A DNA stretch of 62,542 nt from Desulfovibrio sp. GTDB lineage: Bacteria; Desulfobacterota; Desulfovibrionia; Desulfovibrionales; Desulfovibrionaceae. Every line of letters starts with the position of its first letter. Positions within the stretch are counted from its first letter, which is position 1. The notes beneath the pieces are model-generated. The model did no database searches. It saw nothing but the letters and a program-made list of their open reading frames with translations, and was not told the origin of the DNA. Below, one piece after another: positions 1-62,542 of the stretch. Both the position numbers and the translations under genes were made by a program. The stretch is from assembly GCA_031287575.1 (NCBI GenBank), contig JAITSV010000049.1, forward strand, positions 1 through 62,542. The letters run 5' to 3'.

Positions 1-26
1 AAAACCACCCCCAAGGGGGTGGTTTT
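1..26. terminator. Bidirectional intrinsic terminator
   Basis: Twelve-base arms (AAAACCACCCCC and GGGGGTGGTTTT) separated by two bases form a GC stem with A- and T-runs on the two sides, so it can stop transcription on either strand. It lies downstream of the minus-strand lipoprotein gene that closes the histidine kinase operon. Confidence 0.85.
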
Positions 27-125
27 CCATGCTGGCTCGCGCACACGTGCAGTGCCCGTTCGGGCACCAGCCCAGACCGGGTCTGACCACCAGCCCGGTC
101 ACAGCTCCGGCAACAGGCCTGTGCC

Positions 126-707
126 CTACGGCAGATATTCCACGGGACTCGGCGGCAACGCCGGGTCGGGCACGTCGCCCCTGTCCATGCCGCGCCGGAA
201 CATGTCGCGCGAGCGCTTCATTTCTTCCAGGGCGTTGGCCTGCGCAGCTTCACGGGCGTACAAATCCGCCGCCTGCGGCCCAAGCGCCAGTTCGTCACCG
301 CGCAACAGGTCGACGCGCGGACGCACCGCCCGCAGCACCTCGGTCCTGTCCGTGCTCCAGCCGGACCAAGCCGCGCGGGCCGCGTCGCCGTCTCGCGCGG
401 CAATGGCCGCGATGCCCGCCCAGAACCGGGCATATTCCGCCGAGCGCCAGTCGTCCATCAGTGGTGCCAGCACGGCGCGGGCGGCAACGTAGTCGCCCTG
501 CCGGTACAGGGCATAGCCGTGGCGCACCCCGGCCCGCCAGTCGGACGGGTCTTCCGTGGCCACCTGGGCATAGGCCGTGGCTGCCTCTGCGTACCGGCCC
601 TGCTCCAGCAAGGACGAGGCCCGCATGCTTGCGCCGGAACACCCGGCCATGGTTGCCGCCGCGACGACAAGAGCCCCCAGAAAAGAAACACCGCGCAACC
701 TGTTCAT
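126..707 (-). CDS. TPR-like lipoprotein
   Basis: This 193-residue protein begins with a hydrophobic signal peptide ending in a lipobox (MAGC, Cys near residue 22), so it is predicted to be lipid-anchored in the cell envelope. After the signal the sequence reads as helical tetratricopeptide-type repeats (EQGRYAEAATAYAQ, RQGDYVAARAVL), a fold that usually binds partner proteins. It starts 16 bases after the response regulator stop with a GGGGAGG ribosome site, and so is the last gene of the kinase-regulator operon. It may be an envelope target or accessory of that system, but its specific role cannot be read from sequence. Confidence 0.8.
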   Translation of the reverse strand: MNRLRGVSFLGALVVAAATMAGCSGASMRASSLLEQGRYAEAATAYAQVATEDPSDWRAGVRHGYALYRQGDYVAARAVLAPLMDDWRSAEYARFWAGIAAIAARDGDAARAAWSGWSTDRTEVLRAVRPRVDLLRGDELALGPQAADLYAREAAQANALEEMKRSRDMFRRGMDRGDVPDPALPPSPVEYLP

Positions 708-723
708 GACGCCTCCCCGCGGG

Positions 724-2262
724 CTACATGCCGCGCCGGATCAAACCGAACTTCTTCAGCTTGTATTGCAGCGTACGCCGACTGATGCCCAGCGCGTCGG
801 CCGTGCGTTCCCGATGCCCGCCGTGCACTTCCAGCGCGCGCAGCAGGGCGTCGCGCTCCGCGTCGTCCAGAGAGCCGGGGTATGCCCCAGGAACGCCGCC
901 ATAGCCGCCGGACACGAGGCCGTCGCCCTCTCCGGGCCAGCCCGCATCGCCGCGCGGCATGGCGGAAGCGGCATCCTGCCCCAAGCCCCTGCCCTGGCGC
1001 TCGAAGGCACGGTCAACCGTGCCCCATCTATCCGACATGTCTGGCCTGTCTGGCCGCTGGCGATCCTGGCCCCGCTCCCAACGATCGGCGCGGTCCGCCA
1101 GCACCTGAGAGGGCAGCGAATCGGGCCCCAGGGTATCGGAACGGCTGAGTATCAGTGCCCGCTCCAGCACGTTTTCCAGTTCGCGCACGTTTCCGGGCCA
1201 GGAATAGCGCATCAGGGCGTCGAGAAATTCCGGACTGACGCTGCGGATGCCCTTCTTGTTCTTGCGGCACAACCGCTCCAGCAGCCGCCCGGCCAGCATG
1301 GGCAGGTCCTCCAGCCGGTCGCGCAGGGGGGGCGAAACCACCTCCAGCACGTTGAGCCGGAAAAAGAGGTCCTCGCGGAACTCACCCGCTTCCACCGCGC
1401 GCTTGAGGTCGCGGTTGGTGGCGGCAATGATGCGCACGTCCACGGGCACGGGGCGCACCGCGCCCAGCGGTTCCACAACGCGCTCCTGCAAGGCGCGCAG
1501 CAGCTTGGACTGCAACTCCAGCGGCAGTTCGCCTATTTCGTCAAGGAACAGCGTGCCGCCGCGCGCCAGTTGGAAGCGCCCCGGCTTGTCGCGCACGGCC
1601 CCGGTGAACGCGCCCTTCATGTACCCGAACAGCTCGCTTTCCAGCAGATGGCCGGGCAGGGCCGCGCAGTTCACCTTCACCAGCGGCTGGTCGGCGCGGT
1701 TGCTGGCGTCGTGCAGGCCCTGGGCGATGAGTTCCTTGCCGGTGCCCGATTCGCCCATGACCAGGATGGTGGCCTCGCTGGGGCCAGCCTGCCGGATGAA
1801 GTCGCGCACCCGGCACATGGCCTGGCTGGCTCCCACGATGGGCGCCGTGGGATCGTCGTCGCTCAGGCGGCGGCGCAGGTTTTCGTTTTCTTCCAGCAGC
1901 CTGCCGAAGTCCCAGGCCTTCTCCAGCACTGCCGTCAGTTCCTCGTTGTCGGCGGGTTTGGTCAGATAGTCGAAGGCGCCCTTCTTCATGGCCACCACGG
2001 CGGAGCCCACGGTGCCGAAGGCGGTCAGCATGACCACGGGCAGGCCGGGGTACATTTCCTGGATACGGGCCAGGGTTTCCTGGCCGTCCATACCGGGCAT
2101 GCGCATGTCCAGCAGGACCACGTTCACGCGGTCCTGCGCCAGCAATTCCAGGCCTTCCTCTCCGGAACCGGCCTCTTCCACGTTCCAGCCACTGTCCTCC
2201 ATGACGGCGCGGACCATCAGGCGGTGCCCGGGTTCGTCATCGATGACCAGAAGTCGCTTCAT
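724..2262 (-). CDS. Sigma-54-dependent response regulator (NtrC/ZraR family)
   Basis: About 512 residues. An N-terminal receiver has the acidic pair D8-D9 and phospho-acceptor D52 (VVLLDMRMPG). A central AAA+ domain carries Walker A GESGTGKE and the sigma-54 contact loop GAFTGA. After a long Gly/Arg/Asp-rich linker, a C-terminal Fis-type helix-turn-helix (ADALGISRRTLQYKLKKFG) binds DNA. It should drive sigma-54 RNA polymerase from enhancer sites when phosphorylated by the kinase encoded just upstream. The start MKRLLVIDDE at 2262 is chosen because AAGGAA lies just before it; a longer start nine codons upstream would run through that site. The ATG overlaps the stop of the 35-codon relay ORF (ATGA). 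Confidence 0.93.
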   Translation of the reverse strand: MKRLLVIDDEPGHRLMVRAVMEDSGWNVEEAGSGEEGLELLAQDRVNVVLLDMRMPGMDGQETLARIQEMYPGLPVVMLTAFGTVGSAVVAMKKGAFDYLTKPADNEELTAVLEKAWDFGRLLEENENLRRRLSDDDPTAPIVGASQAMCRVRDFIRQAGPSEATILVMGESGTGKELIAQGLHDASNRADQPLVKVNCAALPGHLLESELFGYMKGAFTGAVRDKPGRFQLARGGTLFLDEIGELPLELQSKLLRALQERVVEPLGAVRPVPVDVRIIAATNRDLKRAVEAGEFREDLFFRLNVLEVVSPPLRDRLEDLPMLAGRLLERLCRKNKKGIRSVSPEFLDALMRYSWPGNVRELENVLERALILSRSDTLGPDSLPSQVLADRADRWERGQDRQRPDRPDMSDRWGTVDRAFERQGRGLGQDAASAMPRGDAGWPGEGDGLVSGGYGGVPGAYPGSLDDAERDALLRALEVHGGHRERTADALGISRRTLQYKLKKFGLIRRGM

Positions 2263-2366
2263 CTTGTTTCCTTGGTGATAGCTATGCAAATGCCCGCGCC
2301 CGGCACGACGGCGCGGACCATCGGGCGGTGCCCCGGTTCGCCGTCGATGACCGGAAGCCGCGTCAT
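2259..2366 (-). pseudogene. Decayed duplicate of the response regulator 5' end, forming a 35-codon relay ORF
   Basis: The first 20 residues (MTRLPVIDGEPGHRPMVRAV) match the regulator's own start (MKRLLVIDDEPGHRLMVRAV) almost position by position. The DNA of 2301-2366 is correspondingly similar to 2201-2262. The copy has lost one of the two acidic metal ligands (DD to DG) and ends after 35 codons. Its ATG overlaps the kinase stop (ATGA, 2363-2366) and its TGA overlaps the regulator start (ATGA, 2259-2262), so ribosomes could hand over twice. It is a remnant of a tandem duplication; whether the peptide itself matters is unknown. Confidence 0.8.
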
Positions 2367-4492
2367 CGCTTGTCCTCGGTTATGTCGATGACCGTATCCA
2401 TGGCGGACGGGTCTGTCGCGGATTGTCCGGCGGCGACATGGCCATTGGCGGTAGCGTTCCGTGATTCCCGGCCCGGCATGGCGACGCCCTGGGCCTCGCC
2501 CGGCCCTTCCGGGGCGCTCGTGGCCATGTCGAAGGCCGCCGCGCCGGGGCAATTGCCCGCGGGAATGTCCGCGCCGTGGTCCAGCGGGTCGCCACCCTCC
2601 GGCACGTCCATTCCCCCTGCCCTCTCCGGCTGGCCGGACCGCGCGGCGTGCCCCGCCCCCGGAAAGAACAGCGCCACCGTGGTGCCGCGCCCCACCTCGG
2701 AATCTATCTGCGCGCGGCCACCGTGGTCGCGCATGGTCTTGTGCACCAGGGCCAGGCCAAGGCCGGTACCCTTCTTCTTGGTGGTGTAGAACGGCTCAAA
2801 GGCCTGCTCGCGCTGCTCGCGGCTCATGCCGGGCCCGGTATCGCGCACGAACACCCACACCCCGCCGTCGGAGGCCATGGACGAAATGTGGATTTCACGC
2901 CCCCCGTCACCGGCGGGCCGGGGGCACTGGGACAGCGCGTCCAGACTGTTCAGGACCAGGTTCAGCAGGGCCTGCTTCAACGCGTCCTCGTCGGCCATGA
3001 CCAGGTCGGGCCCCAGGCTGGTGCGCATGTGCACCCCCAGCTTGCCCGCGTCGAAGCGCACCAGGCTTTCCAGTTCCGCCGCCAGTTGGCCCAGGCTCAC
3101 TTGGTGCGGCTCGATGGCGCGGGGCCTGGCCAGGTACAGCAGATCGGTGATGACCCGGTTCAGCCGGTCGGCCTCGCGCACCATGGTCTGGGCGTAGTTC
3201 TCGTCCGGCTGCCTGCCCGCCAGCTTCTTGGCGAAATACTGGGCAAACCCGCGCAACGCCGAGAGCGGATTGCGAATCTCGTGCGCCACCCCCGCGGCCA
3301 GGGTGCCCACGGCGGCCAGCTTTTCCGCCTCGCTCAGGCTCTTTTCCAACTCGCGGATCTGGGTGCGGTCGCGAATGATCACGAGGCGGTCGTGCTCCTC
3401 GTCGCTTTCGCGAATGGGCAGGGTAAGAATTTCCAGGTACGCGCCGTCCACGGTGCGGTTGGCCCAGCCGGGGGTGGCGCCGCTGTCCGGCCCGGCGATG
3501 CACCCGGCGATTTCCGGCGGCAGTTCGGCCACGTCCGTGCCTGCAAGACTGCCGTCACGGGCCTTCAGGATATCATGGGCCGCCGGGTTGGCCGCGCGTA
3601 CCACGTTGTCCTGGGTGATGGTCAGCAGGCCGTCGGGCAGGTTGTCCACCAGCCGGGCCTGAAAACGCTCCAGCACGGCGGCGCGGCCTGCCTGTTCGCG
3701 CCGCTTCAGGAAGCTCATGGTCAGCACCCAGATGAACACCGCCGCCGCCAGGATGTACGCCGCCTGGAACAGGGCGTTCTGGCGGAAGCCCCGGTACACC
3801 GCGAGGTGCTTGGCCATGTCCAGCCCCACGACCAGGAAGGTGGGCAACTGGTTGGGGTCGTCCGGGACAAGGTCACCCTGTCCGAACGAACCGGATGAAC
3901 CGGACGGGCCGGACGAACCTAACGAACCTAACGAACCGGGGGCATGCGCCAGCCCACCGTCGGGTCCGGCTTCGGGGCGGACCTGCTCGCCGTCGTCCAG
4001 TTCCGGGTCGTGCATCAGAGTATGGCTGCGCGGCAGGATGCGCTTGCCGTACACGTAGGCGCTGAGCTTGCCGAAGGTGGCGCGGCCATGCCATTCGCCC
4101 TTCTGGGCCAGGTCCTGCAACGCCTCGGGCGGAAAGACCAGCGTGCCGCCCGCCTCTTGCGTGGGGCGCGAGGTAAGCACCCGCCCCCCCTGCCGGTCGA
4201 TGATGCCCACGAACAGCACGTCGCCGCTCTGCTCCAGCTCGCGGAACAGTTCCGCCGTGCCGGGGCTGAACAGACCGGGTCCGTTGGGCCGCATGAACAG
4301 TCCGCGCCGCAGCGATGTTTCCACCGCCTGCAACACCGACCGGGCGGTAAGGATGAGGTGCTGGGTGCCCGCCTCTTCCTGCCGGTTCAGGGTCTGCCCG
4401 GTGGAGACGATGAGGGAAAGTCCGATGGTCACCAGCGCCATCACCGCGATGATCAGGGTGCTGCGCTCGGTGTTCTTGTCGGCGATATCCAT
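2363..4492 (-). CDS. Membrane sensor histidine kinase (NtrB/ZraS type)
   Basis: About 709 residues. One membrane segment lies near residues 12-30 (LIIAVMALVTIGLSLIV) and a second follows an extracytoplasmic sensor region (AAYILAAAVFIWVL). Then come a PAS domain, a HisKA domain with phospho-acceptor H404 (GVAHEIRNPLS) and a HATPase domain (NLVLNSLDAL, DTGPGMS, GTGLGLAL). A Gly/Ser low-complexity stretch built on a short DNA repeat precedes the second membrane helix, and a C-terminal tail of about 90 residues is low complexity. The start MDIADK at 4492 has AAGGA at a good distance; in-frame codons further upstream run into the AsmA gene region and are rejected. The ligand is unknown. Confidence 0.92.
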   Translation of the reverse strand: MDIADKNTERSTLIIAVMALVTIGLSLIVSTGQTLNRQEEAGTQHLILTARSVLQAVETSLRRGLFMRPNGPGLFSPGTAELFRELEQSGDVLFVGIIDRQGGRVLTSRPTQEAGGTLVFPPEALQDLAQKGEWHGRATFGKLSAYVYGKRILPRSHTLMHDPELDDGEQVRPEAGPDGGLAHAPGSLGSLGSSGPSGSSGSFGQGDLVPDDPNQLPTFLVVGLDMAKHLAVYRGFRQNALFQAAYILAAAVFIWVLTMSFLKRREQAGRAAVLERFQARLVDNLPDGLLTITQDNVVRAANPAAHDILKARDGSLAGTDVAELPPEIAGCIAGPDSGATPGWANRTVDGAYLEILTLPIRESDEEHDRLVIIRDRTQIRELEKSLSEAEKLAAVGTLAAGVAHEIRNPLSALRGFAQYFAKKLAGRQPDENYAQTMVREADRLNRVITDLLYLARPRAIEPHQVSLGQLAAELESLVRFDAGKLGVHMRTSLGPDLVMADEDALKQALLNLVLNSLDALSQCPRPAGDGGREIHISSMASDGGVWVFVRDTGPGMSREQREQAFEPFYTTKKKGTGLGLALVHKTMRDHGGRAQIDSEVGRGTTVALFFPGAGHAARSGQPERAGGMDVPEGGDPLDHGADIPAGNCPGAAAFDMATSAPEGPGEAQGVAMPGRESRNATANGHVAAGQSATDPSAMDTVIDITEDKR

Positions 4493-4564
4493 GAAACGTC
4501 CTTGGAAAATCCGTGGGGATGCCCGTGCCCGGTTGCACAAGAAGCCGGGCGCGGGAGGCTGGCA

Positions 4565-4580
4565 TGAAAACCTCGTGCCA
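4565..4580 (-). promoter_or_regulatory. Candidate sigma-54 promoter for the kinase-regulator operon
   Basis: On the minus strand TGGCACG followed by AGGT and TTTCA fits the -24/-12 pattern TGGCACG-N4-TTGCA except for one base in the -12 element (TC instead of GC). It lies about 75 bases before the kinase start and downstream of the TTGCAC sites, the expected layout for an autoregulated NtrC-type operon. Confidence 0.4.
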
Positions 4581-4621
4581 ACGCATGCACAACGTGATTC
4601 CGGGTTGTTACGCGAAATACA

Positions 4622-4707
4622 TTGCACAAACGGCACAAACCATGACCTTGCTGTGCATGAAATTGCACATATGGACAAAACGCGCAACCCCGCTTGCACG
4701 TGTGCAA
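4622..4707. promoter_or_regulatory. TTGCAC site cluster, likely enhancer for the adjacent regulator
   Basis: TTGCAC occurs at 4622, 4663 and 4694, the inverse GTGCAA at 4702, and a further copy at 4533 on the promoter-proximal side. Two dyads result: TTGCAC-GT-GTGCAA (4694-4707) and TGTGCA-N6-TGCACA (4652-4669). NtrC-family regulators bind TGCAC-type dyads. The whole stretch from 4493 to 4869 has no gene and holds only these sites and the candidate promoter. Confidence 0.5.
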
Positions 4708-4869
4708 CGGCGGAAGGATGGCGAGAAGATCGCGGGAGAACGCAGAGGAAGCGAAGGGGGAAGCAGGGGAGGATGGCGGGAAGCCAGGCGGACATCCAGC
4801 CCCGGCGCCGCAACGGCATCTGGCTGGCGGCTGCCCGCAGGGCCACCACCCCGCCGGTTGCCCGTCGTT

Positions 4870-7800
4870 CTATTGTCCCGGTTGTTGCCGGGACTGTTGT
4901 CCGTCGGGGGCCGTGCCGTTGCCGCGCGCGGCGTCCTGCAGGCCTTCCAGCACCCGCAGCGGCATGCCGATGACCCCGCCCAGCAGGTCGAAGACGGTAC
5001 TGCCCAGGTTGCCGAGGGTGCCGGTGACGATGCCGGTCTGGCGCACGCTGGTTTCCGGCTTGCGCAGGTCGCCGTGGAAGCGGATGGGAAAGGTGGGCAC
5101 GCGCACCAGCGAGACATCGGTGGTGTAGTCGATGCGCTTTTTCGCAAGGTCCACCCAGCCCCGGCCCGCCATGGTCAGCAGCAGGCTGTTCAGGGTGAAG
5201 TCCTCGTTGTGCAGCACCCCGGTGCGCATGTAGCCGCTGCCCCGCGCCTCCGAGAACGGGGTCTTGGACTGTTCCGGCGTGCTGGACTTGCCGCGCGTGC
5301 TGTAGAAGCCGTCGCGCACCTCGAAGGCCCAGGTGCCGGAAAGGGCGGCGGGCATGTCCAGTTCGGTGCGCAGGGGGCCTTGCACGTCCAGCACCAGCAT
5401 GGCCTTGCCGCCCACGTAGTCCTTGCCCGCGAAGCGCAGGCCCACCGGTTCCAGGTCGAAGTCGCGCGCGTCCAGCACAAGGCGCGTGGCCAGCGCGTCG
5501 CCCGCCGTGGCGCGGATGCTGCCGCCCAGCGTGCCGCCATGGAAGCCCGAGGCGATGGGCCCCACTTCCAGTTGCCCGTCGCGCAGCAGGATGGGCGCGG
5601 TAAAACCGTCGAAACGCAGCTGCTTGAAGGTGCCGCTTCCCACGGACACGCGCCCGTCGGCATCGAACGCGCGCAGCCACGCGTAGTGCAGCGGCTCGTT
5701 GGAAGGCACGGGTTCCGGCTCGCCGGGGACGGGGTCCGGCGTACGGGGGGCCAGGTAGCGGTCCGCGTCGAAGGCGTCGGCGTGCAGGCTGAACCGCCAC
5801 AGGGGGCGCTGTCCCGAAATGCGCGAAACGTTGCCCGCCACGGGCTGGCCGTCCAGCACCAGCCGGGCGTCGGTCAGGTCGAAGGTGTTGCCGGACTGGC
5901 GAAAGCCCGCCGACAGTTCCGCCGAACGCAACGCACCGTCGGTCATCGTCCATGGCGCAACACCCAGCCCGCGCAGGGTGGCGCGCGGGTCCGCGAAACG
6001 GGCGGTCAGGCTGCCCTCCCAGGCGGCAACCTTGTTCAGCCCGATGGAGGTGAGGGACAGGCTGCCCCGCGCCCCCAGCGATTCCATGTCCAGCCGGTCG
6101 GAACTCAGGGAACCCGCGTCGAAATCGAACCGGACCGGACCGGTGAAGCGTGCCTCCACCGTACGGTCAAGGTCGGTCAGCGCGGGCGGCAGTGAAAGGC
6201 GCAATGTCGCGGGCAGCCGGTCGGCGGCCACGGGCAGGCCGGTGGCCGTGTCGAACAGCAACGGCCCGTTGGCCGTGGCTTCCCACTCCGTACCGGTGGG
6301 GGTGCGCATGGCCGCCCGCCAGGCCCCGGTCCACGGCAGGCGTGCCGGGGGATTGGGGGGCACCTTGCCGCCCGGCAGGCCCTGGCCGGTCGCTTCTCCT
6401 CGCAGGTCGAACCGGGTGAAGGGCTGCCGTTCCAGCGCGCCGTTGCGCCATACCAGCAGAAAACCGTCGTCGATGCGCGCATCCAGCGTGCCCCGCATGG
6501 AGGCGGCCACGGCCCCCAGGCTGTGGCCCTGCCCGCGCAGTGCGGCCTTGAGCCCCAGCTTTCCGGCGGCGGATTCGCGCCCGCTGACGATGGCCGCCGG
6601 GCGCGCCAGGGCCACGTCGGCGGCGGTGAATTGCAGGCGGTAGTCGTCCACGATGTCCAGCAAGGCCTTTGCCGTGCCGCCGTAGAACGAGGCGGCGGTG
6701 AATTCCAGCAGCGTCCCCTCGCGCGAGGGAGAGCAGCGGAAGGCCAGCCCGCCCACGTCGAACTTCCAGCCGCGCGCCTTTTCCGCGCGCACCCGGATGT
6801 CGTAGCCCACGTCCGGAATCTCGTCCGCCGCCGCTGGCGCGGCCTGCTGCCCATTCCTGGTGGCACCGTTGGCCTTTGCGGGGCTGCCGGGCGTGTTGGC
6901 AGCGCCCGTCGCACTGTCTGCATGCGCTTCCACCGCGGGCGGCCCGGCATGAACCAGCGGGCGCGGGTCGGCCCCGGTCAGTTCGGGCATCACCTTGTTC
7001 ACGTCGATGTCCGCCCCGGTCACGTCGATGGCGATGACCGGCGCGGCGAAATCGGCCACGCCGCCCGAACCGTGCAGCGGCATGCCCAGCACCTCCGCCT
7101 GCAGCACGGGCACGCGGAGCGCGTGCCGGTCCAGCGAAAATTCCAGGTGCCCGGAAAGGGCATCCAGCGCGTGCTGCAAGCCCACGGGCAGGTTGCGCGC
7201 AAAGCCGAACCAGCGCGGCAGGCTGAGCCGCCGCACCTCTGCCGTGCCGCGCACCACCGCATCGCCGGTGCCCAGCCCGCCCAGGCTGGCGGTAACCTCC
7301 AGGGCATCCTGCTCCAGTTGCAGGCGTGCGCCGGTAACGCGCGGGTCCGCGCCGCGCCGAGCGTCGAAGGGCACCACAAGCTCGAAGGGTACGGCCTGGC
7401 CACCCAGCGGCATGTGGCCGCGCGCCCGTGCCGTACCGTGGGCCTCCGCCGGTAGCAGCCCGGCCATGTCCGAAGGCGCGCTGTCCGGGGGGGCGCTGTC
7501 CGGGGGCGCACTGTCCGGGGGCGCATGGGAAACCGCCGCCTCCAAACCCAGCGAACCGGTGACGCCCGGCGCCACGTCGTACGTGCAGGACATGCGCAAC
7601 ACGCCTGCCCTGCTCCCTGCACCCCGGCCCGCGGCGCTGCCCTGCCCGGTGACGGCGCCCTGTCCTGTCGGGCTCTCCGGACCTGTGGGGCTCTCCTGAC
7701 CGGCACCCTCGCGATGGGGCATCACGTCCAGTGCCCCCTGCAACAGGTCGCGCAGCGCCTTCCACCCGCCCCCGGGCGTGGTGAACGACACGTCAAGGTC

Positions 7801-8646
7801 GCGCAGCGTGGCGGGCCGAGCCTGCGGTTCCGCGCGCCATTCCAGGCTGCCGTGCCGCAGCGTCGCCTCCGCCAGACGCCCCTTGTTGGCCACCAGATCG
7901 ACATCCACGCCCCGGATGTGCAGTTGCGCGCCGCTGGCCGTGTTGCGCCATTGCAGATCGGCGGCGTCGATGCGCAGCGCGGCAGTGCCGGTCAACACAA
8001 CCTGCGGGGTGAACCAGGAGGCGGCCGATGATGGAGGCGAAGATTCGATGCGGGGCTCACCCTCCGCCGCAGGGGGTCCTGGGAAGCCAGGGGATCCGGG
8101 GGAGTCGGGGGACCCGGGGGATGTGGGGGATGGGGAAGGCGCGGGGGCCGAGCCCTCACCATCGGCGGCCTGACCCACAGTGCCGGCGGAGGCGCCGCCA
8201 TCCGCCGGCGGCACGGGTGCCGGTGCGGAAGCGCTTCCGCCCAGACGCCCAAGCAGTCCGTCCCAACCATTGCGGCCTTCACCGTCGGCCAGCAGCACCA
8301 GTTGCGGGCGGTCCACTTCCACGCCACGCACTTCCACCCGGCCGGAAAACAGCGGCGCAAGGCGCAGGTTGAAGCGCGCCTCCGCCACCCGCAACAACGG
8401 CTCCTGCCCGGCAAAGGGGGCGGCCTGGTCCATGACCACGTCGCGGGCCACCACCGTGGGGTCGGGATCGAAGATCACCCGCACCCCGCCCTGCACCCGG
8501 CTGGCGTGCCCGGTGAGCGCGGTGAGCGATTCGCCCAACTGGCGCGCCGCCGCATCGGAGTCGACCAGACGGCGCAAGGCCGCATAGCCGCCGCCAGCGG
8601 CAAGCAGCACGAGGCACAGGATGATCGGCAGGGGGCGCAAACGCAT
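4870..8646 (-). CDS. Large AsmA-family envelope protein
   Basis: About 1258 residues with one N-terminal membrane anchor (LPIILCLVLLAAGGGYAAL). The remainder looks beta-rich and periplasmic, as in AsmA/TamB/YhdP proteins that span the envelope and are linked to phospholipid transport and outer-membrane homeostasis. It carries several low-complexity inserts: a Gly/Ser/Pro collagen-like stretch (about 8075-8150) and a PPDSA repeat (about 7485-7530) made from a 15-base tandem repeat. The start MRLRPLP at 8646 puts the anchor at the N-terminus; an upstream start would add 26 charged residues. It is longer than typical AsmA and closer in size to YhdP-type proteins. Confidence 0.8.
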   Translation of the reverse strand: MRLRPLPIILCLVLLAAGGGYAALRRLVDSDAAARQLGESLTALTGHASRVQGGVRVIFDPDPTVVARDVVMDQAAPFAGQEPLLRVAEARFNLRLAPLFSGRVEVRGVEVDRPQLVLLADGEGRNGWDGLLGRLGGSASAPAPVPPADGGASAGTVGQAADGEGSAPAPSPSPTSPGSPDSPGSPGFPGPPAAEGEPRIESSPPSSAASWFTPQVVLTGTAALRIDAADLQWRNTASGAQLHIRGVDVDLVANKGRLAEATLRHGSLEWRAEPQARPATLRDLDVSFTTPGGGWKALRDLLQGALDVMPHREGAGQESPTGPESPTGQGAVTGQGSAAGRGAGSRAGVLRMSCTYDVAPGVTGSLGLEAAVSHAPPDSAPPDSAPPDSAPSDMAGLLPAEAHGTARARGHMPLGGQAVPFELVVPFDARRGADPRVTGARLQLEQDALEVTASLGGLGTGDAVVRGTAEVRRLSLPRWFGFARNLPVGLQHALDALSGHLEFSLDRHALRVPVLQAEVLGMPLHGSGGVADFAAPVIAIDVTGADIDVNKVMPELTGADPRPLVHAGPPAVEAHADSATGAANTPGSPAKANGATRNGQQAAPAAADEIPDVGYDIRVRAEKARGWKFDVGGLAFRCSPSREGTLLEFTAASFYGGTAKALLDIVDDYRLQFTAADVALARPAAIVSGRESAAGKLGLKAALRGQGHSLGAVAASMRGTLDARIDDGFLLVWRNGALERQPFTRFDLRGEATGQGLPGGKVPPNPPARLPWTGAWRAAMRTPTGTEWEATANGPLLFDTATGLPVAADRLPATLRLSLPPALTDLDRTVEARFTGPVRFDFDAGSLSSDRLDMESLGARGSLSLTSIGLNKVAAWEGSLTARFADPRATLRGLGVAPWTMTDGALRSAELSAGFRQSGNTFDLTDARLVLDGQPVAGNVSRISGQRPLWRFSLHADAFDADRYLAPRTPDPVPGEPEPVPSNEPLHYAWLRAFDADGRVSVGSGTFKQLRFDGFTAPILLRDGQLEVGPIASGFHGGTLGGSIRATAGDALATRLVLDARDFDLEPVGLRFAGKDYVGGKAMLVLDVQGPLRTELDMPAALSGTWAFEVRDGFYSTRGKSSTPEQSKTPFSEARGSGYMRTGVLHNEDFTLNSLLLTMAGRGWVDLAKKRIDYTTDVSLVRVPTFPIRFHGDLRKPETSVRQTGIVTGTLGNLGSTVFDLLGGVIGMPLRVLEGLQDAARGNGTAPDGQQSRQQPGQ

Positions 8647-8739
8647 GGGGGTTCCGGTTCGACGAAGTGAAGCACGCACGACGCGGCACGCGCCCCGCCG
8701 CCCCTTTTCGGGCGGCGCGGGCAAGTGCGGCGTGTCATG

Positions 8740-11700
8740 CTATACCGAACCACCCGCGAAAACACCACCCCCGGCGGACGGAAACGGCGCCGCGCCCAAC
8801 ATGGCGGCAAGATCGCCCGCCGAAACCGGCGGCGCGTACAGAAAGCCCTGGGCGTACCGGCAGCCCAGGGAAGCCAGGATTTCCGCCTGGGTAGGCGTTT
8901 CCACCCCTTCGGCCACGATCTCCAGCCCCAGGTGCAGCCCCAGCGAGACGATGGAGCGCACGATGGCCTGCCCGTCGCGGTCGTGCTCCAGCCCCGCCAC
9001 GAAGCTGCGGTCGATCTTGATGGAATCCACCGGCAGCCGCTTCAGGTAACCCAGCGAGGAATACCCGGTGCCAAAGTCGTCCAGGCACAGCCGGATGCCC
9101 AGGTCGCGCAGCTGGGCCATGACCGTGATGGCTTGGCTGCCGTGACGCATGAGCACGCTTTCGGTCACCTCGAAGCGCAGCGCGCGCGGGTCGGTGCCGG
9201 TGCGTTCCAGCAGCATCTCCACGGCGTAGGGCAGGCCCGGCTGCATGAACTGGCGGCCGGAAATGTTCACGTGCACCACGCCCGGAGGCGGCAGACCGGC
9301 GTCGTTCCAGCGGCGCAGCTGCACGCACACCTCTTCCAGCGCGAAGGCCCCGATGGAGGTGATCAGCCCGGTGTCCTCGGCCACGGGCACGAACTCGGCG
9401 GGCGAAATGTCGCCCCCTTCGGTGCGCGTCCAGCGCAGCAGCGCCTCCACCCCGTGCAGCCCGCCGTCTTCCAGCGCCACCACGGGCTGGTAGTGCAGGC
9501 GCATCTCCTGCCGCTCCACGGCGCGGCGCAGATCGGTCTCTATGGTCAAAAGGCGCAGCGCCTCTTCGCGCATGCGCTTGTTGAAGACCTTGAAGCGCGA
9601 CTGGCCCTGCTCCTTCGCGCGGTACATGGCGGTGTCCGCGTCGCGCACCAGTTCTTCGGGCGTGCTGTATTGATCGGTGCGCAGCACGATGCCGATGCTG
9701 GCCGTGGTGAACACCTCGTGCGGACCGATGCGCACCGGTTCCGCCAGGTGCGCCCGGATGCGCCGGGCCACGCGCACCGCCGTGCCGCGCGTGGGGGTTT
9801 CCTCCAGCAGCACGCCGAATTCGTCACCGCCGAAGCGGGCCACGGTATCCACGTCGCGCACGCATTCGCGCAGCTTGGCGGCCACCACCTTCAACAGGGC
9901 GTCGCCCACGTCGTGGCCCAGGCTGTCGTTGATGACCTTGAACCGGTCAAGGTCCAGGTACAGCATGGCAAAGGTGTAGTTGCGGCGGCGGGCGGCGCGT
10001 TTCAGGGCCATTTGCAGCCGGTCGTGGAACAGCACGCGGTTGGGCAACCCGGTGAGCGGATCGTGGAAGGCCTGGTGTTCCAGCCGCTCGCGGCTTTCGT
10101 GGCCCATGGTGACGTCTTCGAGAAAGCCTTCGTAGTACATGGTGGCCCCGTCGGCCCCCGGCACCCGCCGGGCGTTGACCGACAGCCAGATGAGTTCGCC
10201 CCCCTTGCGCCGCCCCCGGAACTCGAAGGCGTTGACCTGGCCGTGCTCCTCCATGCGGGCCACGAACTCGTCGCGCCGGGCCGGGTCCACGTACACGCCC
10301 TGGCCGATGGATTCCACGCCCTCCAGCAGTTCCTGCACCCCTTCGTAGCCCAGGATGCGGGCCATGGCCGGGTTGACGCTCAGAAAGCGCCCTTCCGGCG
10401 TGCTCTGGAAAATGCCTTCCAGGGCATGCTCGAAAATACCCCGGAAGCGTGCCTCGGCCCGGCGCAGGGCCTGTTCCACGGTGCGGCGCTCGGCGTTTTC
10501 CAGCATCAGCTGGGCGTTGGCGCGGCTCAATTCGCGGGTGCGCTCGCGCACCTTGCGTTCCAGCATGCCGTGGGCCCGGTGCAGGGCGTCCTGGGCGCGA
10601 CGGCGCTCGGTCACGTCGCGCACCAGGCAGATGCCGTAGGTGGTGCCCAGCACCTGCCGCCGCACCAGCGAAAGCTCCACCCAGCAGGGGGTGCCGTCGC
10701 GCCGCACGGCGGCCACTTCGCCCGAGCGCAGGGCCGTGCCAGTACCCGAGGGGCATGACCCGCCCGGCGGCAGGCCCGGGGCTGGTCCGGTGGCGTACCC
10801 CGCTGACGGGCCGGGCAGCGTGCAGGACACGCCGGGCATGGGCTGACCGGGCACGTCGGCGCCGTCCAGGAAGGCCAGCAGCGCCGCGTTGTCCTGCACC
10901 ACGGCCTCGGGCAGGATGTCCTCTCCGTCTTCCGTCTCGAAGGCGAATTCGTGGATGCCCTCCCCCGGCGCCTGCATGGCGGGCGCCACGAAGCCGAACA
11001 CCTCGCGCACCGGCCTGCCGTCGGGGTCGGCATCCAGGCCGAACATCTCGCACAGGGCGGTGTTGCTGCGCAGCACCATGCCTCGCGGGTCGGTGACCAG
11101 CAGCCCGTCGGCCATGCCCGCCACGATGGTGGAAAGCTGTTCCAGCGCGCCGCCAAGTTCCGCCGTGGCCTGGCGCACCGAATCCTCCAGCCCCTCCACC
11201 AGCCCGGCCAGGTCGCGGGACATGGTGTGCATGGCACGGGAAAGGTCGCCGATCTCGTCGTCGGCCTTCATGGCGGGCAGGTCCGGCGGGGCGGAAAAAT
11301 CGTGCGCGGCCACCCGGCGGGCCTGGTCGGTCAGGCGCATGAGCGGCCGCGAGATGGAATGCAGCAGCACCCACGCCCCCACGGTGCACGCGACGAAGAA
11401 GGCCAGCCCCAGGCCCTGCTGGCGCAGGATGGCGCCGTCGATGTAGTCGCTGATGCGCCCCCGGTCCATGCCGATGTGCACGAAGCCGCCCACGCCGGAA
11501 AAGACCGGCATGGTCACGTGCATCACCTCGCGCCCGCCCCCATGCCCGTCGCCGTACCCGTTGGCGCCCGCCGGGCCGTCCAGGGTACGGGACAGGGACA
11601 ACCGGTCGCGCAGCACGGTGACCTCGTTCATGCGCGCGCCCGCCAGCGAGGCCACCAGTTCGCGCACCGGTTCCGGCACCACGGGCACGAAGGTGTGGGC

Positions 11701-11982
11701 CACGGTTTCGCCCCGGCCGTCCACCACAAGCACGTAGGACACCCCGTCGATGCCCAGGAACTGGTCGATGCGCGACTGCACGGTGGTCACGTCGCGCCCG
11801 ATCAGGCTTTCCAGGTCCGCCCCGGCGATGGCGCGGGCGATGGCCAGCGCCTTGCTTTCGTATTCGCGGGTCAGCAGGGTGTGCAGGGTCCAGCCGGAAT
11901 AGATGGACGTGACGGCGGCGTACACCCCGAACAGCACGATGAGCCCCCGCAGGGTGCGCCCGAACAGGCGCGAACGCCTCAT
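8740..11982 (-). CDS. Membrane PAS-GGDEF-EAL protein (c-di-GMP turnover)
   Basis: About 1080 residues. A membrane helix near the N-terminus, an extracytoplasmic sensor segment, a second helix with HAMP-like region, two PAS domains (LVTDPRGMVLRSNTALCEMFG and FRGIFEHALEGIFQSTPEG), then GGDEF (intact FGGDEF, residues 718-722) and EAL (residues 846-848, with DDFGTGYSS and VAEGVE). Both the diguanylate cyclase and the phosphodiesterase signatures are intact, so the direction of activity cannot be decided from motifs. The ATG overlaps the stop of the upstream binding protein gene (ATGA at 11979-11982), so that protein is its likely signal-input partner. Confidence 0.92.
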   Translation of the reverse strand: MRRSRLFGRTLRGLIVLFGVYAAVTSIYSGWTLHTLLTREYESKALAIARAIAGADLESLIGRDVTTVQSRIDQFLGIDGVSYVLVVDGRGETVAHTFVPVVPEPVRELVASLAGARMNEVTVLRDRLSLSRTLDGPAGANGYGDGHGGGREVMHVTMPVFSGVGGFVHIGMDRGRISDYIDGAILRQQGLGLAFFVACTVGAWVLLHSISRPLMRLTDQARRVAAHDFSAPPDLPAMKADDEIGDLSRAMHTMSRDLAGLVEGLEDSVRQATAELGGALEQLSTIVAGMADGLLVTDPRGMVLRSNTALCEMFGLDADPDGRPVREVFGFVAPAMQAPGEGIHEFAFETEDGEDILPEAVVQDNAALLAFLDGADVPGQPMPGVSCTLPGPSAGYATGPAPGLPPGGSCPSGTGTALRSGEVAAVRRDGTPCWVELSLVRRQVLGTTYGICLVRDVTERRRAQDALHRAHGMLERKVRERTRELSRANAQLMLENAERRTVEQALRRAEARFRGIFEHALEGIFQSTPEGRFLSVNPAMARILGYEGVQELLEGVESIGQGVYVDPARRDEFVARMEEHGQVNAFEFRGRRKGGELIWLSVNARRVPGADGATMYYEGFLEDVTMGHESRERLEHQAFHDPLTGLPNRVLFHDRLQMALKRAARRRNYTFAMLYLDLDRFKVINDSLGHDVGDALLKVVAAKLRECVRDVDTVARFGGDEFGVLLEETPTRGTAVRVARRIRAHLAEPVRIGPHEVFTTASIGIVLRTDQYSTPEELVRDADTAMYRAKEQGQSRFKVFNKRMREEALRLLTIETDLRRAVERQEMRLHYQPVVALEDGGLHGVEALLRWTRTEGGDISPAEFVPVAEDTGLITSIGAFALEEVCVQLRRWNDAGLPPPGVVHVNISGRQFMQPGLPYAVEMLLERTGTDPRALRFEVTESVLMRHGSQAITVMAQLRDLGIRLCLDDFGTGYSSLGYLKRLPVDSIKIDRSFVAGLEHDRDGQAIVRSIVSLGLHLGLEIVAEGVETPTQAEILASLGCRYAQGFLYAPPVSAGDLAAMLGAAPFPSAGGGVFAGGSV

Positions 11983-13697
11983 CGCCGCCACTCCGAAAAG
12001 TCGCGCAGGTCCACCGGCACGCCGTTGCGCACGGTGGTGAAGCGCACCAGCCCCAGCCCCTGTTCGGTGGGGGTGTAGCGGTACGGCTGGCCGACACCAA
12101 GATCGTGGCCATCGAGCCCGGCCAGCGCCGCGCGCAGCCCTGCGGGCGACGGATGCGGCCCCATGCGTTCCAGCGCCCGCACCAGCAGGCGGGCCGCCAG
12201 ATACCCCTCGAAGCCCACTTCGCCGGGGTTCAGCACCGGCCCCGCCTGCTCTCCGCCAGAAACCGGCGGCGGGACCGCATCGTCGCCGGGAACGGCCACC
12301 ACCTCGGGGGTCTCCGCCATCTCCGCGAAATCGCGGCGGTAGTCCACGGCGGCGGGCAGGTTGCCGGTCCACGGGGGCACCACTTCCGCCAACACGAGAT
12401 CGTGCGTGTAGTCGCGCTGCACGGTGCGCCCCATGGCGGACAGCAGTTCCATCAGGTGGCTGCTGTCCACGAACGACGGCATGGCCACGGGGATGGCGGG
12501 CTGCCCCTTGCCGAGGGCCTGGCGGGCAGGCTGGCCTGCCCGTTGGTCCGCCTGCCGATTCGCGTCCCGTGCGGCCAGAAGGTCGCGCAGGTCGCGGATG
12601 AAGGCCGCGCACGCGGCGTCCGTACCCACGCAGACCACGGCGTCGGGCAGGCCTTGCAGGATCAGCCCGGCCTGTTCGGTGAAGTCGGCGTCGCTGCCCG
12701 CCCCGCGCGGATAGGAGGCCTCCGCCGCCAGGGACAGCCGACGGCGGGCCAGCGCATCGCGCAGATCGGCCCAGCCTTCGCGGCCATAGGCGTCGGCCTG
12801 GTAGAACACGGCGATGCGGGTGCACCCCGCGCCGTACAGGCGGTCCACCAGTGCGGAAAATTCGGTGTCGTACGAGGCGCGCAGGCGAAACACCAGCCCC
12901 TCGTGGCGCGGCAGGGACAAGGGGCGCGCCCCGGTGAAGGGAAACAGCAGCGGCACCGTGCGTTCGGGGTGGCCGCCCAGCAGGGGCAGCACCCGCGTGA
13001 CCGTGGGTGTGCCCACCAGTCCGAACAGCGCGAAGACCCGCTCTTCCTCGATGAGCCGGATGACGTTCCACACGGTGCGCTCCGGGTCGTAGCCATCGTC
13101 CATGGCCACGATTTCCACCCGCCTGCCGTGTACCCCGCCAGCCGCGTTGATCCGCGCCAGGCAACTGGCCGCGCCGCGATGGAATTCGCGTCCCAGCGAT
13201 GCGCCGGAACCGCTGAAGGGGGCGGACATGCCAAGGCGCACCGGTTCGCCGGGGGCCAGTTCGTCCTCTGTCGGCTTGCCCTCTGCAACCCCGGCCTGAT
13301 CGGAACGGGAGGACGGAACCGACGCCCCCACGGGGGCGGAAGGGGCCGCACCGGTGGCGACCATCCCTGCGGTGCGGGAATTCTGGGCCCACGGAAGCCC
13401 GGTGGGAAATCCCGATGGACGGATGTCGGCGGCGTTGGCGACTGCCGTGGCATGCGCGGGTTCAGGGGAACGTGCGGGGCTGGCGGAGTTGACGGAATGC
13501 GTGAACGGACCGCCTGTCGGGCTGCCGGTCGGATTGCCTGTCGGGCCGGGGGCGACGGCACCACGCGCCGTTTCCTGCTCCGCTCCCTGCGCTGCCCGGA
13601 CGTCCTGCTCCGGCCACGCGGCCAACAGCAGAAGAACCGTGCAGACCACGGCCACACAGAACTGCTGATAGGTCAACCCGGCTTGCGCCTTGCACAT
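11979..13697 (-). CDS. Periplasmic ligand-binding protein (Leu/Ile/Val-binding, type 1 fold)
   Basis: About 572 residues. A signal peptide (FCVAVVCTVLLLLAAWP) is followed by a Pro/Gly/Thr-rich linker of about 120 residues, then a Peripla_BP_6-type domain. That domain opens with PVRLGMSAPFSGSGASLGRE and has the usual AAGGVHGRRVEIVAMDDGYDP block. No ABC permease or ATPase is nearby. The gene is coupled by an ATGA overlap to the PAS-GGDEF-EAL gene, so it more likely serves as a receptor feeding ligand information to c-di-GMP signalling than as a transporter component. It lacks an obvious lipobox. The ligand, perhaps an amino acid or amide, is not determinable. Confidence 0.85.
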   Translation of the reverse strand: MCKAQAGLTYQQFCVAVVCTVLLLLAAWPEQDVRAAQGAEQETARGAVAPGPTGNPTGSPTGGPFTHSVNSASPARSPEPAHATAVANAADIRPSGFPTGLPWAQNSRTAGMVATGAAPSAPVGASVPSSRSDQAGVAEGKPTEDELAPGEPVRLGMSAPFSGSGASLGREFHRGAASCLARINAAGGVHGRRVEIVAMDDGYDPERTVWNVIRLIEEERVFALFGLVGTPTVTRVLPLLGGHPERTVPLLFPFTGARPLSLPRHEGLVFRLRASYDTEFSALVDRLYGAGCTRIAVFYQADAYGREGWADLRDALARRRLSLAAEASYPRGAGSDADFTEQAGLILQGLPDAVVCVGTDAACAAFIRDLRDLLAARDANRQADQRAGQPARQALGKGQPAIPVAMPSFVDSSHLMELLSAMGRTVQRDYTHDLVLAEVVPPWTGNLPAAVDYRRDFAEMAETPEVVAVPGDDAVPPPVSGGEQAGPVLNPGEVGFEGYLAARLLVRALERMGPHPSPAGLRAALAGLDGHDLGVGQPYRYTPTEQGLGLVRFTTVRNGVPVDLRDFSEWRR

Positions 13698-13846
13698 GGT
13701 CCCCGGTCCCGTATGCGGCTGGTACCCCCGGATGTGGCGGCGGGCTTTACCCCGACTGCGGACTCACGTAGGATTCCGAAGGTTACGTTTCGGTTTACTG
13801 GACACAACGCCCCGTGGCAACAGAAAAACCTTTTCGGAGTACTGCC

Positions 13847-14815
13847 ATGCGTATCGTCGTACTGGACGGCTACACCCTGAACCCCGGCGACAACCCGTGG
13901 GATGCCGTTGCCGCGCTTGGCGAACTGACCGTGCACGACCGCACCCCCCGCGAGGCAATCCGGGAACGTGCCGCGGGCGCGCACATGGTGCTGACCAACA
14001 AGACCCCGCTGGATGCCGACACCATCGCTGCACTGCCCGACCTTGCCTACATCGGGGTGCTGGCCACCGGGTACGACGTGGTGGACATTCGCGCCGCCGC
14101 CGCGCGCTCCATTCCGGTGTGCAACGTGCCCGGCTACGGCACCGACGCCGTGGCCCAGCACGTGTTCGCCTTTTTGCTCGAACTGTGCCGCCGCATCGCC
14201 CGGCACGACGCCAGCGTGAAGGTGGGCAACTGGAGCGCCAACAAGGACTGGTGCTTCTGGGAAACCACCCAGATCGAACTGACCGGCAAGACCATGGGCA
14301 TCGTGGGATTCGGCAACATGGGCAAGCGCGTGGGGCAGATCGCCAACGCCTTCGGCATGAAGGTGCTGGCCTATTCGCCCAACACCCGCACCATGCCGGG
14401 GTACGAGCCGTTCGCCTACGTTTCGCTGGACGAACTCTTCGCACGGTCCGACGTGGTCACCCTGCACTGCCCGCTCACCGACGCCACGCGCGGCATGGTC
14501 AACCGGGTGCGGCTGGCTTCCATGAAGAAGGGGGCCATCCTCATCAACACCGCGCGCGGCCCCCTGCTGGACGAGGCCGCCGTGGCCGCCGCCCTCAACG
14601 ACAATCACCTGGGCGGCCTTGGCGTGGACGTGGTGGCGGTGGAACCCATCCGGCCGGACAACCCGCTGCTGACGGCCAAGAACTGCCTGATCACCCCTCA
14701 CCTGGCCTGGGCCACCCTGACCGCGCGCCAGACCCTGATGCGCGTCACGGCGGACAACATCCGCGCCTTCCTGGCCGGCATGCCCGCCAACGTGGTGAAC
14801 GCGCCCAAGGCGTAG
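13847..14815 (+). CDS. D-2-hydroxyacid dehydrogenase (glycerate/hydroxypyruvate type)
   Basis: About 322 residues. The NAD-binding Rossmann motif is GFGNMGKRVG. The catalytic triad of this family is visible as Arg in INTARGP, Glu in VVAVEP and His in TPHLAWAT. Such enzymes reduce 2-keto acids such as hydroxypyruvate or glyoxylate to D-hydroxy acids with NADH. The start MRIVVLDG at 13847 has CGGAG seven bases upstream; an in-frame ATG eleven codons earlier lacks such a site. It begins divergently from the binding-protein gene and is 30 bases from the EIIC-EAL gene, so these two probably form an operon. The exact substrate is uncertain. Confidence 0.9.
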   Translation: MRIVVLDGYTLNPGDNPWDAVAALGELTVHDRTPREAIRERAAGAHMVLTNKTPLDADTIAALPDLAYIGVLATGYDVVDIRAAAARSIPVCNVPGYGTDAVAQHVFAFLLELCRRIARHDASVKVGNWSANKDWCFWETTQIELTGKTMGIVGFGNMGKRVGQIANAFGMKVLAYSPNTRTMPGYEPFAYVSLDELFARSDVVTLHCPLTDATRGMVNRVRLASMKKGAILINTARGPLLDEAAVAAALNDNHLGGLGVDVVAVEPIRPDNPLLTAKNCLITPHLAWATLTARQTLMRVTADNIRAFLAGMPANVVNAPKA

Positions 14816-14845
14816 CGCGGGCCGCCGCATCACTCAGGAGACAGC

Positions 14846-17116
14846 ATGAAGGCGGGCACCGCCGAAGAAACCGCTCCAGCGCCCACGGGCGGGGAGCGAA
14901 TCACGGGGGACGTGGCCGACGACGACGCGGCCAACCACGTCGCGCCGTGGTGGCGGCTGCTGGCGGCGGCCTTTGCCGACGTGACCGAACGCATGGCCGA
15001 CCTGCCCGTGGTCATCGCGGTGCAGCGCGCCCTGGCCCTGGTGCTGCCGCTGGTCACCGTGGGTGCCTTCGCGCTGATGGTGCGCCACACTCCCTTCTCC
15101 CAACTGCGCGGGGCGCTGGACACGCTGTTCGGCCCGGCGTGGATCACCATGGGCGACGCCCTGATCTCCGGCACCTTCGGCATCGCCTCGCTGGCCGTGC
15201 TGTGCGCCTTCAGCGGCACCATGGCCATGGTGTACAACCAGCGGCGCGGGACGCAGTTCGTCAGCCCGGTCATGTCCGCCATCGTCGTGCTGGCCTGCTT
15301 CTTCGTGGTCACCAACCCGGCCAGCGACATGCCCTGGCGCGACATGTTCTCCATGGACCGGGGCCTGTTGCTGGCGTTCATCGTTTCCGTGGGCGGGTCG
15401 TGGCTGTTCCTGCGCCTGTCGGACGTGAAGCGCCTGCAACTGCCGCTGGAGGCCGTGGGTCACGACCCGGTGGTGCGCGACATCCTTACCGTCATGCCCG
15501 CGGGCATGCTGACCATCGCCATCTTCGGGCTGCTGCGCGTGGTGCTGGTGGACAGCGGCATCCCCGACCTGCACGGGGCCCTGCGTGCCGCCATGACCCG
15601 CCCCTTCATCGAGGGGGGCAACACCCTGGGCCTCGGCCTGCTGTACACGGGTCTGTCACAGGTGCTGTGGTTTTTCGGGGCGCACGGCCCCAACCTGCTG
15701 TTTCCCATCGAGGACGCCATCTTCGCCCCCGCCGGGGTGGCCAATGCCGCGGCGCTGGCGGCGGGCCAGGCGCCGCCGTTCGTGCTGACCAAGACCTTCT
15801 TCGACGTGTTCACGCGCATGGGCGGGTCGGGGAGCACGCTGTGCCTCATCGCCGCCATCCTGTACGCCAGCCGCGACAGCGGCACCCGCAGGCTGGCCAT
15901 GGTGGCCCTGCTGCCCGCGCTGTGCAACGTCAACGAACCGCTGCTGTTCGGCCTGCCCATGGTCATGAACCCGGTGTACCTGATCCCCTTCCTGCTGGTG
16001 CCGCTGGCGCAGACCGCCGCCGCCCATGCGGCCACCCTGCTGCACCTGGTGCCGTACACCCTGCCCGACGTGGTCTGGACCACCCCGCCCCTGCTCAACG
16101 GCTACGCCGCCACGGGTTCCGTGGCGGCGTCACTGATGCAGGCCTTCAACCTGGGCCTCGGCATGGCCCTGTACCTGCCCTTCGTGCGGGCAGCCGACGC
16201 CCTGCGCGAACGGCACGGCAGGCACATCCTGGCCGAGTTGCTGCGCACCGCCAGCAGCAGCGAGGTGGGACCGGGCGGGCGCAAGTGCATCGACCGTCCC
16301 GGCGAGCAGGGGCGTATCGCCTCTTCCCTGGCCAACGATCTTGCCGCCGCCATGGCCCGCGACGGCGAAGTGTTCCTGGAATACCAGCCCCAGATCGGGG
16401 TGGATGGCCGACCGCACGGGGCCGAGGCGCTGCTGCGCTGGCACCACCCGGCCTACGGGCGCATCGCGCCGCCCATCACCGTGGCCCTGGCGGAAGACAC
16501 CGGCATCATCGACCGGCTGGGCATGTTCGTGCTGCACCGCGCCTGCGCCCGGCGCGTGGCATGGACGGGGCTGGTGCCCGACGGCTTCGTCATGTCGGTC
16601 AACGTGGCCCCGCGCCAGTTGCTGAACCCGCGCTTCGACCGCGACGTGCTGGCCGCGCTGGCGCGCACCGGCCTTGCGCCGCACCTGCTGGAACTGGAGC
16701 TGACCGAATCCACCGTGCTGCTGCCCGACACGCGCACCATCAAGGCCCTGCGCCGCCTGCGCACCGCCGGGGTGCGCGTGGCCATCGACGACTTCGGCAT
16801 GGGGCATGCCTCGCTGCGCTACCTGCGCGATTTTCCCGTGGACACCGTGAAGATAGACCGTTCGCTGACCGAGGCCAGCCACGGAGACATCAACGAACAC
16901 ATCGTGCGCAGCATCGTGGACCTGGCCCGTACCCTCGACATCACCACCGTGGTGGAAGGAGTGGAACGGCGGGAACAGTTCGAACGCTTCGTCGAACTGG
17001 GGTGCCAGGTCTTTCAGGGCTACCTGTTCAGCCGTCCGGTAAGCGCCGTCCAATGCCTGGAGGTGGTGGCCGGATGGAACAACGGCGCAGGCCGCACTCT
17101 ATTCACCGCTCCGTAG
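14846..17116 (+). CDS. PTS EIIC (lactose/cellobiose type)-EAL fusion, putative sugar-sensing c-di-GMP phosphodiesterase
   Basis: About 756 residues. Residues 45-450 form a multi-helix membrane domain with the EIIC family signature NEPLLFGLPMVMNP. Residues 500-750 form an EAL domain with E527-A528-L529 (GAEALLRW), TEST, DDFG and VVEGVE intact, so phosphodiesterase activity is predicted. No EIIA, EIIB or GGDEF domain is attached and no PTS phosphocarrier genes are adjacent. The EIIC part may therefore work as a sugar receptor that gates c-di-GMP breakdown rather than as a phosphotransferase. Start supported by CAGGAGAC just upstream. It follows the hydroxyacid dehydrogenase by 30 bases. Confidence 0.9.
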   Translation: MKAGTAEETAPAPTGGERITGDVADDDAANHVAPWWRLLAAAFADVTERMADLPVVIAVQRALALVLPLVTVGAFALMVRHTPFSQLRGALDTLFGPAWITMGDALISGTFGIASLAVLCAFSGTMAMVYNQRRGTQFVSPVMSAIVVLACFFVVTNPASDMPWRDMFSMDRGLLLAFIVSVGGSWLFLRLSDVKRLQLPLEAVGHDPVVRDILTVMPAGMLTIAIFGLLRVVLVDSGIPDLHGALRAAMTRPFIEGGNTLGLGLLYTGLSQVLWFFGAHGPNLLFPIEDAIFAPAGVANAAALAAGQAPPFVLTKTFFDVFTRMGGSGSTLCLIAAILYASRDSGTRRLAMVALLPALCNVNEPLLFGLPMVMNPVYLIPFLLVPLAQTAAAHAATLLHLVPYTLPDVVWTTPPLLNGYAATGSVAASLMQAFNLGLGMALYLPFVRAADALRERHGRHILAELLRTASSSEVGPGGRKCIDRPGEQGRIASSLANDLAAAMARDGEVFLEYQPQIGVDGRPHGAEALLRWHHPAYGRIAPPITVALAEDTGIIDRLGMFVLHRACARRVAWTGLVPDGFVMSVNVAPRQLLNPRFDRDVLAALARTGLAPHLLELELTESTVLLPDTRTIKALRRLRTAGVRVAIDDFGMGHASLRYLRDFPVDTVKIDRSLTEASHGDINEHIVRSIVDLARTLDITTVVEGVERREQFERFVELGCQVFQGYLFSRPVSAVQCLEVVAGWNNGAGRTLFTAP

Positions 17117-17165
17117 GCGGCGGCATACGCGCCGACACTACCTGCTCCCCCCCGTCAACGCTTCC

Positions 17166-17195
17166 GGCAGGCATGCGCCCGTGCGCATGCCTGCC
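17166..17195 (+). terminator. Stem-loop after the EIIC-EAL gene
   Basis: Arms GGCAGGCATGCGC (17166-17178) and its exact complement (17183-17195) enclose four bases. The following sequence is only weakly T-rich, so this is a probable rather than certain terminator. Confidence 0.6.
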
Positions 17196-17503
17196 ATTCC
17201 TTCGTCTGCCGCATGGCCCGGCTGGCTCACCGGGGCCATGCCCCTCGGGCCAGCAAGACGCCCCAAAGAGAATTAGGCAACGTTTCGCCAGAAAAATGCA
17301 AAGACATGCAGTCACGAATAGGCGAGAAAGGATGGCAGAATCAGGTGCCGTCTCCCCCCGCCATGGCCGGGAGAACCTGCAGGCACGGGCGGCGGACATT
17401 CCGGCCACCGCCTGATGGCGGCCCGCGGGCCTTGCGCCAGCCCCACCGGCGCACCGCGGCCCTACAACTGTCCGGCTCCGCCGGGACACCATACGGAGTT
17501 GCG
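17196..17503 (+). other. Gene-free leader of the aldehyde oxidoreductase operon
   Basis: No convincing gene is present in these 308 bases. The segment 17270-17345 is locally richer in A, as expected for a promoter region, but no clear -35/-10 pair could be fixed. GGAG at 17495-17498 is the ribosome site of the next gene. Confidence 0.4.
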
Positions 17504-18130
17504 ATGTGCGATCATGATGCGGCCATGTCGCGCCCGGCGGGCATGACCAGGCGGCAGTTCATCAGAAGCGTCATAGCCACCGGCGTGGTTTCCTTTTCCG
17601 TGCCGCTGCTTCCCGCGCGCGGCGGCGCGGCGGCGCGAACCGCTCCGGGCACGGTGGAACGGCTGGTCACGCTGACCGTCAACGGAATGCGGCGCCGCGT
17701 GGACGTGCTGCCCAACGAAACCCTGGCCCAGACCCTGCGCGGCAAGCTGGGACTGACCGGGGTCAAGGTCGGCTGCGACAGGGCCGAATGCGGGGCCTGC
17801 ACCGTGCTGGTGGACGATGTGCCGGTCTATTCCTGCTCCACCCTCACCCACAGCGTCCTGGGCAAGGCCATTCTCACGGTGGAGGGCCTCGCCAGCCCCG
17901 GCGGTGAGTTGCATCCGCTCCAGCAGGGCGTCCTGGACGAACAGGGCTTTCAGTGCGGCTACTGCGCGCCGGGCTTTCTCATGACCGCCCTCGGCTACCT
18001 GAAGACCAACCCCGACCCCACCCGGCAACAGCTGGCCCACGGCGTTTCAGGCAACCTCTGCCGCTGCCAGGATTACGACAAGATCCTCACCGGCCTCCTG
18101 CGCGGGGCCGAATACATGCGAAGGGGGTAG
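17504..18130 (+). CDS. Tat-exported [2Fe-2S] subunit of a molybdenum aldehyde oxidoreductase (PaoA-like)
   Basis: About 208 residues. A twin-arginine signal (TRRQFIRSVIATGVVSFSVP) sends the folded complex to the periplasm. A plant-type ferredoxin domain follows with CDRAECGACTVL and a fourth Cys at PVYSC. The second, helical [2Fe-2S] domain has CGYCAPGF and NLCRCQ. This is the electron-transfer subunit of xanthine-oxidase-family enzymes and resembles PaoA/YagT. The start is fixed by GGAG five bases before ATG at 17504. First gene of a five-gene plus-strand operon; the next gene starts after two bases. Confidence 0.92.
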   Translation: MCDHDAAMSRPAGMTRRQFIRSVIATGVVSFSVPLLPARGGAAARTAPGTVERLVTLTVNGMRRRVDVLPNETLAQTLRGKLGLTGVKVGCDRAECGACTVLVDDVPVYSCSTLTHSVLGKAILTVEGLASPGGELHPLQQGVLDEQGFQCGYCAPGFLMTALGYLKTNPDPTRQQLAHGVSGNLCRCQDYDKILTGLLRGAEYMRRG

Positions 18131-18132
18131 CC

Positions 18133-20634
18133 ATGCCGACGGACGCCGCCCTGTTCACCCCGAACCTGACCGGACGCGACTACACCACGCCCGATCTGCG
18201 CGCCAAGCTCACCGGCGCGGCCCGCTACGCCGAGGACTTCCGGGCCGAAGGCATGCTTGCGTGCCGGCTGCTGACCAGCCCCATGCCCCATGCCCGGGTC
18301 GCCCGCCTGGACACGCGCGCCGCCCAGGGCATGCCTGGCGTGCGCGCCATTCTCACCGCCGATGAACTGCCGCCCCCGGCGGATTCGGTGGCCGACAGCG
18401 GCGCCACCATCAAGGCCAGCCCGTGGGCAGAGCCCGCCCTGAGCATGGAACCGCTGCATCAGGGCGCTCCCGTGCTGGCCGTGGCGGCAGTTGACGACGC
18501 CACCGCCGTCGCCGCCATCGAGGCCATCGAGATCGAATTCGCTCCCCTGCCCTTCGTCACGGACCCGCTGGACAGCCTGCGCCCCGGCGGCCCCGACGCC
18601 CGTACCGGGGGCAACGTCTGGCTCCCCCCCGCCAGGGCGGGCGAACAGGCCGCGGTGGGACGGCTGAAATGGACGGACGAGGACTTCCGCGCCGCCGGTC
18701 CGGGCAGGTTGCCCATGGGCAAGGCCGCCGCGGAATGGAGCTACGGCGACGTGGAGGCCGGCTTCCGGCAGTCCGCGCTGGTGCTGGACGAAAGCTTCGT
18801 CACCCCCAACGTCAGCCATCAGGCCCTGGAGACGCGCTCCACCCTGGCCTGGTGGGAAAACGGCAAGCTGTTCCTGGCTGCGGGCACCCAGAGCACCATC
18901 CAGACCGTACCGGCCATCGCCCGCTGGCTGAACATGGACCCCAAGGACATCGTGTTCCTCAGCGAGTACACGGGCGGCGGGTTCGGCGGCAAGATCACCG
19001 CCTCGGTGTCGGTGATCATCCCCGCCCTGCTGTCGCGCAAGGCCAATGCCCCGGTCATGCTGCGCGTCACCCGCGAGGAGGAACAGTACATCGGCCGGGC
19101 CAGGCCCAGTCTCGCCGGGCGCATGAAGGCCGGCTTCTCCCCGGAAGGCCGCCTTCTGGCGCTGGACCTGTTCGTGGTGCAGGACAACGGCCCCTACGAG
19201 CAGCAGCACGACGCCGCCATTGCCGGGCGCATGGGATCGCTGCTCTACCAGCCCCAAGCCATGCGCTGGCGGGGGGTGCCGGTGCTCACCAACACGCCCG
19301 TGCGCGGCGCGCAGACGGCCCCCGGCGGGTTGCAGGTCAGCGCCTTCATGGGGCCGCTGCTGGCCAAGGCCGCGCGGCGGCTCAACCTCGACCCGCTGGA
19401 CGTGTGCCGCATCAACGCGCCCGCGGGCCGCGCCCCCGTCGGGCCTCCCAGGCCGGACGGCACGCTCAACGCCGCCACCAGCGCCTTCGTGCGCGAAGCG
19501 CTGGACAAGGGGGCCCAGGCATTCCGCTGGGGCGAACGGCGCGCCCGCCCGGCGGACGCGGGCACGGTGCGGCGCGGCATCGGAGTGGCCACGGGGTGCT
19601 TCGTGGCCGGAACCGTGGGATTCGACGGGTTGTTCGTCATCACCCCCGAGGGGCGACTGCGCATCCACTGCGGGGTCGGCAACCTGGGCACCGAATCGTT
19701 CAGCGACGTGCAGCGCGTGCTGGCCGACGCCATGGACGTACCTTGGGAAGCCTGCGAAATTCTGTGGGGCAACACGGCCCGGCATCTGCCGTGGAGTTGC
19801 ATTTCCGGCGGCAGCCAGACCATCCATTCCATGTCGCGCGCCGCCCTTGCGGCGGCCCTTGACGCCCGGCGCAAGCTTGTCGGTATCGCCGCCGCCACCC
19901 TGGGCGGCGTGCCGGAGGACTACGACGTCGGCGGCGGACGGGTATTCCGGCGCGGCGACGGGCGCGGCCTGAGCCTGGGAGAGGCGGCGCGGCGGGCCAT
20001 CGAGCTCGGCGGCGCCTACGACGGCCACGAATGTCCGGACGACGTGCACGGGATGACCAGGACGGCCGTTGCGGCCCTGGCCGGGCAGGGACTCGTGGCC
20101 GTGGCCCGCGACGCCTTTCCCAGGGACGGACAGAGTTACTCGTACGTCGCCGCCTTCGCCGAGGTGGAACTGGACACCGAAACCGGCATGTACCGCATCA
20201 CCGACTTCCATGCCGAGGCCGACGCCGGCCGCGTCGTCCATCCCCGCGCCTTCGGCGGACAGATGGTGGGCCGCTCCATGCTCGGCATCGGTCATGCCAC
20301 CACCCAGAAATGGTTCTATGACACCCGCTACGGCCTGCCCGTGGCCAAGCGTTTCCACCAGACCCGCCCGCCGACCATCCTCAGCATGCCCGAGCGGTTC
20401 ACCTGGGGGGCCGTGGGCATCCCCGACCCGCAAACCCCGGTGGGGGCGCGGGGCATCGGCGAGCCGCCCACCGGCGCCGCCTGCGCCGCAGTGCTGTGCG
20501 CGCTGGCCCACGCCATGGGCGACGACGCGTTCATCCGCGCGCCGGTCATGGCCGACGCCGTGCTGGCCGCAATGGAACCGGAAAACGGAAAGAACCGCGC
20601 GAACCGCCCGCGCGGCCTTTCGGCCAACGTCTGA
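18133..20634 (+). CDS. Molybdopterin-binding catalytic subunit (PaoC/xanthine dehydrogenase large-subunit type)
   Basis: About 833 residues. The N-terminal a/b-hammerhead domain begins GAARYAEDF. The molybdopterin-binding part has EYTGGGFGGKI. The catalytic base glutamate of this family lies in GARGIGEPP near the C-terminus. The enzyme would oxidise aldehydes or heterocyclic substrates by water-derived hydroxylation at molybdenum. It has no signal of its own and is expected to be co-exported with the Tat-bearing small subunit. The order here (FeS, Mo, FAD) differs from E. coli paoABC (FeS, FAD, Mo). No MocA or XdhC-type cofactor chaperone gene is present in the window. Confidence 0.9.
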   Translation: MPTDAALFTPNLTGRDYTTPDLRAKLTGAARYAEDFRAEGMLACRLLTSPMPHARVARLDTRAAQGMPGVRAILTADELPPPADSVADSGATIKASPWAEPALSMEPLHQGAPVLAVAAVDDATAVAAIEAIEIEFAPLPFVTDPLDSLRPGGPDARTGGNVWLPPARAGEQAAVGRLKWTDEDFRAAGPGRLPMGKAAAEWSYGDVEAGFRQSALVLDESFVTPNVSHQALETRSTLAWWENGKLFLAAGTQSTIQTVPAIARWLNMDPKDIVFLSEYTGGGFGGKITASVSVIIPALLSRKANAPVMLRVTREEEQYIGRARPSLAGRMKAGFSPEGRLLALDLFVVQDNGPYEQQHDAAIAGRMGSLLYQPQAMRWRGVPVLTNTPVRGAQTAPGGLQVSAFMGPLLAKAARRLNLDPLDVCRINAPAGRAPVGPPRPDGTLNAATSAFVREALDKGAQAFRWGERRARPADAGTVRRGIGVATGCFVAGTVGFDGLFVITPEGRLRIHCGVGNLGTESFSDVQRVLADAMDVPWEACEILWGNTARHLPWSCISGGSQTIHSMSRAALAAALDARRKLVGIAAATLGGVPEDYDVGGGRVFRRGDGRGLSLGEAARRAIELGGAYDGHECPDDVHGMTRTAVAALAGQGLVAVARDAFPRDGQSYSYVAAFAEVELDTETGMYRITDFHAEADAGRVVHPRAFGGQMVGRSMLGIGHATTQKWFYDTRYGLPVAKRFHQTRPPTILSMPERFTWGAVGIPDPQTPVGARGIGEPPTGAACAAVLCALAHAMGDDAFIRAPVMADAVLAAMEPENGKNRANRPRGLSANV

Positions 20635-20652
20635 CCCGCACAGGAGCCCGAC

Positions 20653-21771
20653 ATGGCAACAGTACGCGACGGCATGCCGCACTTCGACCTGTACCAGCCG
20701 GACAGCGTGGAGGACGCCCTTGCCCTGCTGGACCGGCTGGGACGGGGCGCCCATATGGACGACGGCACGGACGGGCCTCTCCGGGCGTGGGTGCTGGCGG
20801 GAGGGCTGGACTGCCTGGAACGGTTCAAGGACCGCATCAGGCGTCCTTCGGCCGTGGTCGACCTTGCCCGCGTCGGCGCCCTGCGCGGCGTGCGCCGCGA
20901 GGGTGACGAGACGGTCATCGGCCCCATGACCACCCTTGCCGAGGTGGCCCGCCATCCGGACATCCGCGAACGGTTCGGCCTGCTGGCCGAGGCGGCCGCG
21001 CAGGTGGCATCGCCGCAGATCCGCAACCAGGGCACGCTGGGCGGCAATCTTTCGCAGGACGCCCGCTGCTGGTACTATCGGGGTGGCTGGCCCTGCTACC
21101 GGGCCGGGGGCAACATCTGCTACGCCGCCGCGCCCGGCGCCATGAACCGCGAGCACGCGGTGTTCGGCGCGCGCCGTTGCGTGGCCGTTTCGCCCTCCGA
21201 CACGGCCCCGGCGCTCGTAGCGCTGGAGGCGCGCCTGGTCATCCGCAACGCCGCGCGCACGCGGATGGTGGCGGCGGAGGACTACTTCCTCGGGCCGGAA
21301 ACGGACATCACCCGGCTTACCGTGCTCGAACCCGACGACCTGCTTGTGGAAATCCGCATTCCGCCGACCTGGGCCGGAACCCGGTTCCATTTCGAGAAGG
21401 TGCGTGACCGGCCGGTATGGGATTTCGCGCTGGCCAGCATCGCCGCCGCCATGCGGCAGACCGGCGACCGCATCGACCAAGCCCGCCTTGTCCTCGGCTC
21501 GGTGGCGGCCCGGCCGTGGCGGCTGCCCCAGGTGGAGGCGGCACTGGCCGGCCGCCCCCGCGAGGAGGCGGCGGATGCCGCGGACCTTGCCGTGCGGGGG
21601 GCCGTGCCGCTTGCCCACAACGGCTACAAGGTGACCCTGGCCCGCAATCTGGCGCGGCGCGCCATTCTCGGGCAGCCCCCCGGCGCGCCATCCCTGGCGA
21701 TGGGGGCGTCCGGCCTGATGGGAGCCCCCGACCCGTCCCCCGCCCGGCAAACCGGCAAGGAGGCGTCATGA
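20653..21771 (+). CDS. FAD-binding subunit with [4Fe-4S] insertion (PaoB-like)
   Basis: About 372 residues of the CO-dehydrogenase flavoprotein family, with FAD-contact motifs AGGLD near residue 50 and IRNQGTLGGNL at 123-133. Four cysteines (C139, C148, C156, C176) lie in an insertion right after the second FAD motif. This matches the extra [4Fe-4S] cluster known in PaoB and 4-hydroxybenzoyl-CoA reductase beta subunits and adds one step to the electron path. The start has GGAG upstream. Its TGA overlaps the ATG of the cytochrome b gene (ATGA at 21768-21771), showing translational coupling. Confidence 0.9.
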   Translation: MATVRDGMPHFDLYQPDSVEDALALLDRLGRGAHMDDGTDGPLRAWVLAGGLDCLERFKDRIRRPSAVVDLARVGALRGVRREGDETVIGPMTTLAEVARHPDIRERFGLLAEAAAQVASPQIRNQGTLGGNLSQDARCWYYRGGWPCYRAGGNICYAAAPGAMNREHAVFGARRCVAVSPSDTAPALVALEARLVIRNAARTRMVAAEDYFLGPETDITRLTVLEPDDLLVEIRIPPTWAGTRFHFEKVRDRPVWDFALASIAAAMRQTGDRIDQARLVLGSVAARPWRLPQVEAALAGRPREEAADAADLAVRGAVPLAHNGYKVTLARNLARRAILGQPPGAPSLAMGASGLMGAPDPSPARQTGKEAS

Positions 21772-22616
21772 ATTTCGTCACGTGGGGTGTTTCGCCCTGG
21801 GGGCAACCCGTCATCCTGCACGCCGCCTGGCATCTGCTGTGGTATGCCCTGATCGCGGGAGTGGCCTTCGTCCTCGCGCACGCGGCGTGGGTGCTGCTGC
21901 GCCCGTCGCCCGCGCCCGGCCCCGGCTCCGTCGGCGCCTCCGGCACCGCCGACGCCCTGCCCCGGCGCATCGTCCGCCACTCGCTGCCCGCCCGGCTATT
22001 CCACTGGGTCATGGCGGCGGCCATGCTGGTACTGCTGGGCACGGCCTTCCTGCCCAAGGCGGGCCTGCCTTTCGACTGGGTGGGGGCGCACGTGTGGGCT
22101 GGTGCGGTGCTGCTGGCGGCCATCGCCTTCCATGTGGTCCATGCCCTGTGCTGCATGGATTTCCGGGCCATCTGGCCCACGCCGGGCGACCTTGGCGAAC
22201 TGCGGGGGATCATCGATCCCCCGCAGTTCGCCAAGGTCGCGGACGGCCCGGTCCGCCGCCCCGGCAAATACCCGCTCGGCAACAAGCTCTACCACCTGGC
22301 GCTGGTTGCCGTGGGACTCACCCTTGCCGCCACCGGACTTGCCCTGCTGGTCCGCGTGCCCACCCCGTTCCTGCCCCACGCCCCCCACAGCCTGTTCGAC
22401 GACGCGGGCTGGGGCGCCGTTTATGCCTTGCATGGGCTGGCCGGTCTTTCGCTCGTCGCGCTGGTCATCATCCACGTCTACTTCGCCCTGCGCCCCGAAA
22501 AACGGCCCATCACCCTGTCCATGCTCACCGGCGACATGGACCGAGACTACTACCTCGCCCACCACGACCCGGAACGCTGGCGGGTGGACGCCTCCCCGCC
22601 CCCCATTACCCAATGA
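21768..22616 (+). CDS. Cytochrome b (formate-dehydrogenase gamma / b561 type) of the aldehyde oxidoreductase
   Basis: About 282 residues with five predicted membrane helices. Histidines at expected haem positions include HSLPARLFHWVM, VGAHVWAG, FHVVHAL, KLYHLALV and HGLAGLSLVALVIIHVY. The layout resembles the gamma subunit of membrane formate dehydrogenases, where two b haems pass electrons to quinone. Coupled to the flavoprotein gene by ATGA, it is probably the membrane outlet for electrons from periplasmic aldehyde oxidation. The first helix (about residues 14-45) precedes the usual four-helix core and may be an added anchor. Confidence 0.85.
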   Translation: MNFVTWGVSPWGQPVILHAAWHLLWYALIAGVAFVLAHAAWVLLRPSPAPGPGSVGASGTADALPRRIVRHSLPARLFHWVMAAAMLVLLGTAFLPKAGLPFDWVGAHVWAGAVLLAAIAFHVVHALCCMDFRAIWPTPGDLGELRGIIDPPQFAKVADGPVRRPGKYPLGNKLYHLALVAVGLTLAATGLALLVRVPTPFLPHAPHSLFDDAGWGAVYALHGLAGLSLVALVIIHVYFALRPEKRPITLSMLTGDMDRDYYLAHHDPERWRVDASPPPITQ

Positions 22617-22629
22617 CCGCAACGGAGCC

Positions 22630-23070
22630 ATGGACGCCATGCCCCACCGTGACGATGTCGCCATGTACTGCGACGCCATAGAGGAATGCTACGAATTCAT
22701 GCTGGCTTACGCCGCCCAAGGCGTGGCCGACGACCACGAGAGCCGCAACGGCGCGCAACTGCGGCAACTGCTGGCACGGGCGGTCGATGCCGCGTCGGGC
22801 CTGCCGGACGCCTGCGCAGCCGTGGCCGCCACCATGCCGCCCGACGTGGCGAGACCGTTCGAAGCCTACGCCGGCATGCTTCGCGCAGATGCGGAGAAAG
22901 CCCTTGCGGCCCTGCGCCTGGTGCTTGCACAGCCGCGCATATCATCCCAACTCGTGGATAACCTGAACGCCTCGCTGCACGTGCGCACCCTGCTGACCGA
23001 CGTGTTCCTGCTCGACGAGGTGCTGGCCGCCGGAAACACTGCTGCCGGGAACACCGAACCCGGAGGATAG
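22630..23070 (+). CDS. Uncharacterised helical protein of the aldehyde oxidoreductase operon
   Basis: About 146 residues, Ala-rich and predicted all-helical, with no signal peptide or membrane segment. It starts 13 bases after the cytochrome b stop with ACGGAG as ribosome site and ends before a strong terminator, so it is the last operon gene. I do not recognise the family. Its position suggests a cytoplasmic helper, such as a maturation or Tat-proofreading chaperone for the molybdoenzyme, which small helical proteins of this size often are. That role is inference from context only. Confidence 0.75.
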   Translation: MDAMPHRDDVAMYCDAIEECYEFMLAYAAQGVADDHESRNGAQLRQLLARAVDAASGLPDACAAVAATMPPDVARPFEAYAGMLRADAEKALAALRLVLAQPRISSQLVDNLNASLHVRTLLTDVFLLDEVLAAGNTAAGNTEPGG

Positions 23071-23118
23071 GCGTGCCCGTCGCGGCCGTGTGGACGGGAC
23101 CGCGACACGCGAACGGGA

Positions 23119-23150
23119 AAACGGGAAGGATGTCGGCATCCCTCCCGTTT
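23119..23150 (+). terminator. Terminator of the aldehyde oxidoreductase operon
   Basis: AAACGGGAAGGATG (23119-23132) pairs with CATCCCTCCCGTTT (23137-23150) over a four-base loop with one A-C mismatch. It lies between the operon and the convergent thiC gene. Downstream, around 23178-23210, a 10-base unit CCCAGCCCGG is repeated about three times. Confidence 0.8.
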
Positions 23151-23265
23151 CCGGATTCCGTCCGCCGCCGCCTGACCCAGCCCGGCCCAGCCCGGCCCAG
23201 CCCGGCTATCCGAGCATGCCCTGGGGTTCGCGGGGGTCCGTGAGATCAGGCGGCGCGGCGCGCTG

Positions 23266-24555
23266 CTACAGCGTGCCCTGCGGGTCGTCGCGCAGCATCT
23301 TCACGGCGCAGAACTTGCCGCACATGGCGCATTCCTCTTCATTGCGGTGTTCGCCACGGCGGGCATCCACCATTTCCGGGTCCAGCGCGCAGCGCTTCAT
23401 GCCGTCCCAGTCAAGGGCCATGCGGGCCCGCGACATGCCCGCCTCGCGTTCCAGTGCGTGACGGCGGCCAAGGGCCACCTCGCCCGCCTGCGCGGCGATG
23501 CGCGAGGCCATGACACCGGCCTTCACGTCCTCGATGGTGGGCAGGGTAAGGTGTTCGGCGGGGGTGAGGTAGCACAGGAAGTCCACCCCGGCGCGCACGC
23601 CGATGGCCCCGCCGATGGCCCCGGCGATATGGTCGTACCCCGGCGAGCTGTCGATGGTCAGCGGGCCCAGCACGTACAGCGGGGCGTTGTTGGTCAGCTT
23701 CTTGATGCCGACGATCTGCGCCTCCACCTCGTGCATGGGCACGTGGCCGGGCCCTTCGATCATGCACTGCACGCCTTCGGCCAGCCCCGCCTTGGCCAGG
23801 CGCCCCAGCATCATCACTTCATCCCACTGGGCGGCGTCGCCCGCGTCGGCGCCGGCGCCGGGGCGCAGGGCGTCGCCCAGCGACAGGGTGACGTTATGCT
23901 TGCGGGCGATCTCGAGGATGCGGTCGTACTGTTCCAGCAGGGGGTTTTCCTTGCCGTTCTTGCGCATCCAGCGGGCCAGGATGGACCCCCCGCGCGAGAC
24001 GATGCCCAGCACGCGCCCGCCCTCGGTGGCCCATTCGGCGCCGCGCCGGGTCAGGCCGCAGTGCACGGTCATGAAGTCCACGCCCTGCTCCGCCTGCATC
24101 TCGATTTCGGCAAACAACTCTTCCGGGTCCATGCCCGCCGGGTCCTTGCCCTTGTCCAGGTACTTCTGGGCCACGGAATACAGCGGCACGGTGCCCAGCG
24201 GCAGGGGGCAGGCGGCCAGCATGCCCTTGCGGATGGCCAGCAGGTCGCCCGCGATGGAAAGGTCCATCACGGTATCGGCCCCGGCGGCCAGGGCGGCGGC
24301 CAGCTTTTCGATTTCACGGTCGGGATTGTTGCACAGGGGCGAGGTGCCGATGTTGGCGTTGACCTTCACGCGGGAAGGCTGGCCGACAAGCAGCGGGCGC
24401 AACGAAGGGTGCGACGGATTGCCCAGCAGCACCATGGTGCCGCCTTCGATGCCGTCGCGGATGGTTTGGGGCGCAAGGCCCTCGTCCGCGGCCAGGGCCG
24501 CGAGATGGGTGTCGAGAACGCCCGCGAGCGCGGTGTTCCGGGTAAGGATGGACAT
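23266..24555 (-). CDS. thiC: Phosphomethylpyrimidine synthase ThiC
   Basis: About 429 residues, the radical SAM enzyme that rearranges aminoimidazole ribotide to the HMP moiety of thiamine in the cytosol. Family hallmarks are VNANIGTSPLCN, GADTVMDLS, EGPGHVPMHE, LYVLGPLTIDSSPGYDH and the C-terminal [4Fe-4S] motif CAMCGKFC (CX2CX4C). The start MSILTRNT at 24555 matches the usual N-terminus; a 22-codon upstream extension is rejected. The length fits the shorter clade of bacterial and archaeal ThiC, not the 600-residue form. No other thiamine genes are adjacent. Confidence 0.96.
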   Translation of the reverse strand: MSILTRNTALAGVLDTHLAALAADEGLAPQTIRDGIEGGTMVLLGNPSHPSLRPLLVGQPSRVKVNANIGTSPLCNNPDREIEKLAAALAAGADTVMDLSIAGDLLAIRKGMLAACPLPLGTVPLYSVAQKYLDKGKDPAGMDPEELFAEIEMQAEQGVDFMTVHCGLTRRGAEWATEGGRVLGIVSRGGSILARWMRKNGKENPLLEQYDRILEIARKHNVTLSLGDALRPGAGADAGDAAQWDEVMMLGRLAKAGLAEGVQCMIEGPGHVPMHEVEAQIVGIKKLTNNAPLYVLGPLTIDSSPGYDHIAGAIGGAIGVRAGVDFLCYLTPAEHLTLPTIEDVKAGVMASRIAAQAGEVALGRRHALEREAGMSRARMALDWDGMKRCALDPEMVDARRGEHRNEEECAMCGKFCAVKMLRDDPQGTL

Positions 24556-24559
24556 GGGT

Positions 24560-24625
24560 GGTCCCCGCTGCTGACTCAACGGGAAGGGGCCGGTGACGCC
24601 GACAACACGACGTCTCAGCACTATC
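24560..24625 (-). promoter_or_regulatory. Possible degenerate TPP riboswitch upstream of thiC
   Basis: On the minus strand GTGCTGAGACG (CTGAGA at 24613-24618) is followed by CGTCACC and, further on, CCCGTTGA and AGCGGGGA, which echo the THI element order. The diagnostic ACCTGAT half that should follow CCCGTTGA is missing. It is therefore either a diverged or partly deleted element or a chance match. Confidence 0.25.
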
Positions 24626-24769
24626 CGTTCGCACGGCGGCTGGCAAGGAGGAAAGGAGCGTGGTTGACGAGAGCACGACCTTGCCGGGCAGAGCTTCCAC
24701 GCTATCCCCGCCTCCTCGCCACATCACCCCCGCGTTGCGCCCGCCGCCCCGGCACGGTATACCCCGGCC

Positions 24770-25771
24770 ATGACTGGCGAACACGAAAAACGCATGCCCA
24801 GGCTGTTCTGGATCGGCAGCCCGTTCTTTTCGCAGGCCCTGCGCGACGAAGGCTGGCAGGTGCACGCCATGGACTTTCAGCAGGTGGCGGTGTTCGGCTG
24901 GGAGGACATCGTGCGCGCGGCGGGCTGGGAGCCAGACGTGGTGGTGGTGGCGGACAAGAGCCGCCCGCCCTTCGTGCTGGGCATGGAATCGTTCCCCTGC
25001 CTGACGGTGTTCTACTGCGTGGATTCGCACATCCACAGCTGGTACCCGCTGTACGCCCAGGCCTTCGACGTGTGCCTGATGAGCCTGCGCGACCACATTC
25101 CGCTGGTGGCCGGGCGGCGCCTGCCCGACGAGCGCATCTGGTGGACGCCCGCCTTCGCCAAGGACGCGGACCTGCCGCGCCCCCCCGCGCCGGAATGGGA
25201 TCTGCTGTTCGTGGGCACCGTGGACGCGGCCCGCACCCCTGCCCGCCACGCCTTCCTGCAACGGCTGGGGCAGCGCCTGCCGGGCCTGCACGTGACCCGG
25301 GGCGACTACCGGGCGCTGTACCCGCGCGGACGGCTGCTGCTGAACTACTGCGAACACGGCGACCTGAACTTCCGGGTGTTCGAGGCCCTGGGCTGCGGCG
25401 GGTGCCTGCTCACCCCGCGCATCGGCCACGGGCTGACCGACCTGTTCGAGGACGGGCGTGATCTCTTGCTGTACGAGACCGACGACATCGACAGCCTCGT
25501 GGAGGTGGCCCGCGCGGCGCTGTCCGATCCCGAACGGTGCGCGCGCATGGCGGCCTCGGGGCTGGCCAGGGTGGACGCCGCCCACCGGGCGCGCCACCGG
25601 GCACGCGACTTCACCGAACGGCTGCGCGGGCTGCCGCAGGACATCGTGGCGGAGCGGTGTGCCCAAGCCGACGACATCCGCCGCACCCACCTGCGCCTGA
25701 TCTACCTGCTGCTGGCCGAACAGATGCCCTCGCCCCTGCTGCGCGAAGCGTACCTGGCAGCGGCACGCTGA
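24770..25771 (+). CDS. CgeB-like family glycosyltransferase
   Basis: About 333 residues, no signal or membrane helices, so cytosolic. The N-terminal half is Rossmann-like (PDVVVVADKSRPPF, TVFYCVDSHIHSWYP). The C-terminal half has LLLNYCEHGDLNFRVFEALGCGG, where FEALGCGG is the nucleotide-sugar site typical of GT-B enzymes of the CgeB/Glyco_trans_1_2 group, followed by HGLTDLFEDGRDLLLY. Such enzymes decorate proteins, flagellin or polysaccharide. It is transcribed alone, divergent from thiC, and closed by its own terminator. Donor and acceptor are unknown. Confidence 0.8.
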   Translation: MTGEHEKRMPRLFWIGSPFFSQALRDEGWQVHAMDFQQVAVFGWEDIVRAAGWEPDVVVVADKSRPPFVLGMESFPCLTVFYCVDSHIHSWYPLYAQAFDVCLMSLRDHIPLVAGRRLPDERIWWTPAFAKDADLPRPPAPEWDLLFVGTVDAARTPARHAFLQRLGQRLPGLHVTRGDYRALYPRGRLLLNYCEHGDLNFRVFEALGCGGCLLTPRIGHGLTDLFEDGRDLLLYETDDIDSLVEVARAALSDPERCARMAASGLARVDAAHRARHRARDFTERLRGLPQDIVAERCAQADDIRRTHLRLIYLLLAEQMPSPLLREAYLAAAR

Positions 25772-25779
25772 ACGCGCAA

Positions 25780-25811
25780 ACGCCCGGCGGCCTGTGTGGC
25801 GTGCCGGGCGT
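25780..25811 (+). terminator. Stem-loop after the glycosyltransferase gene
   Basis: ACGCCCGGC (25780-25788) pairs with GCCGGGCGT (25803-25811) nine bases after the stop codon. The T-tract is weak. Confidence 0.55.
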
Positions 25812-25893
25812 ATGCCATGCAGCAAGATTCCGGAATTGTTGGCGCACCAGTTGCGGTCGACGCGCCAGATACGCCAGATACGTCGGTGACGGC

Positions 25894-26418
25894 TCAGGCC
25901 GTGTCTTTGCCGCCTTCCGTAGGTGCCGGGCCGGCTGCCGGAGCGGTGGCCACCCTGGTCTGCCGCTTGTGCTCGTCACGCTCGGCGCGCAACACGTCGG
26001 GGGCGATGAAGCCCAGCAGGGCCAAAATCTCTTCCGTCGGCAGAGGGTTGCCGGTGTTGCGGTGGTAGGCTTCGGCCTTGGCCACCTGGTCGGCATTCAC
26101 CAATCCCTTGCGCACCAGGCGTTCGGGCAGGCTTTCGCGCTGTTCGGTGGCGGATTGCACGGCGGCGTCGCGCAGCTGCCGGGCGCGGTCGGCTTCGTGC
26201 TCGGCGTGGGTATGCAGGCGGCCGCGCATGGAGGCCACGCTGGCCTGAAGGGTGCCGCAGTCCTCGGTCAGGTTGGCCAGGCGCATTTCCATGAGTTGGA
26301 TGTCGCGCTCGAGGGCCGCCTCGACCGCGCGCGAGGCGCCCCCGCCACCGCCGCCCAGCTTGGTGTACAGCAGCACCCCCGCCACGCAGCAGGCCAGCAG
26401 TATGTAGACGATGTCCAT
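25894..26418 (-). CDS. Membrane-anchored coiled-coil protein, uncharacterised
   Basis: About 174 residues: one N-terminal membrane helix (DIVYILLACCVAGVLLYTKL), a Gly-rich hinge, then a long helical coiled-coil region. Most of the protein probably lies in the cytosol. Residues 100-150 (RLVRKGLVNADQVAKAEAYH and EEILALLGFIAPDVL) look like the small helical module found at the N-terminus of type IV pilus and type II secretion ATPases (PilB/GspE), a speculative match. It lies downstream of another one-helix membrane protein in the same direction, 40 bases apart, and the two probably work together. Confidence 0.75.
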   Translation of the reverse strand: MDIVYILLACCVAGVLLYTKLGGGGGGASRAVEAALERDIQLMEMRLANLTEDCGTLQASVASMRGRLHTHAEHEADRARQLRDAAVQSATEQRESLPERLVRKGLVNADQVAKAEAYHRNTGNPLPTEEILALLGFIAPDVLRAERDEHKRQTRVATAPAAGPAPTEGGKDTA

Positions 26419-26458
26419 GCGCCTTCGATTCCTTCGCAGCCCGTGCGTCGCGATGTAC

Positions 26459-27322
26459 CTAATCGTCCAGCTTGAGATCCGGCAGCCCCCCCTTGCCACT
26501 CGAGGCACGGGACTCGGCCCGGCGTTCGCGGGCTTCGCGGTAAGCGGCCTCGTCCGCCAGATCAAGACGATCCGGGCGGTCGGCGTGGTCGGGGCCGAAG
26601 GAGAGCAGGTCCGCCTCGTCGGCATCCGGGGAATGGCGCGGGGCCGGGTGCGGTTCGTGGTCGCCGCGCCCTCGGGCCGAGCCGCCGAAGGCGTCCAGCG
26701 AAGAGGCGTCCAACGCGGAGGTATCCAGACCAGCGGTCCTGCCGCGCGTAGCACCCGCGGCCCTCGTTGCCGGGGCGGACAGGTCCAGGCTGGGCAGTTC
26801 CACCGCATGCAGGTCTGCCTCGCGCGGGGCGGCTGTCGTGCCGCCATCACGCACGCCATGCCCACCGTCATATCCCCGGCCGGGCACGCCGTCTGGCTGA
26901 CGATCCACCAGTTCCACGGGCTCCTCGAAGTCCATGGCCAGGCCGCCCGGCAGGCTGGATTCGGCGTCCTCGTGCACCAGACCGTACAGCGGATCGTCGC
27001 CCGTGCCGTATCCCGTATCGGTGCGGGCATCCGGGCCGGTGCCGTACTGCACGTGATACTGGCCTGCCGGTTCCTCGAACGCGTCGGCCCCGGCATCCGC
27101 GTGGGGGATGGACGGCAGCCCGGCGGCGGTCGCGCGCTGGGCGCGGGCCAGTTCGTTCACCCGCGCTTCCAGCGTGCGCAGGCCCGAGGCCAGCGCGGCG
27201 TGCTCGTCGCGCATGCCGCGCGCAAGTTCTTCCATGCCGCGCAGCACGAAATAGAACATCACCAGCAATCCCGCGAAACACAGCAGGATGAACATCATGA
27301 ACATGGTGGCGTTGTCGAACAT
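26459..27322 (-). CDS. Membrane-anchored Asp-rich protein, uncharacterised
   Basis: About 287 residues. An N-terminal membrane helix (MFMMFILLCFAGLLVMFYFV) precedes a short coiled coil (residues 30-65). After that comes a long, acidic, low-complexity tail rich in Asp, Gly and Ala that is likely disordered. AAAGGAA before the ATG at 27322 supports the start. It is the upstream partner of the coiled-coil membrane gene, which shares the same anchor-plus-coil design. No enzyme motif is seen. A scaffold or polar-organising role is possible but unsupported. Confidence 0.75.
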   Translation of the reverse strand: MFDNATMFMMFILLCFAGLLVMFYFVLRGMEELARGMRDEHAALASGLRTLEARVNELARAQRATAAGLPSIPHADAGADAFEEPAGQYHVQYGTGPDARTDTGYGTGDDPLYGLVHEDAESSLPGGLAMDFEEPVELVDRQPDGVPGRGYDGGHGVRDGGTTAAPREADLHAVELPSLDLSAPATRAAGATRGRTAGLDTSALDASSLDAFGGSARGRGDHEPHPAPRHSPDADEADLLSFGPDHADRPDRLDLADEAAYREARERRAESRASSGKGGLPDLKLDD

Positions 27323-27477
27323 GGTTCCTTTCTCTCCCGGAAAAAAAAGGCGGCATTTCCCCGGCCACCGGCCAGCGGGCCGGATATGCACTTGCCGGGG
27401 AACCCCGCTTGCAGTAACCATCCGGCACCTAGCACATCCCACGATGCACCACAATACATGAGAACAAAGGGCACCAC

Positions 27478-29052
27478 ATGGCCTCATCCAATATCCGCCC
27501 CCACCTTGTCGTGGCCGACGAAAACGGCGAAATCTACGACCACCCGGACCTGCTGATGGTCTGTCGGCGCGGACACGAATTCGCCCTGCCCCGTCCCGAC
27601 GAACTGATGCCCCTGCCCGACGAGAGCGAACTCTTCCTGCTGCCGGGCCGCCGCGCCGTGGGGCTGGACCCGGAAACCGGCGAGGCCGTGGGCATGGACG
27701 AACTGGCCGTGGCCGCATTCGCCGCGCCCGCGCACACCCTGACCGCGCACCCCGCCTACGTCAGCGAGCCGGATGCCCCCACCCTGCCCCTGTTCGCCTA
27801 CGGGGCCGTGGGTTTCGCCAACGGCCGCCTCTACGTCTGCGCCAAGCGGGTGGACGAATCCAACCGCCAGGTGTTCCGGGGCATCCACCGCAAGAAGGTG
27901 GAGCAGACCGCCCGCGAACTGATGCGCCGCTACCCGGACAACCGGCTGATGCAGCACCTGACGGCCAAGTGCGCCCTTACCTATTCCTGCCCCGCCGCGC
28001 GCAACCTGTGCCTTGGCCGGTACGAGGCGCCGCTGCCCGTCTCGCGCACGTGCAATGCCCGCTGCGTGGGCTGCATCTCGCAGCAGGAGGCCGGGTCGCG
28101 CATTTGCGCCACGCCGCAGAACCGCATGGCCTTCACCCCCACGGCGGCGGAAATCGTGGAGGTGATGCGCCACCACGCCCGCAATGAAGTGGCGGAGCCG
28201 GTCTTTTCCTTTGGCCAGGGCTGCGAGGGCGAACCGCTGACCGAGGCCCCGCTGATCGAGGAAGCGGTGCGCCTGTTCCGCGCCGGAGGCGGGCGCGGCA
28301 CGGTGAACCTGAATTCCAACGCCTCGCTGCCGGGCGCCGTGGAGCGTATTGCGGGGGCGGGGCTTACCTCGCTGCGGGTCAGCCTGAACAGTGCCCGCGA
28401 AGAGCCGTACAACCGCTACTACCGCCCGCACGGCTACACCCTGGCCGACGTGCGCGGAAGCATCGCCACCGCGCGGCGGAACGGCGTGTTCGTCTCGCTG
28501 AACCTGCTGTACTTTCCGGGCATCACCGACACCGAGCCGGAACTGGAAGCCCTGCTGGACATGATCCGCACCTGCGGGGTCAGCTTCATCCAGTTGCGCA
28601 ACCTGAACATCGACCCGGAAATGTACCTGGAACTGCTGCAAGGCATCGAATTCGGCCCCAACATGGGTCTGGTCAACTTCCGCAAGCGGCTGCGCCGGGA
28701 ATGCCCGTGGCTGGGCTTTGGCTATTTCAACCCGTATCTGGGCGACCGGGCGGAGTTGACGGAACGGGGTGTGCCCCTGCCCGGCGAATGGCAAGCCACG
28801 CCGCTGGCCGACCTGCTGCGCGACGCGCCGGAGGCCGGACCTGACGACACCCCCGAAAAAAACAACCTTGACGCGCGTGGAGCCGCAACGGCGGAAAACC
28901 TGTCCGGCCCTGAAAAGACCGAGCCGGACGACACCGAGCCCGACGATGCCGACGAAGGCCTGCCCGAAGGCCATCTGGAAGCCGGGCCGCACGACGGCGT
29001 CCCGGACGACGGCGTCCCGGACGACGACCAGGCCTGCGGCTGCGAGGACTAA
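27478..29052 (+). CDS. Radical SAM protein with acidic Cys-rich C-terminal tail
   Basis: About 524 residues. The radical SAM core carries CNARCVGC (CX3CX2C) near residue 196 for the [4Fe-4S] cluster, followed by SFGQGCEGEPL (the SAM-contact GGE-like region) and a TIM-barrel pattern. An N-terminal domain of about 180 residues has extra cysteines (CALTYSCPAARNLCLG) just before the core. The last 90 residues are Asp/Pro-rich, with a repeated DDGVP unit encoded by a 15-base DNA repeat, and end in ACGCED. The substrate is unknown and no partner gene is adjacent. The family appears to be a distinct uncharacterised radical SAM group. Confidence 0.85.
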   Translation: MASSNIRPHLVVADENGEIYDHPDLLMVCRRGHEFALPRPDELMPLPDESELFLLPGRRAVGLDPETGEAVGMDELAVAAFAAPAHTLTAHPAYVSEPDAPTLPLFAYGAVGFANGRLYVCAKRVDESNRQVFRGIHRKKVEQTARELMRRYPDNRLMQHLTAKCALTYSCPAARNLCLGRYEAPLPVSRTCNARCVGCISQQEAGSRICATPQNRMAFTPTAAEIVEVMRHHARNEVAEPVFSFGQGCEGEPLTEAPLIEEAVRLFRAGGGRGTVNLNSNASLPGAVERIAGAGLTSLRVSLNSAREEPYNRYYRPHGYTLADVRGSIATARRNGVFVSLNLLYFPGITDTEPELEALLDMIRTCGVSFIQLRNLNIDPEMYLELLQGIEFGPNMGLVNFRKRLRRECPWLGFGYFNPYLGDRAELTERGVPLPGEWQATPLADLLRDAPEAGPDDTPEKNNLDARGAATAENLSGPEKTEPDDTEPDDADEGLPEGHLEAGPHDGVPDDGVPDDDQACGCED

Positions 29053-29090
29053 GGCAGCCCGCGCCACCGCCATCGAGATGATACCGCAAC

Positions 29091-29129
29091 GGGCCGGAAC
29101 CACGAAGTTCCGGCCCGTTTTTCTTTTTG
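29091..29129 (+). terminator. Intrinsic terminator of the radical SAM gene
   Basis: GGGCCGGAAC and GTTCCGGCCC form a perfect ten-base stem with a six-base loop, followed on the plus strand by GTTTTTCTTTTTG. Confidence 0.93.
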
Positions 29130-29153
29130 TAGGGCATCCCCGCCAGTCCCGGC

Positions 29154-29188
29154 AAAAAGAACGGGGCCGCTCCCGAAGGAACGGCCCC
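29154..29188 (-). terminator. Intrinsic terminator of purM
   Basis: On the minus strand a GGGGCCG...CGGCCCC stem (29163-29188) is followed by GTTCTTTTT, about 58 bases past the purM stop. It converges with the radical SAM gene's terminator. Confidence 0.88.
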
Positions 29189-29245
29189 GATGGCGTCCAA
29201 TGAATGTCGTTGTGTAGCCAAGGACTTTTCCAAAGCCGGATGGCT

Positions 29246-30298
29246 CTAGAACGCCACCTGCACCTGCTCCGCCGTCTTGTCGCGGCGGCGGCCAATGCTG
29301 CCGATGCGCCAGGCCTGGGCATGCATGGCGTTGACGCGCCCCAGCACCTCGTCGCACACGTCGGGCGAAACGATCATGATGTAGCCGATGCCGCAGTTGA
29401 ATATCTGGAGCATTTCCGGCCAGGTCAGGTTGCCCTGGGCCAGCAGCCAGTTGAACACCGACGGCACGGTCCACGAGCCGAAATCGATGTGCGCCTCGAC
29501 GGTGGCGGGCAGCACGCGGGGGATGTTGTCGTAGAAGCCGCCGCCGGTCACGTGTATCATGCCCTTGATGTCGAAGTCGCGCATCACCGAGCGCACGATG
29601 TCCACGTAGATGGCGGTGGGTTCCAGCAGCACCTCGGCCACGGTACGGTCCGAGCCGGGCAGCGGGTCGTCGCCGTTCAGGCCACTCTGGGCCAGCACCT
29701 TGCGGGCCAGGCTGTACCCGTTGGAATGCAGGCCGGTGGAGGCAATGCCGATGATGGAATCACCCACGCGGATGGACGAGCCGTCCACGATGCGCGTGTT
29801 GTCCACGAGGCCCACGCAGAAGCCCGCCAGGTCGTATTCGCCGGGGGCGTACATTTCGGGCATTTCGGCGGTTTCACCGCCCAGCAGGGCGCAGCTTGCG
29901 CGGCGGCAGCCCTCTGCCACGCCGGAAATGACGCTGGCGGCCACGTCCACGTCCAGCTTGCCTGTGGCAAAATAATCCAGGAAAAACAGCGGCCGGGCGC
30001 CCTGTACCAGAATGTCGTTGACGCTCATGGCCACCAGGTCGATGCCCACGGTGTCATGCTTGCCGAACTGGAAGGCGCACTTCAGCTTGGTGCCCACGCC
30101 GTCGGTGGAGGAAACAAGGACCGGTTCGTCCATCCCCGCGAGATCCGGCTTGAACAGGCCGCCGAAGCCGCCGATGTCGGATATAACGCCATTGGTATGC
30201 GTGCGGGCGACAATGGACTTGATGCGCGACACGAGGGCATTGCCGGCGTTGATATCCACCCCCGCATCGGTGTAGGCTTTGGAACGGTCCTCAGACAT
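29246..30298 (-). CDS. purM: Phosphoribosylformylglycinamidine cyclo-ligase (AIR synthetase)
   Basis: About 350 residues, the normal PurM length. It makes aminoimidazole ribotide from FGAM and ATP in cytosolic purine synthesis; AIR is also the substrate of ThiC, encoded 5 kb away. Signatures include DIGGFGGLF, VSSTDGVGTKLK, VNDILVQGARPLFFLDY, GGETAEMPEMY and VTGGGFYDNIPRVLP. No other purine genes are adjacent and it has its own terminator, so it is probably monocistronic. Confidence 0.97.
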   Translation of the reverse strand: MSEDRSKAYTDAGVDINAGNALVSRIKSIVARTHTNGVISDIGGFGGLFKPDLAGMDEPVLVSSTDGVGTKLKCAFQFGKHDTVGIDLVAMSVNDILVQGARPLFFLDYFATGKLDVDVAASVISGVAEGCRRASCALLGGETAEMPEMYAPGEYDLAGFCVGLVDNTRIVDGSSIRVGDSIIGIASTGLHSNGYSLARKVLAQSGLNGDDPLPGSDRTVAEVLLEPTAIYVDIVRSVMRDFDIKGMIHVTGGGFYDNIPRVLPATVEAHIDFGSWTVPSVFNWLLAQGNLTWPEMLQIFNCGIGYIMIVSPDVCDEVLGRVNAMHAQAWRIGSIGRRRDKTAEQVQVAF

Positions 30299-30386
30299 TA
30301 ACGTAGGCTCCTTGGGTCGTCTGGCTTCGGATTTTCCGGAAGCCCTTCATAGGCTTTTACCCCCCGAAGCGCAAGAGGAACACACC

Positions 30387-30872
30387 ATGAAACCCCTGCT
30401 GGCACGGGCCTTGCTCAATGGTATACTGGTAATGGGCATGCTGTCCACAGCGGTATTGCCGGGCACTGCCGTTGCCCGCGAAAGCACGACCGTACAGGCA
30501 AAACCCGACGCCCTGATTGCCGCAGCCGCGGTTGGCGCCAACGGCACGGGGGATGGCATTCCCCCGCAACAGGAACAGCCCCGCCACGACACCTTCATGG
30601 GTACCGGCGGCGACCAGTCGTACATCGGACGCGACCCGGACACCGGCGATCGGATCATGGAATCCAAGGGGCCACCGCGCCACCAGGACATGCCGCAACA
30701 GCAGGTGCCCATGATCATCGCGCCCGAAATCAACGTGAACGGCACGTGGGGCCAACCCCAGGGCGGCAACAGTGGAAATTGGGGCAGCGGCGGGAACAGT
30801 GGAAACGGGGGCGGCGTGATGCGGCCCACGCCCCTGCCCCCCGGCGGCATCGGAACGGGCAGGCGGCAATAG
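30387..30872 (+). CDS. Small secreted Gly/Asn-rich protein, uncharacterised
   Basis: About 161 residues. A cleavable signal peptide (LLNGILVMGMLSTAVLPGTAVA, with an Ala-x-Ala cleavage pattern) is followed by a polar, low-complexity mature part rich in Gln, Gly, Asn and Pro, including GGNSGNWGSGGNSGNGGG. AGAGGAA precedes the ATG. No cysteines or enzyme motifs are seen. It looks like a disordered periplasmic or exported protein. It is not clearly in an operon with the downstream radical SAM gene, which follows after 110 bases. Confidence 0.7.
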   Translation: MKPLLARALLNGILVMGMLSTAVLPGTAVARESTTVQAKPDALIAAAAVGANGTGDGIPPQQEQPRHDTFMGTGGDQSYIGRDPDTGDRIMESKGPPRHQDMPQQQVPMIIAPEINVNGTWGQPQGGNSGNWGSGGNSGNGGGVMRPTPLPPGGIGTGRRQ

Positions 30873-30981
30873 CCGCGCGGCCCCGTGCAGGCTGAAGGCC
30901 GTGTCCGGCGCGACCGGCAGGCCGCATCCCTTTCGCCTGGCGTTCCCGTCCGGCGCTTTTCCATCCACCAAGGACTTCGCC

Positions 30982-32121
30982 ATGCTTGATGCACGCCTCT
31001 GGAAGCCCCTGCCCCCGCCCGGTGGCGCTGATGCCGCAGGCACCGCCGCATCGCCGGATGCGGATGCCGCGCGCGTGCAGTGCCGCCTGTGCAGCCATTA
31101 CTGCATCATTCCGGGGGGCGGCACGGGCCGCTGCGGGGTGCGGGTGAATCGGCCAGTGGTAGCGGAATCCGACGCCGTGGGGCCAGACGTGGCACCGAAA
31201 ACCGCCCCCGTCGGCAGACTGTTCACCCTGGTGGGCGACAACGTGGCCGCCGTGAACCTGGACCCGGTGGAAAAGAAGCCGCTGTTCCACTTCATGCCGG
31301 GCACGCTCACCTATTCCTTCGGCACCATGGGCTGCAACCTGGCGTGCGGGTTTTGCCAGAACTGGTCGCTGTCGCGCCCGCCGGCGGAAGAAGGCGTGGT
31401 GCGCGGCCAGCGCACCACGCCGGACAAACTGGTGGCCGAGGCCAGGGTCAGCGGGGCGGCGTCGGTATCGTTCACCTATTCCGAGCCCACCATCTTTTTC
31501 GAGCTTATGTGCGACACGGCGGACGCGGCCCGCGCCGCCGGGCTTGCCACCATCATGGTCTCCAACGGGTTCCAGTCGCCGGAATGCCTGGTGGAACTGG
31601 AACACCGCATCGACGCGGCCAACATCGACCTGAAGGCGTTCACCGAGCATTTCTACGCAAGCCAGTGCGGCGCGCGGCTGAAGCCGGTGCTGCACACCCT
31701 GCGCACCATCGCCCGCATGGGCTGGTGGCTGGAGGTGACCACCCTGCTCATTCCCGGCCTGAACGACGACCCGGACGAACTGCGCGACATGGCCCGGTTC
31801 ATCCGCGACGAACTGGGGCCGGACGTGCCGTGGCACCTTTCGCGCTTTCACCCGGCCTACCGGCTGACCGACCGTCCCCCCACCCCGCCCGCCACGCTGG
31901 AACGGGCCTGGGAAATCGGGCGCGAGGAAGGATTGCACTTCGTCTACCTGGGCAACATGCCGGGCCATCCCGCCGAATCCACCCACTGCCCCGCCTGCGG
32001 CGCCCTGTTCGTCCTGCGCGAGGGCTTTCACACCCACCTGCCCGCCTCGTCGCGGTGTGCCCGCTGCGGGGCCGCCATGCCGGGGGTGGGCTGGGATACC
32101 CCGGAGAACCGATGCTGCTGA
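30982..32121 (+). CDS. amrS: AmmeMemoRadiSam-system radical SAM enzyme (AmrS-like)
   Basis: About 379 residues. The radical SAM cluster motif CNLACGFC sits near residue 118, preceded by CRLCSHYC and GRCGVR Cys motifs at the N-terminus. The pattern TYSFGTMGCNLACGFCQNW is typical of the AmrS/PflA-like group whose products accompany Memo and AMMECR1 proteins. A C-terminal zinc ribbon (CPACG and CARCG) is present. Memo and AMMECR1 partners are not in the window. AAGGA precedes the ATG at 30982. It overlaps cobO by ten bases, so the two are cotranslated. The biochemical reaction of this family is not settled. Confidence 0.85.
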   Translation: MLDARLWKPLPPPGGADAAGTAASPDADAARVQCRLCSHYCIIPGGGTGRCGVRVNRPVVAESDAVGPDVAPKTAPVGRLFTLVGDNVAAVNLDPVEKKPLFHFMPGTLTYSFGTMGCNLACGFCQNWSLSRPPAEEGVVRGQRTTPDKLVAEARVSGAASVSFTYSEPTIFFELMCDTADAARAAGLATIMVSNGFQSPECLVELEHRIDAANIDLKAFTEHFYASQCGARLKPVLHTLRTIARMGWWLEVTTLLIPGLNDDPDELRDMARFIRDELGPDVPWHLSRFHPAYRLTDRPPTPPATLERAWEIGREEGLHFVYLGNMPGHPAESTHCPACGALFVLREGFHTHLPASSRCARCGAAMPGVGWDTPENRCC

Positions 32122-32615
32122 TATACACCGGCAACGGCAAGGGAAAGACTTCCGCCTGCGTGGGGCAGGCCATCCGCGCCCTGGGCCAGGGGATGACCGT
32201 GGCCTTCGGCCAGTTCATGAAGCGCCCCGGCCAGGCGGGCGAGCAGGAAATGCTGGAGCGCCTGCTGGGCGAACGCTTTCGCGCCGGGGGCAAGGGCTTT
32301 CTGCGCCGCGAGGAGGACCGCCCCGCCCACCGCAAGGCCGCCCAGGAACTGCTGCAATGGGCGCAAGATACCCTGCCCGACGTGGACATGCTGGTACTGG
32401 ACGAAACCCTGTACGCCCTCGGCTACGACATCGTGACCCGTGAAGAGGTGGAACACCTGCTGGAACTGGCGGAACCGCAGGGCAGGCATCTGGTGCTGTC
32501 CGGACGCGGCCTGCCCGACTGGCTGGCCGAGCGGGCCGACCTGGTCACCGAGATGAACGAGGTGAAGCACCCGTGGCAGAAGGGGGTGCAGGCGACCAGG
32601 GGCATCGAGTTCTAG
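32112..32615 (+). CDS. cobO: Cob(I)alamin adenosyltransferase CobO/BtuR
   Basis: About 167 residues. The P-loop GNGKGKTSA at residues 7-15, AFGQFMKRP, DMLVLDETLYAL and LVLSGRGLPDWL are all diagnostic of the CobA/CobO family, which transfers the 5'-deoxyadenosyl group of ATP to cobalt in cytosolic corrinoids. GGAG lies just before the ATG. The start is inside the amrS-like gene, suggesting linked expression of an adenosyl-radical enzyme and an adenosylcobalamin-forming enzyme. Slightly shorter than E. coli BtuR (196) because the N-terminal tail is missing, as in many anaerobes. Confidence 0.93.
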   Translation: MLLIYTGNGKGKTSACVGQAIRALGQGMTVAFGQFMKRPGQAGEQEMLERLLGERFRAGGKGFLRREEDRPAHRKAAQELLQWAQDTLPDVDMLVLDETLYALGYDIVTREEVEHLLELAEPQGRHLVLSGRGLPDWLAERADLVTEMNEVKHPWQKGVQATRGIEF

Positions 32616-32730
32616 GGGACGGTGTTCCGGAACGGCACGCCGCCGCCCCGCGCAAATCATTGCGACACTGTCGTTATGTGCCTATATGATGCCAAAGGGT
32701 ATCGTATTCCCGCAACACGAAGGAGGCACT

Positions 32731-33054
32731 ATGGAACCCCTCGCCATGACCTCGTTCACCGGAGCTTCGGGCAAGGCCTACACCTTTGCGGTGTACCCGC
32801 TGGGCGCCACCCTGGCGGACTTCAGCGGGGTATTCATGTTCGCGCGCAAGCCGCGGGCGGTGCTGGACACGGGGTACAATCCCCTGTTCATCGGGCACTC
32901 CGCCGAACTGGGCAGCCACCTTGGCAGGCATGACAAGCGCGCCGCCGCGCTGGGCCAGGGCGCGGACTGCCTGTGCGTGCACCCCGCCGATGCGGAGGAC
33001 AGCGCCGCCATTGCCGATGACCTTCTGAAGTCGCACCCCACCCCCTGCAACTGA
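32731..33054 (+). CDS. Degenerate GIY-YIG-fold protein
   Basis: About 107 residues with an AAGGAGG ribosome site. The sequence follows the spacing of small GIY-YIG domains: GVFMFARK for the GIY strand, YNPLFIGHSAELGSHLGRH for YIG and the helix, GADCLCVHPA, and an end of DDLLKSHPTPCN. The key tyrosines are replaced (GVF, FIG), the catalytic Arg position reads His, and Glu reads Asp, so nuclease activity is doubtful. It may be a nucleic-acid-binding derivative. Family assignment is by pattern only; it could be an unrelated conserved small protein. Confidence 0.5.
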   Translation: MEPLAMTSFTGASGKAYTFAVYPLGATLADFSGVFMFARKPRAVLDTGYNPLFIGHSAELGSHLGRHDKRAAALGQGADCLCVHPADAEDSAAIADDLLKSHPTPCN

Positions 33055-33130
33055 CGCGACGCGGCCAGCCGGAGGCCGCACCGCGCCGCCGGACACCGGT
33101 CCGGCTTCCGCTTCCGGCCCAATAGACAAC

Positions 33131-33161
33131 AAGCCCCCGCCAGCATCGCCAGCGGGGGCTT
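33131..33161. terminator. Bidirectional terminator
   Basis: AAGCCCCCGC (33131-33140) and GCGGGGGCTT (33152-33161) form a perfect ten-base stem between the convergent GIY-YIG-like gene and the ferredoxin gene. Confidence 0.8.
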
Positions 33162-33317
33162 CATCATGCGCAAGGGAAGGATGGCATGGAGGGTGTCGGT
33201 GAGCAGGTGGCGGCTTTGCCCGTCCTGCCGGGCGGTCGGGGCTTAGTCTCCCAGCGGACTGGCTGCTGCCATCCCGCCGCCGCCCCCCAGACCGCCTGGA
33301 GCGGAACGGTTTTCGCC

Positions 33318-34805
33318 CTACCCGGCCATGCGGCGCACGGCATCGAGAAAGCGCGAGCGCAGCGCCTCGCCCATCAGCGCCCGTTTCACCGGGCCAAGAC
33401 GCAGAAAGCCGCCCACCAGCCCGCGCATGAATTCCTGGGTGCGGCTGTTGGGGTTGTCGAACACCAGGTTTTGCAGGGTGCCGCGCTCCAGGCTTTGCAG
33501 GATAACCCGTTCGAAGCTGTCCGCCGGGTGCAGCACCTTGCGTTCGCGCGGGTGCAGACGCAGCGCCCCGGTGGGGCACTTCAGTGCGCAGGCCCCGCAG
33601 CCCAGGCAATAGGCCTCGTCCACCGTGCAGCGCCGGTCACGCTTACTACCGCCGGGCGGCACCGGCAGCGACACCGCGTCGATGGGGCAGGCCCGTTCGC
33701 ACAGGCCGCAGCCGTTGCACAGGCTGGCGTCACACCGGGCGATGAGCGACGAGGTGACCAGCACCCCGGCGTGCCCCCACTGGCGGATGCCCTGCATGAG
33801 GTTGCAGCAGCAGCCGCAGCAATGACAGATGAACCCCACGCCCTGCTGCACGTTGTCGGCGGACAGGGTGAAGCCGAGGTCGCGCGAGCGGGCCAGGATG
33901 TCGTGCATGGCCGCCTTGTCGATGCGCCGGGCAAACCCGTGCCGGACCAGGTATTCCGCGCCGGTGCCCATGGAAGTGCAGGTTTCCATGTCCACGTCGC
34001 ACTGGCGGGTGCCGAGGTGATGTTTTTCGTGACGGCACGAGCACAGGCCCACGGCAAAGGTGCGGTTCTGCTCCACCAGCGCGGCGGCGCGCTCGTAGTC
34101 CAGGATTTCCACGTGGTCGCCCAGGGTCTGCTGGTGCGGCAGGGTGCGCATGACCGAAACGCGCTGTCCGTCGCCGAAGTTGGCGTCCAGGAAGGCCCGG
34201 TCGCCGAACATGTAGTCGTGGAACAGCTCCGCCCAGCGCTTGCTGGGCAGCGCCCCGCCGGTGCGCATCATGGTGAATTCGAAGATGCCGATGACGATGG
34301 GGCTGATCATGTACAGGCAGCCGTCGTCGGGATGGTGATGGGAGTGCGGGAAGCCGGGGGCGGAATGGTCGTGGCCGTGCGGGGTGTGGGAATGGCCGTG
34401 CAGATGCGCATGCGGATGTACGTGATCCCCGTGCGCATCATGTCCGTGCTGCCCGCCATGCCCGTGCGCCGATGCGGCTTGGCGTTCGACGGATTCTGTG
34501 GCCCCGGCTGCGTTGGTCGCCGCAACTGCATGGTCGCCATCCTCGCGGATGTCCAGCACCAGCCCTTTGTCGCACAGCCGGTCCAGCAGCCCCTGCAACC
34601 GCGCGCGGTCCATGCCGGTGATCCGTTCCAGCCGCCCGAGGGACGACGGGCGGTACGGCATGCGCACCACCAGTTCCGCTTCTTCCAGGGTGTACAGTTC
34701 GCGCAGCATGGTGTGGAAGGCATCGTTCCACGGCGTGCGCACGGGCGTGTTGTCGATGGCGTGGCCGAGGCGGCGATAGATGTCCCTGGCGGCGATGTGT
34801 CCCAT
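33318..34805 (-). CDS. Di-cluster ferredoxin with winged-helix domain and histidine-rich insertion
   Basis: About 495 residues. Residues 1-95 resemble a winged-helix module (LGRLERITGMDRARLQGLLD). Residues 114-159 are a histidine-rich segment with 19 His, likely binding zinc or nickel. The following domain has CSCRHEKHHLGTRQC and a run CHCCGCCC. Two ferredoxin motifs come next, CNGCGLCERACP and CLGCGACALKCP. The start at 34805 has CCGGAG upstream. It is probably a cytosolic electron-transfer or redox-sensing protein. The mixture of a DNA-binding-like domain, metal sponge and two clusters is unusual. It is transcribed alone. Confidence 0.8.
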   Translation of the reverse strand: MGHIAARDIYRRLGHAIDNTPVRTPWNDAFHTMLRELYTLEEAELVVRMPYRPSSLGRLERITGMDRARLQGLLDRLCDKGLVLDIREDGDHAVAATNAAGATESVERQAASAHGHGGQHGHDAHGDHVHPHAHLHGHSHTPHGHDHSAPGFPHSHHHPDDGCLYMISPIVIGIFEFTMMRTGGALPSKRWAELFHDYMFGDRAFLDANFGDGQRVSVMRTLPHQQTLGDHVEILDYERAAALVEQNRTFAVGLCSCRHEKHHLGTRQCDVDMETCTSMGTGAEYLVRHGFARRIDKAAMHDILARSRDLGFTLSADNVQQGVGFICHCCGCCCNLMQGIRQWGHAGVLVTSSLIARCDASLCNGCGLCERACPIDAVSLPVPPGGSKRDRRCTVDEAYCLGCGACALKCPTGALRLHPRERKVLHPADSFERVILQSLERGTLQNLVFDNPNSRTQEFMRGLVGGFLRLGPVKRALMGEALRSRFLDAVRRMAG

Positions 34806-35065
34806 GAACGGCTCCGGAGAGGGTGCGGAAAAACGGAGGAGCGCGACAGACGAAATTCCCCCCACCGCAATGCCCCATGCCGACGGGGGTGTCAAAGCCA
34901 GGGGGCAGCGCGTGGACAACGGGGCGGGCCAAGCCATCGAGGACGTGGCAGCAGACAAGGCGGATGGTGCTGCGCAAGCCCGGCTCAGCGGGCGTGATCA
35001 ACGCAGATGGCGCAGTACCCGCCCACCCGGCAGACCCCGCCCCCCACCCATGCCGTCCGCAAACG

Positions 35066-35102
35066 AAAAGCCCCCACGGGCACGATACCGGCAGGGGCCT
35101 TC
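35066..35102 (-). terminator. Terminator of infA
   Basis: On the minus strand GAAGGCCCC pairs with GGGGGCTTTT over an imperfect stem, followed by a short T-run, about 40 bases past the infA stop. Confidence 0.7.
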
Positions 35103-35139
35103 AGGCTACGGGACACGGCGCGGGGCCGTGGCGGGCCGC

Positions 35140-35358
35140 CTAGCGTTCGCGGAAAACGATGCGGCCCTTGGTCAGGTCGTAGGGGGACATGGCGACGCGC
35201 ACCTTGTCACCGGGCAGGATGCGGATGCGGAACTTGCGCATCTTGCCGCACAGGTGGCTGAGCACGGTGTGGCCCGTTTCCAGTTCCACACGGAACAGCG
35301 TGCTGGGCAGGGCTTCCTGCACCACGCCCGCTACTTCGAAATAATCGTCCTTGGCCAT
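35140..35358 (-). CDS. infA: Translation initiation factor IF-1
   Basis: 72 residues, the standard length, a single S1/OB-fold domain that binds the 30S A site during initiation. Typical blocks are [40 protein letters not shown] and [20 protein letters not shown]. It lies about 100 bases downstream of the RRM gene on the same strand but the two are separated by a strong terminator. Confidence 0.97.
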
Positions 35359-35402
35359 GGGGTCTCCTCCTGCTTGTGGCGCGGAACCGCGCCGAAAAGA
35401 AA

Positions 35403-35429
35403 GGGTCCCGCCCGAAATGGGCGGGACCC
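35403..35429. terminator. Terminator of the RRM gene
   Basis: GGGTCCCGCCC and GGGCGGGACCC form a perfect eleven-base stem with a five-base loop; on the minus strand it is followed by TTTCTTTTC. Confidence 0.9.
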
Positions 35430-35456
35430 GGTCCAGACGATAGGGGGAGCGAAGAC

Positions 35457-35723
35457 CTACCAGCGGGGCTGGCGGGGAGCGCGTTCCTGCGCTTCGTTCA
35501 CCTTCAGGCTGCGGCCCTGGAAGTCGCGGCCATCAAGGGCTTCCATGGCGGCGCGGGCGCCGTCGTCGTCCATTTCCACGAAGCCGAAGCCACGGGGACG
35601 ACCGGTTTCGCGGTCCATGATCAGGGCGACGGACTGCACTTCGCCGTGGTTGGAGAACAGGGCGCGCAGGTCGCTTTCGCTGCTGGAGAAGGGAAGGTTG
35701 CCGACGTAGAGCTTCTTGGACAT
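35457..35723 (-). CDS. RRM-type RNA-binding protein
   Basis: 88 residues, one RNA recognition motif with RNP2 LYVGNL at residues 5-10 and RNP1 RGFGFVEM near 44-51, then a short Arg/Gln tail. Single-RRM proteins like this occur in cyanobacteria and deltaproteobacteria and are often cold-induced mRNA binders. It has its own sigma-70 promoter, a leader of about 100 bases and its own terminator, so it is an autonomous unit. Confidence 0.93.
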
Positions 35724-35834
35724 GTGAAATACTCCGGAATTTTCTCAGGCTCTTCTTTTCATCTGTCCGGAGCTTTGCACATGCGAAGATCGAACGAGGG
35801 AAACAAGAACGCTGCCAATTGGTAAGGAGATGCG

Positions 35835-35863
35835 TAAATACGCACCTTGCCCCCTGTCGTCAA
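35835..35863 (-). promoter_or_regulatory. Sigma-70 promoter of the RRM gene
   Basis: On the minus strand TTGACG, a 17-base spacer and TATTTA. The implied start near 35828 gives a 5' leader of about 105 bases, consistent with cold-shock-type control. Confidence 0.7.
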
Positions 35864-36326
35864 GCGGCCCGCGTGCAAAATAACGCGCCACGCCGAAATA
35901 GTTTGCCGCCGGAGCGAACGATCGAGACAATAGTTTTTACATTACACCATGTTACAAAACGCACGCCGTACAAAAACACTGTAGAAAACAGGGAGGCACA
36001 TGGCGTGCGGATGGGCACGGACGATGCGCGGACGAATGCGTGCCGACACGCGCGCAATTGCCCGGCTGCCAGCGCCCGGCCTGTCCGCCTTTGCCTGACC
36101 TGCCCATATCGATCCAGACCGATGCAGCCCCATACCGGTCGTTCCCATCCGCATTTGTCCTCGCCGGTCTCCTCCGCCCTTCACGCCACGCCCATACCCG
36201 CCGGGCCGCCTTGCCCTCGCCGGGACCGCCGCAACCAACCGACCGCATCGCCATTTCCCCTTGCACCGCGACACGCTTTCGACTATCTGACCACCGTACG
36301 CCACGACGCCACCGCCGTGGCCCCGC
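35864..36326. other. Gene-free region between the RRM promoter and tRNA-Pro
   Basis: No supported gene. The part 35935-36000 is locally AT-rich compared with its surroundings and may include promoters. Small ORFs here have no ribosome sites or recognisable products. Confidence 0.5.
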
Positions 36327-36403
36327 CGGAACGTAGCGCAGCCTGGTAGCGCACCTGCCTTGGGAGCAGGGGGTCGCTGGTTCGAATCCAGTCGTTCCGA
36401 CCA
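36327..36403 (+). tRNA. tRNA-Pro (anticodon UGG)
   Basis: 77 bases with acceptor arms CGGAACG and CGTTCCG, D-arm GCGCAGCCTGGTAGCGC, anticodon stem CCTGC/GCAGG around loop CTTGGGA (anticodon TGG), T-loop GGTTCGAATCC and encoded CCA. It lies at the left boundary of the phage-derived region and is the probable integration site. Confidence 0.97.
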
Positions 36404-36411
36404 TTAAAATC

Positions 36412-36444
36412 AATGGCTTACGATATGCTCGTAAGCCATTTTTC
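36412..36444 (+). terminator. Terminator after tRNA-Pro
   Basis: AATGGCTTACGA (36412-36423) pairs perfectly with TCGTAAGCCATT (36429-36440), followed by TTTC. Confidence 0.9.
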
Positions 36445-36447
36445 AGT

Positions 36448-36473
36448 TTAGGGCATACAGTTAGGGCATACAG
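36448..36473 (+). repeat. Two adjacent 13-base direct repeats beside the tRNA
   Basis: TTAGGGCATACAG occurs at 36448-36460 and again immediately at 36461-36473. Tandem direct repeats just outside a tRNA attachment site are typical of arm-type integrase binding sites. Confidence 0.75.
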
Positions 36474-36835
36474 CCTCCAAAGGGCGCATGAAGGCCCTCT
36501 TAGAAAAACGTGTCCTTTCGGGCCATTACCCAAAGCCCCCTCTCCTCCGCCAGTGCAATGAGCTTGCACGACCTTGCACGGGGTTGCACACCGCGCAATG
36601 CGCCACAGCGGGCAATAGCCAAGGCGGCCCAAGGAATACGCCGTGGATTGCACCGGTGGGCCGATTGCACAATCGCGCTCGAAAAAGGCCGAAGGTTTGG
36701 GGCGGAGGAGTGAATTTTTCCGGGGGGCGCTGGGTTTTCGCGGATGAGATGGGGGGCACAGGGCGGCGCGCGGCGGCTGCGCCACCTGGTGGGCGGATGC
36801 CCGCGCTGCGCGGGCGCGCCGGGAGAAAATGGAAA
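36474..36835. other. Gene-free region with TTGCAC clusters
   Basis: No supported gene. TTGCAC occurs at 36564, 36574 and 36584 (exactly ten bases apart) and at 36648 and 36665, with the inverse GTGCAA at 36553. Two more inverse copies ten bases apart lie at 36889 and 36899. This looks like a multi-site protein-binding region, for example for a recombination directionality factor or repressor. Confidence 0.55.
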
Positions 36836-36858
36836 GGGCCGGGAGTGTATCCCGGCCC
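36836..36858. terminator. Terminator downstream of the orphan antitoxin gene
   Basis: GGGCCGGGA and TCCCGGCCC form a nine-base stem with a five-base loop; the minus strand continues with TTTCC. Confidence 0.7.
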
Positions 36859-36924
36859 TGATTCGTTCATGGGGTAGTGCGCGTGGCCGTGCAACGGTGT
36901 GCAACGGCATTGATGCCTACGTGA

Positions 36925-37215
36925 TCAGGCTGCCACCTTGGGCTTGGCCTGAAGCGAAACGCCCATGGCTCCGAGCAGTTTGACGATGGTCCCGTAGCGA
37001 GGTTGGGCACCAGGCGCGAGGGCCTTGTACAGACTCTCACGTCCGAGGCCTGCGTCCTTGGCAAGCTGGCTCATGCCATGGGCCTTGGCCACGTCGGCAA
37101 CCGCCGCAAGGAACACATCCGGGTTCGGGTCTTCGAGCGCTGCCGAAAGGTATTCGGCGATGGCTTCTTCGCTGTCGAGGAATTCGGCGGCGTCGAATCT
37201 GGCAATCTTAGTCAT
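36925..37215 (-). CDS. HigA-type addiction module antitoxin (orphan)
   Basis: 96 residues ending in a helix-turn-helix: ALEDPNPDVFLAAVADVAKAHGMSQLAKDAGLGRESLYKAL is the common core of putative addiction-module antidotes paired with Gp49/HigB-like toxins. It would bind its own promoter and a toxin. Its ATG overlaps the end of the toxin reading frame by eight bases, the normal toxin-antitoxin layout, but the toxin is truncated. This is therefore an unpaired antitoxin, possibly a phage-borne anti-addiction gene or simple remnant. Confidence 0.88.
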   Translation of the reverse strand: MTKIARFDAAEFLDSEEAIAEYLSAALEDPNPDVFLAAVADVAKAHGMSQLAKDAGLGRESLYKALAPGAQPRYGTIVKLLGAMGVSLQAKPKVAA

Positions 37216-37321
37216 GGCTATCCTCGAATTCCCGCGCCAGCTTCTTGGCAAGCACGATATCACGCTTCTGGCTAGACTTGTCGCCACCCGCGAGCAGCAG
37301 GTAGATCGTCTCGCCCGACAT
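37208..37321 (-). pseudogene. Truncated Gp49/HigB-like toxin
   Basis: The frame MSGETIYLLLAGGDKSSQKRDIVLAKKL matches only the C-terminal third of Gp49-like toxins (consensus LLLCGGDKSTQ..DI..AK). The upstream in-frame sequence is unrelated and soon enters AT-rich DNA, so the N-terminal part with the RNase core is lost. The frame overlaps the antitoxin start by eight bases. Confidence 0.75.
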
Positions 37322-37384
37322 AGCTGTGTCAGGTGAATGCTTTCTCTGTATACTCTCCCAGCGGTGCAAACCGACCCACATTTC

Positions 37385-38536
37385 TCAATTTTTATCAAAT
37401 GATGAACCTATTAGTCCCCAATCTCCAAAATACATTCTCGAATAGTCATAAGCAAATTCACTGCCATGCTCGAAAGAAGGATGCGCAATTTTGAGGAAAA
37501 ACGCCTTGCCTTCTTCATCTAACGAATTCCACCACTTTGGTTCAACGACAAAATTATCAGTATACGCGCATAGCATCCGAACGATCATCTCAGTCACTTG
37601 CGCTGAATTCGCTAAAGACAACTTTTCAAAGCACTTCCGATATACTTCGTCTGCCCCCTTATCCCACGAAAAAAGAGCTATCCCCTTGTCGTCATTTGCG
37701 AAGACATTCACACACAACAACGGAAACTTTTTTTCTGGACTCGATATGCGCTCCAGGCGGCCCGCTACAATGCGCAGAACACCAGACAGTGTACTTTGAA
37801 CAACATCTCCAAACGCATCTACAGACATTGCAAAAGCAGAGCATGCCATTACAGATGGAATTCTTAAGAATTCAAAAACACAATATGAATATTTTTCAAA
37901 AGCACCAGTTTTATACACCTCGCAAGCTTCATTCATAAAAAATTCCATATCTATCAAATCTTGTTCATTTCCAGCTATATACATATTCAAAAACATTTGC
38001 ACATTTCGCTGGAGATTAGCGTTCATACCTCTGTCAATCATTTTAAGCTGTTCTTTTTGCGATTCAATCGCAACCATCTTATCATAGTATTGCTTGCACA
38101 TAGATCTATAGTGAAGCCTAAACACGTCTTCATAACATTTTTCAAAATTCTTATTCTCAATTTTCAAAAAAAAATCCTGATCATGCTTCTTGCAAAAACC
38201 AAAAAAAGTTGATGCACTAGATACTCCTACCAACTTAAGACCAATCTCACCTTCGTTTTTAACAAGATCAGGGTAATCCTTTCTCACATAATAAACTTTC
38301 CCATCTTCAGAAATTTTTGAAAGACTTCCATTTTTTTGAACTGTATGCGATTGTATAATTTTATCACATTCGCCGTTTGGCTGCGGGTGCAAACACATCT
38401 TTCTCTTATTCATTATATTTAAAACATTTATAACATCTTGCATTCCAACAACGTCCTCATTAACACGATTAAGGTGGCATTTTTTGTATTTGATACCAGA
38501 ACCACACCAACACAAGTCGTTTCTTCCCAGCTTCAT
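37385..38536 (-). CDS. AT-rich SEC-C zinc-finger protein, putative defence gene
   Basis: 383 residues. The N-terminus has a SEC-C motif (GRNDLCWCGSGIKYKKCH). A second metal-site region follows with CLHPQPNGECDKIIQSHTVQ and, later, FFGFCKKHDQDFF, a treble-clef or HNH-like Cys/His pattern. The remaining 250 residues are helical and unrecognised. GGAGGGAG precedes the ATG, and a TATAAT-like element lies about 35 bases upstream of it. Base composition and codon use are strikingly AT-rich against all neighbours, a sign of recent transfer. SEC-C proteins of this type are often found in mobile islands; a defence role is inference. Confidence 0.75.
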   Translation of the reverse strand: MKLGRNDLCWCGSGIKYKKCHLNRVNEDVVGMQDVINVLNIMNKRKMCLHPQPNGECDKIIQSHTVQKNGSLSKISEDGKVYYVRKDYPDLVKNEGEIGLKLVGVSSASTFFGFCKKHDQDFFLKIENKNFEKCYEDVFRLHYRSMCKQYYDKMVAIESQKEQLKMIDRGMNANLQRNVQMFLNMYIAGNEQDLIDMEFFMNEACEVYKTGAFEKYSYCVFEFLRIPSVMACSAFAMSVDAFGDVVQSTLSGVLRIVAGRLERISSPEKKFPLLCVNVFANDDKGIALFSWDKGADEVYRKCFEKLSLANSAQVTEMIVRMLCAYTDNFVVEPKWWNSLDEEGKAFFLKIAHPSFEHGSEFAYDYSRMYFGDWGLIGSSFDKN

Positions 38537-38674
38537 TTCTCCCTCCTGCGGGTCTCTTAATTTTATCCCTTTATAAATATTATATAAACAAAAACAACAG
38601 GTAACCAGCCACGCCCACATATCACGCAATCACATAGAATCGCTGAATAACAACCCATACCCCATTCATCACCC

Positions 38675-38951
38675 TTGACTTCGCCGGGCGGTTACGACAC
38701 CTTGTCACAAGGTGCTCAACACACCTGTCAGTCCTAGGCGGCCATCACGCCCGTCAGCCGTGGTTTTTTTGCGCCCGTCATGCGCCATCGTTGCCCATGG
38801 CACGGTTGCATCTTTCCACGTACTTTTCTGCCGGGAGTGCGGCTAATACAATACCCGCAAGGGGAATACGCCCGCCGCCCTAGGACGGTGTTGAGCTCCC
38901 GGCAGTCTCTTTTCAGAGACTGCCAATCAACAACATTCCTAGGAGCCTTCC
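38675..38951 (+). promoter_or_regulatory. Structured leader A of the duplicated moron cassette
   Basis: TTGACT (38675-38680) is shared with leader B, though a matching -10 is less clear here. Within the leader: GGTG-CTCAACA-CACC hairpin (38711-38725); CACG-CCCGTCAGC-CGTG hairpin followed by seven Ts (38746-38770); a long-range ten-base stem CTGCCGGGAG (38828-38837) with CTCCCGGCAG (38896-38905); and a hairpin GGCAGTCTCT/AGAGACTGCC (38901-38924). The last two share GGCAG and exclude each other. AGGAG precedes the ATG. The same order occurs at 48103-48362. Confidence 0.7.
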
Positions 38952-39419
38952 ATGTCCCACACCCCTCTCATCTCCCCCGCCGTGGCGAGTCGGATCAGCG
39001 CCCTTGCGTCTGAACTGGACGACCTGGAGGTGCAGCTTGGCTATCTGGCCGACTACACCGAACCGGGCCCGCTGTTCGGGCTGTTGCGCTCGCTTCAGGA
39101 CAGCGCCGCCGAGTACAGCGGCAGCCTGTGCTCCACCCTTGACGACGAAGACGGCGACAACACGGTGCTTGGCGATGCCGGGCCGTACTTCGCGCCGTTC
39201 ACGCTGGGCACCATTGCCCGCCAGTTGTCCGCCGCGCCGGGCATGCTGGCCGAAGCGGGCAAGGACCGCCCGCGCGACGCCCGGCTGGCCCTTGAATGGC
39301 TGGGCCTGCGCATGCTGCAACTGTCCGACTCGGCCAACCGCATCGCGCGAACCGTGATGTCGGAACTGCCGCCCTGCCAGCCGCAGGCGCTGCCGCCCAT
39401 GGTGATTGCCTCGGCCTAG
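38952..39419 (+). CDS. Duplicated phage moron protein, copy A
   Basis: 155 residues, helical, soluble, no signal peptide. It is clearly paralogous to the product at 48363-48827. Shared blocks include MSHTPLI, SELDDLEVQ, EYSGSL, AGKDRPRD, LALEWLGLRM and ELPPCQP. It is transcribed against the phage late genes from its own leader and closed by its own terminator, the definition of a moron. I do not recognise the family. It might act in lysogeny maintenance, superinfection exclusion or host control. Confidence 0.85.
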   Translation: MSHTPLISPAVASRISALASELDDLEVQLGYLADYTEPGPLFGLLRSLQDSAAEYSGSLCSTLDDEDGDNTVLGDAGPYFAPFTLGTIARQLSAAPGMLAEAGKDRPRDARLALEWLGLRMLQLSDSANRIARTVMSELPPCQPQALPPMVIASA

Positions 39420-39441
39420 CCTTCCGCCCCCTGAAACGACG

Positions 39442-39479
39442 CCGCCCCGTGCCATCAGCCGATGACACGGGGCGGTTTT
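39442..39479 (+). terminator. Terminator of moron copy A
   Basis: CCGCCCCGTG (39442-39451) pairs with CACGGGGCGG (39466-39475), followed by TTTT. It separates the moron from the convergent spike gene. Confidence 0.9.
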
Positions 39480-39496
39480 GCGTGGTGCGGGGTCCG

Positions 39497-40627
39497 TCAC
39501 GCCGTGATGCCTCCAATGCGCCCCCGGTGGGTGCCCAGCCGGGATGCGTGGGTTGCCACCTCGCCGCCTTCCGTGATGGCCGACGAGGATGGGTGGGTGT
39601 GGGCGGCCAGCACATCGAGCGCCGCCTTGATTTCGTCCAGGCAGGCCAGCAGTTCCTCGAACAGGCTTGTCCCCGCCCCGTTGCCGGAGGTGGACACGCA
39701 CGAGATGGTCGCCGCCCGCAGTCGCAGGTTGGCCGCTTCTATGGTGCGGTCGCCCCCGGCCTTTTCGGTGCTGCTGCCGTCCACGGTCTGGTCGTGGTCG
39801 CCGCCCACGGCCTCTGTCCTGTCGCCGCCGATCTGCGTCTGCTGACCGCCCTGCACTGCCTCGCTGCGGCCCCCGGCAACGGTGATGTACCGGCTGCCCT
39901 TCACCGTGCTGGCGTGGTCGCGGCCCACGGTTTCGGTGGCGGCGCCCGCCGTGGTGTGGGTGGAATCGCCCCCGGCGGTCAGGTTCAGTACGCCCAGGGT
40001 GCCTAGATCGGCCCGCAGCCCGGCCAGCAGGGTGAGCACCGTGCCCGCCTCCACCGTGTACGTGCCCTCCACCTCGGTGGCGGAATGCTCCGACACGCGG
40101 CGGATTTCGCGCGCAACCTCGGTCACCGCCTCCATGGCCCGTACCAGCCGGGTCTGCGATTCGTCGGTGATGGCCGCGTCGGTCTGGCGGGTCCAGTTGC
40201 CGTCCGCGTCGGCCCGCTGGAACACGGCGGGCGACTGTTGCGCCAGCCATTCGCGCGGGGCCACGGACGGCAGGCTGGCCCCCATGGGGTACACCTGCCG
40301 GATGATGGGGTGGTCCGGCCTGCCGTAGGCAAAGCCCACCACCACCAGCGCGCCCGGCTCCGGAAAGGCGTAAGTGCCGCTCTCCTGCCCTGCCCCGCCG
40401 GGCACCGGCAGCGGCACCGCCGGAAACACGGGAAAAGCCGTGTCCGGCTCAAGCTCCGGCGTCAGGATCTGCACGTCCACGGCATAGCGCGGTCGGAACC
40501 GTTCGCAGGTCACGCCCTCCCCGGGCTGATCCGCGATGGCCACCACCCGCCCGTACCGGTCCAGGTGCAGCCCGCCGGACAGCTCCGGAAACAGCCGCAG
40601 TACCGCCGTCCTTATTGCTTCCTGCAT
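39497..40627 (-). CDS. Phage baseplate spike protein (gpV-like)
   Basis: About 376 residues. An OB-like N-terminal region (VVGFAYGRPDHPIIRQVYPMG) precedes a repetitive beta region of THTT.G/ETVG.DH repeats (residues 230-310), which fits the needle-like beta-helix of contractile tail spikes. The C-terminus has AAHTHPSSS, where HTH-type residues often bind the apical iron. It closes the late operon. GGAGGT lies before the ATG, which is inside the preceding gene by 16 bases. Confidence 0.85.
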   Translation of the reverse strand: MQEAIRTAVLRLFPELSGGLHLDRYGRVVAIADQPGEGVTCERFRPRYAVDVQILTPELEPDTAFPVFPAVPLPVPGGAGQESGTYAFPEPGALVVVGFAYGRPDHPIIRQVYPMGASLPSVAPREWLAQQSPAVFQRADADGNWTRQTDAAITDESQTRLVRAMEAVTEVAREIRRVSEHSATEVEGTYTVEAGTVLTLLAGLRADLGTLGVLNLTAGGDSTHTTAGAATETVGRDHASTVKGSRYITVAGGRSEAVQGGQQTQIGGDRTEAVGGDHDQTVDGSSTEKAGGDRTIEAANLRLRAATISCVSTSGNGAGTSLFEELLACLDEIKAALDVLAAHTHPSSSAITEGGEVATHASRLGTHRGRIGGITA

Positions 40628-41301
40628 GTGACCTCCATCTGGTGCCCGGCAAACCGCACGGACGCTACCCACCCCCCGTCCAGCACCACGCCGGGGCGCA
40701 ATCCGGGGATGGCCGTCACCGTGCGCGCGCCCGTGGCCATGGTCTTTCCCCATGCCTCGTCCGGCAGATCCACGGCGCGCCCGGCCCAGCGCGAATCGGC
40801 CCACGCCCCCACGAATACCTGCCCGTCGCCCTGCGCCTGCCACACGTAGTCCTCGATGCCGAAGACCTGGCCCAACTGCGCCATACCGTGGAAGCCGGAA
40901 CCTACGGCGCCGAAATACGGCACGCGGGTGGCGGCATACGGCCTGTCCGGTACGATGAAGCGCACCCGCGCGGCCTGCGCATAGGCGGCCAGCACCTGGT
41001 GCAACGTGGGGTGGCGCAGCGCCAACGGGATAGCCACGTCCAGCCGGGCCGAAACCTCGCGACAGAACAGCCGCTGCTGCGCCCCGTCCACGGGGGTGCA
41101 CCGCTCCACGTCGCCGCTGAAGAACAGGGTAAGGGCCGCATCCCAATGCCAGCCCATGGCAAAGGACACCTCGCCGGAAAGCGCGGCTTCCGCCCGCACC
41201 TGAAACACGGCCCTGCCGGGCCGGTCCAGATCCAGGCGCACGTCCTCGCTCACCAGCGGGACTTCCGCGCCCGCCACGGTCAACCGCTTTTGCAGCCTCA
41301 T
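40612..41301 (-). CDS. Phage tail hub-like protein (gpD-related)
   Basis: About 229 residues, beta-rich. LDLDRPGRAVFQVRA and HPTLHQVLAAYAQAARVRF recall the gp27/gpD hub fold that sits above the spike. It is placed directly before the spike gene as in P2-like and Mu-like tails. Its ATG overlaps the upstream stop (ATGA at 41298-41301). It is shorter than P2 gpD (387), so it may be a minimal hub. Confidence 0.65.
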   Translation of the reverse strand: MRLQKRLTVAGAEVPLVSEDVRLDLDRPGRAVFQVRAEAALSGEVSFAMGWHWDAALTLFFSGDVERCTPVDGAQQRLFCREVSARLDVAIPLALRHPTLHQVLAAYAQAARVRFIVPDRPYAATRVPYFGAVGSGFHGMAQLGQVFGIEDYVWQAQGDGQVFVGAWADSRWAGRAVDLPDEAWGKTMATGARTVTAIPGLRPGVVLDGGWVASVRFAGHQMEVTCRKQ

Positions 41302-41864
41302 TTCCCGGCCTCACTGCCCGTGCCGTCCGACGCCTTGTAGTCGCCCAGCACGTCGCTGGCGGCCTTCAGCTTCTTCTCGAACCACGTCAATTCCTGGGCG
41401 GGTTCCGCTTCTTCCGGCGGCGCCACGGCCTGCCCCTCGTTCTGCTGGGCGGTGGCCGTCTTGGCGGGTTCGCGCGCCTCGGCCCGCTCCGGCACCGACA
41501 CGTGCTCGGACAGGCTGAAGGTCACCAGCCAGCAGCGGCGCTCCTCCTGCTCCTCTGCCTTGAAGTCGCCGGTGAACCGGCCCTGCCGCATCCCGGCTGC
41601 GTTGGCCGTACGGTTGGTGACGGTGTAGACGCGCCCGTCGCCGCCGCTCTTGGCCTCGGCCATGCGGGTCAGAGCGCGCAGATCGTCCTCGTCCGTGAAC
41701 CGGATGAAGATTTTCGCCTCCAGCTTCTTGGCCTTGGTGCCCTTGCTGGCCTTGGACGTGCTGCTGGTGTCGCCGCTGGCGTCCTCGTCCTTGAAGGGCA
41801 GGGTCATGGAGGCGAGCAGGCCGAAGCCCGGCACGGTGAAATCGTCCAGACGCAGAAAGCTCAC
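41298..41864 (-). CDS. Phage tail/baseplate protein, uncharacterised
   Basis: About 188 residues beginning with GTG (GTGAGCTTTCTG). The GTGA overlaps the stop of the preceding gene, so initiation is coupled. The N-terminal half is beta-rich (DDFTVPGFGLLASMTLPF), the middle has IFIRFTDEDDLRALTRM, and the C-terminus is a charged helical tail. It sits between the 318-residue protein and the hub, in the place of small baseplate proteins such as gpU, with which it may be functionally equivalent. Confidence 0.65.
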   Translation of the reverse strand: MSFLRLDDFTVPGFGLLASMTLPFKDEDASGDTSSTSKASKGTKAKKLEAKIFIRFTDEDDLRALTRMAEAKSGGDGRVYTVTNRTANAAGMRQGRFTGDFKAEEQEERRCWLVTFSLSEHVSVPERAEAREPAKTATAQQNEGQAVAPPEEAEPAQELTWFEKKLKAASDVLGDYKASDGTGSEAGK

Positions 41865-42817
41865 GCTATGCCCTCCAGCGGGTTCTCCAGCCCGAAGGCT
41901 TCCTTGTAGTAGGCTACCTGCCGCTTGGTTCCGTACCAGCACACCGCCGCGCAGCACTTGAACGCGGCGTCCATGGGCGGGGCGAACTTCACCAGCAGCT
42001 TGGCCAGTTCCACGGCCTGCCCTTCCAGGTACACGCCGGACCATCCGGGGTCGCTGCCGGTCATGGACCCGCGCAGCGCATCGAGGTCGGCCTGCCGGGC
42101 CGCCATGGCAGTCTGCCGCTTGGCCCCGAACGCACCCAGCCGCCCCACAGGCGACGTGCTGGCGGCGGAAAGGCCCTCCGCCATGGCCAGCTGCCCACCC
42201 AGCGCCCGCGACGTGGCCAGCCCCGGCCCGCCCCGCTGCGGCGACGATGCGCCCCACGCGGGATAACCGGGTGCAGGCGGGATGGTGAACTTGTCACGCT
42301 CCAGCCCGGCCAGCCCACCGGCGCGCCGCTGCGCCTGCTGCAACTCGGTGATGGGGAAGACGCCGTTGAACCGGCCCAACGAGGTGGCAAGGCCGCTCTC
42401 GTCGGGCGCGGCCATGACCAGCAACACCATGGCCGTGTCCATCTCCGTGGGGGCCGTGGAAGCTGGCAACGCTCCGGGGGCCTGCAGATCCTGCGCCTCG
42501 CTCATGCGCCCGGCCACAGCGGAGACGGCTCCCTGCGGCGTCAGATAGGCCCGGTCACCCCGGCGCTGCCCCACGCCCTGCTGGTACGGCGTGACCGCGA
42601 TGTACGGGCACGGGCTGGCCAGCATGCCGGAGGCGTCGTTACGAAGATCCGCGGTGCCCCCTCCGGCGGGGGGCGGCCCCTCCGGCAGGCCCAGCCCGGC
42701 AAGGGACGCCGCACCGCTGGCCACGGTGGACCCCACCGTCCCCAGCGAACCGGAAAGCCCGTCGCCCACCGCGCCGATGCTGGCCGGGGGCGTGAACGAT
42801 ACGGGTTGCCACAGCAT
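41861..42817 (-). CDS. Phage structural protein of unknown role
   Basis: About 318 residues. Low-complexity Gly/Ala/Pro N-terminus, central region with Gln/Arg-rich helices, and a Cys-containing end (AAFKCCAAVCWYGTKRQVAYYKEAF). No signal or membrane span is convincing. It lies between the tail-fibre chaperone-like gene and baseplate genes in the late operon and is coupled to the next gene by GTGA. I do not recognise a family. Confidence 0.7.
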   Translation of the reverse strand: MLWQPVSFTPPASIGAVGDGLSGSLGTVGSTVASGAASLAGLGLPEGPPPAGGGTADLRNDASGMLASPCPYIAVTPYQQGVGQRRGDRAYLTPQGAVSAVAGRMSEAQDLQAPGALPASTAPTEMDTAMVLLVMAAPDESGLATSLGRFNGVFPITELQQAQRRAGGLAGLERDKFTIPPAPGYPAWGASSPQRGGPGLATSRALGGQLAMAEGLSAASTSPVGRLGAFGAKRQTAMAARQADLDALRGSMTGSDPGWSGVYLEGQAVELAKLLVKFAPPMDAAFKCCAAVCWYGTKRQVAYYKEAFGLENPLEGIA

Positions 42818-42831
42818 GGCCGCTCCCCGCC

Positions 42832-43395
42832 CTACGTCGGGTAGCTGACCACGATGGCCAGCACGGCGGGCACCGGGTCGGCTTCGGCCTGCGCAGCCAG
42901 CAGGGCCTGCTCCAGTTCCACCCGGCGGGCGGTCAGCATGTCCACCAGGTATTCCAGCCCGTCGGGGTCCGTGACGGCCATCAAGGCCGACCCCACGGCC
43001 ACGCCGGTGGCGGTGGCGTCCGCCCCGGCCAGCACGCCCGCAAGGGCCGTGTCGTACCCGGTGCGGATCTCGCGCGCCTTGGCGGCGGCTACGCTTTCCA
43101 GCGAGGGCACAGGGGCGCTGGTGCTCCAGCCTTCGGGCAGCGGTCCCAAGGCCGCGATGGTTTGGGGCTGTTCATCGGGCAGCCATCCCTTCTCGCCGCG
43201 ATGGTCGTCAACGTACTCCCAGCCGTCAGCCTGCACGGTGAGCACACGGGCAAACCCCGCGCGCACATCCGGCAGGGGGACGGCATCGGCAGACACTGCA
43301 TCGGCGGGCAGGGCCACCCACGGCTCCGGCGGGGTCCAGTCTTCGGTGCGCAGATATTCGCGAGTATCGGTGGCGTAGATATGAATCAAAGGCAT
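42832..43395 (-). CDS. Tail fibre assembly-like protein
   Basis: About 187 residues. The stretch ADGWEYVDDHRGEKGWLPDE resembles the conserved WxxVxDHRGxxVW block of Tfa/gpG chaperones that trimerise and cap tail fibres. It directly follows the fibre gene. The C-terminal half is helical and probably contacts the fibre tip. Confidence 0.75.
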   Translation of the reverse strand: MPLIHIYATDTREYLRTEDWTPPEPWVALPADAVSADAVPLPDVRAGFARVLTVQADGWEYVDDHRGEKGWLPDEQPQTIAALGPLPEGWSTSAPVPSLESVAAAKAREIRTGYDTALAGVLAGADATATGVAVGSALMAVTDPDGLEYLVDMLTARRVELEQALLAAQAEADPVPAVLAIVVSYPT

Positions 43396-43404
43396 GGCGT
43401 GCTC

Positions 43405-44877
43405 CTATACCAGGATGATGTACATGGTGGCGATGCTCCGCACTCGAACTTCGGCTGCCGTGGGGACCACGCGCTGGGAGTCGAACGAGAACCCCCGCCC
43501 GATGTTCAACGGCGTGCCGCTCACGCCTGCCAGGTCAGACGCCGAAGGCCCGGCGAACGCCCCATCCGCGCCGGATATTTGCGCCCTGTCCGTGTAGACG
43601 TTGCCGGTAATCCGCCGCATGGCATCGCCCTGGGCGCTGCCCAGCACGCGCCCGGCATCCACGCCGCGCCCGTGGTCCCAACCTCGCGGGTATTCGCCCC
43701 GCCTGTCCTGCAACCGCAGGTACCCGCCCGCCGCATCGCGCACCCCGGCTGCCGTGCAGCGGTACCACGCCGGTGCCGTGGCGTTCTTTGCATCACCGCA
43801 CCACTTGCGCGAAAGGCGGGGAAAGGTCGCCAGATTCACCACGTTGCCGTTAAGCTCCAGCCCCAGGGGCAACCCGTCAGCCAGCGTCGGGATGGTCTCG
43901 CTTTCCCACTCCACGATGCCGCCCGCCAGCATGTCCCGCACGGTCCTGGTCATGTCGAAGCTGGCCAGCGCCGCTTCCAGTTCCTCGCGCGTCACCGCGC
44001 CCAACTGTTCCGGCGCAAGCCCGATGCGGCGCGACCGCAAATCGGTCACGCTTCCGTCGGCCTCGATGCGGGCCACCTTCTCGCAGTAGTGGGGGGTGTT
44101 ATGCGGCGCTGCCGCCGTGTAGTCCGGGCTGGCCGTGCCGGGGACCAGGCACAGCGGGGTCACCACCGTGACCACGTCCGAACCCTGCCCCTGCATGGAA
44201 ACGTCCAGCCACACCTCGCACGGGGTCACGGCGGGCACCACGGGCGTGGGGTCCGGCAGCGCCGCGCGGATGCCTTCCACGTAGCCGCGCCCGGCCTCGA
44301 ACCGATACGCCCCGCCGGTGTGGGTCAGCAGCCAGCCGTCGTCCAGAAACGCGGCGCGCCCGTAAATGTCCCGGTTCGACAGGCGCTCGCGCTCGTCGAT
44401 GCCCTTCAGGCGCACCGTGAAGTCCAGCTGCCACACCGCCGCCTCGACGGTGATCTGCGTCAGCTCGCGCGCGCCGCTGAACTCCAGCAGAAAGTTACGG
44501 GTCAGGTTGTTGCCCTGGGTGTTGGTGGCCGGGTCGTACCGGCGCTTTTCCAGCCGGGGGAAGGTGGCCACGGCCACCAGCGTGGCGTGCTCGGTGCAGT
44601 ACAGGCCCTGCCAGTTGAACGAGAACGGCCCCACGTCGCTGCCCAGCAGCGCGGAGTACACAACCTGGCTGGGGTTCACATAGGCCCGGTACTCCTGCGG
44701 GATGGGAAACTCGTGCACCACGTGGTCCGTGGGCACGCCCTGGGCGGGGTTGGCGGGCTGGGTGTGATCCTGCCCCGGCACGTCCGCGAAGACGAACCGG
44801 TCGATGACAAGGGGGGTGCCTTCCGCCTGCAAGCGGGCGATCAGGGCCTCCCCGGCGGCGGTCAGGGTAACGCTCAT
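43405..44877 (-). CDS. Phage tail fibre protein (gpH-like)
   Basis: About 490 residues. The N-terminal 150 residues follow the conserved P2 gpH baseplate-attachment domain (LTAAGEALIARLQAEGTPLVIDRFVFADV). The C-terminal part carries a collar-like or tip domain (DLAGVSGTPLNIGRGFSFDSQRVVPTA) that would bind the host surface. The ATG overlaps the gpI stop (ATGA at 44874-44877). Confidence 0.88.
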   Translation of the reverse strand: MSVTLTAAGEALIARLQAEGTPLVIDRFVFADVPGQDHTQPANPAQGVPTDHVVHEFPIPQEYRAYVNPSQVVYSALLGSDVGPFSFNWQGLYCTEHATLVAVATFPRLEKRRYDPATNTQGNNLTRNFLLEFSGARELTQITVEAAVWQLDFTVRLKGIDERERLSNRDIYGRAAFLDDGWLLTHTGGAYRFEAGRGYVEGIRAALPDPTPVVPAVTPCEVWLDVSMQGQGSDVVTVVTPLCLVPGTASPDYTAAAPHNTPHYCEKVARIEADGSVTDLRSRRIGLAPEQLGAVTREELEAALASFDMTRTVRDMLAGGIVEWESETIPTLADGLPLGLELNGNVVNLATFPRLSRKWCGDAKNATAPAWYRCTAAGVRDAAGGYLRLQDRRGEYPRGWDHGRGVDAGRVLGSAQGDAMRRITGNVYTDRAQISGADGAFAGPSASDLAGVSGTPLNIGRGFSFDSQRVVPTAAEVRVRSIATMYIILV

Positions 44878-45611
44878 GCGTGGGCCTCCGTGGTGTGGTG
44901 GCTGTTGTCGAACGCGGCGGCGCGCATGCCCGCCGTGACCAGAGTGAGGGGGTTGCTCACGGCGCACACCGTGGCGTGATCGTCGTCAAAGGCGCAGGCG
45001 GCAACGCGCACGGCCTGCGGGATACGGCTGATGAAACGGTAACGGCGGCAGGTGCGGCCATACTCCTGCACGATGATTTCCAGCACGTTCTGCCGGTCGG
45101 GGAAGGCCGTGTCGTCCACCACCACGCCAATGATGTCCCATGCATCATCCGCTGCGGCGGCAGTGCGGATGCCTGCCGAAGCAAGTTCGTCAGGCCCGCC
45201 GCCTGCGCTCTCAGGCGCTACCGCGCCTACTGCGTAGCCTGCGGAAGGCGCGCTTGCGGGATGCCGGTCGCTCCATTCTTCCAGCGCCACGCCGCCCAGC
45301 TCCAGCCGTTGAAAGATGCGCCCCCACCCGGTCACGCTGCCCGCATCGCGGGCGTTGGCGTAGGCGTGGGCCACGCGCAGGCGGTACAGCCGCTCCGGCT
45401 CGCCCTTGTAGGTGGTGACATTGCGCTGCCAGGCCAGCAGATCCAGCACGGTGGGCGTGCAGGTAAGCGGGTCCAACTGCCGGGCGGGCAGGGCCGCCCA
45501 TTCGCCCAGGCGCGTGAACCAGCCATGGGCGGCGCTGGCCAGCTTGGAGCACTCATCCCCGCCCATCCAGAACGGCAGGCTGGGCTGGTCGAGCTGCGGC
45601 AGATCACTCAT
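44874..45611 (-). CDS. Phage baseplate protein gpI-like
   Basis: About 245 residues of the P2 gpI tail protein family. LDPLTCTPTVLDLLAWQRNVTTYKGEPERLYRLRVAHAY is the typical core. It links baseplate wedge and fibre. A low-complexity insert lies near residues 120-160. It overlaps its neighbours on both sides by ATGA, part of a fully coupled J-I-H block. Confidence 0.87.
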   Translation of the reverse strand: MSDLPQLDQPSLPFWMGGDECSKLASAAHGWFTRLGEWAALPARQLDPLTCTPTVLDLLAWQRNVTTYKGEPERLYRLRVAHAYANARDAGSVTGWGRIFQRLELGGVALEEWSDRHPASAPSAGYAVGAVAPESAGGGPDELASAGIRTAAAADDAWDIIGVVVDDTAFPDRQNVLEIIVQEYGRTCRRYRFISRIPQAVRVAACAFDDDHATVCAVSNPLTLVTAGMRAAAFDNSHHTTEAHA

Positions 45612-46822
45612 GCCGCGCCCCCAAGGGAGACGGTCAGGCTGCCCAGCACCGGCAGTTGCAGCTGGGCCACGATGTCGGCGCCCACGGCCCCGCCCTCGCC
45701 GTCGTGGGTGAACTCCACGCTTTGCAGATCCGGCAGGGCCGCGTGCAGTTCCTCCGACAGGCGCGAGAACGAGAACCGCGAAAGCGGCAGCGTCCTGGTC
45801 ATGGTGAAATCGGCGTTCTCGCGCCACGCACAGCGCACGCGATTTTCCACGGCCTGGCGCAGTGCCTCCGCCCGCGTGGCGCTGGCCGTGGTCACCGGGT
45901 ACACCGTCACGGCCAGCGCCACCGGCATGGCCGCGATGGGCATGCACAACATGTCGTCGCCGTGGCCATGGTTGCCGGAGGCCCGCACGTAGGCGTTGAT
46001 GGTGTCGATGAACTCCTGCGGGGGGATGCCGCTTTCCACCATCACGTGGCAGTTGGCCGTACCCGGCCCGCGCGGCCCGTCCTTTTCGAAGTGCAGGTAG
46101 TCGGTGCGCACCCCGGCAAACTCCGCGATCAGGGCGCGGTACGCCGCGTCGTGGTGGTACTGGCCCACGGCGGCAAACTGGTTGCGCGCCCGCAGCCGCA
46201 GCGATTCGTCGTCCTCGGTGTCCGCGCCGGGCGAGGTCAGCCAGTCGGCCCCGTTGGTCACGCCCGTGATACCCGGCACCGGTCTGGTGAGGATGGAGTA
46301 GTAGCCCGGCCCAAGGTTCCACGCGGCCCCGGCCTGCTCGGCCTGCACCGGCACGGCCAGCGCCAGCTGCCCGGCGGGGATCACGGCTTCCGCCACGGTG
46401 GCCACGCGATAGGTCACGTCGTTGATGGGGGGCGATTCCACCAGCGTGCCCGCCGGTATGGTCAAGGCGCCGGTGGCCGTGGCCCGCGTGAAGGTGACCG
46501 CCCCGGTGGCCGTGGCAGCCGCCTTGCGCTTCACGTCCACGCCCCAGGCGAACACATCGAGCCAGGCGTCGGAGGCGAACCGCAAAAAGGTGTTGGGCAG
46601 CGCGTGCTCCACCAGCAGGCCCACCAGCCATTGCGCCGGGGCCGTGACGATGGCCGAAATCAGCCGCCAGAACGGCGACCATGCGCTGTTGTTGGTGATC
46701 TGACTGCCCTCGGTCGCGTTCAGGGCGTCCCACTGCTGCTGCATCTCGGCCTGCGTTACCGGCATGCCCGCCTCGCGCAGCATGAGGGTGAACAGTTCAC
46801 GCGCGGCGCTGGTGATGGCCAT
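45608..46822 (-). CDS. Phage baseplate J-like protein
   Basis: About 404 residues of the Mu gp47/P2 gpJ wedge family. Motifs are GAVTFTRATATGALTIPAGTLV, PVPGITGVTNGADW, GADTEDDESLRLRARNQF and GGTAN-like RGPGTANCHVMVE. AGGAGGGG precedes the ATG at 46822. It begins a J-I-H-chaperone series, next to a plus-strand toxin-antitoxin pair inserted upstream. Confidence 0.9.
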   Translation of the reverse strand: MAITSAARELFTLMLREAGMPVTQAEMQQQWDALNATEGSQITNNSAWSPFWRLISAIVTAPAQWLVGLLVEHALPNTFLRFASDAWLDVFAWGVDVKRKAAATATGAVTFTRATATGALTIPAGTLVESPPINDVTYRVATVAEAVIPAGQLALAVPVQAEQAGAAWNLGPGYYSILTRPVPGITGVTNGADWLTSPGADTEDDESLRLRARNQFAAVGQYHHDAAYRALIAEFAGVRTDYLHFEKDGPRGPGTANCHVMVESGIPPQEFIDTINAYVRASGNHGHGDDMLCMPIAAMPVALAVTVYPVTTASATRAEALRQAVENRVRCAWRENADFTMTRTLPLSRFSFSRLSEELHAALPDLQSVEFTHDGEGGAVGADIVAQLQLPVLGSLTVSLGGAA

Positions 46823-46857
46823 TGGCCCCTCCTGTTCGCTTTCCCCCTTGACCATGT

Positions 46858-46874
46858 GTAACCAAGATGGTTAC
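46858..46874. promoter_or_regulatory. Operator dyad of the phage higBA module
   Basis: GTAACC-N5-GGTTAC is a perfect dyad ten bases before the higB ATG, and half of it recurs next to it (GTAACC at 46877). This is the usual place for HigA autorepression. Confidence 0.7.
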
Positions 46875-46883
46875 AGTAACCTC

Positions 46884-47162
46884 ATGATTCGCAGCTTCGC
46901 GCACAAGGGTCTTGAAGACCTCTTCTACGACGGCACCACCAAAGGCGTGCAGCAGAAGCATGTGCGCAAGTTGCTCGACGTTCTGGACCTTCTCGACAAC
47001 GCACGCGAGGTCCGGGACATGAACTTTCCCGGTTCGGGCCTGCACCCGCTCAAGGGGAATCTGGCCGGACATTGGGCCGTGAAGGTATCCGGCAACTGGC
47101 GTCTGACATTCCGCTTCGAAAACGGCGATGCCCATATCGTGGACTATCAGGACTACCATTAG
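46884..47162 (+). CDS. higB: HigB-type toxin
   Basis: 92 residues, a ribosome-dependent mRNA interferase of the RelE superfamily. SFAHKGLEDLFYDGTTKGV, LHPLKGNLAGHWAVKVSGNWRLTFRFENGDAHIVDYQDYH is complete and matches the family end to end. It lies on the plus strand, against the phage late genes, with the antitoxin ten bases downstream, so it is a working-looking addiction cassette within the prophage. Confidence 0.93.
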   Translation: MIRSFAHKGLEDLFYDGTTKGVQQKHVRKLLDVLDLLDNAREVRDMNFPGSGLHPLKGNLAGHWAVKVSGNWRLTFRFENGDAHIVDYQDYH

Positions 47163-47172
47163 GAGAACCGCC

Positions 47173-47475
47173 ATGCGTACCCGCACCAGAAAGCCCACGC
47201 ACCCTGGGGGAATCCTGTTCAGGATGCACATGGACCCGCTGGGCATCACCATTACCGAACTGGCGCAGCGCCTGGGCATTTCGCGCAAGGCGCTTTCGGC
47301 CATCGTCAACGAGCGCGCATCCATCACGCCGGACATCGCCCTGCGCCTTTCCCGCGCGCTGGACACCACGCCGGAACTCTGGCTGGGCATGCAGCAGGCG
47401 TACACGCTGTGGGAAACCGCCAATACCCGGACGGAATGGCGGGACGTGCAGCCCATTAAGGTGGCCAACGCGTAG
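47173..47475 (+). CDS. higA: HigA-type antitoxin
   Basis: 100 residues with an XRE helix-turn-helix. The opening HPGGILFRMHMDPLGITITELAQRLGISRKALSAIVN and the closing DTTPELWLGMQQAYTLWET are typical of HigA/VapI antidotes. AGGAG precedes the ATG. It would neutralise HigB and repress the shared promoter at the dyad 46858-46874. Confidence 0.94.
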   Translation: MRTRTRKPTHPGGILFRMHMDPLGITITELAQRLGISRKALSAIVNERASITPDIALRLSRALDTTPELWLGMQQAYTLWETANTRTEWRDVQPIKVANA

Positions 47476-47538
47476 CCTTCCGGAACGCCCCCCTGAAGCC
47501 TTCCACCCGCCACGCGACCAGCCGGGAGCCGATGCCCC

Positions 47539-47742
47539 ATGTCCACCAGCGAACAGAGCACCGGGTACACACTCGAAGAAATCCGCAAGATGCGCCCGCT
47601 TACCGACGGCAGGCGCAGCCGGACCTTTTCCGATGCCCAGCTCACTGCCAACGCGGAAAGCGACCCCGACAACCCCGTTCTGGACGAAGCGTTCTGGGAG
47701 CATGCCCGGCGCGTGACCCCGGCCTGCAAGAAGCCTCGATAG
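47539..47742 (+). CDS. Small uncharacterised protein after higBA
   Basis: 67 residues, acidic, helical. The C-terminal part (NPVLDEAFWEHARRVTP) faintly resembles BrnA-type antitoxins, but no BrnT partner is present. It has no membrane span. It may be a third gene of the higBA moron region. Its reality rests on length and good codon bias only. Confidence 0.55.
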   Translation: MSTSEQSTGYTLEEIRKMRPLTDGRRSRTFSDAQLTANAESDPDNPVLDEAFWEHARRVTPACKKPR

Positions 47743-47751
47743 CCCCTCACC

Positions 47752-48075
47752 TCACGCCCCCAATTGCAGCGAGATGCTGCCGTATTTCACGGTGGTGGCC
47801 GTCAGCCAGTATTCGCCCAGGGCCGATTCGCGGATGACCGTAGTGCCGGGCACGATGCGCTCGTCGTCGTCCACGGCCATGGTGATGCGGACAAGGTTGG
47901 TGCTCCGCGCGCGGGCGTCCCGGTTGGCGATGATGTCCACCAGCAGGCCGCTTTCGCGGATCATGTGCTGGATGTCCTGGGCGATGGACGCCCGGCCATC
48001 GAGCAGCACGGGCTGCCCCCCGGCGTCGAGCGTCAGATCGTCCTTGGAAATACGTAGGTCGATGTACTCGGCCAT
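47752..48075 (-). CDS. DUF2590-like phage baseplate protein (gpW position)
   Basis: 107 residues. DLRISKDDLTLDAGGQPVLLDGRASIAQDIQHMIRESGLL has the pattern of gp25/gpW lysozyme-like wedge proteins, in which this block inserts in the baseplate, and matches the DUF2590 family of K139/HP1-type phages. It lies between tape measure and J with two foreign plus-strand cassettes on either side. Confidence 0.75.
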   Translation of the reverse strand: MAEYIDLRISKDDLTLDAGGQPVLLDGRASIAQDIQHMIRESGLLVDIIANRDARARSTNLVRITMAVDDDERIVPGTTVIRESALGEYWLTATTVKYGSISLQLGA

Positions 48076-48102
48076 GTGGTTCCCCTGTCTCCCCTCTCTC
48101 CC

Positions 48103-48362
48103 TTGACTTCCCCACCCGCTAGGGCTATCTGCCCTATAGGTGCTCAAAACACCCCGTCCAACAGCGGTTCCACGTCCCGTCAGCTCGTGGCTTTTTCATG
48201 CCCTTCGGGGTATGAGCATCTCCACGCATAGCTTTGCCGGGAGTGGCCGATATACAATACCCGCGAGGGGAAGTAGGTCGCCGCACTGTTGGGCGGTTTT
48301 GAGCTCCCGGCATCTTCCATTTTCGGAAGGTGCCCATCAAAACTCCCAACAGGAGCCTTCCC
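48103..48362 (+). promoter_or_regulatory. Structured leader B of the duplicated moron cassette
   Basis: Promoter TTGACT-N17-TATCTG (48103-48131), with a dyad TAGGGC-TATCT-GCCCTA over the -10. Then GGTG-CTCAAAA-CACC (48139-48153); CCACG...CGTGG followed by five Ts (48170-48196); the long-range stem TGCCGGGAG (48235-48243) with CTCCCGGCA (48304-48312); and the hairpin GGCATCTTCC/GGAAGGTGCC (48309-48334). Stems match leader A in position while the last hairpin differs in sequence but keeps pairing. AGGAG precedes the ATG. Confidence 0.72.
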
Positions 48363-48827
48363 ATGTCCCACACCCCTCTCATTGCCCCCGCCGTGGTCAG
48401 TCGCCTGCATGAACTGGTGTCCGAACTGGACGATCTGGAGGTGCAGTGCGGCTTCCTTGCCGACTACGCCGAACCGGGCCTGTTGCTCGGCCTGCTGCGC
48501 ACCTTGCAGGAAGACGTGGCCGAGTACAGCGGCAGCCTTTCCTCTACCCTTGACGACAGCGACGGCGAAAACTTCGTCCTTGGCCATGGCGCGTACTTCG
48601 TGCCCTATGCCCTTGGCACCATCGCCCGCCAGTTTGGCGCGGCTGGGGGCATGCTGGAGGCCGCGGGCAAGGACCGCCCGCGCGACACCCGCCTTGCCCT
48701 GGAATGGCTGGGCCTGCGCATGGCCCACCTGGGAACCACGGCAGGGTTCATCGCGGAAACCGTGATGGAAGAACTGCCCCCCTGCCAGCCGCCCGCACCG
48801 CAGGTGCTGGCCAGCGTCACCGCGTAG
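48363..48827 (+). CDS. Duplicated phage moron protein, copy B
   Basis: 154 residues, helical and soluble, roughly two-thirds identical by eye to copy A (38952-39419) along its whole length. The shared blocks are listed with copy A. The two copies differ mainly in the last 35 residues and around residues 70-85. It is in the same type of unit: own promoter, structured leader and terminator, antisense to the late genes. Retention of two diverged copies argues for function. Confidence 0.87.
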   Translation: MSHTPLIAPAVVSRLHELVSELDDLEVQCGFLADYAEPGLLLGLLRTLQEDVAEYSGSLSSTLDDSDGENFVLGHGAYFVPYALGTIARQFGAAGGMLEAAGKDRPRDTRLALEWLGLRMAHLGTTAGFIAETVMEELPPCQPPAPQVLASVTA

Positions 48828-48851
48828 CCGCCACATCCCGTTTCCTTTCGC

Positions 48852-48908
48852 CGCCCCGTGGAGTTCCGCGCCGCCCTTCCCGGAGTTGTCGCGGCGCGCC
48901 ACGGGGCG
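48852..48908 (+). terminator. Terminator-like stem of moron copy B
   Basis: CGCCCCGTGG (48852-48861) pairs with CCACGGGGCG (48899-48908), enclosing a GC-rich secondary hairpin. It ends the cassette before the convergent tape measure gene. Confidence 0.7.
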
Positions 48909-48945
48909 CGTTGCGTTGGGGGTGCCGGACAGTGCGCGCACCCCG

Positions 48946-50775
48946 CTACCCCGCCTGAAGCGCCATCTGCTCCGCCAGTTCTCCCGGCGAAAGCGACGAC
49001 TGCACGTTGAACGTCTGGCTGCCGATGTTCACCTGCTTGCTGTTGCCCCGGTTGATCTGGTTGGTGGTGGACCGCAGGACGCCCCCCGCCGGGACCGCCG
49101 GGGTCCGTGCCTGCTCCAGCGACGAAAGCGGGCCGATGGGTTGCGCCGTTGTCAGCGACGTAGCCATGCTTTCAATGGCGCCTTGCGGCGCGCCCGTGGC
49201 GGCGCTGATGGCTGCGGGTGTGGGCGTGGTGGCCAGCCCCAACTTCTGCTGCAACCAGTCCCACGTTTCGCCCAGGGCGCGGAACGGGGCCATCACGGCC
49301 TCGATGGTACGCATGATGGCCTGGCCCCACGCCGTATCCAGAAACGCGGCCTTCAGATCGTCCCACCAGTAGATCAGCGCCCCCACGGCAGCGATTAGCA
49401 CCACGATGATGCCCACTATCCAGAAGGCCGGGTTGGCGAGAAAGGCGAGGTTCAGCTTCCACTGGGCCAGCATGGCCAGCCGCGTTTCAGCGTTGAGCAG
49501 CTTGTACAGAAAGATGAGCGGCTTCAGTGGGCCGCCCAGCGCCAGCATGGCCACCCGGTTGATGGCAATTGCCGTGGTCAGCAAGCCCATGCCGCCCGCC
49601 AGCCCCATGACCACCATGGCCCCGTAGCCCACCCAACGCGCCAGGTTGGGGGCAAGGTCGATCCAGCGGATGAGGGTTTGCAGCACGGCCACCCCCTTCC
49701 CCACGATCTCCTCCAGCGGAGGCAGCAGCTTCTGGCCAAAGCTGCCCGCCAGCACGTTGACCGTGCCGCCCAACCGCCCCCAGATGTCGGTCATCTTGGC
49801 GGCCATGCTGGTCACGTTATCCATGCCCTTGATGTTGGCGATGTTCGCCATGTTGGCCTTCAGCCCGTCCGTGTCCATCATCAGCTGCTTGATCAGCGAC
49901 ACGGCCTCGTCGGACCCGAACGCCTTTTTCAACTGGTCGCTTTCGGCCACCGACAGGGTGTCCCCGAACTTGCCCTGGATTTTGTCCAGGATATCGACCA
50001 TGCCCAGCATGTTGCCCTGGGTGTCGGTGAACGTCAGGCCCAGCGCTTTCTGGGCCGTGCCCACACCGGCAAGGAACGCCTTGTACTTGGTGCCGGATTC
50101 GCTGCCCGACATGGTGGCCTGAAGCGTGCCAAGGATGGCCATCTGTTCCGCCGCGCTCCGGCCCGCCGCCGTGGCGTTGGCCCCCAGCGCGGTGAACGCG
50201 GCGGACATTTCCGGCCCGGACGACTTGAACAGGCCCACGGCGTAGGCCGTCTGCCCGGCGATTTCCTCGACCCACCGCGACTTGCCCATCTCGTCGGCGG
50301 TGCGCTTGAATATCCCGTACATGGTGCCCATGTACGAAGTCATGGTTTCCACGTCGGCCTTGGACGCCTTGGCCAACACGCCGGACGCGGTGGTGAACCG
50401 GGCCAGCTCGTTGTCCGTCAGCCCGTCAATGGCCGACTGGATCTCGTACCCGGCCCGGATGACCTCGGCGGCGCTGCCGCCGTAGGCCATGGCGAACTTT
50501 TGCGCCTCGGCCTGCAACACGGCCAGGCCGGTATCCGCCCGGCCAAGGCTGGACACCTCGCCCAGCGCCCGGTTCAGGTCGATGGCCGGGGCCACCATCT
50601 GATGAATGGAATAGCCGGTGGCCACCGCGCCCAGCGCGCCGTCGCGCGCCTGCCCGAACTGCTTGCTGACCGCACCCGTCATCTTGTCCATGTTGGCGCG
50701 CAGCCTGCCCAGCTTGCCCGATGCCTGGTCCTTCAGCCCGACGGAGAATTCCAACCGCTCCAGCCTGGTGGCCAT
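48946..50775 (-). CDS. Phage tail tape measure protein (gpT-like)
   Basis: About 609 residues of the TP901/P2 gpT tape-measure family, which sets tail length and helps DNA entry. It begins RLEFSVGLKDQASGKLGRL. The conserved block (ALGANATAAGRSAAEQMAILGTLQ) and hydrophobic segments (VGYGAMVVMGLAGGMGLLTTAI; WIVGIIVVLIAAVGALIYWW) for membrane insertion are present. Shorter than P2 gpT (815), implying a shorter tail. It follows the frameshifted chaperone genes. Confidence 0.92.
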   Translation of the reverse strand: MATRLERLEFSVGLKDQASGKLGRLRANMDKMTGAVSKQFGQARDGALGAVATGYSIHQMVAPAIDLNRALGEVSSLGRADTGLAVLQAEAQKFAMAYGGSAAEVIRAGYEIQSAIDGLTDNELARFTTASGVLAKASKADVETMTSYMGTMYGIFKRTADEMGKSRWVEEIAGQTAYAVGLFKSSGPEMSAAFTALGANATAAGRSAAEQMAILGTLQATMSGSESGTKYKAFLAGVGTAQKALGLTFTDTQGNMLGMVDILDKIQGKFGDTLSVAESDQLKKAFGSDEAVSLIKQLMMDTDGLKANMANIANIKGMDNVTSMAAKMTDIWGRLGGTVNVLAGSFGQKLLPPLEEIVGKGVAVLQTLIRWIDLAPNLARWVGYGAMVVMGLAGGMGLLTTAIAINRVAMLALGGPLKPLIFLYKLLNAETRLAMLAQWKLNLAFLANPAFWIVGIIVVLIAAVGALIYWWDDLKAAFLDTAWGQAIMRTIEAVMAPFRALGETWDWLQQKLGLATTPTPAAISAATGAPQGAIESMATSLTTAQPIGPLSSLEQARTPAVPAGGVLRSTTNQINRGNSKQVNIGSQTFNVQSSLSPGELAEQMALQAG

Positions 50776-50786
50776 GCCCTAGCTCC

Positions 50787-50981
50787 CTACCCGTTGAACG
50801 CCTTGGCGATGCCGTTGCACACAGCCACCGCCATCTTTTCCCAATGGTCCCGTTCCAGCCACAGCGCCTCGGCCATGGCCTCCGCGTCCACCGCGCGACC
50901 GGGGAACCACTTGCGGGACAGCGCGACCAGTTGCGCCGCGCCGTTCTCCGCAAGGGCCACCGCCCGCGCCTCTACTTTCCC
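50787..50981 (-). CDS. -1 frame extension of the tail assembly chaperone (E' of E+E')
   Basis: A 62-codon open frame without its own ribosome site, reached by a -1 shift at GGGAAAG just before the gpE stop. Its sequence (VEARAVALAENGAAQLVALS, then RKWFPGRAVDAEAMAEALWL) ends at TAG 11 bases before the tape measure ATG. The fused product would be about 150 residues, close to P2 E+E' (142). It should recruit the tape measure during tail assembly. Confidence 0.8.
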   Translation of the reverse strand, partial: GKVEARAVALAENGAAQLVALSRKWFPGRAVDAEAMAEALWLERDHWEKMAVAVCNGIAKAFNG

Positions 50982-51238
50982 ACCGTTATCTTGATATCCG
51001 GCATGTACTCTTCAATCAGAGACGCCATGAGCATCACGCCCATGCCGGGCTGTTGCAGCAGTTCCTGCAAGGTCTCTTTGCTCTCCGGGGCCACGGTGCG
51101 CATGCACAGGTTCTGCGCCGGACCCACCTTGTTGGTGGGCTGGACCTCGTTGAGGTAGCGGTTGTAGGCCGCAAGGTTCATGTTGAAGGTCAGTTCGCTG
51201 CCGTTCACGTCCAGCTTAATGGTCTTGTCCACGGTCAT
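50972..51238 (-). CDS. Tail assembly chaperone gpE-like
   Basis: About 88 residues, matching P2 gpE length (91). LDVNGSELTFNMNLAAYNRYLNEVQPTNKVGPAQNLCMRTV is typical of the phage tail protein E family. AAGGAG abuts the ATG at 51238, so the GTG two codons later (51232) is an equally good start. The stop TAG follows directly after the slippery heptamer, the classical -1 frameshift arrangement. Confidence 0.85.
   Translation of the reverse strand: MTVDKTIKLDVNGSELTFNMNLAAYNRYLNEVQPTNKVGPAQNLCMRTVAPESKETLQELLQQPGMGVMLMASLIEEYMPDIKITVGK
50975..50981 (-). other. Programmed -1 ribosomal frameshift site
   Basis: The minus strand reads G GGA AAG in phase, then TAG. This X XXY YYZ heptamer is the same as the slippery site of phage lambda G/GT. 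Slipping joins gpE to the 62-codon extension ending at 50787. Confidence 0.8.
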
Positions 51239-51560
51239 CTCCTTGTGTCGGTTGCGATTCACGCCGCGCGCCCAGCAACGCGGCCAGCACGTCGGCAATG
51301 CGGGTTTGCAGGGCGTCCAGCACGGCCCCGCCGGAATATGCGGAGACGGATGCACAGGCCACGCGGGCCGTTTCGGGCAGCGATGTCAGGTCCACCAGGA
51401 TCAGGTTGGTGACCACCCCGGCGAACAGCGCCACCAGTACGGAGCAGAACCACGCCCACAGGCTGCGTTCTCCGCACTTGGCGGCACGGGCCATGCCGCC
51501 TGCCACGGACAGCGCCAGCACAAGCCAGGTGCTGGCCAGCCATTCCTTGACCTCGGTCAT
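51216..51560 (-). CDS. Phage holin
   Basis: About 114 residues with two to three hydrophobic helices (TWLVLALSVAGGMA; WFCSVLVALFAGVVTNLILV) and a polar, charged C-terminus, the plan of class II/III holins that open the inner membrane for the endolysin. It is in a lysis block with Rz, Rz1 and an endolysin. Its end overlaps the start of gpE by about 20 bases. Confidence 0.75.
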   Translation of the reverse strand: MTEVKEWLASTWLVLALSVAGGMARAAKCGERSLWAWFCSVLVALFAGVVTNLILVDLTSLPETARVACASVSAYSGGAVLDALQTRIADVLAALLGARRESQPTQGDDRGQDH

Positions 51561-51835
51561 TTGCCCGGCCCCGTGGCGGTATCCGCCGCCCAGGCCCGCA
51601 GTTCCGCCTTGTCGGCATTGCATCGGTTCACGGCCCCTTCCAATTGTTTGGCGAACGCCGACAGGTCACCGTTGGTCACGCCGTTCCACTCCGGAACCGC
51701 CGTTTCCCGCGTCAGCGAGGCCGGGGGCAGCACCCGTTCCGGCACCGGCACGGGCACCCGTTCCACCCTTGCCGAACAGCCGGTGCACGGCAGCAGGCAC
51801 AGGCACAGCATCCCAAGCGCGAGTAGCTTCATCAT
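51557..51835 (-). CDS. o-spanin lipoprotein (Rz1-like)
   Basis: About 92 residues. A lipoprotein signal ends in the lipobox CTGC (MLCLCLLPCTGC), and the mature part is Pro/Val/Arg-rich (PVPVPERVLPP), as in Rz1. The first half is encoded inside the Rz gene in another frame (51666-51835), the classical nested spanin arrangement. It would span with Rz to fuse the membranes at lysis. Two adjacent ATGs (51835 and 51832) could start it. Confidence 0.85.
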   Translation of the reverse strand: MMKLLALGMLCLCLLPCTGCSARVERVPVPVPERVLPPASLTRETAVPEWNGVTNGDLSAFAKQLEGAVNRCNADKAELRAWAADTATGPGK

Positions 51836-52115
51836 TCTGCACCTCTTCCTTGTAGGCGCGCAGGGCCGTCGCCTGTTCCCGTTCCAGTGCCTCCACCTTT
51901 CTGTCACGGCGGATGATGGCGTCGTCCCGGACCTTGATGTCGCCGCGCAGCAGCGCAATGGCCTGGACGTTGGCCTGTCGCGCCTCTTCCAGGGTGGCCA
52001 CCGACCGGCGCTCCGTTTCCAGGTCGGCGCGCAAATCCTTGATGGTCCCCGCCTGCCACCACAGGGCCAGGCACAGCACGGCTGCCCCGGCCACGATGGC
52101 CAGCAGCCTGTTCAC
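51666..52115 (-). CDS. i-spanin (Rz-like)
   Basis: About 149 residues. An N-terminal membrane helix (LLAIVAGAAVLCLALWW) is followed by a long periplasmic coiled coil (IKDLRADLETERRSVATLEE). It overlaps the Rz1-like gene by about 170 bases. The ATG overlaps the endolysin stop (ATGA at 52112-52115). Confidence 0.85.
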   Translation of the reverse strand: MNRLLAIVAGAAVLCLALWWQAGTIKDLRADLETERRSVATLEEARQANVQAIALLRGDIKVRDDAIIRRDRKVEALEREQATALRAYKEEVQNDEATRAWDAVPVPAAVHRLFGKGGTGARAGAGTGAAPGLADAGNGGSGVERRDQR

Positions 52116-52537
52116 GCCATCCCCTTGGCGCGCCGGATGGCCGCCGCGTAGGTGGTCGGGGCGTAGTGGTCTGCCCAGCCCCTGCCGTTCTCGTGGTCCA
52201 CGATGGCCCGCATCAGCGGCTCCAGGTTGTCCTTCACGCTGATGGGGGCGCCGGGGGCCACGCCCATGCGGGCCGCCACGTGGGCGATGTAGCCTTCGGT
52301 GTCGTTCTCGGTGTCCGGGGCGTACTTGTTCAGGATGCCCCGCACGGTGTTCAGGCCGTCGCGCTCATACTTCAGCAGCACCTTGGCCAGCGCCCGCAGG
52401 CCGTCCTCGTCCCGCACGAAGGTGCAGAAGGCGGAATCGGTCTGCGCCGCCGTCAGCCCTTCCCACGGCGAACCGTGCCGCAGGTTGCCGGGGTTGTTGT
52501 TGCGCACGCCACGGGGGGGATTGTTCCGGTCGATCAT
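52112..52537 (-). CDS. Phage endolysin-like protein (P5-type)
   Basis: About 141 residues. DRNNPPRGVRNNNPGNLRHG and the following SPWEGLTAAQTDSAFCTFVRDEDGLRAL match the family of phage structural protein P5/lysozyme-like muramidases, with VDHENGRGWADHYAP at the end. It would cut peptidoglycan after holin opening. No signal peptide is seen. Coupled by ATGA to both neighbours. Confidence 0.82.
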   Translation of the reverse strand: MIDRNNPPRGVRNNNPGNLRHGSPWEGLTAAQTDSAFCTFVRDEDGLRALAKVLLKYERDGLNTVRGILNKYAPDTENDTEGYIAHVAARMGVAPGAPISVKDNLEPLMRAIVDHENGRGWADHYAPTTYAAAIRRAKGMA

Positions 52538-52746
52538 GCTTCCAGCTCCTTCTGGCAGGTGATGCACAGGCGCACGCCGGGCACCGCCGCGCGCCGGGCC
52601 TGGGGTATGGGGTCGCCGCATTCCTCGCAGGTGGCCCTACTGGTGAGGTCGGCCCGCTGCGCGCCGCGCGCGGTGCGCAAGCGGGCAAGCGCCTCCTGCC
52701 GCAGGAAGAACTCGCGTTCCGTGGCGATGTCCGCTGCGTCGGCCAT
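52534..52746 (-). CDS. TraR/DksA-type zinc finger protein
   Basis: 70 residues: a helical N-terminus, then CEECGDPIPQARRAAVPGVR and CITCQ, a four-cysteine zinc site as in phage TraR proteins. TraR alone mimics DksA with ppGpp and retunes host promoters. It lies in the P2-like lysis block and ends overlapping the endolysin start. Confidence 0.9.
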   Translation of the reverse strand: MADAADIATEREFFLRQEALARLRTARGAQRADLTSRATCEECGDPIPQARRAAVPGVRLCITCQKELEA

Positions 52747-52747
52747 G

Positions 52748-53212
52748 CTAGTTCTGCGAACCCATCAGCCCTTCCGTGTCCGCCTTGGACAGGTAGGGCA
52801 CGCCGTTGATGCGGACAAAATCCGGGCTGGTGACCATGTACTTCAGCTTGGTCAGGTGCTTTTCGCCGCCCTTCTTGTCGATATCCAACAGGTCTTCGAC
52901 CTTGAACTTGCAGCCGAAGGCCTCCACCTTCATTTCCTCGCCGTCGCCAGTCTTGGCGAAGTAGAGGATGTCGAACAGGGGCAGTTCGCGGTACGACCCG
53001 GCGCTTTTCGCCGCCTCGCCCAGCAGGCGCACGCCCAGGGCGTCCAGCTCGATTTCGCCGTCGGCCTTCGCGTCGCCGGAAACCCATCCGTTGGGCACGC
53101 CGTTGTCCTGGGCCACCTCTGTGCCGTCCTCGATCTTCAGAGATGCCTTGGACACGGTGATGGCCAGCGTGCCGATGGTGATGTCGAAGTTCTTTCCGCT
53201 GATGCGCTGCAT
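52748..53212 (-). CDS. Phage tail tube protein (FII-like)
   Basis: About 154 residues, beta-rich. ISGKNFDITIGTLAITVSKASLKIEDGTEVAQDNGVPNGWV is the start typical of DUF2597-type tail tubes of K139/HP1-like phages. It polymerises inside the sheath. It follows the sheath gene after 12 bases. Confidence 0.88.
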   Translation of the reverse strand: MQRISGKNFDITIGTLAITVSKASLKIEDGTEVAQDNGVPNGWVSGDAKADGEIELDALGVRLLGEAAKSAGSYRELPLFDILYFAKTGDGEEMKVEAFGCKFKVEDLLDIDKKGGEKHLTKLKYMVTSPDFVRINGVPYLSKADTEGLMGSQN

Positions 53213-53224
53213 GTGCTCACCCCT

Positions 53225-54334
53225 TTAGGCGTAGTTGGTCAGATCCAGCAGGATGTTGCAGGTAATGGCCTTGGGGCTGTTGTAGGGGCGCACGGCCATC
53301 CAGATTTCCACGGCGTACTTGCTGGGCCACGTGATGACGATGTCGCCTTCCTTGGGCGGTTCCACCTCGCCGGGGAACACCTGCCCAAGGATCTGGCGCG
53401 AGCGGCTCATTTCCCGTAGCGGCTTCATGAAGAACATGGCGGCAGAGGCCATGCTGCCGGGCGTGTTGTTCAGCCGCCGGTCGGCCACGCGGGACACGGC
53501 CAGCGGGTAAATGCGGCGCATGGCCTTCTGCACCACCCGCAGGTTTTCGATGGCCTGGTAGTCGCCGCCGGGCACGTCCAGCACGTTGCCGTCGGTCCAG
53601 TAGACGCCGGGGTAGTCCGGGTACCACTGCGGGGCGGAGAACCGCGCCGCGTCCAGCGCCGCGATGACGGACAGGTCCAGAATGCGCCCGTTCTTGTCAG
53701 CAGGACGGGTGGACCACGCGCCCAGCAGCGCACCGGTGGCCACACGCATGGGCGAATCGGCCACGGTGACGGAGCTGTTGCACAGCCGCCCGGCGTAGGT
53801 GCCCAGCTCCGGCCCCCAAATGGTGGCCACGGGGTTCACCTGGTCGCAGGCAAGGTTGGTGGTCACGGGGCGGACGGCATCCAGCCAGTCTTCCCACGTC
53901 TCGGTGGGCAACGGCCCCCGGCTACGCGGGATGAAGAACAGCGGGCGCATGTAGCGGGCCATGATGCTTTCGGCCTTGGCCTGCATGGCCTCTATCTCCG
54001 TGGGCTGGGCCACCGGGTCGGTGATGGCGATGGCCTCCACCGTCACCCGCTCCATGGCGAAGTCCACGGCCTCGCCCCACGTGTCGCCCTCGGCCAGCGG
54101 AATGGCGCAGCCATTCCAGTTCTGCCCGGCGTTCAGCCGGGCGGCGGCCACATGGGCCTTCAGGTCCGAATCGGCGCTGCCGAACACCCCGTCCAGATCC
54201 GTCTCTGTGTTCAGGGTGATCAGCTTGCCCTCGTTGGTGCCCGCGCCGCGCCCGACGAACAGGAAGAAGTTCTCCACTTCCTCCAGCGGGCCTTGGATCA
54301 GGTTCAGGTTGTTTACCTGCACGCTTCCGAGCAT
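53225..54334 (-). CDS. Phage tail sheath protein (FI-like, DUF2586)
   Basis: About 369 residues of the contractile tail sheath. The LGSVQVNNLNLIQGPLEEVE opening and the C-terminal GDIVITWPSKYAVEIWMAVRP block fit DUF2586 sheaths found in HP1/K139 phages. Its presence shows that the phage is a contractile-tailed myovirus. Confidence 0.9.
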   Translation of the reverse strand: MLGSVQVNNLNLIQGPLEEVENFFLFVGRGAGTNEGKLITLNTETDLDGVFGSADSDLKAHVAAARLNAGQNWNGCAIPLAEGDTWGEAVDFAMERVTVEAIAITDPVAQPTEIEAMQAKAESIMARYMRPLFFIPRSRGPLPTETWEDWLDAVRPVTTNLACDQVNPVATIWGPELGTYAGRLCNSSVTVADSPMRVATGALLGAWSTRPADKNGRILDLSVIAALDAARFSAPQWYPDYPGVYWTDGNVLDVPGGDYQAIENLRVVQKAMRRIYPLAVSRVADRRLNNTPGSMASAAMFFMKPLREMSRSRQILGQVFPGEVEPPKEGDIVITWPSKYAVEIWMAVRPYNSPKAITCNILLDLTNYA

Positions 54335-54344
54335 GGATGGTCTC

Positions 54345-55100
54345 CTATTGGCGGTTCAGTTCCGCCATGACTTTCGTGGCCAGCATGCCCAGCAGGGCCT
54401 CGCTTTCCCCGGCGTTCACGCCAAGGAAAGGCCGCGCGGGGATATGCACCGTCCAACTTGTCTTCTTGGGCGCCGTGGCGCTGCCGTGCACCAGCATGCG
54501 CAACAGCCACGCCGCCTGTTTCTGCTTCATGGTCCGGCGAATGTGCATGCTGGAAACGCGGCGCAGGCGGACCTTGCCGTCGCGCCCCCGCACCGGCTGC
54601 CGGTAGCCGTGCCGCAACAGGGCATCGGCCATCCGCTTGGTGGCCGGTTCGCCATCCTTGCGGTTTCGTGGCGCGTCACCCATGTTCGACGCGCCCCGCT
54701 TGACCGTGATGTCCATGCCGCGAAAATGCGCGTAGGCGATGTTCGCCCAGCCCCCCATCTTGCCCTTCTTCTGCCACGACACCACCACGTGATCGTCCTG
54801 GCGGTAGGTGCTCATGTTCCCGGCCTTGCCCAGCGCCTCGAACATCCGGCGCTTCTTGCGCCAGTTACCGTCCTTGCTCTTGCGGTAGCGCGACCTTTTG
54901 GCCGAGCGCGGCGCCATTGCCCCGCCTTCAAGGTGTTCCTGCTTGCGAGCGCGCCGGGCCGAAAATTTCCGCACCTCGCGGCCCATCTCGCGCGCCAGTT
55001 CAAAGCGGCGGCGCGGGTTGAAGCGCAGTTGCTCCAGTTGCTCGTACAAGCGGTCTCTGGTCGCCAGTTGCAGCGAGATGTCCACAAGGCCCCTGTCCAT
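54345..55100 (-). CDS. Phage virion morphogenesis protein (gpS-like)
   Basis: About 251 residues, strongly basic, with a C-terminal block IPARPFLGVNAGESEALLGML typical of the gpS/Mu gpG tail-completion family (PARPFLG). The insert RYRKSKDGNWRKKRRMFEAL makes it longer than P2 gpS (150). Its start overlaps the gpR stop by one base (TGATG). Confidence 0.85.
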   Translation of the reverse strand: MDRGLVDISLQLATRDRLYEQLEQLRFNPRRRFELAREMGREVRKFSARRARKQEHLEGGAMAPRSAKRSRYRKSKDGNWRKKRRMFEALGKAGNMSTYRQDDHVVVSWQKKGKMGGWANIAYAHFRGMDITVKRGASNMGDAPRNRKDGEPATKRMADALLRHGYRQPVRGRDGKVRLRRVSSMHIRRTMKQKQAAWLLRMLVHGSATAPKKTSWTVHIPARPFLGVNAGESEALLGMLATKVMAELNRQ

Positions 55101-55567
55101 CACGCCTCCCCGCGCCGCGCGCCGAAGGTGAACGAATCCGCAGCCACGATCTCCGGCGCGGCCACACTCCAGCGCCTGCCGTTGAAGGGGACGGGGCCTG
55201 CCGGGTCTTCCGCCACGGTGATGCGTTCTTCGAACTCCACGGCCAACTCCACGTCGCTGGTGGTGGCGTCGTTGATGTCCACGTCCAGCTCCGGCTCGGC
55301 CAGCCCGTCGCGGTCGCCGTCGTGGTCGGCCAGCCAGCCAAGCACGATGGCCATCAGCGTGGGGCCGTCGCCCGCGTAGCGTTCCAGCCGGATCACCGCG
55401 TCGTACTTCCACACGCCCACTTCAAGTTGGGCGCGGCCATCAGGCGTTGTGCCCAGGTCGCGCCCGGTGGCCAGCAAATCGCCCTTGTCCGCAAAGGCGT
55501 GCATCTGCTCGCGCGGCAGGCCGGTGGTGGTCAGCAGGTGGTCAACGAGGGATGAAATCTTGCGCAT
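55100..55567 (-). CDS. Phage tail completion protein (gpR-like)
   Basis: About 155 residues, the same size as P2 gpR, beginning RKISSLVDHLLTTTGLPREQMHAFADKGDLLATGRDLGTT. It joins the head to the tail together with gpS. Placed next to gpS as in P2. The coupling by TGATG suggests equal production. Confidence 0.82.
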   Translation of the reverse strand: MRKISSLVDHLLTTTGLPREQMHAFADKGDLLATGRDLGTTPDGRAQLEVGVWKYDAVIRLERYAGDGPTLMAIVLGWLADHDGDRDGLAEPELDVDINDATTSDVELAVEFEERITVAEDPAGPVPFNGRRWSVAAPEIVAADSFTFGARRGEA

Positions 55568-55574
55568 GCCCGCC

Positions 55575-56030
55575 TCACACCAATTCCGCGTCGATGCGCC
55601 CGCGCCCGCGCAGATCGGCTATGGCGTCGTGCGCCCAGGTGTAGAAGCGGTCGGCCACGTCCGGGCCTTCTTTGGCATCTTCGCGGGCGGCCTCGCGCCG
55701 CTCCACGGTGGCGAACTGGCCCAGCAGCAACGCCTTTGCGTGGCAGAACACCGCCCGCTTGAAGAGCCGCGTTGCCTCGCCTGCCATGCCGTACACAGGC
55801 ACGGCGTCAAGACTGGCGAACCCCGCCGCCTCCTGCTCCGCGCGCCACGCCTGCAACTGGCGCACGGCCCACAGCCGGGCCAGGCCAAGGTGATCGGCCA
55901 CCAACGCCTCCGCGTATTCGGCAGGCAGCCGGTACACGCGCTGGAACTCGCCCACGGACAGATCCGGATACCAGCCGTCGCCCGGCAGGGTGACGGTGGA
56001 GGTCTGGTCGGTGATGGCGTTGAAGCTCAT
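55575..56030 (-). CDS. Phage head completion protein (gpL-like)
   Basis: About 151 residues. DGWYPDLSVGEFQRVYRLPAEYAEALVADHL is the conserved P2 gpL opening; the remainder is helical. It closes the connector in the neck. The start MSFNAITDQ at 56030 matches the family N-terminus, better than an 18-codon extension upstream. Confidence 0.87.
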   Translation of the reverse strand: MSFNAITDQTSTVTLPGDGWYPDLSVGEFQRVYRLPAEYAEALVADHLGLARLWAVRQLQAWRAEQEAAGFASLDAVPVYGMAGEATRLFKRAVFCHAKALLLGQFATVERREAAREDAKEGPDVADRFYTWAHDAIADLRGRGRIDAELV

Positions 56031-56132
56031 GGCGTGGCCCGTTCGTTTGGTTGGGGGCGGACCCGGATGTTCAGTCACCGGCACCCTGTGCCGTGCATCC
56101 GTCCGGGCCGCCCCGGCTGGGTGGAGGAGTAT

Positions 56133-56921
56133 CTAGCTCCCCGCCCCGTCGCCGCCCGCCGGTTCTTCGGGGGCAGCGCCGGGTGCGGCGGCATTGCTTT
56201 CTTCAGTGTCGGGCGCAGCCTGTCCGCCCTCGCGGGTAAGCCGCTTGCGCACGCCGTCCAGCGCAGTCTTCACCTTGGCACCCAGATCCAGCGCGCGGGC
56301 CAGCTCACGTTCCGCCGTGGTCAGGTCGCCGCCCTGCTCGGCCCGCAAGCCGAACAGGCGATGGAAGCCCGCGCGCACCTTGTCCGGCACCTCGCCGCCG
56401 GGTTCCACCAGCGACTGCGCCTGCGACAGGTACGGCTCGAAGTCGTGCCCGGCGTCGTGCTGGCGCTCGGCCCACGCAACCACGGCGGACGCCACGAACA
56501 GCGGCACGCTGGCGCGGAAGCGCTCCGGCAGCGGCAGCCCCTGTTCCATGGCCCACGCGGCCACGCGCAGGCCCTCTTCCATGCAGCCCGCGTCCAGGCA
56601 CCACACCAGGTAGTAGCCCAGCAGCTCGTGCCGCTGGCTGTCGGCCATCAGGCGCGCCGCATAGTCGCGGTACTTGGGGATGAGGGTGTCGCGCTTCAGG
56701 TCGATCTTGCGTTCGACGGAAGCGATGGACGACAGCGCCGCCAGATCCTCGGACAGCGAGGCGGAAAGGAAGGTGCCCAGCTGGCTGCCGCCCAGCAGGC
56801 CACGGGGCGCGGCGGGCATGCTGCCCAGCACCACGGCCCCGGCCCCTATCCGCTCGCCCGGCGCGTCATTGCCCACGGGGGCCACGCGCGCGGCTTGCTG
56901 GTTTTTGCGCATCAGGCTCAT
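56133..56921 (-). CDS. Phage terminase small subunit (gpM-like)
   Basis: About 262 residues, close to P2 gpM (247). LKRDTLIPKYRDYAARLMADSQRHELLGYYLVWCLDAGCMEEGL is the family core. It binds cos DNA and partners the large subunit. A coupled ATG lies two bases after the capsid stop; a GTG at 56933 overlapping the capsid end is an alternative. The C-terminal tail is acidic and low complexity. Confidence 0.88.
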   Translation of the reverse strand: MSLMRKNQQAARVAPVGNDAPGERIGAGAVVLGSMPAAPRGLLGGSQLGTFLSASLSEDLAALSSIASVERKIDLKRDTLIPKYRDYAARLMADSQRHELLGYYLVWCLDAGCMEEGLRVAAWAMEQGLPLPERFRASVPLFVASAVVAWAERQHDAGHDFEPYLSQAQSLVEPGGEVPDKVRAGFHRLFGLRAEQGGDLTTAERELARALDLGAKVKTALDGVRKRLTREGGQAAPDTEESNAAAPGAAPEEPAGGDGAGS

Positions 56922-56923
56922 GG

Positions 56924-57946
56924 TTAATCCCACCCGCCCTCGCCGTCGGGCAGCTTCACGTTATCGAAGTCCACAGCCACGAAGCGCTCGGGGGTTTCCA
57001 CCACGTAGCCCTCGTTGCGGCTGTTGTAGTCTTCCACGCGGTCCTTCTTGGGGTTGTCCTCCACCTTGCGGCGCCACGAGCCGTTTTGCAGGTAGACGGA
57101 AAGGTTGTCGTAGCTGGTGACCACAAGGCCGCGACCGGGGAAGTTGCTGGGGGTATCCCACGTCAGCCCGCCAAAGGTGGTCAGCGCGTTGCCCAGCAGG
57201 GCCTTTTCCGTGGGCTTGCCGCCCACCACGGCGAACAGCGCGGCCTTTTCCTGCGCGATGAGGTCGGTACCGATCAGCGCCACCAGGTTCTGGCGCATGT
57301 AGGTGGGAATGCCCTGCAACAGGTCGTGCACGGCAATGTCCAGGTTAGCCCAGTCGCCGCCCGCGCCGATGCGGATTTCACCGGCGGTGGCGCCGCCGCT
57401 CAGGATGTTGCCGGGCAGGTTTTCGCGCATGTACTGCATCCAGCCCTTGTTCACGTCCTGCATCAGCGGGAAGGCGGAAAGGTCGGTATCGGCGGCAGCC
57501 GAGCGGCCATGCCAGCCCACCAGTTCGCGGTCATTGGCCATGCGCTCCTGCACGTAGCGGGAGTAGCGGTCGCCCATGTCGGGGAACTTGGCCCACGCGT
57601 CCATGGTGGCGTAGCGCATGTAGACGTCGGTGTTGGTCTGGGCCAGCTTGTAGCGGTACGCCTTCAGGCCCAGCACGTTGCGGGGCGTGCGTTCCTTGTC
57701 GGCGCTGGTGTCCGTGCGTCCCGAAACGGGGCCGGTGGCCGAGCCGAGCAGGGTTTCGCCTTCCAGATCATCCACGGGGATGGTGTTGATCTTGGGCAGA
57801 AAGGTGGACCGCTCCACGATGGCGTCCTGCAGGCGCTGTTCAACGGTGGGCGAAATGGAAAACTGCTGGCGCACGTTGGGCACGCCGTAGGTGGCGGCCA
57901 TGCGGCTGCACAGGGTGTTGAACTTCTGGCGGGTACTTTCGCGCAT
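56924..57946 (-). CDS. Major capsid protein (gpN-like)
   Basis: About 340 residues (P2 gpN 357). RQKFNTLCSRMAATYGVPNV, SISPTVEQRLQDAIVERSTFLPKIN and the C-terminal SRNEGYVVETPERFVAVDF are diagnostic of the P2 capsid family with HK97 fold. GGAGGAAC precedes the ATG at 57946. Confidence 0.95.
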   Translation of the reverse strand: MRESTRQKFNTLCSRMAATYGVPNVRQQFSISPTVEQRLQDAIVERSTFLPKINTIPVDDLEGETLLGSATGPVSGRTDTSADKERTPRNVLGLKAYRYKLAQTNTDVYMRYATMDAWAKFPDMGDRYSRYVQERMANDRELVGWHGRSAAADTDLSAFPLMQDVNKGWMQYMRENLPGNILSGGATAGEIRIGAGGDWANLDIAVHDLLQGIPTYMRQNLVALIGTDLIAQEKAALFAVVGGKPTEKALLGNALTTFGGLTWDTPSNFPGRGLVVTSYDNLSVYLQNGSWRRKVEDNPKKDRVEDYNSRNEGYVVETPERFVAVDFDNVKLPDGEGGWD

Positions 57947-57963
57947 GTGGGTTCCTCCCGCCC

Positions 57964-58839
57964 CTACAGAAGGGGGGCGTTGTCGTCCGCCGGGCCTTCG
58001 GTGGGGGGCACCGGCGTGCCGGACTTGGCGGCCTCGAACCGGGCGGCGATGCCATCCATCTGCGCGCCCAGCTTGGTGATGGCTGCGGCCAGCTCGGTGT
58101 ACTTTTCCGACTCCGCCCCGACAGGGGCAGCCGGGGCCGCAGGGGCGGCAGGGGCAGCCGGGGCCGCAGGTGCGGCGGGCTGCGCCGGGGCAGCCGGACT
58201 GGCCGTGAAGGTGGCCACGGTGGCCTTGATCTCGGTAACGGTGGTGGCAAGGGCGTCGATCTTGCCCTGCATCTCCGCGTACTGCTGTGCGTCCATGGGC
58301 TCCTCGCGTTGGGTGGCGTTGGGGGTGAACAACTGAAAAAGCCGGGCCACCCACGAGGGTTCCCGGTCTTCTGCTTCTGCGGGCAGGACGCATTCCACGT
58401 TGGCCAGAAACTGGCTGCCCGGCGTGTTGCGGCGAGCGGCAAACTTCAACTCGCTGGTGCCCAGCGAGGCGGGGGAATCGGTAATGCCAAGGCCCAGCAG
58501 GTAGGCCCGGCCCGTGCCCGCGAAGTTGTCGTCAAGCTCCACGGAAAAGAAGAGCCGCTGCCCGTACTGGTTGCCCATCAGGTAGTTGGCGTTGGGCTGA
58601 AGCCGCGCATACAGGCTGACCACGCCGCCCTCTTCTTCCGCCTTCAGCTCCAGCACTTTGCCGTAGTTCTGAAAGCGGAAGTGGTCCGGCCAGATCAGGG
58701 CGGTGTAGGTATCGGGGTTGTACGATTCCGCAGCCTGCAACAGCCACTCGGGGTTCATGGTTCTGCCATCAACGGTGGCCCCGGACTGTGCAATCTTGAT
58801 GAAATCCGTAGTGAGGGTGGGCTTGCTCATGCGCGCCAT
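57964..58839 (-). CDS. Capsid scaffolding protease (gpO-like)
   Basis: About 291 residues. The N-terminal serine protease has the expected triad neighbourhoods: Asp in TVDGR, His in WPDHFRF and Ser in FFSVELDD. The C-terminal half is the scaffold. Between them is a Pro/Ala repeat (about residues 214-239) from a short DNA repeat. A second ATG at 58830 could be the true start; neither has a strong ribosome site. It is divergent from the terminase gene. Confidence 0.88.
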   Translation of the reverse strand: MARMSKPTLTTDFIKIAQSGATVDGRTMNPEWLLQAAESYNPDTYTALIWPDHFRFQNYGKVLELKAEEEGGVVSLYARLQPNANYLMGNQYGQRLFFSVELDDNFAGTGRAYLLGLGITDSPASLGTSELKFAARRNTPGSQFLANVECVLPAEAEDREPSWVARLFQLFTPNATQREEPMDAQQYAEMQGKIDALATTVTEIKATVATFTASPAAPAQPAAPAAPAAPAAPAAPAAPVGAESEKYTELAAAITKLGAQMDGIAARFEAAKSGTPVPPTEGPADDNAPLL

Positions 58840-58877
58840 GTAGGCACGGCACGCAAGGCAAGGTCAAAGACATGGCG

Positions 58878-58898
58878 TCCGATTTTGGCAAAATCGGA
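58878..58898. promoter_or_regulatory. Dyad in the divergent gpO/gpP control region
   Basis: TCCGATTTT-GGC-AAAATCGGA is a perfect 21-base interrupted palindrome between the divergent scaffold and terminase genes, a suitable place for a late-gene activator or repressor. Its position supports the terminase start at 58944 rather than 58872. Confidence 0.55.
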
Positions 58899-58943
58899 TT
58901 TGTGGTGCGTTGGCGGTTGCCGCAACAGTGCTATTGCAGCACG

Positions 58944-60803
58944 ATGGAGACCATTGCAGACGGCGGGAATACGCAGGAAGCCCGGCAGGGCGTGCGCCAG
59001 TACCCGGACGAGATACGGCAGGCCGCGCGGGGCATGTACCTGCGGCGCTACACCGTGGCGGACATTTCCGACGCGCTGGGCGTGCCGCGCCGCACCGTCT
59101 ACCACTGGAGCACGACGGGCGAATGGGACGCCCTGCTCACGCACGAGACGGCGGAAGAAGCCGTTACCCGCCGCCTCACCCTGCTGGCCGAGCGCGACCC
59201 CAAGACGCCCGGCGAACTGCGCGAGGTGGAGCTGCTGGTGGCCACGCTGGAGCGGTTGCAGGCCCTGCGCACCAAAGAAGTGGCCCTGGCGCGCCAGCGA
59301 GGACAGGAGCAGGGCAGCGCCCACCCCGGCCCGGCCCCCCAGCCGGACGCCGCTCCCGGCGAGTACGCCGCAGACTCCCCTTCCCCGCGCCCCCGCCAAG
59401 CCCGGCGGGGCAAGCCCATCAAGAACGACGTTACAGCCCTGACGCCGGAGCTGTTCGCGGACAAGTTCCACCGCCGGTACTTCGGCTACCAGCACGCCCT
59501 GCGCGCGGCCAAGCAGCACCGCAACCGCATGTTGCTGAAGGCCCGGCAAATCGGCGCCACGTGGTACTTCGCGCAGGAGGCCTTCGAAGACGCCTGCCTG
59601 ACCGGCGACAACCAGATTTTCCTTTCCGCCACCAAGGCGCAGTCGCAGGTGTTCCGCAACTACATCGTGCAGGCCGCTTCCGATGCCTTCGACATCACCC
59701 TTTCCGGCAACCCGCTGATACTGCACACCCGCAACGGCAAGGCCGAGCTGCACTTTCTGTCCAACAACTCGCGCAGCGCGCAGAGCTACCACGGGCACGT
59801 CTACATCGACGAGTTCTTCTGGATCACCAAGTTCCGCGAGCTGTACAAGGTGGCCACCGGCATGGCCGCGCACAAGAAGTGGCGGCGCACGCTTTTTTCC
59901 ACGCCATCGGCCATCACCCACGACGCCTACCCGCTGTGGACCGGCGAAGCCTTTCAGAAGCGCTTTGCCAAGCCCCGGCCTTGGCCGGACGCCGCCGCCC
60001 TGCGCGCCGGTTTCCTGTGCCCGGACACTTACTGGCGCAACATCATCACGCTGGCCGACGCGGAGGCGGGCGGCTGCGACCTGTTCGACGTGGCCCAGCT
60101 GCGGCTGGAATACACGCCGGACGAATTCCGCCAGCTGTTCGACTGCGAGTTCATCGACGACACCCAGGGCGTGTTCCGCCTGGCGCTGCTGGAACGCTGC
60201 ATGACAGACCCGGCGGACTGGCCGGACTACGCCCCCGGCGCGCCCCGCCCGGTGGGCAACCACCCGGTGTGGGGCGGGTACGACCCCAGCCGCTCGCGCG
60301 ACGACGCATCGTTCGTGGTGCTGCAACCGCCCCTGAAGCCGGGCGGGGTGATCCGCTGCGTGGAGCGGCACAAGTGGGTGGGCAAGAGCTACCTGTGGCA
60401 GGCGGAACGCATCCGCGAGCTGGCGGACAAGTACCGCTTTGCGCACCTGGGCATAGACACCACCGGCCCCGGCATTGGCGTGTACGAGCACGTGCGCCAG
60501 TTCTGCCCGGTGGCCGCGCCCATCAACTACGCCGTGGCCAGCAAGGCCGCCCTTGTCCTGAAGGCCCGCGAGGTGATCGAGGAGCAGCGGCTGGAATGGG
60601 ACGCGGCGGAAACGGACATCGCCCACGCCTTTCTGACCATTCGGCAGACCACCACCGACAAGGGACAGATTACCTACGCCGCCGGGCGCACGCCCACCAC
60701 CGGGCATGCCGACGTGGCGTGGGCCATCATGCACGCGCTGGCGGCGGAACCGCTGGCGCGCCAGACCGGGCACGGGGGCTGCACCGTGGTTATCGGCGCG
60801 TAG
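58944..60803 (+). CDS. Phage terminase large subunit (gpP-like)
   Basis: About 619 residues. An N-terminal helix-turn-helix (YTVADISDALGVPRRTVYHW) is followed by the ATPase domain with LLKARQIGATW (Walker A variant of P2-like terminases) and HVYIDEFFW (Walker B). The C-terminal nuclease domain opens with WGGYDPSRSRDDASFVVL. It powers DNA packaging. An in-frame ATG at 58872 is possible, but that extension would encode through the 21-base dyad. Confidence 0.93.
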   Translation: METIADGGNTQEARQGVRQYPDEIRQAARGMYLRRYTVADISDALGVPRRTVYHWSTTGEWDALLTHETAEEAVTRRLTLLAERDPKTPGELREVELLVATLERLQALRTKEVALARQRGQEQGSAHPGPAPQPDAAPGEYAADSPSPRPRQARRGKPIKNDVTALTPELFADKFHRRYFGYQHALRAAKQHRNRMLLKARQIGATWYFAQEAFEDACLTGDNQIFLSATKAQSQVFRNYIVQAASDAFDITLSGNPLILHTRNGKAELHFLSNNSRSAQSYHGHVYIDEFFWITKFRELYKVATGMAAHKKWRRTLFSTPSAITHDAYPLWTGEAFQKRFAKPRPWPDAAALRAGFLCPDTYWRNIITLADAEAGGCDLFDVAQLRLEYTPDEFRQLFDCEFIDDTQGVFRLALLERCMTDPADWPDYAPGAPRPVGNHPVWGGYDPSRSRDDASFVVLQPPLKPGGVIRCVERHKWVGKSYLWQAERIRELADKYRFAHLGIDTTGPGIGVYEHVRQFCPVAAPINYAVASKAALVLKAREVIEEQRLEWDAAETDIAHAFLTIRQTTTDKGQITYAAGRTPTTGHADVAWAIMHALAAEPLARQTGHGGCTVVIGA

Positions 60804-60821
60804 CGCAAACAGGAGGGATAC

Positions 60822-61913
60822 ATGGCCAAGGCCAGAACGAAAAAGCACGCCACAACCAACGGCACGCACATGGGTGCCGCCACCCGGCCCGGGCCGGGGG
60901 CCGACGCCGGGGCAATCATCAACGATGCCCTGCGCGGGGTGCAGGCCTTCACCTTTGGCGACCCGGAACCGGCACTGGCCGGGGCGGTGTACGACCACCT
61001 TGGGGTGTGGCTGCTGGACAACGGCAGCTACTACCAGCCGCCGGTGCCCCTGCGCGGGTTGGCCCGGCTGCTGCGGGCCAACGCCTACCACGGCCCCCTG
61101 CTGGAATTCAAAACCAACGTGGTGCTGCGCGGCTTTGTGCCCACGGCGGCGCTGCCCCGGCGGGCCATGCACGCCATGACCACCGACTACCTGGTGTTCG
61201 CCAACGGGTACCTGCAGAAAATCCGCAACTGGTACGGAGAGGTGGTGCAGCTGCGCCACCTGCCCGCCATCAACATGCGCCGCATGAAGGAAGACGACTG
61301 CTACGGCCTGCTGACCCTGACCGGGCAGATTCACCGCTTTGCCCCCGGCGAGGTGGTGCATATCCGCAACTACGACGTCAGCCAGACCATTTACGGCCTG
61401 CCATCGTACCTGGGGGCCATCCAGTCCATGCTGCTGAACGAGGACGCCACCCTGTTCCGCCGCCGGTACTACCGCAACGGCGCGCACATGGGCTACGTGT
61501 TCTATTCCTCTTCCAGCTCGCTGGAGGCGGACGACCGCGACCGCATCCGCGCTGCCATAGAGGGCAGCAAGGGCATAGGCAACTTTCGCAACATGTTCCT
61601 GCACATACCCAACGGACGCGAGAAGGACGTGCAGATACTGCCGGTGGGCGACTTCAGCACGCGGGACGAGCTGGAGAAGATCAAGAACATCAGCCGCGAC
61701 GACATCATTGCCGCGCACCGCATACCCCCGGCCATGGCCAGCATTATCCCCAACAACACCGGCGGCTTTGGCGACATTACCAAGATAGACGCGGTGTACG
61801 AGAAGAACGAGATAACCCCGGTGCGCGAGCTGCTGCTGGAAGTGAACGAGCACCTGCCGCCCGCCGCCCGCGTGGGCTTTGCCCCGCAAACGGAAAACCC
61901 GCCGGTGGCCTGA
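60822..61913 (+). CDS. Phage portal protein (gpQ-like)
   Basis: About 363 residues of the P2 gpQ portal family. VYDHLGVWLLDNGSYYQPPVPLRGLARLLRAN, LLEFKTNVVLRGF and DIIAAHRIPPAMASIIPNNTGGFG are characteristic. It is the dodecameric DNA entry ring. AGGAGGG precedes the ATG, 18 bases after the terminase stop, so both form one operon. Confidence 0.94.
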   Translation: MAKARTKKHATTNGTHMGAATRPGPGADAGAIINDALRGVQAFTFGDPEPALAGAVYDHLGVWLLDNGSYYQPPVPLRGLARLLRANAYHGPLLEFKTNVVLRGFVPTAALPRRAMHAMTTDYLVFANGYLQKIRNWYGEVVQLRHLPAINMRRMKEDDCYGLLTLTGQIHRFAPGEVVHIRNYDVSQTIYGLPSYLGAIQSMLLNEDATLFRRRYYRNGAHMGYVFYSSSSSLEADDRDRIRAAIEGSKGIGNFRNMFLHIPNGREKDVQILPVGDFSTRDELEKIKNISRDDIIAAHRIPPAMASIIPNNTGGFGDITKIDAVYEKNEITPVRELLLEVNEHLPPAARVGFAPQTENPPVA

Positions 61914-61924
61914 CCACCGGCGGG
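61898..61924. terminator. Strong stem-loop at the end of the portal gene
   Basis: CCCGCCGGTGG (61898-61908) and CCACCGGCGGG (61914-61924) form an eleven-base stem over five bases that includes the portal stop codon. The T-run lies on the minus strand side, so it may stop leftward transcription better. Confidence 0.65.
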
Positions 61925-62000
61925 TGAAACGCATAGGACTTGCTGCCCGATTGACAGCAACGCCCCCTTGTCATTGTGTTTGTGCAGGAGGATGAACACC

Positions 62001-62222
62001 ATGCGCATTATCTGCGACAAGTGCCACGGCAAGGCCCGCATTACCACCCGCCGGGAGATAACCCCCCGCTTCACCAAGCTGTACTGCGTGTGCAACAACG
62101 CCGAATGCGGTCACAGCTTCGTCATGCATCTGGAGTTTGCGCACACGTTGTCGCCGTCGGGGTTGGAGACACAACGGAAGCCTCCCTGCATTATATTCTC
62201 AACAAGTCTCCAAGAGGCATAG
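62001..62222 (+). CDS. ogr: Ogr/Delta-type late gene activator
   Basis: 73 residues (P2 Ogr 72). CDKC at residues 5-8 and CVCNNAECGHSF near 35 give the CX2C...CX4C zinc site of Ogr/Delta proteins, which contact the RNA polymerase alpha subunit to turn on late promoters. It therefore probably controls both gpP-Q and the leftward structural operon. AGGAGG lies eight bases upstream. The C-terminal 20 residues diverge. Confidence 0.92.
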   Translation: MRIICDKCHGKARITTRREITPRFTKLYCVCNNAECGHSFVMHLEFAHTLSPSGLETQRKPPCIIFSTSLQEA

Positions 62223-62236
62223 AACAACTAGAGGCC

Positions 62237-62542
62237 TCAAAACTCTCTAGGTAACCAGCCGTTTTCATTGCGCTCTGGTTCATCAATGTCGTTTTCTTCA
62301 AGATGTTCTATAATTTTACTATCATATCGCGGATTCCAACCATCTTCGTTAAAATCGTAGCAAGTATCACACACGAACATCTCGTATGACTTTATATACT
62401 TGCCCTCCCATAAATGGTTTTCACTGGAGTAGCCCCCATTTGGACCGGACACCCCGCCAACGATAGGAGATAGGTCTAGCCCTATGTCCAGACCTAGTGC
62501 TAACGGGGGAGCAGTGGTGGAAGTGCTGACCACAGCCCAGCG
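62237..62542 (-). CDS. Uncharacterised small phage protein, possibly incomplete
   Basis: At least 98 residues from a GTG at 62533; the frame stays open to the window edge, so the true start may lie outside. The C-terminal half (EMFVCDTCYDFNEDGWNPRY and IIEHLEENDIDEPERNENGW) has one CxxC pair and many acidic residues, and the DNA is AT-richer than its surroundings. No family is recognised. It converges with ogr. Confidence 0.55.
   Translation of the reverse strand, partial: RWAVVSTSTTAPPLALGLDIGLDLSPIVGGVSGPNGGYSSENHLWEGKYIKSYEMFVCDTCYDFNEDGWNPRYDSKIIEHLEENDIDEPERNENGWLPREF

Follow-up and report, generated by a model that had tools for sequence, protein, structure and literature searches.

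The two leaders duplicated in a Desulfovibrio prophage each very likely constitute a three-part antisense module resembling that of phage C4 RNA, a reading to which we assign a probability of roughly 85%. Judged from the DNA, both leaders of the window (the whole 62,542-nucleotide stretch that was analyzed) follow one order: a1-b1, terminator-like hairpin, sRNA-Xcc1 RNA, a2-b2 with the Shine-Dalgarno sequence, and gene (Table 1). The P3 loop of the RNA (b') and its joiner (a') are complementary both to a1b1 and to a2b2; across the compared copies this complementarity co-varies, and it is specific to each of the two in the window. Like the C4 RNA of phages, sRNA-Xcc1 as a family probably acts by antisense pairing: it would bind the start of the next gene, keeping that gene off, and also a matching upstream site.

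Table 1. Features of leaders A and B and the genes behind them.
Feature	Position	Strand	Basis
TTGACT, possible -35 box of leader A	38675..38680	+	by eye, weak
Upstream element, copy A (a1 hairpin, b1, terminator-like hairpin)	38699..38776	+	model R1, 45.5 bits, E 1.2e-7
a1b1 of copy A, upstream target copy (TCAACA...TCCTAGG), then CGG	38716..38738	+	motif search, duplex and fold calculations
CACG/CGTG hairpin with CCCGTCAGC loop and seven Ts, intrinsic-terminator-like	38746..38770	+	sequence and cross-copy comparison
sRNA-Xcc1 (RF02221), copy A; P1 = 38828-38837 with 38896-38905	38829..38912	+	77.4 bits, cut-off 53
Antisense part, copy A: P3 loop b' and joiner a'	38877..38895	+	pairing tests, motif search, duplex energies
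Local hairpin, copy A, 10 bp, has 38901-38905 in common with P1	38901..38924	+	folding
a2b2 target, copy A, running into Shine-Dalgarno AGGAG (38941-38945)	38927..38945	+	motif search, duplex energies, folding
Gene A, 155 aa; four helices predicted, forming two hairpins; no match to a known family	38952..39419	+	ORF, family searches, structure prediction
Upstream element, copy B (a1b1 48144-48164, terminator-like hairpin)	48127..48203	+	model R1, 43.8 bits, E 3e-7
sRNA-Xcc1 (RF02221), copy B	48235..48320	+	66.8 bits
Antisense part, copy B	48284..48304	+	motif search, duplex energies, folding
Local hairpin, copy B, start in common with P1 3' strand	48309..48334	+	folding
a2b2 target, copy B, running into Shine-Dalgarno AGGAG (48351-48355)	48337..48355	+	motif search, duplex energies, folding
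Gene B, 154 aa, paralogue of gene A (71-72% identical)	48363..48827	+	ORF, protein comparison

The leader core is sRNA-Xcc1

Both leader cores matched the Rfam covariance model for sRNA-Xcc1 (RF02221) over all 87 positions and above its gathering cut-off, and a search of the organism's own assembly (4.19 Mb in 84 contigs) with that model returned window copies A and B only. The initial annotation had put the leader forward as a candidate new RNA switch; this novelty is not supported, because the leader core is RF02221, and the long-range stem that it described is the P1 helix of that family. The Rfam entry covers the RNA core only, is typed as sRNA and belongs to no clan; the a1b1-terminator and a2b2 flanks lie outside the model. 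Capitals in its consensus mark the P2 part (AUACAA ... GGGGAA). The models for C4 (RF01695), c4-a1b1 (RF03163) and isrK (RF01394) gave no match in leaders A and B even at an E-value of 10, and in an Rfam search no known riboswitch class scored above its gathering score in either leader.

Further copies were collected by scanning for the core pattern, which gave at least 120 viral stretches and 69 stretches in a species-genome collection, and by searching class genomes with the RF02221 model, which matched in 71 of 297 (47 over the cut-off) and added 29 new loci. The exact core pattern, run over all loci, yielded 219 cores; 209 had P1 and enough sequence, and 136 were left once near-duplicates had been removed. 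An ORF of at least 40 aa with a Shine-Dalgarno sequence 20-160 nt after P1 was present in 116, the other 20 being left out of the start-site test, and 114 of these had enough upstream sequence. The 116 copies comprise the two of the window, 63 from viral contigs, 38 from genome contigs and 13 from the class genomes, where 16 of the 29 loci have the exact core and 13 were used in the tests. Because copies were found by the exact core pattern, deviating family members are absent from the sample; because the loci were chosen by that core, they cannot show conservation of the P2 core.

The RNA is complementary to the next gene's start and to an upstream site

The sequence of the P3 loop differs from copy to copy, and its complement sits at the start site of the next gene. 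When b' was compared with the start region (-30 to +6), a Watson-Crick run of at least 7 nt was found in 87 of the 116 copies as against 2.6% of swapped pairs, with 29 copies falling below that length. The observed sum of 796 was reached by none of 5000 random pairings, the best of which gave 532. A window ending at the Shine-Dalgarno sequence gave 77 of 116, with 1.7% of swapped pairs; the window was widened because it had missed b2 in some copies, where b2 lies between the Shine-Dalgarno sequence and the start codon. Pairing on the other side of the RNA was similarly frequent: b' found a run of at least 7 nt within the 150 nt upstream of P1 in 85 of 114 copies, at sites 37-136 nt before P1, versus 6.3% of swapped pairs and, in two control regions, 6 of 106 copies (-600 to -450) and 6 of 111 (within the ORF). 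Both the b1 and the b2 run reached 7 nt in 68 of 114 copies. The joiner behaves likewise in copies with b' pairing of at least 6 nt and a joiner of 6-16 nt, the only ones taken into this comparison; a run of at least 6 nt linked a' to a2 in 53 of 87 copies (swapped, 6.7%) and to a1 in 50 of 69 (swapped, 10.1%), values reached in 0 of 5000 permutations in each case.

In the window, the copy A loop CCUAGGA stands opposite UCCUAGG directly before the Shine-Dalgarno sequence, and in copy B CUGUUGGG stands opposite CCCAACAG. Exact searches of the organism's own genome with one gapped two-part pattern per copy found TCAACA-N(1-12)-TCCTAGG at exactly three sites, all in leader A (a1b1, the RNA in reverse, and a2b2), and TCAAAAC-N(1-12)-CCAACAG at exactly three sites, all in leader B; the reversed-pattern control gave none. 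Further targets in that genome carrying the exact two-part A or B motif were sought and none was found outside the motif's own leader.

Calculated energies agree with separate addresses for the isolated segments. At a2b2, cognate duplexes had -21.1 (A) and -23.0 kcal/mol (B) versus -10.4 and -10.6 kcal/mol for the crossed ones; at a1b1 the own duplexes had -26.5 and -28.6 kcal/mol versus -21.0 and -16.8 kcal/mol crossed. When the whole mature RNA was co-folded with the start region, RNA A gained only -1.8 kcal/mol on its own target, equal to RNA B on target A, while RNA B gained -9.2 kcal/mol on its own target and RNA A on target B 0.0. With the leaders, the whole mature RNA gave -9.1 own versus -4.8 crossed for A and -14.0 own versus -0.3 crossed for B (kcal/mol). 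Shine-Dalgarno accessibilities of the window copies showed no clear order between contexts.

Two Xanthomonas copies, L134 (5692-5774) and L138 (3932-4014), keep an upstream b1 and a T-rich hairpin; no b2 was found at their next ORF when b' was compared with -30 to +6, and they are candidates for an RNA whose linked target has been lost. A broader comparison, of the whole region after the P2 core with 100 nt downstream, was set aside: its own mean of 7.16 stood against 5.59 for swapped pairs, with the own pairing in the best 5% for only 34 of 136 copies, and these ranks were weak because complementarity common to all copies blurred them.

An upstream element ends in a terminator-like hairpin

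The leader had also been described as carrying a CACG-CGTG hairpin followed by seven Ts, like an attenuator. That hairpin is present in both copies; in leader A, CACG (38746-38749) and CGTG (38759-38762) flank CCCGTCAGC, and the Ts occupy 38764-38770. It belongs to a recurring upstream element that consists of the a1 hairpin, b1 followed by CGG, and the terminator-like hairpin. Such a hairpin occurs in 89 of 114 upstream regions, versus 184 of 1140 shuffles, and the 89 contain 39 distinct complementary arm pairs. CCGNNAG lies within the hairpin in 67 of the 89 and is found in 82 of the 114 upstream regions, which were not selected for it. In 44 of the 69 copies having both, b1 ends 5-8 nt before the hairpin.

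A model of this element, R1, was trained on 46 upstream sequences from loci L003-L190, with the window and the class loci left out. With it the element was found in both window leaders (Table 1); of the 29 held-out class loci, 27 gave it at E-values of 0.013 or less, R1 being mainly a sequence model and some viral training contigs possibly sharing a bacterial class with the held-out loci; the exceptions were L213, at an E-value of 0.26, and L206, with no match. The training set cannot show conservation of CCGNNAG because its sequences were chosen for CCGNNAG followed by Ts. Differences in loop length left RNAalifold with only three invariant pairs, and no covariation, on the upstream alignment A3; the case for a terminator accordingly depends on the hairpin counts (39 arm pairs in the 89 hairpins) and on model R1. 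At -3.4 kcal/mol the terminator stems are weak, and generic promoter and terminator scans reported neither signal on the + strand at the window leaders. The -35 box of leader A is rated weak because the promoter scan saw no sigma-70 consensus on the + strand.

Some R1 matches do not lie beside the RNA that defines the locus (L209, 706-781; L199, 103-175; L211, 1257-1306, the last weak at E 0.68), and these are perhaps further modules or orphan a1b1 RNAs. The terminator-like loop at 38750-38758 (CCCGNNAG) resembles the P2 hairpin of sRNA-Xcc1 copy A at 38853-38864 (ACCCGNNAGGGG). Over 22 bases the terminator-like stretch of leader A is identical to a phage P2 record (L228, 1501-1522), at an E-value of 0.3; this is perhaps only a similar terminator.

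Mutually exclusive stems as two probable states of one switch

The stems to which the initial annotation drew attention are real: a perfect 10-bp stem joins 38828-38837 (CTGCCGGGAG) to 38896-38905 (CTCCCGGCAG), a second perfect stem of 10 bp joins 38901-38910 to 38915-38924, and both require GGCAG at 38901-38905. The bistability of the leader and its duplication within one prophage likewise held, copy B having the same parts. Fold z-scores against dinucleotide shuffles were -3.95 for 38825-38956, -5.08 for 38695-38956 and -4.32 for copy B (48230-48367), and for each of these three stretches none of 200 shuffles was as stable.

Among homologues, P1 is formed by many pair types across the 116 copies, a count that leans towards P1 because P1 was located by best pairing. 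A stem of at least 6 bp reaching the P1 3' strand was found in 43 of 116 copies versus 11% of shuffles, and one of at least 7 bp in 28 of 116 versus 3.8%. Overlap between the local hairpin and P1 is thus enriched among the copies but is not general.

Precursors running from P1 to the start codon were predicted to be more stable in the antisense-closed form than with P1 enforced, at -53.4 versus -43.4 kcal/mol for A and -61.0 versus -47.8 kcal/mol for B. The best fold of these window precursors pairs a'b' with a2b2, places the local hairpin at the apex and leaves P1 open; the two stems therefore probably mark two states of one antisense switch. For the same stretch without the upstream part, the best fold over 114 copies keeps P1 in 76 and forms b':b2 in 33, so that the cis-closed form of the window copies is a minority one. 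When 150 nt of upstream sequence was included, the 114 leaders divided into 53 with b1:b', 33 with b':b2, 27 with P1 and one other; leader A is among those whose best fold contains a1b1:a'b'.

Antirepressors lie behind many other copies

Among the 114 downstream proteins, 54 matched phrog_245, which as one antirepressor family gives a lower bound for antirepressors, and Pfam matches (which may overlap) were to Bro-N in 31, Rha in 12, KilA-N in 11 and AntA in 8. Genes A and B match no antirepressor family in PHROG, Pfam or NCBIfam. A BLAST search of phage records listed 205, mostly weak Mycobacterium phage matches. Of seven phage records examined that match the RNA, four have the anti-repressor Ant as their next gene and one has a gene for a KilA-N protein there; the Smp131 match lies inside a CDS named anti-repressor, and the remaining record is unannotated.

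A Neisseria weixii locus (L187, 4610-5651) carries C4, sRNA-Xcc1, C4 and sRNA-Xcc1 in tandem on one strand before an antirepressor-like gene. The first C4 and the second sRNA-Xcc1 have targets both upstream and downstream, and the other two upstream only. Weak isrK and c4-a1b1 matches precede the C4 copies, and the C4 model gave no match at the two sRNA-Xcc1 places of this locus. By the same pairing test, a C4 element there has the same layout as sRNA-Xcc1.

Comparison with known systems and proposed mechanism

For the C4 RNA of phages P1 and P7, passages of PMC5320573 describe processing by RNase P, a b' loop that covers part of the ribosome-binding site, and binding of a' to a sequence upstream. 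Compared by eye, the consensus structures of C4 and sRNA-Xcc1 share P1, P2, a P3 with b' in a long loop, a single-stranded a' joiner, and the 3' strand of P1. In both window copies b' is complementary to the ribosome-binding site, as in C4, and a' is complementary to a stretch 5' of b2; both leaders also have an upstream a1b1 copy, as in C4 with c4-a1b1. Antirepressors often lie downstream in both families, genes A and B themselves matching no antirepressor family. The two RNAs differ in P2, which is a plain hairpin in C4 but has a large internal loop in sRNA-Xcc1. As far as pairing goes, then, the window elements would work like C4, with processing and repression being our extension from it.

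Two other phage systems offer models for the flanking parts. In the portion of PMC4825925 that deals with Salmonella Gifsy-1, IsrK (STnc1160) is a short terminated leader RNA that acts in trans on its own read-through mRNA, as shown experimentally; the shared elements are a promoter, a short terminated RNA and a read-through mRNA that contains both a processed RNA and an antirepressor-like gene. IsrK, however, works via a small upstream ORF and leads to AntQ, and its model had no match here; taking it as a model for a1b1 is an argument by analogy. The CI RNA of phage P4 with seqA and seqC, as outlined in the same source, is also a processed antisense RNA with complementary sites on both sides, but it acts by transcription termination on replication genes, and we liken it by description, not by sequence.

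We suggest that transcription of leader A starts near 38675 and that many transcripts would stop at the terminator-like hairpin, giving a short a1b1 RNA. Read-through transcripts would carry sRNA-Xcc1, which processing (presumably by RNase P, as for C4) would release. Once released, or else still in cis, this RNA would pair with a2b2, cover the start site and keep the phage gene off. The a1b1 RNA could compete for sRNA-Xcc1 as a decoy relieving repression, by analogy with IsrK of Gifsy-1; alternatively, a1b1 may be a site at which sRNA-Xcc1 favors termination, by analogy with P4. A formed P1 would correspond to an antisense RNA that is folded and free, and a formed local hairpin to the antisense sitting on the start site in cis.

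Other explanations have been weighed against these data. The initial annotation had favored control by a ligand, a protein or temperature, with sRNA-Xcc1 as the aptamer and the exchange between P1 and the local hairpin as the expression platform. The exclusive stems exist, and the capitals in the P2 part of the Rfam consensus are what an aptamer core might show. The variable part of the RNA, however, is a loop that co-varies with the Shine-Dalgarno region (b2) and the upstream copy (b1), which an aptamer leaves unexplained; only 43 of 116 copies clearly show the local hairpin overlapping P1, and what most often lies downstream is a family of antirepressors rather than a metabolic gene. We found no support for such control and regard it as extremely improbable. 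Attenuation purely in cis, with one molecule switching between P1, a1b1:a'b' and a'b':a2b2 and no free RNA, would account for the P1, b1:b' and b':b2 forms that the predicted folds of the 114 full leaders take; we consider it unlikely, because an RNA of about the size of sRNA-Xcc1 accumulates in Xanthomonas (end-mapping passage of PMC2996969) and in EHEC (table row of PMC5331693).

Parts of PMC2996969, PMC12189769 and PMC12444791 contain proposals that, in Xanthomonas and Xylella, sRNA-Xcc1 is mainly a trans regulator of host genes, and the Xanthomonas copies L134 and L138, which lack a clear b2, would suit such a role. The exact two-part motifs, on the other hand, occur nowhere in their own genome outside their own leader, and most copies of the RNA pair far better with their linked start site than with swapped ones, which makes this role very doubtful as the main one. 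We give equally little credence to an RNA-controlled toxin unit of a type I-like kind, in which genes A and B would be toxic and the RNA their antitoxin: its antisense logic is alike, and a section of PMC12444791 places SymE beside sRNA-Xcc1 in Xanthomonas cassettes, but neither A nor B matches a toxin or defense family in Pfam, NCBIfam or PADLOC, and antirepressors are the commonest family downstream. A C4-like antisense module is the reading that we retain.

sRNA-Xcc1 in the literature and wider implications

sRNA-Xcc1 was reportedly named as an integron-encoded RNA by Chen in 2011. In Xanthomonas campestris it is an 88-nt RNA, as established by Northern blotting and end mapping (results passage of PMC2996969), and a table row for EHEC in PMC5331693 gives it a first count of 40293, which we take for transcriptome reads. 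In a passage of the Xanthomonas integron paper it is noted to lie upstream of symE, and a divergent mechanism of regulation is suggested (PMC12444791). Partial texts of this kind report sRNA-Xcc1 in plant and other bacterial pathogens, in part as a virulence-linked trans-acting sRNA without an established target. Within such portions of the open-licence literature we found no established mechanism for sRNA-Xcc1, and one may have been stated elsewhere; the word 'antirepressor', in this spelling, is absent from the open-licence papers searched that name the RNA. PMC12189769 names both sRNA-Xcc1 and C4 antisense RNA, in passages that do not connect them, and PMC5331693, which names sRNA-Xcc1, also contains the terms bacteriophage, antisense RNA and ribosome binding site.

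If sRNA-Xcc1 is a C4-like module, the primary target of most copies could be read from their own sequence, which would provide a direct test for annotated members. RNA control of the C4/P4 type would then take in a second RNA fold and genes other than antirepressors, in this case two paralogous phage cargo genes, each with its own address. More tentatively, and at somewhat less than even odds in our estimation, sRNA-Xcc1 might be a second major C4-type class: a re-addressable three-part switch (a1b1, antisense, a2b2) whose spread has accompanied that of antirepressors, cargo genes and integron cassettes. Private addresses would allow several modules to work side by side in one prophage, the short terminated a1b1 RNA of a related phage, whether incoming or induced, could switch the gene on and so make the switch an RNA detector of self and non-self, and the reported virulence sRNAs would be phage-derived derivatives.

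Genes A and B and their prophage

The window carries a contractile-tail prophage, with matches on the - strand to major head, tail sheath, tape measure, baseplate, tail fiber, spanin and endolysin proteins. Also present are a repressor-like gene (36925-37398) and a tRNA-Pro (36327-36403), and genes A and B stand on the + strand amid - strand genes. The gene behind the leader had been taken for an uncharacterized phage gene, and so it appears: neither A nor B matches a family in PHROG, NCBIfam or PADLOC, and the single Pfam match of gene A is below its cut-off. Relatives are few: they were found at three loci in viral contigs and in 3 of 199 genomes of the bacterial family, this one included, one of them being a weak match (E 6.7e-4) in a 632-residue frame. 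The predicted structure of the gene A product has a mean pLDDT of 82 and was computed from only 2 sequences.

Several short proteins encoded behind sRNA-Xcc1 in related bacteria look like the gene A product by eye; a BLASTP comparison of the C-terminal half of the gene A product with one such short Desulfovibrionaceae protein detected no similarity. Beside leader A, the region 37385-38600 encodes a SEC-C motif protein and has a GC content of 36.8%, against 67.6% for the window; it looks like recent cargo near the end of the prophage.
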